Below are positions 1 to 35,862 of a stretch of DNA of 35,862 nucleotides, piece after piece (the stretch's first letter is position 1; the number at the start of each line of letters is the position of its first letter). The position numbers and the translations under genes are program-made. The notes under the pieces were generated by a model, which was not told where the DNA came from, searched no databases, and worked only from the letters and a program-made list of their open reading frames with translations. The DNA comes from an uncultured Pseudomonadota bacterium (lineage in GTDB: Bacteria; Pseudomonadota; Gammaproteobacteria; Burkholderiales; Methylophilaceae), in contig CAILFU010000004.1 in NCBI GenBank assembly GCA_903833595.1, forward strand, positions 1 to 35,862, in the 5' to 3' direction.

Positions 1-479
1 AACCCAATTGCTTGAAGGCGCTTCACATCCGCGTACACTCGGCTATAGGGACGATTCATATCACGTGCTACCTGATAGATATTCTTCGATGAACGGCTGC
101 AGATATCCACATACGTTGCCTTTAATTGTTTGCTCATTGGTTTCTCAATAGCACAGGCATGCCCACTAAAGGCAAAGCCTGTCATCATCATCGACCACAA
201 GCCATCCAAGATAACTTTCCCTTGCCTACTTGAGGTGTGCTCGCTATCCACATCCTGACGCATGCTTTGCCACGCCTGTGCAAACTGGCGATCACCCAGT
301 AATCGGACGAAGTCTGCCCCAGCAATAATGGAGACCGACTGATTTAATACCTTAAGGTGCTCATGGTGGGTGCTGTCGGTGATCGCAGCAACCCAATAAG
401 CGTAAGGCATCACTCTATCGTGGAAACAGGTTCTAGAAAGTTTATTCCACAATATTTCGCGCGCTGACACCCTAGCCAT
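1..479 (-). CDS. Partial gene: winged-helix (HVO_A0114-like) protein, downstream partner of an AbiEii-like gene
   Basis: Reading the minus strand from an ATG at 477-479 gives an open frame of about 159 residues that runs off the left edge of the window. It was found by hand translation. The first 130 residues resemble no family I recognise. The last part (about 133-159) reads as a winged helix: NIYQVARDMNRPYSRVYADV followed by KRLQAIG, the pattern of MarR-like HVO_A0114-type DNA-binding domains. The ATG lies inside the end of the preceding nucleotidyltransferase gene (8-base overlap), so the two are probably translationally coupled. By analogy with abiE-type pairs it could be the antitoxin or regulator, but in abiE the DNA-binding partner comes first and carries its winged helix at the N-terminus. 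The C-terminus is unseen. Function is inferred from context only. Confidence 0.6.
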   Translation of the reverse strand, partial: MARVSAREILWNKLSRTCFHDRVMPYAYWVAAITDSTHHEHLKVLNQSVSIIAGADFVRLLGDRQFAQAWQSMRQDVDSEHTSSRQGKVILDGLWSMMMTGFAFSGHACAIEKPMSKQLKATYVDICSRSSKNIYQVARDMNRPYSRVYADVKRLQAIG

Positions 480-1218
480 AATGAACCATTTCCTTAAACA
501 CTTCTTGCATCCGATTTCTGACGATCGACATCCTATCGACCGGCTTGATATCCGCTATGTATTGATTCGTCTGATCAATATCCATTTGTTCAAACTCATC
601 CATCATAGCGATCCATGGCATAGAGGCCAACCCTGCCAAAAAGGCTTTCTGTGGGAAGTTTGCCCCCTGCTGATTGATTGCCTTCACAAAAGCCGGCATC
701 GGTTGGATCATCCGATCAAGCATCCACAAATCAAACAAATCGCGCGCCGCCTGCCGGCCATCGGTGGGTGTACTTGCATTGCCTGAGCCTGACACGGTTC
801 GAAGCTTACGATGGTACAAGCCTTCTACCGACTCAATCATAAATTTAGCCTGTCCGATGGGCATCACACGACTTGGGAACATACCCGCATAACCGTCCTC
901 AATAAAGGATACCTTCAATCTAACCTCCGCTATCTGGGTGTACCCAACCAACTGATGAACAAAACGTCCACCCACCTCGAACTGAATATCCTCTAGATTA
1001 ATCCCTAGCTGCCCCAACTGCACCGCCAATCGCTCTGGGTTAAATTGGCCGTCGACAAAGAAATCTAAATCGTAAGAAACCCGGTGGTGCAAATATACGC
1101 GCGCCAGTGCGGTGCCCCCGCAGAGGATGAGCTCAAAGCCCAATGGCTGGATATTGCTCATCCTTAAGAGAAACTGCTCTTGGGCTTGGTATAAGCGTTG
1201 TGTAGGCGTGTCGACCAT
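472..1218 (-). CDS. AbiEii/AbiGii toxin family nucleotidyltransferase
   Basis: A 248-residue protein of the DUF1814/AbiEii nucleotidyltransferase family. The N-terminal half carries the polymerase-beta-like signature: GGTALAR at about 34-40, followed by the acidic pair D50 and D52 in SYDLDFF. These residues should bind metal and NTP. A second conserved block near 155-170 (AARDLFDLWMLD) matches the family's C-terminal RDLxDL motif. In AbiE systems such proteins act as growth-arresting toxins, and characterised relatives modify tRNA or other acceptors. It is the first gene of a two-gene unit, overlapping the winged-helix partner by 8 bases. A promoter and a palindrome lie just upstream. The start ATG has no strong Shine-Dalgarno sequence. 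The fold assignment is good; toxin activity is inference. Confidence 0.8.
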   Translation of the reverse strand: MVDTPTQRLYQAQEQFLLRMSNIQPLGFELILCGGTALARVYLHHRVSYDLDFFVDGQFNPERLAVQLGQLGINLEDIQFEVGGRFVHQLVGYTQIAEVRLKVSFIEDGYAGMFPSRVMPIGQAKFMIESVEGLYHRKLRTVSGSGNASTPTDGRQAARDLFDLWMLDRMIQPMPAFVKAINQQGANFPQKAFLAGLASMPWIAMMDEFEQMDIDQTNQYIADIKPVDRMSIVRNRMQEVFKEMVHYG

Positions 1219-1232
1219 AATTAAACATAAAA

Positions 1233-1276
1233 AAGTAATATATCACTTATATTAATTTAATCGCCTAAAAAGTCAA
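1233..1276 (-). promoter_or_regulatory. Promoter and overlapping palindrome upstream of the AbiEii-like gene
   Basis: On the minus strand there is a -35 TTGACT (1271-1276), a 16-base spacer and a -10 TAATAT (1249-1254). Directly downstream, over the expected start point, is the imperfect palindrome AAGTGATATATTACTT (1233-1248, one mismatched pair), which would suit a repressor. The rest of the 1219-1396 gap shows no gene. Confidence 0.45.
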
Positions 1277-1396
1277 CCGTTTAATTGAACAATTAAAGCA
1301 ACTAACAAGGGGTAATAGCGGGCCTAAGTCTGCCCTACCCCCAGTCTAGATGAGAATTAGTCCGTTTTGCAAAAATTACTTTTTATAAATTTAGGG

Positions 1397-1421
1397 CAAA
1401 AAAATACCCATCGGTGATGGG
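1397..1421 (-). terminator. Intrinsic terminator after the XRE/276-residue gene operon
   Basis: On the minus strand, about 20 bases past the stop of the 276-residue gene, CCCATC-ACC-GATGGG forms a perfect 6-bp stem (1407-1421). It is followed by a run of seven T residues (1398-1404). This is a standard rho-independent terminator and separates this operon from the AbiEii-like unit. Confidence 0.75.
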
Positions 1422-1442
1422 CGGTTGTTTAAAGTGACTTGC

Positions 1443-2273
1443 TTAGTCTTCAGACGAGACGTCGACGGTGTTACGCTCTTGGCGCCAATGCTGGTGCTTA
1501 CGCAGTTCGGACAAGGTCCGGTAGAAGGCACGATCTAAATCATCATGCACGCGCTGGATACTGTTTTGTTGCATAAACTTTAGGAGGCGCGCCTCTTTGA
1601 TTTCTTTAATAATCTGACGAAGTCGCACGATGTGCTCAATGACGCTGACGACATCTTTATATTCGTTTAAGAAATCTTCACAGTAAAACTTAATGAATGG
1701 GTGCACCTTACCATCCGATGTCTTAATGCTCATGGTTGGCCACAGGGCGGAGTCTTGCCTATTATTTCTGACAGCTTCGGCCTCTAAGTAGTCGAAGAGT
1801 AAAGGTGATGATTGCTTTAAAGCCTTCAATTCCTGTGCGGTAGGGATGGTCTCAATATACTGGTTGCAGAGGCCAAATGCTAGCTTCCACTCACCTTCCT
1901 CAACTTGACTCATGGAGTCCACCAAAGTCAGTCCAAAAACCGCTTCACTAATTGCAGCAGGAAAACTCATCTTATAATAATCCGAAGAATCGAATTTAGC
2001 CGTGAGCGCACGAACCAAGCCCGCGTGCTCAATCTTTTGTGCACGCAACTTCTTCCAAGTCAGCACCGTTAGGGTATGCACCATGGTAGAAGCAACGACA
2101 TCCTCAGGGCTAAAGTCCCGGACAAACTGCTCCTCTAGCTCCCGAAAATCTTCCTCACTCTCGCCTGGCAATATGATTAAGGAAGAGTAAGCACCGGTCT
2201 TGATGGCATTGTGGGCACTGGCCATCTTGCCTGCTGCAGTCTTAGGCCCACCGGTACGCTTAGAGTTAATCAC
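1443..2273 (-). CDS. Conserved hypothetical protein with N-terminal GPKT-GK-NA-KTG motif
   Basis: A 276-residue soluble protein of unknown function. The start is GTG, 8 bases after the XRE gene stop, so the two form an operon. The N-terminus has GGPKTAAGK (8-16), then NAIKTGAYS (about 22-30) and LPGE. This pattern recurs in many uncharacterised proteins near mobile DNA, typically as GPxTxxGKxxSxxNAxKHG. The rest is mostly helical and charged, without a catalytic motif or membrane segment that I can recognise. The C-terminus (about 240-276) is rich in Arg, His and Glu. Its neighbours, an XRE regulator and a divergent tyrosine recombinase, suggest a small mobile-element accessory module. I do not assign a function. 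Confidence 0.7.
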   Translation of the reverse strand: MINSKRTGGPKTAAGKMASAHNAIKTGAYSSLIILPGESEEDFRELEEQFVRDFSPEDVVASTMVHTLTVLTWKKLRAQKIEHAGLVRALTAKFDSSDYYKMSFPAAISEAVFGLTLVDSMSQVEEGEWKLAFGLCNQYIETIPTAQELKALKQSSPLLFDYLEAEAVRNNRQDSALWPTMSIKTSDGKVHPFIKFYCEDFLNEYKDVVSVIEHIVRLRQIIKEIKEARLLKFMQQNSIQRVHDDLDRAFYRTLSELRKHQHWRQERNTVDVSSED

Positions 2274-2281
2274 GGGTCATA

Positions 2282-2515
2282 TCACTTGTTAAGACGAACG
2301 CCTGGGCGGTCATGCGGCGTTCCTACAAACTCAATGCCAGCTAAATTCATGGCCTGGGTAATTTGATCAATTGTCTTTCCATGGGCAGGAGGAATTCCAT
2401 TAACAGCTTCAATACGCTTAATGGTGGCAACACCTACTTTTGATGCAACAGAAAGCTCTGCCACCGTCATTTTTAGGATTGCTCTTGCCGCTCTTATTTG
2501 TTCGCTTGTAATCAA
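2282..2515 (-). CDS. XRE-family helix-turn-helix transcriptional regulator
   Basis: A 77-residue Cro/CI-type DNA-binding protein. The helix-turn-helix spans about residues 17-40 (TVAELSVASKVGVATIKRIE). It is followed by the short tail (AGIEFVGTP, then PGVRLNK) seen in many small XRE repressors. The start codon is TTG at 2513-2515. An in-frame TAG lies five codons upstream, and no in-frame ATG fits the conserved N-terminus (SEQIRAARAIL), so TTG is well supported. It is cotranscribed with the 276-residue gene and divergent from the recombinase. A palindrome in the shared upstream region is its most likely operator, so it probably represses itself and the recombinase (inference). Confidence 0.85.
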   Translation of the reverse strand: MITSEQIRAARAILKMTVAELSVASKVGVATIKRIEAVNGIPPAHGKTIDQITQAMNLAGIEFVGTPHDRPGVRLNK

Positions 2516-2550
2516 TGCTAAATATCTCTATAATGATACATATGGTATCA
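2506..2550 (+). promoter_or_regulatory. Recombinase promoter overlapped by an XRE-type operator
   Basis: On the plus strand TTGTAA (2506-2511), exactly 17 bases, then a perfect TATAAT (2529-2534) make a strong sigma70-type promoter for the recombinase at 2570. The inverted repeat TGATAC-ATATG-GTATCA (2534-2550) begins on the last base of the -10 and covers the expected start point. That is ideal for repression by the divergent XRE protein. The minus-strand promoter of the XRE gene must lie in the same stretch, but I cannot place it confidently. Confidence 0.65.
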
Positions 2551-2569
2551 CTTAATGGGCTGAAACATA

Positions 2570-3499
2570 ATGAATGATAATATCCTAATCAGCAATGATG
2601 CAAAAGTTTTATTACATAAAACTATCGAAAAAATCGCTGGTGCTTATGCGCCTACAACCATACGAGCATATAAAGCCGACTTTGCTAAATTTATTGATTT
2701 TTGCGAGTCAAGAGGTGAATCAGCCTTACCTGCCCTGCCTATCAGCATTGCTAGCTATATCGTGCAGTTATCAGCGCAATACAGCTCAGCTTTTATTCGG
2801 CGTATTGTGGTGTCGATCTCTAGTGTGCATAGACTCAACTACTGTGCAGACCCCACCAAGGACCCGGATGTTAATTTAGCAATCAGACGCATGCACCGGC
2901 AGATAGGCAGACACCACCATCAAGCACAAGCCATCAATAAAGATCTTCTTAATAAAATGCTTAAAGCCACAGAGGCTAATCTGCGCGGCATACGTGACCG
3001 AGCATTATTACAGGTGGCCTATGACTCACTATGCCGTAGAAGCGAGATTGTAACATTGCGTTTTGAGGATATAAAAATCACGCAAGCTGAGGACTGTGAG
3101 ACCCCAAGCGTCAGCATCCTGCTACGGCGAAGTAAAACGGATCAAGATGCGCATGGCCGATGGTTATATATTCGATTAGCGACTTGGCATGCAATTCAAG
3201 AATGGATAAGCGCATCCGGAGTAGATTCGGGTTTGCTTTTTAGAGGGGTCAATCGGGGAATTAAGATTACCAAGGGATTAGGCGTGGGCCAAATTGGTAG
3301 AATCTACAAGCGTCTAGTGCGTACCGCCGGCCTAGATGAAAAATTAGCCCAGCACATCAGCGGTCACTCAATGCGCGTAGGGGCAGCGCAAGATCTATTG
3401 CTCTCTGGTGCTAGCCTGCCGATTATTATGGCACGTGGACGATGGACTAAACCGGATACGGTAATGCGCTATATGGAGCATACGGCATTACCTTTTTAA
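2570..3499 (+). CDS. Tyrosine recombinase / site-specific integrase
   Basis: A 309-residue integrase with the usual two parts. The N-terminal SAM-like core-binding domain (about 15-110) contains YAPTTIRAYKADFAKFIDFC. The catalytic domain (about 120-309) carries all active-site residues: R156 in CRRSE, K189 in RRSKTD, H266 and R269 in GHSMR, W292 at the second His/Trp position, and nucleophile Y301 in VMRYMEH. It appears complete and active. It is the only plus-strand gene in this part and converges with the 3' end of the polysaccharide operon, only 27 bases away. A strong promoter with an overlapping palindrome sits upstream. It may mobilise a small island with the XRE and 276-residue genes. 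I saw no att-site repeats or tRNA gene in the window, so its target is unknown. Confidence 0.9.
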   Translation: MNDNILISNDAKVLLHKTIEKIAGAYAPTTIRAYKADFAKFIDFCESRGESALPALPISIASYIVQLSAQYSSAFIRRIVVSISSVHRLNYCADPTKDPDVNLAIRRMHRQIGRHHHQAQAINKDLLNKMLKATEANLRGIRDRALLQVAYDSLCRRSEIVTLRFEDIKITQAEDCETPSVSILLRRSKTDQDAHGRWLYIRLATWHAIQEWISASGVDSGLLFRGVNRGIKITKGLGVGQIGRIYKRLVRTAGLDEKLAQHISGHSMRVGAAQDLLLSGASLPIIMARGRWTKPDTVMRYMEHTALPF

Positions 3500-3526
3500 T
3501 ACACTTAAGTTTATTAAATACGCAAT

Positions 3527-4075
3527 TTAATCTTCAAAAACCTCCGCCTGCGACAAAGCCACACCTAACTGATCTTTACCTGACAATATCGGCGCCTGTG
3601 TTATCGGCCATTCAACGTTTATAGTTGGATCATCCCAACGAATGCAACGCTCGTGTTGCGGCGCGTAATAGTCCGTAGTTTTATATAGAAACTCAGTGTT
3701 GTCTTTTAATACAACAAATCCATGGGCAAAGCCTGGTGGCACCCATAATTGGCGTTTATTCTCGGCCGATAAGTGCACCCCAACCCATTGACCAAAAGTA
3801 GCCGATTGGCGACGAATATCCACCGCCACATCAAATACTTCACCTGCAGTGACACGCACTAACTTGCCTTGCGCTTGCTCTATCTGATAATGCAAACCAC
3901 GCAATACGTTAGCAGCAGATTTAGAGTGATTATCTTGCACAAAGTGGGCTTTGATACCCGTGAGGTTTTGGAATGTTTGTTGGTTAAAGCTTTCAAAGAA
4001 AAAGCCCCTTTCGTCACCAAATACTTTAGGTTCCAGTATCAGCACCTCTGGAATAGCCATTTGCACTGCTTGCAT
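3527..4075 (-). CDS. rmlC: dTDP-4-dehydrorhamnose 3,5-epimerase
   Basis: A 182-residue RmlC of usual length. It double-epimerises dTDP-4-keto-6-deoxyglucose to the L-lyxo form in dTDP-L-rhamnose synthesis. The cupin core shows VLRGLHYQ with catalytic H62, LWVPPGFAHGFVVL, Y131/Y137 in the YKTTDYYAP block, and D168 of the SGKDQ segment as the likely His partner. The start ATG shares one base with the rmlA stop (TAATG) and follows an AGGTG ribosome site, so the genes are coupled. It is the last gene of the operon. rmlB is absent from the window, so the full rhamnose pathway needs genes elsewhere, or the pair serves another dTDP-sugar. Confidence 0.93.
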   Translation of the reverse strand: MQAVQMAIPEVLILEPKVFGDERGFFFESFNQQTFQNLTGIKAHFVQDNHSKSAANVLRGLHYQIEQAQGKLVRVTAGEVFDVAVDIRRQSATFGQWVGVHLSAENKRQLWVPPGFAHGFVVLKDNTEFLYKTTDYYAPQHERCIRWDDPTINVEWPITQAPILSGKDQLGVALSQAEVFED

Positions 4076-4950
4076 TAAAACACCTGCTCATTCAAAAGTT
4101 GCTTGAGATATTGCCCATAATTATTTTTAATGTATTTGTCCGCCAGCTTATCTAAGGCTGTAGCATCAATGAATTGCATACGGTAGGCAATCTCTTCAGG
4201 ACAAGCAATCTTTAAGCCCTGGCGCTTCTCTATGGTTTGAATAAAGGACGAAGCTTCTAGTAGTGACTCATGTGTACCCGTATCTAGCCAAGCAATACCA
4301 CGCCCCATTACTTCTACCTTCAATTCACCCCGTTTTAAATACTCACGGTTCACATCGGTAATTTCCAACTCACCTCGCGGTGATGGCTTGAGGTTCTTAG
4401 CAATTTCGATTACTTGATTATCATAGAAATATAGCCCTGTAACGGCATATCTTGATTTAGGTGCTTGGGGTTTTTCTTCTAGGCTTATAGCTTGGCCTTG
4501 TGGGTTAAACTCCACAACACCGTAACGCTCTGGATCGCTAACAGGGTAAGCAAATACCGTGGCGCCTTTTGTCATTTTTGCAGCGAGTTGTGTTTTATGG
4601 GCAAGCTCATGACCGTAGAAAATATTGTCACCCAACACCAAGGCGCAACTATCATTACCAATAAAATCTTCACCGATAATAAAGGCTTGCGCAAGACCAT
4701 CGGGTGAAGGTTGCACGGCATATTGAATATCCATGCCCCACAGACTACCATCGCCTAACAACTGCTTGAAACGTGGCGTATCTTCTGGCGTAGAAATGAT
4801 CAACACTTCACGTATGCCTGCTAGCATCAACGTTGTGAGCGGGTAGTAAATCATTGGCTTGTCGTACACAGGCAGTAGCTGTTTAGAAACCACTTGGGTG
4901 ACTGGGTATAAGCGTGTGCCAGAACCTCCAGCTAAAATAATACCTTTCAT
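4075..4950 (-). CDS. rmlA: Glucose-1-phosphate thymidylyltransferase
   Basis: A 291-residue RmlA/RfbA of standard length. It makes dTDP-glucose from dTTP and glucose-1-phosphate. The nucleotide-binding loop [13 protein letters not shown] is at 6-18, with the conserved [17 protein letters not shown] next to it. DNIFYG is near 108-113 and the [18 protein letters not shown] block is present. An AAGGA ribosome site lies about 10 bases before the ATG. A 70-base gap separates it from the upstream wbuC-like gene, one of the longer gaps in this part of the operon, so a weak internal promoter is possible. It is tightly coupled to rmlC downstream. The rmlB and rmlD partners are not identified in the window. 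Confidence 0.95.
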
Positions 4951-5020
4951 GCTAATCGTATCCTTCGTTTTTCATAATGCTTTTAATTAAGGTCTATAGA
5001 TTTCATTATGGACAGTTGCA

Positions 5021-5521
5021 TTAAACAGCAACAGACACTCTACGCTTTAATTCCATTAAATATTCAGCAGCCTCTGGTGCATCTTCTTCTGGCGCCCATG
5101 CAGCATATTCTTTAGCTTTCTCTGGATTAAACGGCCCTGACTTTACTTCAAACAATATAGAGCCTGGCACTTCTGCAATGACCGTATGCCAAGCACCTGC
5201 AGGCAAATTAACGCCAACGCCAATTACTTGTTGCGACTCATCAGTTTGAGCGCCGAATCTAATAATCTGCTGCACTTGTCCAATATCATCAAATACCAAC
5301 AAAGCCATGCACCCTCGCACAGCGATTAAACATTCATCCTTAGGTTCTATCGAGTGACGGTGAGGCCTAATATAACTATCAATACCGATTGCATTAAATA
5401 AACGCTGACATGGTTCATTATAATGCTGGTGTATATTTTTATGCTGGCGTTGGCGGCTTGATTGCTGAGCTGATTGCGTCAGAGTATCTAAAAACTCTGG
5501 TGAGAAATTTGCTATATCCAC
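5021..5521 (-). CDS. wbuC: WbuC-family cupin-fold metalloprotein
   Basis: A 166-residue single-domain cupin of the WbuC family. Likely metal ligands are H54 and H56 in RPHRHSI, E63 in PKDECL and H112 in AGAWHT. Members sit next to wbuB and fnl genes in E. coli O26- and O145-type O-antigen clusters, but the biochemical role is not established to my knowledge. A sugar isomerase/epimerase or hydrolase role has been considered because of the fold. The start is GTG. It follows the phosphoglycosyl transferase by 14 bases. The presence of wbuB, wbuC and the fnl-like trio in one operon supports import of a wbu-type module, here split by the QuiNAc genes. Confidence 0.85.
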   Translation of the reverse strand: MDIANFSPEFLDTLTQSAQQSSRQRQHKNIHQHYNEPCQRLFNAIGIDSYIRPHRHSIEPKDECLIAVRGCMALLVFDDIGQVQQIIRFGAQTDESQQVIGVGVNLPAGAWHTVIAEVPGSILFEVKSGPFNPEKAKEYAAWAPEEDAPEAAEYLMELKRRVSVAV

Positions 5522-5535
5522 GAATTGAAAAAATC

Positions 5536-6204
5536 TTATAAAAAGTATTTTTCTAAAGCTACAGGGGGTTTAGGCAATGATGGGAATATTTTCCAGACAG
5601 CTTTCGACTTAGAAAAAATAACCACCCAAACCGTTAAAGCAATTAATGTAAAGTAAGTCCATAAGCTGTTATTTTTAACATACCAAGCCTCAAGACTACC
5701 CTTGTATGGAGAAATATACTCTTTGTAAAACTGTTTAGCATCAGTATGCTGATGTAGCATTTCCTCTTCAGCGCGAAATACAATCGACCCCATCCCTGAC
5801 AAACCAGGCCGCACGCAGGCAATAGCTTGTTGAACAGTTTGTATATACCCGTCAAAATGATCTTGTGTGAGAGGCCTAGGGCCGATAATACTCATATCTC
5901 CCAGAAAAATATTAAGGAGTTGTGGCAACTCATTAATTTTTGTTTTTCGGAGAAAATTACCCAGAGGCAATATCCGTGGGTCGTTTTTTACAGTCATATT
6001 GCCGGTACCAAGGTTTGGGCTATTTTTAAGCATCGTGGCAAATTTTAGCAAGCCGAAAGATTCGCCATTTATCCCGACTCTATTTTGCTTATAAAAGATT
6101 TCACCTTCACCAGAAAATCGTAAAATAATGACGAGTGGAATCATTAAAGGCGACAATACTAATAAAGCCAATGAAGTAAAAATAATATCAAATATACGTT
6201 GCAT
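5536..6204 (-). CDS. Initiating polyprenyl-phosphate sugar-1-phosphate transferase (monotopic PGT, WreU/PglC-like)
   Basis: A 222-residue bacterial sugar transferase that moves a sugar-1-phosphate onto undecaprenyl phosphate to start the repeat unit. The N-terminal re-entrant hydrophobic helix is at about 5-30, the basic KQNRVG motif at 39-44, and the LRKTKxxELPQLLN...GDMSIIGPRPL catalytic block at 85-112. A hydrophobic C-terminal segment lies at about 180-198. The expected Asp-Glu dyad reads Asn-Glu here (N91-E92, codon AAT), which is unusual because the Asp is the covalent nucleophile in PglC. It begins 2 bases after the 4,6-dehydratase stop. With the two upstream SDR genes it forms a QuiNAc synthesis and initiation set, so QuiNAc-1-P is the likely donor product. 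Confidence 0.88.
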   Translation of the reverse strand: MQRIFDIIFTSLALLVLSPLMIPLVIILRFSGEGEIFYKQNRVGINGESFGLLKFATMLKNSPNLGTGNMTVKNDPRILPLGNFLRKTKINELPQLLNIFLGDMSIIGPRPLTQDHFDGYIQTVQQAIACVRPGLSGMGSIVFRAEEEMLHQHTDAKQFYKEYISPYKGSLEAWYVKNNSLWTYFTLIALTVWVVIFSKSKAVWKIFPSLPKPPVALEKYFL

Positions 6205-6206
6205 GC

Positions 6207-7397
6207 CTACATTCTTCCATCAAGATATTTACCAGTTTCCATGTGTGCAAAATCAGGAATCATTGCGTTGAATAATGCCACAATCTCTGGCTTATCCCAC
6301 GTAGGTTGATGACGCATAGCTTCAATGGTGTTGATAAAATGCTGCAGCTTTTTATCATCAAAAATAGGTGCATTTTTTATCACGCCAACGCTATCAAAAC
6401 GATCCATATCAAGCACCTCATTGGCAGTGAAAAACTCTTCAAAATCCTTCTCGCCAGTGGTGTCACTAGAAAAAAAGTAACAAGGCCACTGTTTTTTAGC
6501 AATTAACTCTGGCGCACGATCTCTGGCTTCATCTTCAGTTGCGCATTCATAAGCTTCGTATCCCAATTCAGCCAAATAACGTACTGCAATGTCAGAGAAT
6601 GTAGTTAAATGCAGATGTTCACTTAGTTTAGGAAAGAAGATATCTCGATTTTCACCCAGTAAACAAGACATTAGACAAAGCTCACCTGACTCTTGGGGTG
6701 TGACAAAATAACGCCTAACATCATTGGGTGCTGATATAGGCTGACGCTTGGAAAAACGTTGATTAAAACCATGTAATAATGAGCCGTCAGAAAAAGCCAC
6801 ATTGGCAAATCGTGCCGTAGAGATTGGCATCTCAAGACTGGCACGCATCAAGAACATTTCCATAATACGTTTACTTGCCCCCATCATATTAACTGGGTTG
6901 GCAGCCTTGTCGGTGGACACACAAAAATACTTAACTGCACCAGCAGCTTTAGCTAATGCAAGGGTGCTGATAGTGTTCAGTATATTCACCTCGATCAAAC
7001 GCATTAGGGTAAACGGGTCTTTCTCACTACGCACGTGCTTTAGTGCAGACAAATTTAGTACATAATCATAACCACCACTCCATTGCATTAATGCACCAAA
7101 CTCAGGCTTACCACAATCGATTGCAAAAGTACGAAAATCGCCTTTAATATAGCCCAGCGTGCTGCGTATATCACGAACCAGTTCCACTACATTATTTTCA
7201 CTGATATCTACCACATGTAGCGCCTTGGGCTCACGCTTAAAAATTTCTCTTGTTACCGCTTGCCCAATTGACCCCGCGCCACCAATAACTAAAAATCGAC
7301 TTGATGACACAATTGCAGAGAGCACTTCTTCATGCTTCGAGATGTCAGATACAAAAAGTGGCCGATCGCGGCCAACCAACTCAAGTATATTGCTCAT
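6207..7397 (-). CDS. UDP-GlcNAc 4,6-dehydratase (short WbpM/WreV-like SDR)
   Basis: A 396-residue extended SDR of the polysaccharide biosynthesis protein CapD/WbpM superfamily, without the membrane domain of full-length WbpM. The Rossmann loop GGAGSIG is at 39-45. The catalytic region is STDKAANPVNMMGASK (161-176), where Met172 replaces the usual Tyr of YxxxK. This Ser/Thr-Met-Lys arrangement is known from WbpM-type 4,6-dehydratases. NLSALKHVRSEKDPF (115-129) is also typical. The product would be UDP-4-keto-6-deoxy-GlcNAc, the substrate of the adjacent WbpV/WreQ-like reductase. The C-terminal extension (about 300-396) is characteristic of this short subgroup. There is a 26-base gap upstream and a 2-base gap to the PGT. 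Confidence 0.85.
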   Translation of the reverse strand: MSNILELVGRDRPLFVSDISKHEEVLSAIVSSSRFLVIGGAGSIGQAVTREIFKREPKALHVVDISENNVVELVRDIRSTLGYIKGDFRTFAIDCGKPEFGALMQWSGGYDYVLNLSALKHVRSEKDPFTLMRLIEVNILNTISTLALAKAAGAVKYFCVSTDKAANPVNMMGASKRIMEMFLMRASLEMPISTARFANVAFSDGSLLHGFNQRFSKRQPISAPNDVRRYFVTPQESGELCLMSCLLGENRDIFFPKLSEHLHLTTFSDIAVRYLAELGYEAYECATEDEARDRAPELIAKKQWPCYFFSSDTTGEKDFEEFFTANEVLDMDRFDSVGVIKNAPIFDDKKLQHFINTIEAMRHQPTWDKPEIVALFNAMIPDFAHMETGKYLDGRM

Positions 7398-7423
7398 ACA
7401 TTTTATGCCCTAAAAATATTCAT

Positions 7424-8386
7424 TTATTTTAATACCGCACCTGGTTGCACATAACCCTCAACCGCCCTCCGCAAACCCTCTTTAACGGAAATAGGCGGAA
7501 CCCAACCTAACAACTGACGAGCCTTACTAATATCCACCTGTAGATTACCGCACAGTCGCTGAGCAACTTCACCTTTACCCAGCAACTTAGCAGCAACTTG
7601 AATAATTAATGCTGGCACTGGCATTAACCTAGAGCTAACCCCCATCGCAGATGCAGCATATTGTAACAATTGAGTAGTCGAAATATCTTCCCCATCACTA
7701 ACGAGGAAGGTTTGATTTGCCGCCGCAGGGTGATGCAAGCAAGTAATAATGAGATCAACCAAATTATCTAGCGCGACTAGACTGCGGGCATTGTTGATTG
7801 CGCCTAAAGGTAGCGGAATGCCTTTATGCAACCAATGCATCATAGACAAAAAATTCCCTTTTACGTCAGGACCATAGACTAGGACAGGCCGGATAATAAC
7901 AACCTCCATACCAGTTTCTTTGGCGACACGAAATAAACCCTCTTCAGCTTCGTATTTAGAAATGCCATATAAATCCAAAGGATAAGCCACATCTTTTTCA
8001 GTAAATGGTCGCCCTTTTTGAGTTTGTTCGCCATTGACTTTAATCGAACTAATAAAAACAAATCGCTTCACACCTGCTGCAGCGGCCTGTTGAGCCAAAT
8101 TTAAAGTGCCAGCAACATTCACACGCCGAAATTCAGCTAAAGGATTAATAGACTGATCTTTCATTACATGCACGCGGGCGGCAGTGTGAACAACCGAACT
8201 AACTCCAATTAATGCTACCGACCAATCAGTATTAGCTTCTAAATCCCCAACTTCTACCACGGGATAATGAGACAACCATTCAATGGGTTTTAATCTCACC
8301 GCAGCAACAGCTAAGGACTTATCAGAAAATAGGCGCTTCATTACGGCACCTCCAACAAAACCTGTTGCTCCAGTAATTAAATACAT
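7424..8386 (-). CDS. UDP-4-keto-6-deoxy-GlcNAc 4-reductase, WbpV/WreQ-like
   Basis: A 320-residue NAD(P)-dependent epimerase/dehydratase-family SDR. GATGFVGG is at 6-13, HTAARVHVMKD at about 67-77, and FRRVNVAGTLNLA near 86-98. The catalytic S113/S114 of FISSIKVNG and Y140-x3-K144 are all intact. This motif set matches WbpV of P. aeruginosa and WreQ of Rhizobium, which reduce UDP-4-keto-6-deoxy-GlcNAc to UDP-D-QuiNAc. Close relatives are often annotated UDP-glucose 4-epimerase. Its place between wbuB and the matching 4,6-dehydratase and initiating transferase favours the reductase reading. It starts 3 bases after the wbuB-like stop. Confidence 0.78.
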   Translation of the reverse strand: MYLITGATGFVGGAVMKRLFSDKSLAVAAVRLKPIEWLSHYPVVEVGDLEANTDWSVALIGVSSVVHTAARVHVMKDQSINPLAEFRRVNVAGTLNLAQQAAAAGVKRFVFISSIKVNGEQTQKGRPFTEKDVAYPLDLYGISKYEAEEGLFRVAKETGMEVVIIRPVLVYGPDVKGNFLSMMHWLHKGIPLPLGAINNARSLVALDNLVDLIITCLHHPAAANQTFLVSDGEDISTTQLLQYAASAMGVSSRLMPVPALIIQVAAKLLGKGEVAQRLCGNLQVDISKARQLLGWVPPISVKEGLRRAVEGYVQPGAVLK

Positions 8387-8389
8387 AAC

Positions 8390-9637
8390 TTAAGCACTTT
8401 TTGTTCTTCTATCAAATTTATCCATTTTAGTTGTCAGAAGCAGCTGCTCAAGCTTGGTAATTAATATATTTCGATTAAACTCTTGATTACTATATTCAAA
8501 GCCCTTCCTGCCCATCTCTTCAAGCTCTTCAACGCCCATGGCTGACAACTTTAGAACTGAATCTGCTAGCGTCTGAGCATCACCAGCAGGGCAAGCAATG
8601 CCAGATCCGGATTCACTTAGAACTCTAGCACCTTCACCATTAAGCATCGCTAATATGGGTTTTCCTACAGCCAGATAAGATTGGAGCTTGCTTGGAATGG
8701 TCAAAGAAAAAATTGGTTCATCTTTTAAGCTTACCAGCAAAACATTTGCATGTTTAAAAAAGGAAGGCATTCTCTCTGGTGGATGACGGCCCACCATCAA
8801 AACACAATTCTGTAACTTACGCTTCTTTATCTCATTTTTGAGCCAGTCAGCCATTCGCCCATCACCAACAATCAACCAACGGATACGTTTATGGTTTTTT
8901 ATAAGCTCCGCAGCAGCCAAAATAGCAGGAAAGTCCTGGGCCTCGCCAATATTTCCAGCAAACATTATGTCGAAACTCCCATTTTCTATTGGAATTTCTT
9001 CAGCATAAACTACATTACTTAAATCAGAAATATTCTCCGCCCAATTTGGAAAGTAAATCACCTGAGTAAAATCATTTGCATACTTTTTAATATGAGGGAT
9101 AAAGCTTCTAGACTGCGCAAGAATCAAATCGCATCGTTTGTAAATATACCGAACAAGTCCTGCAATTATTCCAAGGATTACCTTTGATCGCACAATGCCG
9201 ATAGCCTGAAGGCTCTCTGGCCACAAATCTTGCACCCAAAAAATCACCGGTGCATTCTTAACCCATCCTAGAAAACACGCTGGAATACCAACAGTTACTG
9301 GGGATGGCTCAAAAACAAAAACAACATCGAAGTCTTGGTGACGTAGTTTATAAGACCCAAACAACGTCGCAGCCAATGCAAACGACAAATAATTAAGTAC
9401 GAGTTGAATTGAATTAACGCCTCTAGGCACAATTGGCACTCGAATTATCTTTGCATTTGCAATCGCCTTAAACTCTGCAGGATCTTCTAGGAAGCTCTCG
9501 TAAATTTTCCCTTCTGGATAGTTGGGCATCCCAGTCAGCACTGATACATCATGACCGCGCCCTGATAAATCAACGACCATATCATTTATTTTAAAATTCT
9601 CAGGCCAGAAATATTGAGTTACAACTAATATTTTCAT
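8390..9637 (-). CDS. wbuB: WbuB-family glycosyltransferase (GT4)
   Basis: A 415-residue retaining GT-B transferase. The N-terminal VTQYFWPENFKIND (6-19) and LTGMPNYPEGKIY are hallmark WbuB segments. The central VQDLWPESLQA block and the C-terminal donor-site region (FAGNIGEAQDF, IPSKLQSYLAVGKPIL) fit the GT4 family. In E. coli O26-type clusters WbuB is predicted to transfer L-FucNAc from UDP-L-FucNAc, and it lies directly after fnlC. Here it also directly follows the UDP-sugar 2-epimerase, by 10 bases. It should therefore use the L-6-deoxy-HexNAc (or amidinated derivative) made by the upstream trio, probably adding it to the QuiNAc-lipid. The acceptor is inferred. Confidence 0.82.
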   Translation of the reverse strand: MKILVVTQYFWPENFKINDMVVDLSGRGHDVSVLTGMPNYPEGKIYESFLEDPAEFKAIANAKIIRVPIVPRGVNSIQLVLNYLSFALAATLFGSYKLRHQDFDVVFVFEPSPVTVGIPACFLGWVKNAPVIFWVQDLWPESLQAIGIVRSKVILGIIAGLVRYIYKRCDLILAQSRSFIPHIKKYANDFTQVIYFPNWAENISDLSNVVYAEEIPIENGSFDIMFAGNIGEAQDFPAILAAAELIKNHKRIRWLIVGDGRMADWLKNEIKKRKLQNCVLMVGRHPPERMPSFFKHANVLLVSLKDEPIFSLTIPSKLQSYLAVGKPILAMLNGEGARVLSESGSGIACPAGDAQTLADSVLKLSAMGVEELEEMGRKGFEYSNQEFNRNILITKLEQLLLTTKMDKFDRRTKSA

Positions 9638-9647
9638 TTAAAAGAAA

Positions 9648-10772
9648 TCATTTAGACCATACTGTTCGATTTACATAACCCACATAGCTCATCACTACGC
9701 GCAATATTTTTTTTGAAACTGGGCCACCTTCATAGTCTTCAACTCTATCCATCACCCGTTTAGTTCTGTCATGCTGAGCAATAATTACACGCACCGCATC
9801 CAACACTCTATCTTTCTTTAAACCGCTCATAATTAACGTGCCCACATCCATTCCTTCAGGACGTTCATGTGCGTTACGAATTGTAATGGCTGGCAAATTA
9901 AGCAAGGATCCCTCCTCTGAAATTGTTCCACTGTCTGAAACCACACAGAATGCTTCCATTTGTAGCTTGATGTAATCACAGAAACCAAAAGGTTTTAAAA
10001 ATTGAATAAGTGGGTTGAGATTACCTAGCTCCATGGCATCTAAACGCTTTTTAGTGCGGGGATGGGTTGAAACAATAACCGGATAATTATATGTTTCCGC
10101 TAAGGCATTAAGTGTTTCAACCATGTTCGTCATATTTTCAGGGCTATCGATATTTTCTTCGCGGTGAGCACTGACAATAAAAAATTGATTGGCCAACAAA
10201 CCCATACGTTGCAACACGTCAGATTTCAGGATTTTAGGCATGTAATAATCAAGTACCTCACGCATGTGAGAACCCGTCTTAATAATAGTTTCCGGCGCAA
10301 TGCCCTCAGCAATTAAGTAGCGACGTGCATGCTCAGTTAAAACCAGATTAATATCACTCAAATGATCTAATACTTTACGATTAAGCTCTTCTGGCACGCG
10401 CTGATCAAAACAGCGATTACCAGCTTCCATATGAAATACTGGAATTTTTCGACGTTTAGCCGAAATAACTGAGAGGCAAGAATTAGTGTCTCCATACAAC
10501 ATAATGGCATCCGGTTGCTCTTTAGCCATAACATCATCTGACTTCTCAATTACTCTAGCGATGGTCTGTGCAGTCGTATCGCCAACTGCCTCAAGAAAAT
10601 AGTCAGGTTTGCGAATTTCTAAATCATCAAAAAAAACTTGATTAAGTTCAAAATCATAGTTCTGTCCAGTATGTACAAGTACATGTTCCGTGTGCCGATC
10701 AAACTCAGCAATCACCCGAGACATCTTAATTAATTCAGGACGCGTCCCTACAATAGTCATTATCTTAAGCAC
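9648..10772 (-). CDS. fnlC: UDP-N-acetylhexosamine 2-epimerase, FnlC/WbjD/WbvD-like
   Basis: A 374-residue non-hydrolysing UDP-sugar 2-epimerase. The N-terminal MTIVGTRPELIKM is present. Putative catalytic residues are D95 in YGDTNS, E116 in FHMEAGNRCFD and E129 in RVPEELN, with SAHREENID and SDSGTISEE following. Length and motifs match FnlC/WbjD/CapG and WbvD, the last step in making UDP-L-FucNAc or UDP-L-QuiNAc, rather than WecB. The chosen start is GTG, 8 bases inside the end of the fnlA-like gene. It has an AGGA ribosome site at good spacing; an ATG four codons later is possible. Stereochemistry of the product depends on the reductase two genes upstream, which looks WbvR-like. Confidence 0.88.
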   Translation of the reverse strand: MLKIMTIVGTRPELIKMSRVIAEFDRHTEHVLVHTGQNYDFELNQVFFDDLEIRKPDYFLEAVGDTTAQTIARVIEKSDDVMAKEQPDAIMLYGDTNSCLSVISAKRRKIPVFHMEAGNRCFDQRVPEELNRKVLDHLSDINLVLTEHARRYLIAEGIAPETIIKTGSHMREVLDYYMPKILKSDVLQRMGLLANQFFIVSAHREENIDSPENMTNMVETLNALAETYNYPVIVSTHPRTKKRLDAMELGNLNPLIQFLKPFGFCDYIKLQMEAFCVVSDSGTISEEGSLLNLPAITIRNAHERPEGMDVGTLIMSGLKKDRVLDAVRVIIAQHDRTKRVMDRVEDYEGGPVSKKILRVVMSYVGYVNRTVWSK

Positions 10773-11775
10773 GAAGCTCTTCCTTAATATAATCTAACTT
10801 GAGCAATAATGTTTTTACTTGTTCGACATTTAAGCGCTCTGTGTTATGAGAGGTGTAATCTTCTTGGTGTGATATCTTTTCTTCGCCTTCGCTAAAGTAC
10901 TGCGCGTAATTAAGATCGCGATTGTCGGCTGGAATGCGGTAGTACCCACCCAGATCTTCAGCTTTCACCATCTCTTCTCGTGAGATTAATGACTCATATA
11001 ACTTTTCACCATGCCGCGTACCAATAATGCGAACCGGCTCATCTTTTTTCAATAGCTCTTTTATAGCTTCCGCCAGATCAGCAACAGTCGAAGCGGGTGC
11101 CTTCTGCACAAAAATATCACCTTGTTTGCCATGTTCAAATGCGTACAAAACTAAATCCACTGAATCTTCCAACGACATAAGAAATCGCGTCATATTGGGA
11201 TCAGTAACAGTAAGTGGCTTGCCTTCTTTAAGTTGTGAAATGAAGAGTGGAATTACGGATCCACGTGACGCCATTACATTGCCATATCGAGTCGCACACA
11301 GCACAGTTTCATCCTCAAGTTGAGTTCGCGCTTTTGCTACCATTAACTTTTCGGCCATGGCTTTAGAAATACCCATTGAATTAATTGGATACACAGCTTT
11401 ATCTGTACTAAGCACAACAACACGTTTCACACCATTGACCGTTGCCGCATTCATTACATTCTCAGTACCTATTACATTAGTTCGCACTGCCTCCATAGGA
11501 TAAAACTCACAAGAAGGCACCTGCTTCAAAGCAGCAGCATGAAAAACATAATCAACGCCCTTCATTGCTTGACTAACGCTGTCGTAATCACGAACGTCAC
11601 CAATATAAAACTTTAATTTCGAATTATTAAACGCAATGCGCATATCTTCCTGCTTCTTCTCATCGCGACTAAAAATTCGTATTTCTCGCACTGCAGTAGA
11701 AAGAAAACGCTTAAGCACCGTACTTCCAAAAGAGCCCGTCCCACCTGTAATCATCAATACTTGATTCGATAACAT
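10765..11775 (-). CDS. fnlA: UDP-GlcNAc 4,6-dehydratase/3-/5-epimerase, FnlA/CapE/WbvB-like
   Basis: A 336-residue SDR that converts UDP-GlcNAc to UDP-4-keto-6-deoxy-L-HexNAc, the first step to L-FucNAc or L-QuiNAc. The NAD loop TGGTGSFGS is at 10-18, with HAAALKQVPSCEFYPMEA in the middle. The catalytic STDKAVYPINSMGISK (123-138) contains T124, D125, K126, M134 and K138, the same positions as in CapE, with Met replacing the SDR Tyr. It starts 15 bases after the reductase with an AGGA site. It overlaps the 2-epimerase by 8 bases. The assignment to the FnlA/CapE/WbjB group is firm. These enzymes are shared by the L-FucNAc and L-QuiNAc pathways. Confidence 0.92.
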   Translation of the reverse strand: MLSNQVLMITGGTGSFGSTVLKRFLSTAVREIRIFSRDEKKQEDMRIAFNNSKLKFYIGDVRDYDSVSQAMKGVDYVFHAAALKQVPSCEFYPMEAVRTNVIGTENVMNAATVNGVKRVVVLSTDKAVYPINSMGISKAMAEKLMVAKARTQLEDETVLCATRYGNVMASRGSVIPLFISQLKEGKPLTVTDPNMTRFLMSLEDSVDLVLYAFEHGKQGDIFVQKAPASTVADLAEAIKELLKKDEPVRIIGTRHGEKLYESLISREEMVKAEDLGGYYRIPADNRDLNYAQYFSEGEEKISHQEDYTSHNTERLNVEQVKTLLLKLDYIKEELRA

Positions 11776-11790
11776 GTTTTGTAATCCTAC

Positions 11791-12645
11791 TTAGTTAAAT
11801 TTATACATTTGATTTATTAGCTCATTCCATGAAGGAGCAACGTATCCTGTCGCCAGAGCAAAGCGCCCCCCATTTAGAGAACGATCAATTATTAGAGTTG
11901 AGTCGGGAGTGATTTCAACTTCTGATCCATAAACTTTTGCTACCAATTTTAGCAACTCATATTTATTGATCGGCGCTGCCGCGACATGATAAACACCCCT
12001 CAACTCAACATGAGGCAGAACGAAATCTCGAATAACACGAGAAAGTTCAACAGTCGGCAAACCAGAAAATACGGCATTTGAATACCCCTTAACCTGTCCA
12101 CGCTGCGCCAAGAACCAACCGATCAAACTTCGATGACCCAATAACTCATGGCCAACAATAGAAGTCCGAAGTGTGACAGCATGAGAATAATCTACCTCCC
12201 CAAGCAACTTACTTCTGCCATATAAATCATTTGCATCAGGGAAATCTGATTCCACATAATTGCCCTTAGCTCCAGCGAACACACAGTCTGTACTAATATG
12301 TACTAAACGCGCGCCGGCTACTTTACAAAGAGCAGCCAAACGGTGAGGCAGAATTGTATTGATAGGAATGGCTTGTAATGGATCTTCAACATCGACAACT
12401 TGCTTAACTAGACCGATACAATTGATAACAACTTCCGGCCTCACTTTACCAAATACGCTCACCAACGAATCATGATGTTCAACATCCACACCGCAAACAA
12501 TCTGTTGACGCAAATTCTCTTTAAAATAGCTCTTGGCCGAATCACTACGAGCGCTACCAAAAACAGTTAGCGCTGGATCTTCCGACAGCATGCGAAACAT
12601 GGCATTACCCAACATGCCCGTCACGCCCAAAATCAAAATTCTCAT
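11791..12645 (-). CDS. RmlD-like sugar-nucleotide reductase (WbvR/QnlB-like), no cupin domain
   Basis: A 284-residue SDR of the RmlD superfamily. I start it at the ATG ending at 12645, which has an AGGAA site 8 bases upstream and begins MRILILGVTGMLG. A longer frame reaching 12684 adds 13 unlikely residues. HISTDCVFAG, NDLYGRSK (Y142, K146) and LRTSIVGHE are RmlD-type signatures. It sits beside fnlA- and fnlC-like genes and so should reduce UDP-4-keto-6-deoxy-L-HexNAc at C4. FnlB/CapF/WbjC enzymes are longer, about 370 residues, with a C-terminal cupin. This one lacks it, matching WbvR of Vibrio cholerae O37 in the UDP-L-RhaNAc/L-QuiNAc route. That stereochemistry is inferred. Confidence 0.8.
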   Translation of the reverse strand: MRILILGVTGMLGNAMFRMLSEDPALTVFGSARSDSAKSYFKENLRQQIVCGVDVEHHDSLVSVFGKVRPEVVINCIGLVKQVVDVEDPLQAIPINTILPHRLAALCKVAGARLVHISTDCVFAGAKGNYVESDFPDANDLYGRSKLLGEVDYSHAVTLRTSIVGHELLGHRSLIGWFLAQRGQVKGYSNAVFSGLPTVELSRVIRDFVLPHVELRGVYHVAAAPINKYELLKLVAKVYGSEVEITPDSTLIIDRSLNGGRFALATGYVAPSWNELINQMYKFN

Positions 12646-12712
12646 TAAATATTTCCTATGACGCGGCCATGCATACGTCCGCAAACGTAGTGGCTATTTA
12701 AAAACAAATGCA

Positions 12713-13492
12713 TTACGCCCCCTTCAATGAATCTAAAACTAAATTATCACGCTCAACGATGCTGGGATAATTAATTAGGACAGCTCGATAAACTCCTTTA
12801 AATACGAACAAACTGCCCGCAGCAGCCCCAACCACTCCACAAGTTTGGATCAGGCTTCCGATATCAGAAATTGATCCAGCACCACCGAGTAATGTCATTG
12901 GCAACCTAATAGCCTCGCGTATTTTAGTAGCCAAATTTAGATCGTATCCCGTCATCTGTCCATCAAGATCAATCGAGTTGATAACTATTTCACCGGCACC
13001 CAACCTCTCAGCCTGCTGCGCAACTTCAACCGGCGTACGACCGGTTTTTTTCTTGCCGTTATGAGTATAGACCTCATATTTGCCAAACAAAGATTTTTTG
13101 ACGTCAAGCACTACCACCACACTTTGACTACCAATTTCTGCAGCGATTTCTGTAATTAAATTGGGATTTGAGATAACCTCAGAACTGATTGCAATCTTCT
13201 CCACACCCAGCCCTATAATTCGCCTAGCTTGCTCTACAGTTTTGATACCGCCACCGTAACACAAAGGCATACGGCATTCTGCCGCTAATTTCTGAATCAT
13301 TGCAAAATCAGGCTCAGAACCAGTTGCGGTGGCGTCAATATCCAGCACAATCAACTCATCAGCCTCTTTTTCATTGAATATTTTAACCGCATTAATCGGG
13401 TCGCCAACGTATTTAGTGGGACCAAACTTCACCGTCTTTACTAGCCCCTTACTTCTTACAAGTAAACAAGGAATAATTCTGGGACGTAACAT
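12713..13492 (-). CDS. wbuZ: HisF-like ammonia-channelling subunit of a sugar amidination complex (HisF2/WbuZ)
   Basis: A 259-residue TIM barrel homologous to HisF. With HisH it delivers glutamine-derived ammonia to the adjacent WbpG-family amidotransferase, which turns an N-acetyl group into an acetamidino group. It retains IIPCL at the N-terminus, CYGGGIKT (78-85), D130 in VVLDVKK, INSIDLDGQMTGYD and LGGAGS. However, the essential HisF Asp11 is Leu here (P8-C9-L10-L11). True imidazole-glycerol-phosphate cyclase activity is therefore unlikely, which supports a dedicated polysaccharide role. It starts 2 bases after the HisH-like stop. It is not the histidine-operon gene, since no other his gene is nearby. 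Confidence 0.88.
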   Translation of the reverse strand: MLRPRIIPCLLVRSKGLVKTVKFGPTKYVGDPINAVKIFNEKEADELIVLDIDATATGSEPDFAMIQKLAAECRMPLCYGGGIKTVEQARRIIGLGVEKIAISSEVISNPNLITEIAAEIGSQSVVVVLDVKKSLFGKYEVYTHNGKKKTGRTPVEVAQQAERLGAGEIVINSIDLDGQMTGYDLNLATKIREAIRLPMTLLGGAGSISDIGSLIQTCGVVGAAAGSLFVFKGVYRAVLINYPSIVERDNLVLDSLKGA

Positions 13493-13494
13493 AT

Positions 13495-14109
13495 CTAAAT
13501 TTCCGCAAAGTTTTTAAGCAACTGGGTTCCGAAATGATGGCTTTTTTCAGGATGGAATTGGACGCCATAGACATTTTCACGATGGACTGCACAAGTAAAA
13601 TCTCCACCATAGTCGCTGACAGCTAACACATTAGCCTGTTGACAACACTCAAAATAATAAGAATGTAGGAAGTAAAATCGAGCATCCTGCTCCATGCCCT
13701 TAAACAAACCGCTATCCACAACTGGCGTTACATCATTCCAGCCCATATGCGGCAAGTTAGTACCTTTAGGCATCTTTGAAACATCAAACTTCTTCACTGT
13801 TCCATCTACCCAACCAAGCCCTGGCAATGCGCCCTCATCGCTTGATTTAGCAAGCATTTGCATGCCTACGCAAATACCAAGCACTGGCATAGACTGCTGC
13901 AACACAAGTTGCTCTAAAGACTGACGCATTCCAGATCGATCCAATTGCTGCATTGCATGATCAAACGACCCGACACCCGGCAAAATTAACTTTGTCGCAT
14001 TAGCTAAATCACAGGTAGCCTTTGCAACCACAACGGGAATATTCAAACGGTTATATACATTAACAAAAGCCAACACATTACCTAACCCATAATCAATGAT
14101 GGTTATCAT
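13495..14109 (-). CDS. wbuY: HisH-like glutamine amidotransferase of a sugar amidination complex (HisH2/WbuY)
   Basis: A 204-residue class I glutamine amidotransferase that hydrolyses glutamine to give ammonia. The triad is complete: nucleophile C80 in VLGICVGMQM, then H186 and E188 in YGVQFHPEKS. IDYGLGN (5-11) and LPGVGSFDHAM (43-53) are typical HisH. Its ATG overlaps the WbpG-family gene stop by 4 bases (ATGA) and it ends 2 bases before the HisF-like gene, so the three are co-translated. In P. aeruginosa O5 and E. coli O145-type loci the same triplet supports synthesis of acetamidino sugars. Here the substrate is most likely the L-6-deoxy-HexNAc made by the following genes. Confidence 0.9.
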   Translation of the reverse strand: MITIIDYGLGNVLAFVNVYNRLNIPVVVAKATCDLANATKLILPGVGSFDHAMQQLDRSGMRQSLEQLVLQQSMPVLGICVGMQMLAKSSDEGALPGLGWVDGTVKKFDVSKMPKGTNLPHMGWNDVTPVVDSGLFKGMEQDARFYFLHSYYFECCQQANVLAVSDYGGDFTCAVHRENVYGVQFHPEKSHHFGTQLLKNFAEI

Positions 14110-15248
14110 TTGTACAATCTTTTTTCCAAACCAAGCAAACTCATTACCTTTGAGCCAATTTCTATCAGTGCTCGCTTACTTTTGTAATCATAGCTAGATT
14201 TGTTTTCACCCTCAAATATGGCTCGTAACTCTGCTACGGTTAAATCTAACTTATGTGCAACATACTCAAACTCGCACTCTAAGAAGTGTTCATCCAATTC
14301 AGGTGTGGCAATTCGATCTAGCGCTTCCTGCCTTGTCATTTGACCAGTAAGAATTAAACTTGAAAAATGTGCTCGCCGCCTGTCAAAACCAAACTTCCTC
14401 GGCAGCCAATAATCTTCAAAAAATCGAGTAAACCGAGACTCATGATGTTTATGTTGGAATTTCTTCCATCCAAACCGAGCTTCCAGTAAATCTTCAGCAT
14501 TTTTTTTGATGTATGGAATAAGATCTAACGGCTTAAAAACCTGCATTCCCAAAATATATTTGTAATAAATTTTTGAAGTGAATACATCTATGATTGGAAA
14601 TGTTTTTAGAGGGAATTTGCCAAATTTTGAATGGATATCCAATATCAATGTTTTATCTGTACCCGGATAAGCACCCCACTCTTCTGGCTCGCGACAACAC
14701 TCTGTAGAGTAATTTCCACCCGTCAAAACGTACTTAATTTTGTTTTTTCGTGCAAATTTATACAGCGTCGAAAAAAATGCCGTATCTTGAGCTATATCTT
14801 GGTGTGGAATTTGTGACTTTAACAAGGCAACCTGAAGATCTTTAATCTCCTCCCAATTAATCACTTCAGTGTATAAATCAAGTCCTAATCCATCAACCAA
14901 TTTTTCAATGTTTCCCACTGCCTGGTCAGTATTCCAGCCCGCATCCACATGAAAAAGCAAGGGGCGCAATCCCAGTTTTTCCTTAGCTATATAAGTCAAA
15001 TAGGAACTATCCAAACCGCCACTCAAACCAATAATACAATCAAAGTCTTTTCCTTTACCTTGCTCTTTGATTTTTTCGGCTATTTCTAGTAACTTTTTTT
15101 CACCTCTAGCATCAGTATTCCAACTCGGAAGAATGCTATTGTGAAAATTGTTACAGTACACACACCAATCACGATCATCAAACGTAATGCTTGAATCAGA
15201 AGTATCCATGATGCAATTGCTACAGACTTTATACGATAACGTTTTAAT
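14106..15248 (-). CDS. wbuX: N-acetyl sugar amidotransferase, WbpG/WbuX/PseA family; probable ATT start
   Basis: An ATP-PPi-loop amidotransferase that activates an N-acetyl sugar and, with ammonia from the HisH/HisF-like partners, makes an acetamidino sugar. The PP-loop SGGLDSS is at about 76-82, followed by YLTYIAKE and LFHVDAGWNTDQA. The first ATG (15207-15209) would cut the family's zinc knuckle. The same frame continues 13 codons upstream and encodes KTLSYKVCSNCI, restoring CxxC (C8, C11) to pair with CVYC (C29, C32). The only start-like codon in that extension is ATT (15246-15248), preceded at 7 bases by AGAGG. An in-frame TAA lies just above. I therefore annotate a 380-residue product from ATT. 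Function is secure at family level; the start is inferred. Confidence 0.85.
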   Translation of the reverse strand: MKTLSYKVCSNCIMDTSDSSITFDDRDWCVYCNNFHNSILPSWNTDARGEKKLLEIAEKIKEQGKGKDFDCIIGLSGGLDSSYLTYIAKEKLGLRPLLFHVDAGWNTDQAVGNIEKLVDGLGLDLYTEVINWEEIKDLQVALLKSQIPHQDIAQDTAFFSTLYKFARKNKIKYVLTGGNYSTECCREPEEWGAYPGTDKTLILDIHSKFGKFPLKTFPIIDVFTSKIYYKYILGMQVFKPLDLIPYIKKNAEDLLEARFGWKKFQHKHHESRFTRFFEDYWLPRKFGFDRRRAHFSSLILTGQMTRQEALDRIATPELDEHFLECEFEYVAHKLDLTVAELRAIFEGENKSSYDYKSKRALIEIGSKVMSLLGLEKRLYK

Positions 15249-15260
15249 TTTATTGCCTCT
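15246..15260 (-). promoter_or_regulatory. Shine-Dalgarno site AGAGG placed for an ATT start codon
   Basis: Minus strand: AGAGG (15256-15260), a 7-base spacer, then ATT (15246-15248). No comparably placed ribosome site precedes the ATG at 15209. The spacing is ideal for ATT initiation of the WbpG-family gene. Confidence 0.5.
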
Positions 15261-15288
15261 TTAATTATAGTTTGGGATTAATCTTGAT

Positions 15289-16458
15289 TTAAGTGGCGGT
15301 TCTGAACAATTCACGATTATCATTCAGCACCTTAGGATCCATCAAACGCTTAAGCGCACTTTGCTTCACTATTGCTCTTTTTTTCAATCGCTCATTAAGA
15401 GGCTCACCAGCCATTTCTTCAATAACCTTAATAAAAAGACTTTCATCCCTCAAATCGACATCCCAGCCCAAACCGTCAACATCTAAATCCAGCCATGGTG
15501 TGTTTTTACTAATGAGTACTTTTGTACCGACAGATATAGCTTCCGCTATCACATGCCCATAATTCTCGCCCTTACTGGGAAAAAAGAACAAATCATAACC
15601 ACTAAAAATCTCAGACACCCGACTAGGGGATACTGCACCATAATAAGTTGCAATTACGTTCTGCGGTAAGCGCTTAATTAACTCCTGGCACTCCCCCCAG
15701 TACTCCGCATCCTCATCCGGCCCATAAATATCGAAGATGACTTTAACGTTCAATTGAATCAGTACCCTCAAAACAAAATCAAGATTTTTCTCCCTAGAAA
15801 ACCGAGAAAGAAAAACAATTCTTAAATACTGATCTGATAAAGCAGAACTATTCGGCAAATCTTCTACGACCTTACTGGGCAAATCTAGCGCCATCTTGAT
15901 TAAATTGCTGATTGGATTCAAAACATCAACAATATCTTGCAACTCATATTCGCTTGTCGCGTGAAACAACGCATTGTTATACAGCCCAAAAAACTTTGCA
16001 AAATAGATAAAAATAATCTTCTTTGCATACTTCAGCCTCAACGACCCCTCACCAAATTCACCTCTTGGCGATAGTAATAGTGGAGATTTTGGCAACCAAC
16101 CCAACTTTCTAGCCAGCATAATCCTAAGAGTAAATACTGGATCAAAATAACTATTTAAGTGGATCAAATCATGCGGTGTATTTAAAGTTAATTTTACTAA
16201 GGTTTTAGCATTAAGAGATTCCGGTGGAAGATAAAGCACCATGGCCCCCTCTACAGACTGCCATTCATTCAATTTCACTTCAGAGTATGGCAACTCACTA
16301 CCCAAGTCTCTATCGCGAGTCACAATCCAGAACTCATAATCATCATTTAACCAAGCAACTGTATTAACAATAGTTCTTAATACTCCTCCGGATTTATATC
16401 CTGGCAAATAATTCAAAACAAACACTAATACTTTAGGTTTTTTTCCTAGATACATCAT
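15289..16458 (-). CDS. Glycosyltransferase family 4
   Basis: A 389-residue GT-B transferase. The N-terminal acceptor domain has VLNYLPGYKSGGVLRT (about 14-29), with a glycine-rich loop, and LLSPRGEFGEGSLRLK. The donor half shows FLSRFSREKNLDFVL and FFFPSKGENYGHVIAEA, the GT4 E-x7-E region. It adds one sugar to the lipid-linked repeat unit on the cytoplasmic face; donor and acceptor cannot be told from sequence. It lies after wzy and before the amidination module (40 bases to the proposed ATT start). A terminator-like hairpin lies upstream of it, so its expression may depend on read-through. Confidence 0.85.
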   Translation of the reverse strand: MMYLGKKPKVLVFVLNYLPGYKSGGVLRTIVNTVAWLNDDYEFWIVTRDRDLGSELPYSEVKLNEWQSVEGAMVLYLPPESLNAKTLVKLTLNTPHDLIHLNSYFDPVFTLRIMLARKLGWLPKSPLLLSPRGEFGEGSLRLKYAKKIIFIYFAKFFGLYNNALFHATSEYELQDIVDVLNPISNLIKMALDLPSKVVEDLPNSSALSDQYLRIVFLSRFSREKNLDFVLRVLIQLNVKVIFDIYGPDEDAEYWGECQELIKRLPQNVIATYYGAVSPSRVSEIFSGYDLFFFPSKGENYGHVIAEAISVGTKVLISKNTPWLDLDVDGLGWDVDLRDESLFIKVIEEMAGEPLNERLKKRAIVKQSALKRLMDPKVLNDNRELFRTAT

Positions 16459-16533
16459 CGCACTAAAATACCATAAGCATATGTTAAGGATTAGCCCTAA
16501 TATAAAGAAAAATCATGAAACCACCCACCGATT

Positions 16534-16557
16534 AAAAAAGCCACAACTGGCCTTTTT
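16534..16557 (-). terminator. Terminator-like hairpin inside the operon, directly after wzy
   Basis: Minus strand, starting at the wzy stop codon: an A-rich 5' arm ending GGCCA, loop GTTG, then TGGC followed by TTTTTT. GCCA/TGGC (16540-16551) pairs perfectly and is extended by a G-T pair and five A-T pairs. The T run closes it as a rho-independent signal. All genes on both sides run in the same direction, so it may attenuate the distal operon. Confidence 0.55.
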
Positions 16558-17860
16558 ACTTGAAGCAACCGCCATACTTTAGCGTGCTAAGTTTATTATG
16601 CAATGGCTTTTTAACCAAATTACATTCATATTTTTGACTTAGCGACAATGAGATTAGTACGAATAAGATCATATGAAAAATTGCACTATCAGAGGACATC
16701 GCTAAGCCGCCATTAGTGCCCATGTAGAACAAAAATGAAATGCCTACACAAAATAATATATACCCAATATCACCACCAAGTCGCCTTGCGGCATCTATCA
16801 TGTATAAATAGGTGCCGAAATAAAGAACACTCCCCACTATGCCTAGCTTCATTATTGTTGCTAAAAAATCAACCTCATAACTAAAAGGGCGCTCTGTACT
16901 GCGAATTATGCTCGCAAAAGAACCAAAACCACTTCCAAATAGGGGGTTTTCGGTAATTTTATCTAGCAATGCAGGCACCTGTAAGAATCTTTCAAGAGTA
17001 GATGCATCTGAGGTCGTAAAATTAAAACGATCTTGAAGCCACTCAAAATTAATAACTAGTGTGAAAAATAATGGAATAACTACGAGACACAAATAAAAAG
17101 CCATTCTTTTAAACGAAACTCTTGCCTTGATTAAGGGTAACAAAAATAGAATTAGTAGAAACATACTAACAACTAAAGCACGGTGACCATCAGCGAACAC
17201 ACCAAACCCGAATAACAGCATGAAATATATGTGTTTTTTTTCATGGGTAATATAATAATTGTAAAAAGATAGACCAATACCAAGCAATAAAAAATGTGCT
17301 GTGTAAGTATATAACCCTAAAAAACCTCCATTGTGATCAATAATCCAATTCAAGCCCAACAACTTGACATAAAGATTTAGCTGGCCCAAAGATTCAGACT
17401 CAACAGAACCAAACGAAGTGTAATACCACAAAACAATAGCCACACTAATGACTGAAATGAAAGCGCACAATTGAATCAGAAAATTAACAAGATGCTGATG
17501 TAATCGACAAAAACAAATAAAGATAAAAAACACCGGCATGACGAATAGATAAATTGCAAATCCGAGCGAATCCTGTAATGCAAATGCCATGTTATTTTCA
17601 TGCAACGTTGCAACAAGTAACCAGCCGATATAAATCAAAGTGAACATAATAGTAATTTTGAATAAAATGCTATTAAGTATTGGTCGATTTAACAAAAAAA
17701 TATTGACCAAAACAACCAAAAAGATAGCAGTAAAACTAACCGCAATAAAAGGCTGGGCATACTGAGCTAATGGAGGATATAGCGTAAACGAAACCCCAAA
17801 AATATAGAGCAAAGCAATATTCGCTAGTCCAGGCTTAACTTTATATGTATCAACTTTCAA
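16556..17860 (-). CDS. wzy: O-antigen/capsule repeat-unit polymerase, Wzy-like
   Basis: A 434-residue polytopic membrane protein with about a dozen hydrophobic segments spread along its length and little sequence conservation, as usual for Wzy. A larger hydrophilic loop at about 265-330 contains ASTLERF and NPLFGSGFGSFASI; this pattern, with the preceding periplasmic region, recurs in Wzy and O-antigen ligase-type proteins (PF04932). It would join flipped repeat units in the periplasm. A WaaL ligase reading is possible, but cluster position favours polymerase. The start is TTG, overlapping the upstream GT2 stop by 4 bases (TTGA). A terminator-like hairpin begins at its stop codon. Confidence 0.82.
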   Translation of the reverse strand: MKVDTYKVKPGLANIALLYIFGVSFTLYPPLAQYAQPFIAVSFTAIFLVVLVNIFLLNRPILNSILFKITIMFTLIYIGWLLVATLHENNMAFALQDSLGFAIYLFVMPVFFIFICFCRLHQHLVNFLIQLCAFISVISVAIVLWYYTSFGSVESESLGQLNLYVKLLGLNWIIDHNGGFLGLYTYTAHFLLLGIGLSFYNYYITHEKKHIYFMLLFGFGVFADGHRALVVSMFLLILFLLPLIKARVSFKRMAFYLCLVVIPLFFTLVINFEWLQDRFNFTTSDASTLERFLQVPALLDKITENPLFGSGFGSFASIIRSTERPFSYEVDFLATIMKLGIVGSVLYFGTYLYMIDAARRLGGDIGYILFCVGISFLFYMGTNGGLAMSSDSAIFHMILFVLISLSLSQKYECNLVKKPLHNKLSTLKYGGCFK

Positions 17861-18705
17861 TTCTTTAGGGCCTGAATTAACAATGTAGATAACTTTAATT
17901 TACGCTTCAAATATGCCATTGATTTATTACTGTTTACAACTGTAAAACTATTATTGTCTTCTCTAGGCGTACTTTTAGCGTCTTTATGAATAACTTCAAT
18001 ACTAGGCTGATACAAAACTCTGAGATTATTCTGCATACAGTTATACGCAAGTAAATCTTCCTCACCATACATAAACAACGACTCATCAAGGTAGCCACAT
18101 TGATTAATGTAATGGCTAGTCAAATATAAAAAGCAACCGTGAATCATGTAAACATCACCTCTTTGCGTACCTTTTCTGCCACTGTCTTTTTGCTTACTAA
18201 TAATTCCATTTAAAAAAGGAATTAATTTATAAACCGTCTTACGTAGAAAAGATGCTGCCGAAGGGAAATGAATGTTTAGTACATAGCCAAGACCTGCCTT
18301 TTTCAGCATGGGGTTCTGATTATCATTCTCCAAATTAGTTACCTTCGGCCCAACAATCCCCAAGTCAACAGAATCAATTTGCTCTAACTGCTGAAGAATA
18401 TCTTTACTAACTACAAGAGTGTCACTTGTAGCAATGATTACATCAAAAATATTGAGGGATTCGAGTAGTTTTATTCCACAATTATTACCATAGGAATACC
18501 CCCCATTACGTCCACTAGAAATGACTCTAATATTAGGATGTTGAACATACTTATCGAACAAAACCTCAAACGAATCGTTAGGAGAGTCATTATCAACGAT
18601 CACAATAAAATAGTTTTTGCCAGATATGGCTAAAATACTTTCAACACAAGCAATTGATTCCTCATAATTAGAGTAATTCAATACTACAAAACCAAAATTT
18701 TTCAT
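17857..18705 (-). CDS. Glycosyltransferase family 2 (rhamnosyltransferase-like)
   Basis: A GT-A transferase of 282 residues from the chosen start. I use the ATG ending at 18705 (MKNFGFVVLNYSNYEES), which has AGGAA 9-10 bases upstream. A longer frame adds 16 residues and overlaps the previous gene. FVVLNYSNYEESI and VDNDSPNDS form the nucleotide-binding start, and the GPKV and GCFLYL region is typical. The block LDESLFMYGEEDLLAYN matches the rhamnosyltransferase-like GT2 subgroup (WbbL-like). If L-rhamnose is made with the rml genes, this is a candidate rhamnosyltransferase, but the donor is a guess. It ends overlapping wzy. Confidence 0.83.
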   Translation of the reverse strand: MKNFGFVVLNYSNYEESIACVESILAISGKNYFIVIVDNDSPNDSFEVLFDKYVQHPNIRVISSGRNGGYSYGNNCGIKLLESLNIFDVIIATSDTLVVSKDILQQLEQIDSVDLGIVGPKVTNLENDNQNPMLKKAGLGYVLNIHFPSAASFLRKTVYKLIPFLNGIISKQKDSGRKGTQRGDVYMIHGCFLYLTSHYINQCGYLDESLFMYGEEDLLAYNCMQNNLRVLYQPSIEVIHKDAKSTPREDNNSFTVVNSNKSMAYLKRKLKLSTLLIQALKN

Positions 18706-18721
18706 CAAAATAAATTCCTGA

Positions 18722-19540
18722 TCATCGCAATTTATTCTTGAGGTGTTTTGCACTAAAAATCATTTTTTTGATTAATTGAAATAAATAGTGCGCCAGTTTT
18801 TCACTGGGCATTAAGAGCTTCCCTTTCAAGTGCTCTTTTGGCCTGGCCTTAAAAATTGTATTATGCTTGATACCATCCCAACCAGAGGGAGCTTCTTTAG
18901 TATAGTAATAAATTGCAAAAGATTTTCTCATTCTATCCATTGGGCAATTTATTGGAGTCACACCATGCCAACTGAAAGATCCAGTTGCAAACCCTGCTAA
19001 CCTATTGAATGTAGGCGCAAAACTCCCAATGCAATTCTTTACATCCTTATCCCATAGATCAAGATATCCACCAAATTCTTCATCCCAGTCCTTATTAAAA
19101 TATATGAGAAGATTCAATCGGCGATGCAACGCCAATTCTTCGTTATAATTAAAGTCAATGTGCACGTCCAAATGCCCACCTGTGTTTGTTGCATGTATAC
19201 CGCCACCACTCATATTTGGATCTGCAATTAAATTTTCAATTCCACTCATTTCGGAGATTAAGGCAACGAACTCCTTAGATACGAGTAAATCATATAATTT
19301 TTTTATAGGTGTTGGGTATTTCATACAGTCTGACACTTGAACTTTTCTTTTCTCGTTTATCGCGCGATACGTAACCCCTACATCAGCAGCTTCTTTATAT
19401 GATGGGAAAGAGTCATGGATTTTTAGTGCAAATTCCTCATCAAGAAAATTATCAAGGCAGAAATGAGGGAACCCTGGTGAATTTTTAAATTGAAATTTAC
19501 AGTTATCTATATCAAACTTATTCAGTAAAGATGAATCCAT
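18722..19540 (-). CDS. 2-oxoglutarate/Fe(II)-dependent oxygenase
   Basis: A 272-residue protein with the double-stranded beta-helix oxygenase signature. Numbering from the longer frame starting at 19546, the iron ligands are H129-x-D131 in VHIDFN and distal H194 in FSWHGV, and R207 in MRKSFAIYYY is the likely 2-oxoglutarate anchor. I prefer the ATG at 19538-19540 (third codon of the longer frame), because AGGG lies 8 bases before it and is too close to the first ATG. Such enzymes hydroxylate or desaturate a substrate. Inside a glycan operon the target could be a sugar, acyl group or amino substituent. The 2OG-Fe(II) superfamily call is strong, the substrate unknown. Confidence 0.8.
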   Translation of the reverse strand: MDSSLLNKFDIDNCKFQFKNSPGFPHFCLDNFLDEEFALKIHDSFPSYKEAADVGVTYRAINEKRKVQVSDCMKYPTPIKKLYDLLVSKEFVALISEMSGIENLIADPNMSGGGIHATNTGGHLDVHIDFNYNEELALHRRLNLLIYFNKDWDEEFGGYLDLWDKDVKNCIGSFAPTFNRLAGFATGSFSWHGVTPINCPMDRMRKSFAIYYYTKEAPSGWDGIKHNTIFKARPKEHLKGKLLMPSEKLAHYLFQLIKKMIFSAKHLKNKLR

Positions 19541-19581
19541 TTTCATATCCCTTATTATTTAATAACATATCGGATTAACAA

Positions 19582-20769
19582 TTAGCTTTTACTCTGTAGC
19601 TCTTCCAAAATTTCAATATACCTTTCACCAAACTTGATTATCCTAGCTCGTTGATCATTAAAAGAATCAATCTCTAATGAGGCAATCTGAGAATCGTTCT
19701 TATTCCAAACCTCTTCCATTAAATTAGACAACATAGCTGGATCTTTTGGATCGAAATATACGGCGTTCAAAGGATCCTGCTCAAGATGAACATCGATATT
19801 TGAAAGAATAGATTTTTTATTAATACTTCTAGCCTCTTCAACTGATGTGCTCCATCCCTCAAAAAAAGAGGGGTTAAGTAATGCAATGGAATTTCTTAAA
19901 AATCCATAAACCTCTTCAAGTTCTATAAGACCTAAAACTTTAATGTGCTCTTCCAGGTCATTATCTTTTAAAAATTTTAAGAATTTTTTAGCTGTTGTCG
20001 AATCCTTATCCCAAGGGTCATCTAGTGAGCCAGTACAAATAACTCTCACAAACTTCCCCCTTTTTTTAAGAAGTAGCACAGCCTCAGCCACAACAATGTG
20101 ATTCTTATGTTGCCAAAATTGATTGGGTAGGAAGAAAAACTTACCTGTAAAACAAAATTTCTCTTCTAGATACTCACGCGAAAATTTGACTATATTGGCA
20201 TTATTTAAAGTGCTACGAGATGCGAAATGTAACACCTTAGCCTTTTGAATAGCATCATTGCTTGCTATGCTTAAGAAATCTTTTAATGCGCTATGACTAC
20301 TCAATATGACAATATCACTAGCATCAAACAATTCTTTTAATTGCACTGATCGTTTATTTAAATCTAATCCGGGAAAATACTCAGGAAGGTGTAAATATTG
20401 AAAATCTGGGATCCAACTCACCAATCTAGTTGGCAATACATCTTTAACAATCATTGATCCATGAGAAACTACTGAAATGTCATATTTTTTCAATTCAGCT
20501 TTCACCATTATTTGAGATCTAAATAATCTGAATAAAACTCTATGAAAAAACCAACGTACAGTGTATTTAGTTAGAATATCAATAGTAATAACCGTGACAT
20601 ACAAACTAAATTCATCGATTATTTTTTGATTTACATCAGATCCTATAAATAAATATGGTTTAATTCGATTGTCATTTACTTGAGAGATTGAATATAAAAG
20701 ATTTCTAAAGTAATTTAGCCCTCCAGAGTACTCTTGCCCATAGTCGTACCAAAATCCAACTTTAATCAT
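19582..20769 (-). CDS. Glycosyltransferase family 4
   Basis: A 395-residue GT-B protein. The acceptor domain includes FWYDYGQEYSGGLNYFRNLL (7-26) with the glycine turn, and WIPDFQYLHLPEYFPG, a block common in mannosyl/rhamnosyl-type GT4 enzymes. The donor domain has FFLPNQFWQHKNHIVV, KVLGLIELEEVYGFLRNS and LLNPSFFEGWSTSVEEA, the conserved E-x7-E site. Its ATG overlaps the upstream SDR stop by 8 bases. The WIPDFQ block and the gmd/manC genes in the operon make a GDP-linked donor plausible, but this is not shown. Confidence 0.85.
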   Translation of the reverse strand: MIKVGFWYDYGQEYSGGLNYFRNLLYSISQVNDNRIKPYLFIGSDVNQKIIDEFSLYVTVITIDILTKYTVRWFFHRVLFRLFRSQIMVKAELKKYDISVVSHGSMIVKDVLPTRLVSWIPDFQYLHLPEYFPGLDLNKRSVQLKELFDASDIVILSSHSALKDFLSIASNDAIQKAKVLHFASRSTLNNANIVKFSREYLEEKFCFTGKFFFLPNQFWQHKNHIVVAEAVLLLKKRGKFVRVICTGSLDDPWDKDSTTAKKFLKFLKDNDLEEHIKVLGLIELEEVYGFLRNSIALLNPSFFEGWSTSVEEARSINKKSILSNIDVHLEQDPLNAVYFDPKDPAMLSNLMEEVWNKNDSQIASLEIDSFNDQRARIIKFGERYIEILEELQSKS

Positions 20770-21697
20770 GATTGCATTTCATATGATTGAGCTTCCATTG
20801 CGCATACTTCTCAATACCCTTATGAAAGGGAATCATCGGTTTCCACCCTAACTTAAACACTCTAGTCATTTCGGCATGATAAAAACGAGGGTCACCCTCT
20901 CGAATTTCGCCATTGAATATTATTTCCGCGTTCACGTCCAATGCCATCTTTAGTGAATCCAAGGTTTTTCTTACAGTAACACGATGACCTGCCGCGCCAT
21001 TAAGTACCAAGTAATGTTCTTGTGAACGTGTTGCAACTATTATCAATTCGACAGCATCATCGATATAAATCCAATCACGAGTTTCATCGCCAGACCCCCA
21101 AAAAATAGCCTTACCATTCCCCGCACTAATTAGCTTATTACTTGCATCCCACAATAATTGCTTATTTAAACCAGGTCCGTAAATTGAAAAAAAACGAATT
21201 GCAACAGATTGGATTCCATAATTTTTTGAGTACGACTCCAAGAGCACTTCGGCAATACGTTTGTGAAAACCATAAGGTGAAATGGGATTAAGATCATCTG
21301 TTTCTTTGATTGGAGCATCTTCTTTAGCACCATAAACGCCAGCACTTGATGGATATACCAATATTGCCTTGGACTTTGTTATCCGTAAAAACTCCAGCAA
21401 CTCTATAGTACCTTGTACAGTTTTCGAGAAATCTTGCAAAGGATTTTCAATTGAATACCCAACCGAACCGTTGCCTCCACAATGCACCACAACATCAAAG
21501 CGATCATTTAAAGTCATTAGGCTTAATAATGAAATATTGCCGTCTAGCCAAATATCAAATCCAAACACTAAAGCTTCTTGGGCACCCCAAAGACCACGGC
21601 CAATCCCTACAACACGATAGCCTAACTGTTTAAACTTATTAGCAACAGCACGGCCAAGAAAGCCAAAACCTCCTGTAATTAATACGGTTTTCTGCAT
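20762..21697 (-). CDS. NAD-dependent epimerase/dehydratase (extended SDR)
   Basis: A 311-residue extended SDR from the ATG ending at 21697 (MQKTVLITGGFGFLG). A longer TTG-started frame would overlap the previous gene, and its first ten residues look non-coding. The Rossmann loop GGFGFLG, catalytic SS of YPSSAGVYG (S117/S118), Y142-x3-K146 in SPYGFHK, IRFFSIYGPG and GDETRDWIYIDDA are all present. This is the UDP-glucose 4-epimerase/GDP-sugar reductase superfamily. The reaction cannot be fixed. One possibility is reduction or epimerisation of the GDP-4-keto-6-deoxymannose made by Gmd, since no Fcl, Rmd or Per is visible in the window. Confidence 0.82.
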   Translation of the reverse strand: MQKTVLITGGFGFLGRAVANKFKQLGYRVVGIGRGLWGAQEALVFGFDIWLDGNISLLSLMTLNDRFDVVVHCGGNGSVGYSIENPLQDFSKTVQGTIELLEFLRITKSKAILVYPSSAGVYGAKEDAPIKETDDLNPISPYGFHKRIAEVLLESYSKNYGIQSVAIRFFSIYGPGLNKQLLWDASNKLISAGNGKAIFWGSGDETRDWIYIDDAVELIIVATRSQEHYLVLNGAAGHRVTVRKTLDSLKMALDVNAEIIFNGEIREGDPRFYHAEMTRVFKLGWKPMIPFHKGIEKYAQWKLNHMKCNHD

Positions 21698-21704
21698 TAC
21701 TGGT

Positions 21705-22634
21705 TTATACCTTCTTGGTCTTCTCAATTACACCAGAAATTTCAGAAATCTTCTTCAAAGCAGAAGCTTTCAGATCATAAAGTTGCAGATCTCGAATTTT
21801 ATCAAGTCGAGTTTCAAAATCATCATAAGTCAATTGACCATTCTCATCGTGAAATTCACGGAACTGAGCACGACGGTAGGCTTGAGCAGGCGACAACACT
21901 GGCAAGGATCCAACTAGATCATTGCGAACAAAAAATATATTATTGCCCACTGAATTTGATGCTACAAGTGAGTAGCCTTTAGCCGCTGCCAAGGAGCAAA
22001 AAGCTGAAATAGATGCCCCATAATAAATCTTAGAAAAATGCGCTGAATCTCGTACGAATTTGGCGTCATATGGGGTAGTGACCTCAGCCACCGGGCCAAA
22101 ATGGCTGTTATATTCACAAATAATGATACGTGGAGAAATCCTATCAATCGCTTCCCAAACCCAGTAATCATTACCATCAATATCTACCGAAAGCAGGCCG
22201 ATGTCACCCTCAATGCCATTCTTTACAAGCAACTCATTTATATTTTCTTTAGTTATAAAAGAGAGTTCTGCTTTAAGATTAGTCGCCCAGTAAATTTGAT
22301 CGCGACGAATGTAATCAATATTCTCCGAACTGCCATCAATAACTAGCCCAGACCATTGATTATTCGTCAGGAGAAATCGAGTGTTTGACTCAGTGTAATT
22401 CTCCACACCAAACTCAACAAAAATAGACCGTTCAATTGGAACATGATTTAATAAATACTGGATAATTCCATCTTCACCCCATTGTGAGAAAACCCTAAAC
22501 TCCGCCTGTGAATAACTAGCACTTTGAGCTGTTTGCCGTTGCTCTATACGACCAAGAGCCTCTTGAATCCTATAAATGCTACTTATTAGCGATGTGTAAC
22601 GCTCGTAAAATCGATGAATTCTTTTTATAATCAT
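21705..22634 (-). CDS. FkbM-like class I methyltransferase-fold protein
   Basis: A 309-residue protein with a short helical N-terminus and a Rossmann-like core. IFVEFGVENYTESNTRFLL (about 71-89) followed by GLVIDGS (97-102) resembles SAM motif I and the next strand acid. LLSVDIDGNDYWVWEAI and IIICEYN follow. This family is frequent in O-antigen and EPS loci and is usually labelled FkbM-type methyltransferase or hypothetical. A glycan O-methyltransferase role is plausible. It lies 12 bases after the acyltransferase stop. The ribosome site before the ATG is weak. I am confident of the fold and less so of the catalysis. Confidence 0.65.
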   Translation of the reverse strand: MIIKRIHRFYERYTSLISSIYRIQEALGRIEQRQTAQSASYSQAEFRVFSQWGEDGIIQYLLNHVPIERSIFVEFGVENYTESNTRFLLTNNQWSGLVIDGSSENIDYIRRDQIYWATNLKAELSFITKENINELLVKNGIEGDIGLLSVDIDGNDYWVWEAIDRISPRIIICEYNSHFGPVAEVTTPYDAKFVRDSAHFSKIYYGASISAFCSLAAAKGYSLVASNSVGNNIFFVRNDLVGSLPVLSPAQAYRRAQFREFHDENGQLTYDDFETRLDKIRDLQLYDLKASALKKISEISGVIEKTKKV

Positions 22635-22646
22635 AAGTATTTTTCT

Positions 22647-23219
22647 TTAAAGTTTTTTAATAATTTTAGCTGGAACCCCAGCAACAACAGTGTAGTCAGG
22701 CACATCTTTTGTCACTACAGCATTTGCTGCCACAACAGAATTACGACCAATCGTGACACCTGGAAGTATCACAACCCCAATACCTATCCAGCATCCATCT
22801 CGCAAAGTCACCGCTCCTAGAAAGGAGTCACCTTGCAATCGAATTGGAATGGCGAGATCAGAAAAATTGTGATCTGCATCAGATATAAAAACACGATCTG
22901 CAATCAATACGTTATTACCTATTACCACACTCCGCCATGCATTGATTTGTACTAATCGACCGATATAAGTACCATCACCAATACTCAAAGTAGGCTTCCC
23001 ATCAAAACGATCATTCTTAGCATTCAACCATGCCATTTCGCCTATCGTTACACCACCACCAACCTGTATCAACCCTGCCCCAAGAATTTTTGCTCCTCGT
23101 GCTATCCTGGAACTCTTTCCCCAACAGGCAAACTGGCAACTAACGACATGCGAATAGCCTAGTGCCAACGCTTTATTAAGAAAATCAATACTTACATTTA
23201 ATAAATGTAAGAATTTCAT
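22647..23219 (-). CDS. Hexapeptide-repeat sugar O-acyltransferase (left-handed beta-helix)
   Basis: A 190-residue acyltransferase of the WbbJ/maltose-acetyltransferase type. Imperfect hexapeptide repeats run from about 40 to 180: ARGAKI, GGGVTIG, SIGDGTYIG, VIGNNVLIAD, VTLRDGCWIGIGV, GVTIGRNSVV. The catalytic His is in FISDADHNFSD (H117). The C-terminal VAGVPAKIIKKL tail is standard. It probably acetylates a sugar of the repeat unit with acetyl-CoA in the cytoplasm. The target sugar is unknown. Confidence 0.9.
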   Translation of the reverse strand: MKFLHLLNVSIDFLNKALALGYSHVVSCQFACWGKSSRIARGAKILGAGLIQVGGGVTIGEMAWLNAKNDRFDGKPTLSIGDGTYIGRLVQINAWRSVVIGNNVLIADRVFISDADHNFSDLAIPIRLQGDSFLGAVTLRDGCWIGIGVVILPGVTIGRNSVVAANAVVTKDVPDYTVVAGVPAKIIKKL

Positions 23220-23256
23220 AACAGACCATTCTGAGCGTGCAGAAAATAAATCATTT

Positions 23257-24648
23257 CTAAATGTGAGAATTCACATCTTCGAGGACTTGCATATACTTTT
23301 TCTCATCAAATGGTTCAAAGAATATAGGTGCTCTATGCAATTTACTAAAGTACTTGCCACTAGAATTATCAAAAAAATTCCTTAATTCAGAAGCATCATC
23401 AAATAGCTCAACATACTCAAAAATATCGTCATGCCAAAAATAATTTGACCGTTTATAAAGACATACTTTTTTTCCTGCCTGTAATGCAATATATAGAGTT
23501 GTTGAATGAATACCGACAACATAGTTGCAACGCTGATATAACTGTGAGAAATCCAGTTCATCACAGATGACCACTATATTGCCTTTCCCACTACAAGCTG
23601 CAACAACTTCACGCATTTTACTAAACTGGTGCGGATGGAGTTTATAGTATATTTTCTTATTCTCTACGAGCGTCGCAAGCTCGATTGCAAGACCAAGTAA
23701 ATCCTCATGGTACATATAAGCAGATACAATCAATACACCGTCATCTTTGCCCGCAATTAATTCTTGATGAAAATAGTCACTACCAATAGAACGCTTCATG
23801 CTCACTGGATAATTTGTATTGTCATTCCAAAAATCGGAATAAGTCAAATAAGCCGTCGGCAATGAAAGTCCCGGATGGTTGCTCTGAATAGATTGAGGGT
23901 ATGACCAAAATATTGTTTTGGATGATGATGCTCCATGCTGAAGCTCGATTACTGGAACTCCCATCTCTTTTGCTGCATGAAATAACCCATCTAATGTTCC
24001 ATTGTTAATGCAGATAACGGCGTTAGGCCGATGCATAGCAAAAAGCTTTATATAATAGTTTCTGTTTTCGAAAAAAGTGGTTATCGGTTCTGCTATTAAA
24101 TTGTAAACATCAATCGAAACATCAAAGTACTTATTTATCAAAGATGAAATTGTGATAACAGCATGTGATATATCAATCTCTCCATGTATTTTACGTACAG
24201 CAACTTGAGGGACCCTAGTCTTTCCACCGGAGATTAACTTCCAATAACTAATCTCAGCCTTATTCATAAGCTCCACTGCAACAGCATCTTTAGATACCAA
24301 ATCACACAAATGATCCGCAATATTGTCAACCAGAGATGTGCCATGTCTGATTCTTTGACCTGTAATAAATATAAATTTAGGTGCTTGAGTGACCAAGTAA
24401 CGACGTGAAATCATATTTACAAATGATTTAGCAACATTCTTGACTTTTGTAAGCATAGGCTTAGCAACTAAAGTTTTTGGGGTTGCAAATGGTCCTCCGT
24501 ATATAGTATGCAAACTCAGATAGATTTGACTTCTGATGGTATCCCAAAAATATATACCATCACCTATCTGTAGTGTGAAAAGATCTTCATATTCTTCCAT
24601 TTTAAAAAAAAGAGCTTGAATATTTTCTATTGTAACTTCACTTTTCAA
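23257..24648 (-). CDS. Putative GT-B glycosyltransferase with QHG and HP motifs
   Basis: A 463-residue protein that I do not recognise as a named family. The start is TTG, with GGAG 8 bases upstream. The C-terminal half reads as a GT-B donor domain: VIELQHGASS (E235, H238), YYKLHPH (H338-P339) and VGIHSTTLYIALQAGKK (H381-S382). This order of QHG, then HP, then xHST resembles that in CDP-glycerol transferases and capsule transferases of the Kdo/polysialic class. The N-terminal 100 residues resemble nothing I know. It lies three genes downstream of the nonulosonate synthase, in the order of transcription, so a nonulosonate transferase is an attractive guess, but sequence alone does not show it. 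Confidence 0.6.
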   Translation of the reverse strand: MKSEVTIENIQALFFKMEEYEDLFTLQIGDGIYFWDTIRSQIYLSLHTIYGGPFATPKTLVAKPMLTKVKNVAKSFVNMISRRYLVTQAPKFIFITGQRIRHGTSLVDNIADHLCDLVSKDAVAVELMNKAEISYWKLISGGKTRVPQVAVRKIHGEIDISHAVITISSLINKYFDVSIDVYNLIAEPITTFFENRNYYIKLFAMHRPNAVICINNGTLDGLFHAAKEMGVPVIELQHGASSSKTIFWSYPQSIQSNHPGLSLPTAYLTYSDFWNDNTNYPVSMKRSIGSDYFHQELIAGKDDGVLIVSAYMYHEDLLGLAIELATLVENKKIYYKLHPHQFSKMREVVAACSGKGNIVVICDELDFSQLYQRCNYVVGIHSTTLYIALQAGKKVCLYKRSNYFWHDDIFEYVELFDDASELRNFFDNSSGKYFSKLHRAPIFFEPFDEKKYMQVLEDVNSHI

Positions 24649-24667
24649 CCAAGCATCTCCAATCGGC

Positions 24668-25606
24668 CTAATTGGGATTTATACCGACATTAATTTGAGA
24701 TGCAACTACTCCATGCTCAGCACGCAGCAACGGAACCCCACGCAATACTGGATATGCAATACCTACCTGTTCTGCATAAAAAATATCACCTTGCTCAGCA
24801 AGTGGGGTACCCGTTAATGGGCACTGCCAACCAGACCATACTAACTTTATATCCGTCTTAGGTGCAGGATGAGGCTTGGCAATCAACACAACGCCACTGG
24901 GATTAAGAGGGTTACTACATATATCCAACAGCCTATACTCAACCACCTTTGCACCGAGTAACTCTGCGACTGACTTTAACCCTCTTACATAGCCATGCTC
25001 GGCCATTCTTTTCTGTGCCAGCTCAGACGCAAGTTCATAAATTGGCTCTACGAGGACCACAGCTTTGCGCGCAACACGCAATAATTCTTTAATGGCAGCC
25101 ACTTCCTGTCCACCGTTTGGCTCTAAAGAGTGTGATGTATAAATAACATCAATTGAATTGTCAGCTAATGGTATGCAAAAAAGGTCACCTACAAACAATC
25201 GTGCATCAATAGCACTTTCTTCTACCCATTGCTGTGCCACTTTAATCCTTGACCAACTTACATCAAAACCAAATGAAATAATTTCGCTGCAGTTAAATTC
25301 CTTTATTACCCCTGCAAGAGTGGTTGCCTCACCAACTCCGACTTCCAGTACACGATCACCTGCCTCTAAATAAGGCTTAATCAGTTCTGAAATCCGTTCA
25401 CACCATGCGTTGATGTAATTAGGATTTGCTCGCGCATTTGCCACATAACTACCCGCTTGAAGATCATAGGCCACTAAGGTGCTCGCAATCGAGTTATCTT
25501 TTCCAGTTGAGTTTGCACGCGCCCACGCCATTGCGTTATCTCCAAGCTCATATGCTCTTCGCATGCCCGCAATAACTCGGCCGAGTTCATGTACATCTGT
25601 TTTCAT
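24668..25606 (-). CDS. Class I SAM-dependent methyltransferase with C-terminal Trm112-like segment
   Basis: A 312-residue protein. The N-terminus is helical. SAM motif I is RVLEVGVGEATTL (85-97), followed by FGFDVSWSRIKVA with the ribose-binding acid, and the IDVIYTSHSLEPNGG and VVLVEP strands. The last 50 residues (WQCPLTGTPL through YPVLRGVPLL) resemble a Trm112/UPF0434-type small domain, here fused to the enzyme. An AAGG ribosome site lies 8 bases before the ATG. An 87-base gap separates it from the GT2 gene upstream. It presumably methylates a sugar or nonulosonate; substrate unknown. Confidence 0.8.
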   Translation of the reverse strand: MKTDVHELGRVIAGMRRAYELGDNAMAWARANSTGKDNSIASTLVAYDLQAGSYVANARANPNYINAWCERISELIKPYLEAGDRVLEVGVGEATTLAGVIKEFNCSEIISFGFDVSWSRIKVAQQWVEESAIDARLFVGDLFCIPLADNSIDVIYTSHSLEPNGGQEVAAIKELLRVARKAVVLVEPIYELASELAQKRMAEHGYVRGLKSVAELLGAKVVEYRLLDICSNPLNPSGVVLIAKPHPAPKTDIKLVWSGWQCPLTGTPLAEQGDIFYAEQVGIAYPVLRGVPLLRAEHGVVASQINVGINPN

Positions 25607-25693
25607 CGTCGCTACCTTTTATAATAAGTTGTATGTAGTTTAATCATTACAATGATCGTATTTTTATGAAAGCCAAATTTTGGCAAATTTAAG

Positions 25694-26332
25694 CTAACTT
25701 ATTGAGAATAGCATTGCGCGAAAAATTTTAATATTTCCTGCAAATACCTGGCCAAATCTAGACTTACCTTGCCTCTCTCGCACATCAAACAGCACTTGCT
25801 TAATTTGATAACTATTCCTCGCAGCGAAGATCGTTAATTCAGTTCCGACTGACCCGTACGCGTCAAAGTGACCAAGCGCATTAAAAACAGCAATTCGATA
25901 TGCCTTCATTCCGCACAGAGGGTCTTTAATGCCAAAACGCAAGGAAGTATAAAAAGCAAAAATATGCTCTGCTAAACGTTGCTTACGACTCCTAACGCCG
26001 ACGACAACATCGGCACCGGCATCTATGGCATCAATAAACTTCTGTATAAGCATTGGATTATGCTGCCCATCGGCATCTACTGTAATAACCAGATCACAAC
26101 CAATCTCATCTGCCATAAGAAAACCAGAATTAAGTGCTCCATCATAACCACGATTTACACTGTGCGACACAACAACGGCTCCATTTTGTTCTGCCAACTC
26201 TGCCGTTGCATCTGTAGACCCATCATCAACAACAATTGGAACGCCATATTTCTTAGCAGCCATAACAACGGCGGCTATTGTCGCTGATTCATTAAGTGCT
26301 GGGATTACAATTGCTATTCGAGATCTATCCAC
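25694..26332 (-). CDS. DPM-like glycosyltransferase family 2
   Basis: A 212-residue GT-A protein of the dolichyl-phosphate-mannose-synthase-like group, lacking C-terminal membrane helices. IAIVIPALNES (6-16), VVDDGSTDAT (34-43), VNRGYDGALNSGF and TVDADGQHNP (84-93, D86 and D88 metal site) are intact. The GIKDPLCGMKAYR block is conserved in the group. The start is GTG inside the end of neuB (19-base overlap). Members make polyprenyl-phosphate-linked sugars or act as ordinary transferases. It is embedded in the nonulosonate cassette and may handle that sugar or its acceptor. Confidence 0.85.
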   Translation of the reverse strand: MDRSRIAIVIPALNESATIAAVVMAAKKYGVPIVVDDGSTDATAELAEQNGAVVVSHSVNRGYDGALNSGFLMADEIGCDLVITVDADGQHNPMLIQKFIDAIDAGADVVVGVRSRKQRLAEHIFAFYTSLRFGIKDPLCGMKAYRIAVFNALGHFDAYGSVGTELTIFAARNSYQIKQVLFDVRERQGKSRFGQVFAGNIKIFRAMLFSIS

Positions 26333-27393
26333 CGAAGATGCTCTCCCACACTAAGATTTCTTCGAACTCTCTTCCCAATTAACTTAGGAAGTTCATATGG
26401 GGGTAGCCCATCAGGAGGACATGGGCGCAAAACTATAAGATGCTCACGCGTCAATGAACAGCCCGCTTCCAGATTAACTGCCATGCGAACAGCTCTGCGT
26501 TGCACTACTACCGTTTCTTTTTCATTATCTTCTACCTGTTTAATCCCACTCCCCATCGCGTTTTCCAGCTCATGAGTACGGTCAACCATATCACGCCATG
26601 ATTTTGGATCCATTGAAAACGCATGGTCTGGTCCGACACGCTTTACATCATCGGTAAAGTGTTTTTCAATCATCCTTGCACCTAATGCAACAGCACCTAG
26701 CACCGTTGCATGACCTGGCGTATGGTCACTCAGACCAAGCACTAAATCAGGGTACATTTCTCGATAAACTTTCAATACATTAAGTTGAATAAATTTAAAG
26801 TTCTCCAGACTGGCTGTATAGTTAGTATTGCACTGCATTAAACATAACATTGGATTTATCGCAATTGCTGCAGAGACCGCACGAAGAACATCATCTATCG
26901 TGGATGCACCTGTCGCCATAATGTAAGGTTTTTGCTTTAAAGCAATATATTCAATCATTTCAATCCAGGTGACATCCCCAGAGCCCACTTTATAAGCCGG
27001 TACATAAGGATCAATATGATCAACAATTTCGAGTGAATAAGGGCTAGTAAAGAAAGCAATGCCAGCTTTATCGCAAGTTTCTTTTAGTGTAGGTGTCCAA
27101 TCCAAACTAACACTCGCATCCTTATAAACTTCAAACACAGATTTCTTCCAACTGGACTGGTGCGACTGCTGTCCTCCCAAAGTTTTAAATCCTAAATCAC
27201 TGACAATTGTACCCGCTGTAAAGTGTTGGAATTTAGCCGCATCAGCACCGGCCTCCGCTGCCAAAAAGATCAAATCTTTAGCTCGCTCAAGATCTCCATC
27301 GTGATTAGCCGCTATATCTGCGATAAAATAAGTTGGATAGTCACGGCCTATTTTCTTTTCATTAATCTCTAAAGTCTGACTAGGTGATTGCAT
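26314..27393 (-). CDS. NeuB-family nonulosonate synthase
   Basis: A PEP-dependent sialic-acid-type synthase of 359 residues, counted from the ATG ending at 27393. An AAGGA site lies 5 bases upstream; an ATG one codon earlier and a GTG at 27411 are alternatives. The TIM barrel has FIADIAANHDGDLERAK, GADAAKFQHF, FTSPYS, KVGSGDV and MATGAS. Metal-binding His residues lie in LSDHTPG (H224) and EKHFTDD (H245). A C-terminal SAF/antifreeze domain (about 298-359) is complete. The barrel differs from both classic NeuB and PseI, so the product may be an unusual nonulosonate. It overlaps the SDR gene by 14 bases. No PseB/C/G/H, LegB/C/G/H or NeuC homologue is in the window. Confidence 0.85.
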   Translation of the reverse strand: MQSPSQTLEINEKKIGRDYPTYFIADIAANHDGDLERAKDLIFLAAEAGADAAKFQHFTAGTIVSDLGFKTLGGQQSHQSSWKKSVFEVYKDASVSLDWTPTLKETCDKAGIAFFTSPYSLEIVDHIDPYVPAYKVGSGDVTWIEMIEYIALKQKPYIMATGASTIDDVLRAVSAAIAINPMLCLMQCNTNYTASLENFKFIQLNVLKVYREMYPDLVLGLSDHTPGHATVLGAVALGARMIEKHFTDDVKRVGPDHAFSMDPKSWRDMVDRTHELENAMGSGIKQVEDNEKETVVVQRRAVRMAVNLEAGCSLTREHLIVLRPCPPDGLPPYELPKLIGKRVRRNLSVGEHLRWIDLE

Positions 27394-28249
27394 CATATTC
27401 CTTCGCAACACTTTTAATTTGGTCTATTAAGCTAGGTAATTTAACACCTAATGTATTTTCAAACTTTGAATTATCCATCCGCATATCCTTCGGCCTATAA
27501 GCCTTTAGAAAAGTTGCTTGACTAGCATCAATCCGGGTCATCGTTGCTGTAGGTAAATTTAGATAGTCGGCAAAGGCAAAATCAAAATCAGCCTTGCTCA
27601 TGCCATCATGCGATCCAAGGTTAAATATTCCGAGAGGCTTTTTCTCAACGACCAGCTCAATCATTTCAACAAGAGTAGCCATTGAAAGCGGACTAAAATA
27701 TACATCCTTTAGCACTTGAACATGCTTACCGCTTGTTAGCGAGTTATAAACCCAGTCAGTAAGGCTCTCTCTATTTCCAACTTTACTACGCCCAACAAAA
27801 TTAGTTCTAAGTATGGTGCTGGGTACTCGTAAAGCAGCTAACTCACCAGCATATTTTGAAAAGGCATAATTGTTCGTCAAGGTAATTTGATCTTCAGTAT
27901 GCTCGCATGCACCGTCGTACACTTGATCGGTGGAAATTTGAATGAGATGAGCATTTGCTTCCGTTTCTATTATCCATTGAGCCATGTTCTCAACCGTTCG
28001 TGTATTAATCAGGTAGGATTCATTCGCATAATCTTGACAACGCTCAACACTTGTCAGCCCGACAAGATTGATGATAACGCTAGGCTTAAGCTTATTAAGC
28101 AAAGAGAACGTTTCATTTTTACTTGACAAATCCGCAGTGTAATCCGCATTAGCCTGACGTGCGTGAGTGGCTACCGCCCTACCCTGTGCTTTAAATTTTG
28201 GGACTAGAGTTGAACCAAGAAGACCCGTTGAACCAGTAATTAAAATCAT
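27380..28249 (-). CDS. RmlD-superfamily SDR of the nonulosonate cassette
   Basis: A 289-residue SDR with GSTGLLGS (6-13), the INLVGLTSVERCQD block, IQISTDQVYDG (S106/T107), NNYAFSK (Y128, K132) and LRTNFVGRS. It resembles dTDP-4-dehydrorhamnose reductase in length and layout but is divergent. It sits between neuB-like and pseF-like genes (14-base overlap and 12-base gap), so I favour a reductive step on the nonulosonate or its precursor. The alternative is that it is the missing RmlD for the distant rmlA/rmlC pair. Sequence alone does not decide. Confidence 0.75.
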   Translation of the reverse strand: MILITGSTGLLGSTLVPKFKAQGRAVATHARQANADYTADLSSKNETFSLLNKLKPSVIINLVGLTSVERCQDYANESYLINTRTVENMAQWIIETEANAHLIQISTDQVYDGACEHTEDQITLTNNYAFSKYAGELAALRVPSTILRTNFVGRSKVGNRESLTDWVYNSLTSGKHVQVLKDVYFSPLSMATLVEMIELVVEKKPLGIFNLGSHDGMSKADFDFAFADYLNLPTATMTRIDASQATFLKAYRPKDMRMDNSKFENTLGVKLPSLIDQIKSVAKEYDAIT

Positions 28250-28261
28250 GATTTTTCCAAC

Positions 28262-28942
28262 TTACAGTAATGCTTTAAACAACAATTCAGCTCGCATCCA
28301 ATCATCGTCAGTATCTATATCCACGACTCTCCAATTTGGAATAGGCATACCAAGACCTGCTGTATGCATTTTCTTTTTTGCCAACCAAGCTGTGGACTTA
28401 CCCCAATAAAACTGCCCAGCATCATGATAAGATTTTTCCAAATCCTGTGTACGTGTTAGCTCGAACTGGGGCGCATAAAACTCCATTGCACCATCTGGCA
28501 ACCTTCGCATTGCACGCTGTATTGGGTGAGCATATTCTGCAACCGGATAGACAAAATCAGCATTCTGAGCAACAGCTAATTCATACGCTGCCAGTAAATC
28601 ACTGGCCTGCAAAGATGGAGCACACGGATATATACAGCAAGCAAAATTCACTTCCCAACCCAACGCAATACATGATTCAACAGCATGTGCAACCACAGGT
28701 ACTGTAGGTGTAAGATCATCAGCCAACTCTACAGGCCTTTTAAATGGCGTTTCTGCCCCTGAGTCCCGCGCTATTTGCGCGATTTCCTCATCATCCGTCG
28801 AAACAATAATGTGATCAAACAATCCTGAATTCTCTGCCGCTTTAATCGCCCATGAGATCATAGGTCTACCGCAAAATTCTTTAATATTTTTTCTTGGGAT
28901 TCTCTTACTTCCACCACGCGCTGGTATCACGGCTATTTTCAT
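28262..28942 (-). CDS. pseF: CMP-nonulosonate (pseudaminic acid-type) cytidylyltransferase, PseF-like
   Basis: A 226-residue cytidylyltransferase that activates a nonulosonic acid with CTP. IPARGGSKRIPRKNIKEFCG (7-26) is the CTP loop. IVSTDDEEIA, CCIYPCAPSLQASDL, VYPVAEYAHPIQRA, YHDAGQFYWG and VDIDTDDDW follow the PseF pattern more closely than NeuA. It opens the nonulosonate cassette after the ABC transporter (50-base gap). With the NeuB-family synthase it should give a CMP-sugar for a transferase in the operon. The exact sugar need not be pseudaminic acid, because the rest of that pathway is absent here. Confidence 0.87.
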   Translation of the reverse strand: MKIAVIPARGGSKRIPRKNIKEFCGRPMISWAIKAAENSGLFDHIIVSTDDEEIAQIARDSGAETPFKRPVELADDLTPTVPVVAHAVESCIALGWEVNFACCIYPCAPSLQASDLLAAYELAVAQNADFVYPVAEYAHPIQRAMRRLPDGAMEFYAPQFELTRTQDLEKSYHDAGQFYWGKSTAWLAKKKMHTAGLGMPIPNWRVVDIDTDDDWMRAELLFKALL

Positions 28943-28992
28943 AATTCATCCATCCTAGATAAGACGATCCTCTAAACTAACAATATCCTTAA

Positions 28993-30768
28993 TCAAGTCG
29001 CAACGATGTCCTGGTAAGAGCCTACACGTTTAACCCTACCCTCACTAAGCTCTACTATTTGCGTACAATTTTTAAGTGTAGTAAGACGATGAGCGATAAT
29101 CAAAACCGTTAAGTCATTTGCGAGCCCTTCTATTGAGCGCATCACAGCCTGCTCCGTCTCACCGTCTAAAGCACTTGTTGCTTCATCAAAAATAATAACA
29201 TCAGCCTGTTTATATAGTGCACGAGCAATGCCAATACGCTGGCGTTGTCCGCCAGACAAGCGTACGCCACGCTCACCTACAAATGTTTCGTATTTTTCGG
29301 GTAAAGCTTCAATAATATCTGAAATTTGTGCCTGCTTAGCAGCTTCCTCTACACGCGCTTTGTTTATTTGGCTTTTCAATACGCCAAAAGCAATATTTTC
29401 TTCAATGGAACTATCCGCCAGAAAAATTGCTTGTGGCACATGCGCAATATGCGTTTGCCAAGCTCGATGATTAATATTCTTCACAACTTGTCCATCAACT
29501 TCAAGCACACCACCCTCATTTGCATTCAGCAAACCCATAACAATGTCAAGAAGCGTGCTTTTGCCACTCCCAGTCGTGCCGATAAAACCAATCACACTGC
29601 CTTTTTTTATAGTGAGATTTACGTCATTAAGAACACAAGCCGTCAGAGGACTATAGCGAAATGAAAGTTGCCTTATGCATATTTCTTTTTGAAATACTAG
29701 GGGGATAGGCATTGGTTGATCAGCATACTCAGGTAGGGGCTGATCTAACAAATAAAGCGTGTCCTGCAAGGAGGCTTGACCACCTTGAATGCTCGACCAT
29801 GAAGCATACGCTTGCTGTAATATTGGTAATAATCTTTGGGCGCCTAATGCTAAAGCACCAAGTACTGGTATAGCCTTAGCTACTCCACCTGATTGCTGAG
29901 CTAAAGCGTAAGCCAGAATGGCAATTAATACCATACCTAATGATTCCATCCCATATCGAGGAAACATGGAAATGAAAAAGTTATTGCCCTGTGCTCGACG
30001 CAACGACTGATCGGCACGACCATATATCTGACAATAAACTGACTGACTGCCATCAATTAATACATCACGTATCCCGCCCAATCCTTCTTGTAAGGATTTA
30101 ATAACATTAGTTGACTCACGAGCAATTCTCTGGCTATCGCGCATCATCTGATTTCTTGTTAGCTTTATGATAGAAATGTAAATGAGTCCGAATCCAGCAA
30201 ACGCAGATAATGCAATTACAGGTTCAACAACCAACATTGCAATAAGTATAGTAGTAATCATAATGCTGGCGCTTATAAGCGTTAAAATTGGCACGACAAT
30301 ATTGTAGATTACGCCATTGGCTTTATTCGAAATTCCATTAATGACCTCACTACTGTTCCGAGCCACATGTACAGCATATGGTTGATATAGCGTACGACGG
30401 TAAATATTAATACTAAGATCTGCACCTGTTGCAAAAGAGAGTCGAGTACTAACCCAAAGCATTAATAGGCGAGTTATTCCTGCAATACATGCAGCCAAAC
30501 TAAAAATAACCGTCAGCGGTAACAATAGTTGTTTTGACTCTGTTAGACCAAGTACATGAATTAAGGGCTGAATGAGGGGATGCACAAAAATACGATCTGG
30601 TGCAGTCAACACCCCTAAAAATGGTAACACTGCACCAATACTAAAAATTTCAGCAAAAGACGCAAAAATCATAAGGATTAGAAGAATTGCAAATTGTCTT
30701 CTCCTTTTGAAACTGACGTGGAACCAAAGACGTTTTAAAAGACTAGTAATGGATGGATTTGAATTCAT
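28993..30768 (-). CDS. ABC transporter, PglK-like lipid-linked oligosaccharide flippase
   Basis: A 591-residue half-transporter with a fused membrane and ATPase domain. About six membrane segments lie within 25-325. The ATPase has Walker A GTTGSGKST (397-405), Q-loop VPQAIF, signature LSGGQRQR (504-511), Walker B VIIFDEATSALD (D528, E529) and switch H560. RDVLIDGSQSVY (about 234-245) is typical of the PglK/WlaB group, which flips undecaprenyl-PP-linked glycans at the cost of ATP. No Wzx-type flippase is visible in this locus, so it likely takes that role beside Wzy. It follows gmd after a 77-base gap in which I see no gene. Confidence 0.87.
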   Translation of the reverse strand: MNSNPSITSLLKRLWFHVSFKRRRQFAILLILMIFASFAEIFSIGAVLPFLGVLTAPDRIFVHPLIQPLIHVLGLTESKQLLLPLTVIFSLAACIAGITRLLMLWVSTRLSFATGADLSINIYRRTLYQPYAVHVARNSSEVINGISNKANGVIYNIVVPILTLISASIMITTILIAMLVVEPVIALSAFAGFGLIYISIIKLTRNQMMRDSQRIARESTNVIKSLQEGLGGIRDVLIDGSQSVYCQIYGRADQSLRRAQGNNFFISMFPRYGMESLGMVLIAILAYALAQQSGGVAKAIPVLGALALGAQRLLPILQQAYASWSSIQGGQASLQDTLYLLDQPLPEYADQPMPIPLVFQKEICIRQLSFRYSPLTACVLNDVNLTIKKGSVIGFIGTTGSGKSTLLDIVMGLLNANEGGVLEVDGQVVKNINHRAWQTHIAHVPQAIFLADSSIEENIAFGVLKSQINKARVEEAAKQAQISDIIEALPEKYETFVGERGVRLSGGQRQRIGIARALYKQADVIIFDEATSALDGETEQAVMRSIEGLANDLTVLIIAHRLTTLKNCTQIVELSEGRVKRVGSYQDIVAT

Positions 30769-30845
30769 GTATTAATAGATATGAACGCTATTGAGTAGTG
30801 CAAAATGTGGGTGTGTTGCATAAACTCTATCGCGACTCATAACTT

Positions 30846-31967
30846 TTAACTTTCAATACTAACACTCACAATATACCCATTATTTTTTAACAATGCGTGC
30901 TGCTTAGCAGTATCCAAATCAGAGGCCATCATCTCAGCACACATTTCTTGAACTGTAATTTCGGGCACCCAACCTAATTTCTCTTTTGCTTTAGTTGGGT
31001 CACCTAACAACGTCTCAACTTCAGTAGGACGGAAGTAACGAGGATCAATGCGAACAATCACATCTCCTACCTTCAATGCGGGAGCATTATCCCCAACAAT
31101 GGATACAACACTTGCAGTTTCATCCACACCCTTACCATCAAATTTCAAAGTAACCCCAAGCTCTGCTGCAGACCACTCAATAAACTGACGAACACTATAC
31201 TGAACACCGGTCGCAATCACAAAATCATCAGGCGTATCTTGCTGTAGCATCATCCACTGCATACGCACGTAATCCTTCGCGTGACCCCAGTCACGTAGCG
31301 CATCGATGTTACCCATATAAATACAGGATTCCAAACCCTGAGCGATATTAGCTAATCCACGTGTGATTTTACGTGTCACAAAAGTCTCGCCACGACGAGG
31401 GCTCTCATGATTAAACAAGATGCCATTACAGGCATAGATACCATAGGCTTCACGGTAGTTCACCGTAATCCAGTATGCATACATCTTGGCGGCGGCATAT
31501 GGGCTACGTGGATAGAATGGCGTGGTTTCCTTTTGAGGAATCTCTTGTACTAGACCATAGAGCTCTGAAGTAGACGCTTGGTAAAAACGCGTCTTTTTCT
31601 CAAGACCTAGTATGCGGATTGCTTCAAGCAGCCTCAAGGTACCAATCGCGTCCACATCTGCTGTGTATTCCGGACTCTCAAAACTGACCGCTACATGACT
31701 CTGGGCACCTAGGTTATAAATCTCGTCAGGCTGAGTTTCTTGAACAATACGAATCAAGTTACTAGTATCTGTTAAGTCGCCGTAATGTAGTTTGAAGTCC
31801 GCACTTTCAATATGAGGGTCTTGATAAATGTGATCAACACGCTGAGTATTAAGCGAACTGGCACGGCGTTTAATACCGTGCACTATGTAGCCTTTTTCTA
31901 ATAAGAACTCTGCTAAATATGAGCCATCTTGTCCCGTAATGCCGGTAATTAATGCAACTTTTTTCAC
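30846..31967 (-). CDS. gmd: GDP-mannose 4,6-dehydratase
   Basis: A 373-residue Gmd of standard length. It makes GDP-4-keto-6-deoxy-D-mannose. [10 protein letters not shown] (9-18) is the NADP loop. T133 and E135 in STSELYG and Y157/K161 in [12 protein letters not shown] match the E. coli active-site numbering. [19 protein letters not shown] is diagnostic. The start is GTG, overlapping the manC stop by 4 bases (GTGA). No fcl, rmd or per follows. The fate of the product within this locus is open, with the SDR at 20.8-21.7 kb the best local candidate. Confidence 0.96.
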
Positions 31968-33427
31968 TTTATAACCAACCTTCCATAGGCATCTTCAAAC
32001 CGAATAATATCATCCTCACCCAAATAGGTTCCCGACTGCACTTCAATCAATTCAAGCATTTCCTTTCCCGGGTTTGCAAGTCGATGTATTGCACCCAAAG
32101 GGATGTAGGTCGATTGATTTTCGGCAAGCATGAAAGTTACATCACCACAAGTTACTTCAGCCACGCCATTCACCACAACCCAATGCTCGGCACGATGCTC
32201 GTGTTTCTGTAAGCTTAGACTCTCACCCGGTTTCACCACTATAAGCTTAACTGTAAAATTTTCACTCTCATCTAAACGGTTAAACCAACCCCAAGGTCGA
32301 TGCACCTTGCGTGGCAAAATATGCTCTGAGCGCTTGAGTGCTGCGAGCTCACTCACTATCTTTTTAACATGCTGGCTCTGACTCTTATCGGCTACTAGTA
32401 TCGCATCGGCGGTTTCTACCACAATCAAATTATTTACACCCACGGTGCCAACTAACCGACTACTCGCATGAATAAACGTATTGGTCGTGTCCGCCATTAA
32501 CGTATCGCCGTGCGTCACGTTGCCATCGCCATCCTGTACACTCACCTGCCACACCGCATCCCAAGCGCCTAAATCATTCCAACCTGCATCCAGCGGCACC
32601 ATCTTGATGGCAAAGGCTGAGCCAGGACATTTTTCTAGGACGGCGTAGTCTACTGAGTCACTGGGAATATTCGTAAAAGCGACTTGGTCAGGGCGCACAA
32701 ACTGCGCATCAACCGTTTTTTGGGAGAAGGCTTGTTGGGTTGCACTTAAAATCGCTGGACTAAAATGCGCTAAGGCTTTGAGCCAAGTGCTGGCTTTTAA
32801 GACAAACATACCACTATTCCAGGCATAGTCACCACTGGCTACATATTGCGCTGCCGTCGCTAAGTCCGGCTTTTCGGCAAACTGGGCAACGGTGTACTCA
32901 CTATTCACCCCTTGCACACCCTGGTGCTTGATATACCCATAACCCGTCTCTGGTTTATCGGGGGTAATGCCTAAAATTACAATACTGCCATCGGCCGCGG
33001 CGCGGACGCTTTGTTGCAAGGCTTGAGTAAACGCTGGGTCATTCATTACTGTTTGATCTGCAGGGGTCACGACAAGAATAGGATCTTCACCATCCTTAAC
33101 CGCCTGCAAAGCCGCAAACGTTAAAGCCGGTGCGGTATTACGTCCCACCGGTTCTAACAACAAGGTCGCCGCAACCTCAGGCATCTCACGTAACTGATCC
33201 AGTGCCAAGAAGCGATGCTCTTCCCCCGTCACAATCAAGGTGTCACCCAGCACAATATCCTCTGCGCCTAAGCCATTCACGCGTTCTATTGCCTGCTGGA
33301 ATAAACTCGTTGTGCCAGACAATACCAAGAACTGTTTTGGAAATCCTGCTCGAGACAATGGCCACAGCCTGGTGCCAGAGCCACCACAGAGAATTACCGG
33401 TACAATTTGATGAGGATGTTTATTCAT
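31964..33427 (-). CDS. manC: Mannose-1-phosphate guanylyltransferase / mannose-6-phosphate isomerase (bifunctional)
   Basis: A 487-residue type II PMI-GMP enzyme. The N-terminal guanylyltransferase domain has [24 protein letters not shown] (11-34), [11 protein letters not shown] (near 92-102) and FAEKPD. The C-terminal cupin isomerase domain carries [22 protein letters not shown] with metal-binding His residues, and [17 protein letters not shown]. It produces GDP-mannose for Gmd, which overlaps its stop. The partner phosphomannomutase is probably the divergent gene at the right edge. The ATG has no obvious ribosome site. The 66-base gap upstream holds only a short AT-rich inverted repeat. Confidence 0.95.
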
Positions 33428-33493
33428 TTATTATTAGTTAGGCCCGCTATTGCCCGCTCTCAGCCGACCTTCTGCAAAACACTGTTTTGGCTT

Positions 33494-34756
33494 TCACAGA
33501 CGGCCATCCACTTCATCTTTGGGAAACATGCCCTTGATATCGTAGATGACGCCAGTGCCGCTCACCAGTCGACGAATGCCCTCAATACCAACGCTTTTAA
33601 ACTCATCATGGGCAACCGCTACAACCACCGCATCGTAACGCTCCTCTACGGGCATCGCTGCTAACAGGTCAATGGCATATTCATATTTTGCTTCAGCGCG
33701 ATCAGCCCATGGGTCGTAAATATCAACCTGAGCGCTAAAGCCTTCTAGCTCTCGCACCAGATCAATCGTGCGCGTATTACGCAGGTCGCCACAGTTCTCT
33801 TTAAAGGTAAAGCCCAGTACCAATATGCGTGACCTGGCAATCGTATGGCCTTTATGAATCATGCGCTTTATCACTTCACCGGCTACGTGATTGCCCATGG
33901 AATCATTAATGCGTCTGCAGGCAAGTAAAATGTCTGGATAGTAGCCCACTGACTGCGCCTTTTGAATCAGATAATAAGGGTCCACACCAATGCAGTGCCC
34001 CCCCACCAAGCCCGGCTTGTATGGCAGGAAGTTCCACTTGGTCCCGGCGGCCTCCAGAACATCGTGGGTGTCGATCCCCAAACGGTTAAAAATAAGGGCA
34101 AACTCGTTAATCAAGGCAATGTTTACATCCCGCTGCGTATTCTCGATGACTTTAGAAGCCTCTGCCACCTTAATGCTGGGCGCCTTGTGCGTGCCGGCGG
34201 TGATGATGCTCCTGTATAGCGTGTCCACCAATTCCGCAGCCTCAGGGGTAGAGCCAGAGGTTACCTTGGTAATATTGACCAGACGCCGCTGCTTGTCCCC
34301 TGGATTAATGCGCTCAGGACTATAACCGACGGTGAAGTCTACGTTTAATTTTAAATTCGAAAGTCGTTCGAGTTCCGGTATGCATATCTCTTCGGTCGCC
34401 CCTGGATATACGGTGGATTCGTAAATCACCAGGTCGCCTTTTTTTAGGACAGTGCCAATCATTTGGCTGGCTATCACCAAGGGACTTAAATCTGGGCGCT
34501 TGTCATCATCAACCGGCGTGGGTACTGTGGTGATAAATACGGTACAGTCCGCAAGCGCTAAAATGTCGGTGGTGTATGTGAGGAATCGAGCCTCATTGAG
34601 CTCTTCCGAGTTCACCTCTAGGGTGTGGTCATGGCCGGATTGAAGCTCCGCAACACGCTTGGCGTTAATGTCAAACCCTACGACCGGGCCCTTCTTGCCA
34701 AATTCCACAGCAAGCGGCAGTCCGACATACCCTAGACCAATAATCGCTATCTTCAT
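33494..34756 (-). CDS. UDP-HexNAc 6-dehydrogenase, TviB/VipA/WbpA family
   Basis: A 420-residue nucleotide-sugar dehydrogenase that oxidises UDP-GlcNAc or UDP-GalNAc to the uronic acid with two [14 protein letters not shown] (6-16) is the NAD loop, and [16 protein letters not shown] and [13 protein letters not shown] lie in the middle. [17 protein letters not shown] (202-218) and the catalytic C255 of [13 protein letters not shown] are intact, and [14 protein letters not shown] lies in the C-terminal domain. Motifs fit the Vi-polysaccharide TviB/WbpA group rather than Ugd. It is the first biosynthetic gene after the marR-type regulator. A -10-like TATAAT lies 34 bases before the start. Confidence 0.93.
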
Positions 34757-34789
34757 TTTGATATACTTACTTTAATAAAAAAAATTATG

Positions 34790-34795
34790 ATTATA
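34790..34795 (-). promoter_or_regulatory. Possible internal -10 element before the TviB-like gene
   Basis: A perfect TATAAT on the minus strand, 34 bases before the ATG at 34756, in the 143-base gap after the marR-type gene. I find no convincing -35 at 16-18 bases. It could be a weak secondary promoter or chance in AT-rich DNA. Confidence 0.25.
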
Positions 34796-34899
34796 CAGAA
34801 AGTGCTTTACTGACTCGTAGACAGCAAGCAACACTTCCCTATATGGCGGTAACAGGGCAAAGTGAACTATTTACACCCATCTCATTAACCTCCAACAGC

Positions 34900-35286
34900 T
34901 TAGCCATGACCACGCTCATAAGGCACAGCCTCAACGACAAGCGCCTGCACGTCCATTTGTTGTTGCAGGGCTTCAATCTCGGCCTTTAGGGCGACGTATT
35001 CTTGCTGCTTGCGCTGTAAAAAGTGCGCAGTCAACGACAGCTTCTCGGCCATGCCCTGCGGCGTCAACAAATAAGCATAACCCAACTTATTGTCGTTCGC
35101 TTGGAAGTTGTGCATCTTGATAAGGCCCTTGGTCACCAGCGCACGTAAGCAATAGTTGACGCCACCCAAGCTCACGCCCAAGGCTTTAGCCATCTCGCGC
35201 TGATTCAAATCAGGCTGACTTTCGAGCAAGCTGAGCACCCGGAAGTGGGTGTCCTCTTGCAACTGCTGTTGGCGGGTCAGGGGCAT
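34900..35286 (-). CDS. MarR-family EPS-associated transcriptional regulator
   Basis: A 128-residue winged-helix protein of the EPS-associated MarR group. The HTH lies in QREMAKALGVSLGGVNYCLR, the wing in KMHNFQANDNKLGYAYLLTP, and a C-terminal coiled coil in LQRKQQEYVALKAEIEALQQQ. This family typically opens polysaccharide operons in beta- and gammaproteobacteria and presumably controls them. I prefer the ATG at 35284-35286, since the conserved part begins soon after it. A GTG at 35305-35307 extends the frame by 7 residues but lies inside the ops element. The ATG has no clear Shine-Dalgarno sequence, as is usual right after ops sites. An 8-bp inverted repeat in the leader is its candidate operator. 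Confidence 0.85.
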   Translation of the reverse strand: MPLTRQQQLQEDTHFRVLSLLESQPDLNQREMAKALGVSLGGVNYCLRALVTKGLIKMHNFQANDNKLGYAYLLTPQGMAEKLSLTAHFLQRKQQEYVALKAEIEALQQQMDVQALVVEAVPYERGHG

Positions 35287-35304
35287 AATGTAGGGATATC
35301 TAGG

Positions 35305-35316
35305 CACGCTACCGCC
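35305..35316 (-). promoter_or_regulatory. ops (JUMPstart) element, RfaH recruitment site
   Basis: Minus strand GGCGGTAGCGTG, a perfect 12-base match to the ops core of JUMPstart sequences upstream of LPS, capsule and hemolysin operons in enterobacteria. It includes the GC-GGTA-GC hairpin core. It sits 18 bases before the ATG of the first gene and about 70 bases below the best promoter, so it should be transcribed, as ops requires. RfaH loading here would suppress termination across the whole 32-kb operon. Confidence 0.9.
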
Positions 35317-35352
35317 CTACTGTGTGGCCATCAGTCGGGCGGGGGGTGCGTC

Positions 35353-35380
35353 TACAAGGGGTATGATTGAAGCCCTTGTA
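35353..35380 (-). repeat. Perfect 8-bp inverted repeat in the operon leader
   Basis: TACAAGGG (35353-35360) and CCCTTGTA (35373-35380) are separated by 12 bases. The repeat lies between the proposed promoter and ops. It could be an operator for the MarR-type regulator or a leader RNA hairpin. There is no T run, so it is not a terminator. Confidence 0.55.
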
Positions 35381-35392
35381 CGAAGTTGAACA

Positions 35393-35422
35393 ACTGTAGC
35401 ATAGCCGGGTTTCATTTGTCTA
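35393..35422 (-). promoter_or_regulatory. Candidate promoter of the polysaccharide operon
   Basis: Minus strand TAGACA (35417-35422), an 18-base spacer, then TACAGT (35393-35398). Start of transcription would be near 35386, placing the inverted repeat and ops inside the leader. The match is moderate. An alternative -10, TATGCT, lies 4 bases upstream. Confidence 0.4.
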
Positions 35423-35454
35423 TCATTAGACGGTCATTTACCTGAATTATTGAT

Positions 35455-35464
35455 GGGCATGCCC
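35455..35464. repeat. 10-bp perfect palindrome GGGCATGCCC between divergent promoters
   Basis: A perfect palindrome between the minus-strand operon promoter and the plus-strand mutase promoter. A regulator-binding role is possible. A 10-bp palindrome may also be chance. Confidence 0.3.
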
Positions 35465-35480
35465 TATTCATGCCTGGCGC

Positions 35481-35510
35481 TTGCGAAATAAGGACCGCAT
35501 GTCGCATAAT
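35481..35510 (+). promoter_or_regulatory. Candidate promoter for the phosphohexomutase gene
   Basis: Plus strand TTGCGA (35481-35486), an 18-base spacer, CATAAT (35505-35510). It would give a leader of roughly 85 bases before the ATG at 35603. The match is moderate, with nothing better nearby. Confidence 0.4.
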
Positions 35511-35602
35511 CAACCCTATGCATAACCGCTCTCATCCTGATCAAGCTCACCCTGAAGCTTCACTCCCTTTATTGCTAACCTCCTCTACTTAAGCGCCCCC
35601 TT

Positions 35603-35862
35603 ATGACCGCTAAAACAACCCCGATTCACCTAGACCGTCTGATGACCACCTCCAACGTCGGCTTTGGCACCAGCGGCGCGCGCGGTTTGGTGAGCGACAT
35701 GACGGACACGCTGTGCTACGCCTATACCCTGGCATTTTTACAGGCGGTGGTAGGCAGGCCTTGCCCGCTGGTGCTCGGTCATGATTTACGTCCGAGCAGC
35801 CCACGGATGGCAGCAGCCTGTGCTACGGCGATGCGGGATGCGGGCTATACGGTGATCTACGC
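35603..35862 (+). CDS. Phosphomannomutase/phosphoglucomutase family, N-terminal part
   Basis: Hand translation from the ATG at 35603 gives 86 residues running off the right edge. VGFGTSGARGLVSDM (about 19-33) is the N-terminal signature of the alpha-D-phosphohexomutase superfamily. LVLGHDLRPSSPRMAAA and the following CATAMRDAGYTV are the first-domain continuation. The catalytic phosphoserine loop lies beyond the window. It probably makes mannose-1-phosphate for ManC, though glucose-1-phosphate for RmlA is equally possible. No clear ribosome site precedes the ATG; a second ATG at 35642 is an alternative start. It is divergent from the polysaccharide operon, with a 316-base shared upstream region. 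Confidence 0.88.
   Translation, partial: MTAKTTPIHLDRLMTTSNVGFGTSGARGLVSDMTDTLCYAYTLAFLQAVVGRPCPLVLGHDLRPSSPRMAAACATAMRDAGYTVIY

Follow-up and report, generated by a model that had tools for sequence, protein, structure and literature searches.

N-acetyl sugar amidotransferases of the WbpG/WbuX type include one member of solved structure, LpNASAT (8WEX), in which a tetracysteine CxxC...CxxC motif was found experimentally to bind zinc (PMC10607449). Formation of L-FucNAm has been attributed to another, WbuX of E. coli O145 (PMC10607449). Separately, functional AUU start codons have been proven in infC, which encodes initiation factor IF3 (PMC5472188), in Borrelia burgdorferi pncA (BBE22) by genetics, biochemistry and a crystal structure (PMC13398362), and in Yersinia pestis rcsD-HPt, where an AUU with a ribosome-binding site (RBS) proved functional by codon changes (PMC10191623). 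A preliminary description of the present locus had likewise called ATT starts rare but known. Another non-AUG start, the GTC of Streptomyces sigR, is repressed by IF3 (PMC5472188). Here we consider a wbpG-type gene in a stretch of 35,862 nucleotides from an uncultured member of the Methylophilaceae (the window). In our assessment, the gene at 14106-15248 probably codes for an intact WbpG/WbuX amidotransferase, translated from AUU 15248-15246 under the direction of an upstream AGAGG.

The wbpG gene and its neighbours

The genes next to wbpG are on the same strand.

12713..13492, minus strand: AglZ/HisF2-family acetamidino modification partner (NF038364, 385.7 bits, cut-off 310)
13495..14109, minus strand: HisH-type glutaminase (TIGR01855, 228.8 bits); its start overlaps the wbpG stop (ATGA)
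14106..15248, minus strand: N-acetyl sugar amidotransferase of the wbpG/wbuX type; frame of 380 codons beginning with ATT and ended by TGA at 14106
15289..16458, minus strand: upstream glycosyltransferase; its stop codon lies 40 nt before ATT

The WbpG/WbuX assignment made in the preliminary description agrees with the TIGR03573 (WbuX) profile, which scores 285.2 bits (cut-off 203.2) with residues 7-345 aligned to positions 2-343/344. The PP-loop SGGxDS expected of this family is present in the translation as SGGLDS, and HisH- and HisF-type partner genes lie at 13495-14109 and 12713-13492. The ATGA overlap of wbpG and hisH also occurs in most relatives checked. From 8390 to 15248 the gene order is a WcaI-like (WcaI-family) glycosyltransferase, a WecB-like epimerase, an FnlA-like dehydratase, an RmlD-like reductase, HisF2, HisH and WbuX. 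This arrangement resembles an O-antigen module for L-FucNAm (acetamidino-fucosamine), which would presumably be the sugar made here. A 2OG-Fe(II) oxygenase gene is also found within the polysaccharide cluster, at 18722-19546.

The protein is 86–87% identical to its three nearest homologs, and whole-gene pN/pS against these is 0.08–0.11; by this measure wbpG is under purifying selection. The full frame is intact and every family-invariant residue in an alignment of 47 sequences (A1) is retained. An AlphaFold model that includes the N-terminal extension described below has a mean pLDDT of 89.3, with block means of 87–91 (confident) for residues 11–40, and its top match in the PDB is the zinc-binding LpNASAT (8WEX).

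The start region and homolog N-termini

The first in-frame ATG of wbpG lies well inside the open frame, and a candidate start stands above it.

15256..15260, minus strand: AGAGG, Shine-Dalgarno-like (SD) site; 7-nt spacer (CAATAAA) to ATT; -5.8 kcal/mol against ACCUCCUUA
15246..15248, minus strand: ATT, putative start codon; aligns with the ATG of homolog L019, 8 codons before the first Cys
15207..15209, minus strand: first in-frame ATG, a conserved internal Met of C-I-M-D-T-S-D; SD energy -0.4 kcal/mol

Between the in-frame TAA and ATG 15209 the codons read AGA GGC AAT AAA ATT AAA ACG TTA TCG TAT AAA GTC TGT AGC AAT TGC ATC ATG. The preliminary description had put the TAA 13 codons above the first ATG; it is the ATT that stands 13 codons above 15209, but the open stretch runs to 17, with AGA GGC AAT AAA preceding the ATT. 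Its other statements can be read directly from the minus strand: the extension encodes KVCSNCI (KVCSNCIM with the following Met), contains no in-frame ATG, GTG or TTG, and has ATT at 15246-15248 with AGAGG exactly 7 nt upstream. The organism's genome sequence shows identical letters, though it is the assembly from which the window comes and so no independent check. From the stop of the upstream gene to ATG 15209, no ATG, GTG or TTG occurs in any frame, apart from one out-of-frame TTG inside the CxxC. A single indel error therefore could not yield a canonical start above the CxxC, and only a substitution could; a frameshift origin of such a start is ruled out.

SD duplex energies were calculated with the standard anti-SD ACCUCCUUA, as no 16S rRNA of the organism itself was found in the draft. 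The site before ATT (-5.8 kcal/mol) is exceeded at only a few gene starts of the window, compared with -0.4 kcal/mol for ATG 15209. Under a Markov model of the strand, 3.2% of open 17-codon stretches have an in-frame ATT 5–9 nt downstream of a 4-nt SD core, and 15% have some near-cognate or canonical start at that distance. At these rates the SD and ATT are weak evidence by themselves, and homology carries the case. RNA structure at the wbpG start does not exceed chance (z = 0.58), no terminator was found in the 40-nt gap before ATT, and promoter-like sites there are at chance level.

We scanned one genome per species, which gave 80 wbpG-type loci, 77 with an N-terminus readable by script; homolog starts were assigned by rule, as the nearest ATG within range, rather than by experiment. 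All 77 start 4–13 codons above the first Cys, 76 with ATG and one with GTG, and thus above the CxxC position. No homolog begins at the downstream ATG, and in none is the region above it missing; relatives that did so and were without the first CxxC are what the preliminary description had named as evidence against the ATT start. The commonest start, eight codons before the first Cys (23/77), is where the ATT sits. Likewise, in a MAFFT alignment with the three nearest homologs, the ATT falls on the ATG of L019 (87% identity). Its alignment with a homolog ATG, the commonest start position of the family and the SD together make ATT the best start, as first proposed.

The ACG at 15242-15240, another near-cognate codon, is also in frame and above the CxxC, and its position six codons before the first Cys is the start in 15 of the 77 homologs. 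With 13 nt between it and the SD core the spacing is long, and we know of no established ACG starts in bacteria; that it is the start seems extremely improbable.

The Met encoded by ATG 15209 (M14) is invariant in alignment A1; it is a conserved internal residue and unlikely to be the start. In the knuckle, wbpG differs from L020 only synonymously (AGC AAT TGC ATC against AGT AAT TGT ATA). Because of the homolog N-termini, these synonymous-only changes and the low pN/pS, we regard the extension as coding and constrained, and the gene as free of signs of decay. These observations bear on whether the start was simply lost by mutation, so that the gene is being inactivated or yields only a truncated product from ATG 15209. 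The lack of a canonical start and the lower yield expected from ATT than from ATG would fit such a loss, and a very recent one would not yet show in these measures. Yet the full frame is intact, the family-invariant residues are all kept, pN/pS is about 0.1 and the partner genes are intact; moreover, a good SD precedes ATT and none precedes ATG 15209, where no homolog starts. We consider loss of the start very unlikely.

The Cys4 zinc site

Two CxxC motifs make up the putative zinc site.

15213..15224, minus strand: TGT AGC AAT TGC, first CxxC (CSNC); in alignment A1, C9 is invariant and C12 nearly so
15153..15164, minus strand: TGT GTG TAC TGT, second CxxC (CVYC); in alignment A1, C29 and C32 are both nearly invariant

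The tetracysteine of the family is thus present in wbpG (CSNC plus CVYC), with CSNC included only if translation starts above 15209. The preliminary description had expected the first CxxC throughout the family. This holds for a Cys4 subgroup, the 51 of 78 homologs that have the second, third and fourth Cys, and the window gene has the full set; it is not universal, since the other 27 depart. Among these, 26 combine CxxT with Ser at the third position, and one has Ser and Tyr at the later positions only. About a third of homologs are without the full set, so the zinc argument draws on the Cys4 subgroup. None of the 78 homologs keeps the third Cys without the second, so a product from 15209, with CVYC and no CSNC, would be unprecedented in this set.

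Many Bacteroidota and Achromobacter homologs (within L021-L082) have lost the zinc cysteines in step, leaving CxxT...SDYY or SDYC. Their sequences suggest a zinc-free branch of amidotransferases.

If the AUU is used, ribosomes would bind AGAGG and initiate with fMet-tRNA, which would read AUU with a third-position mismatch. The protein would begin Met-Lys-Thr-Leu-Ser-Tyr-Lys-Val-Cys, include the MKTLSYKVCSNCIMDTSD region and carry a complete Cys4 zinc site, whereas a product from ATG 15209 would begin MDTSDSS.

AUN starts in the genus and known non-AUG starts

No homolog has ATT at the wbpG start position, and none closer than ∼87% identity to the window gene was found. A DNA search of 52 same-genus genomes, the organism's own included, gave no close wbpG copy; nor did viral contigs, and plasmid records reach only 58% identity. 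Because no homolog shares the ATT and none is closer than ∼87%, the codon is without independent confirmation. The main alternative is that the real codon is ATG, the T having arisen through an error in consensus or assembly or coming from a minority strain variant. The genome is a draft of 251 contigs, ATT is one substitution from ATG at exactly the ATG position of L019, and all 77 homologs have ATG or GTG. On the other hand, a survey of starts in 165 of the organism's genes, compared with one same-genus genome, found no other long gene with a start lost in its own genome alone, so errors that destroy starts are not common in this assembly. In that survey both genomes lack a canonical start for infC and for hemW; the other candidates read as conserved leaders or antisense frames. 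On balance we judge a base error or variant unlikely, though worth keeping in mind.

In the organism's infC (L098/L163, contig C40, match 1128-1634), 25 residues of conserved N-terminus are preceded by no canonical start. Non-canonical infC starts are usually exemplified by AUU or AUC; here the probable start is ATA, preceded by GGAGA, and ATA was found at every same-genus infC start that could be read. Given this start, infC is probably under IF3 control. The other long gene in the survey with conserved coding well above its first canonical start is HemW-like.

Contig C45:1507-2571 (HemW match), extension to about 2691, minus strand: HemW-like gene (L168), ∼40-codon conserved N-terminal extension

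The ∼40-codon extension in the organism's own genome contains no ATG, GTG or TTG. A TAA directly precedes GTT CAT ATC AAA AAA, and the hemW start is probably the ATC, or an ATT that follows, as read from sequence. Same-genus genomes have ATC, ATT or ATA at the matching position; none has ATG at the positions listed, and two ATG pattern matches lie elsewhere. In one genome (G013) the upstream gene appears to overlap the extension stretch, so the conservation of hemW is partly confounded. AUN starts thus appear to be used in the genus, and this lends credibility to an AUU start for wbpG; infC and hemW also suggest that too few AUN starts are annotated in this lineage. It is a longer step, and one we think improbable, that the genus tolerates AUN (AUU/AUC/AUA) starts more widely than assumed, with infC, hemW and this strain's surface-sugar gene under IF3-sensitive initiation and heme-related and envelope functions tuned together.

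Judging from infC, pncA, rcsD-HPt and sigR, initiation at the wbpG AUU would be lower than at AUG and repressed by IF3. Translation of hisH, which starts inside the wbpG stop, would follow that of wbpG, and through this ATGA overlap a drop in wbpG translation would probably reduce HisH as well. The throttling of the amidination module raised in the preliminary description is plausible by way of IF3. That the AUU was selected as such a throttle, with IF3 level or initiation fidelity setting WbpG and, via ATGA, HisH and thereby coupling surface amidination to translational state, is a further claim that we find doubtful as an addition to AUU initiation. The ATA start of same-genus infC, the IF3 repression of GTC-started sigR (PMC5472188) and the overlap with hisH kept in most relatives checked speak for it. 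Nevertheless, the ATT occurs in no relative, leaving no conservation argument for a regulatory role, and the fair SD argues for expression kept up, not down. We favour a low rate that is a tolerated mutation offset by the fair SD, rather than an adaptation.

On the AUU reading, gene finders restricted to ATG, GTG and TTG would miss the first 13 codons of wbpG and with them half of the zinc site. As an accessory biosynthetic gene with a probable natural AUU start, wbpG would add to the cases other than infC and offer a simple test case for whether AUU codons, rare and already known as starts, regulate expression or are merely tolerated.

The sequence features of an AUU-started gene can be found in wbpG: a homologous N-terminus above the first ATG, GTG or TTG, an SD, and ATT where the start should lie. 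Its protein resembles the WbpG/WbuX/LpNASAT amidotransferases in profile match, PP-loop (SGGLDS), tetracysteine and HisH/HisF partners; the homologs examined all start with ATG or GTG, in contrast to the ATT of the window gene. Like infC (AUU/AUC), wbpG has a conserved N-terminus, an AUN start and no canonical start in use (PMC5472188), but in infC the codon serves autocontrol and relatives retain a non-canonical start, whereas the wbpG ATT is seen in one sequence only. Y. pestis rcsD-HPt likewise has AUU with an RBS; unlike wbpG, it is an internal start that gives a small protein (PMC10191623). B. burgdorferi pncA is, like wbpG, a metabolic gene with an AUU start, and was mis-annotated at a downstream start (PMC13398362); its homologous N-terminus is needed for the fold, and its start is experimentally proven, whereas that of wbpG is one we infer from sequence.
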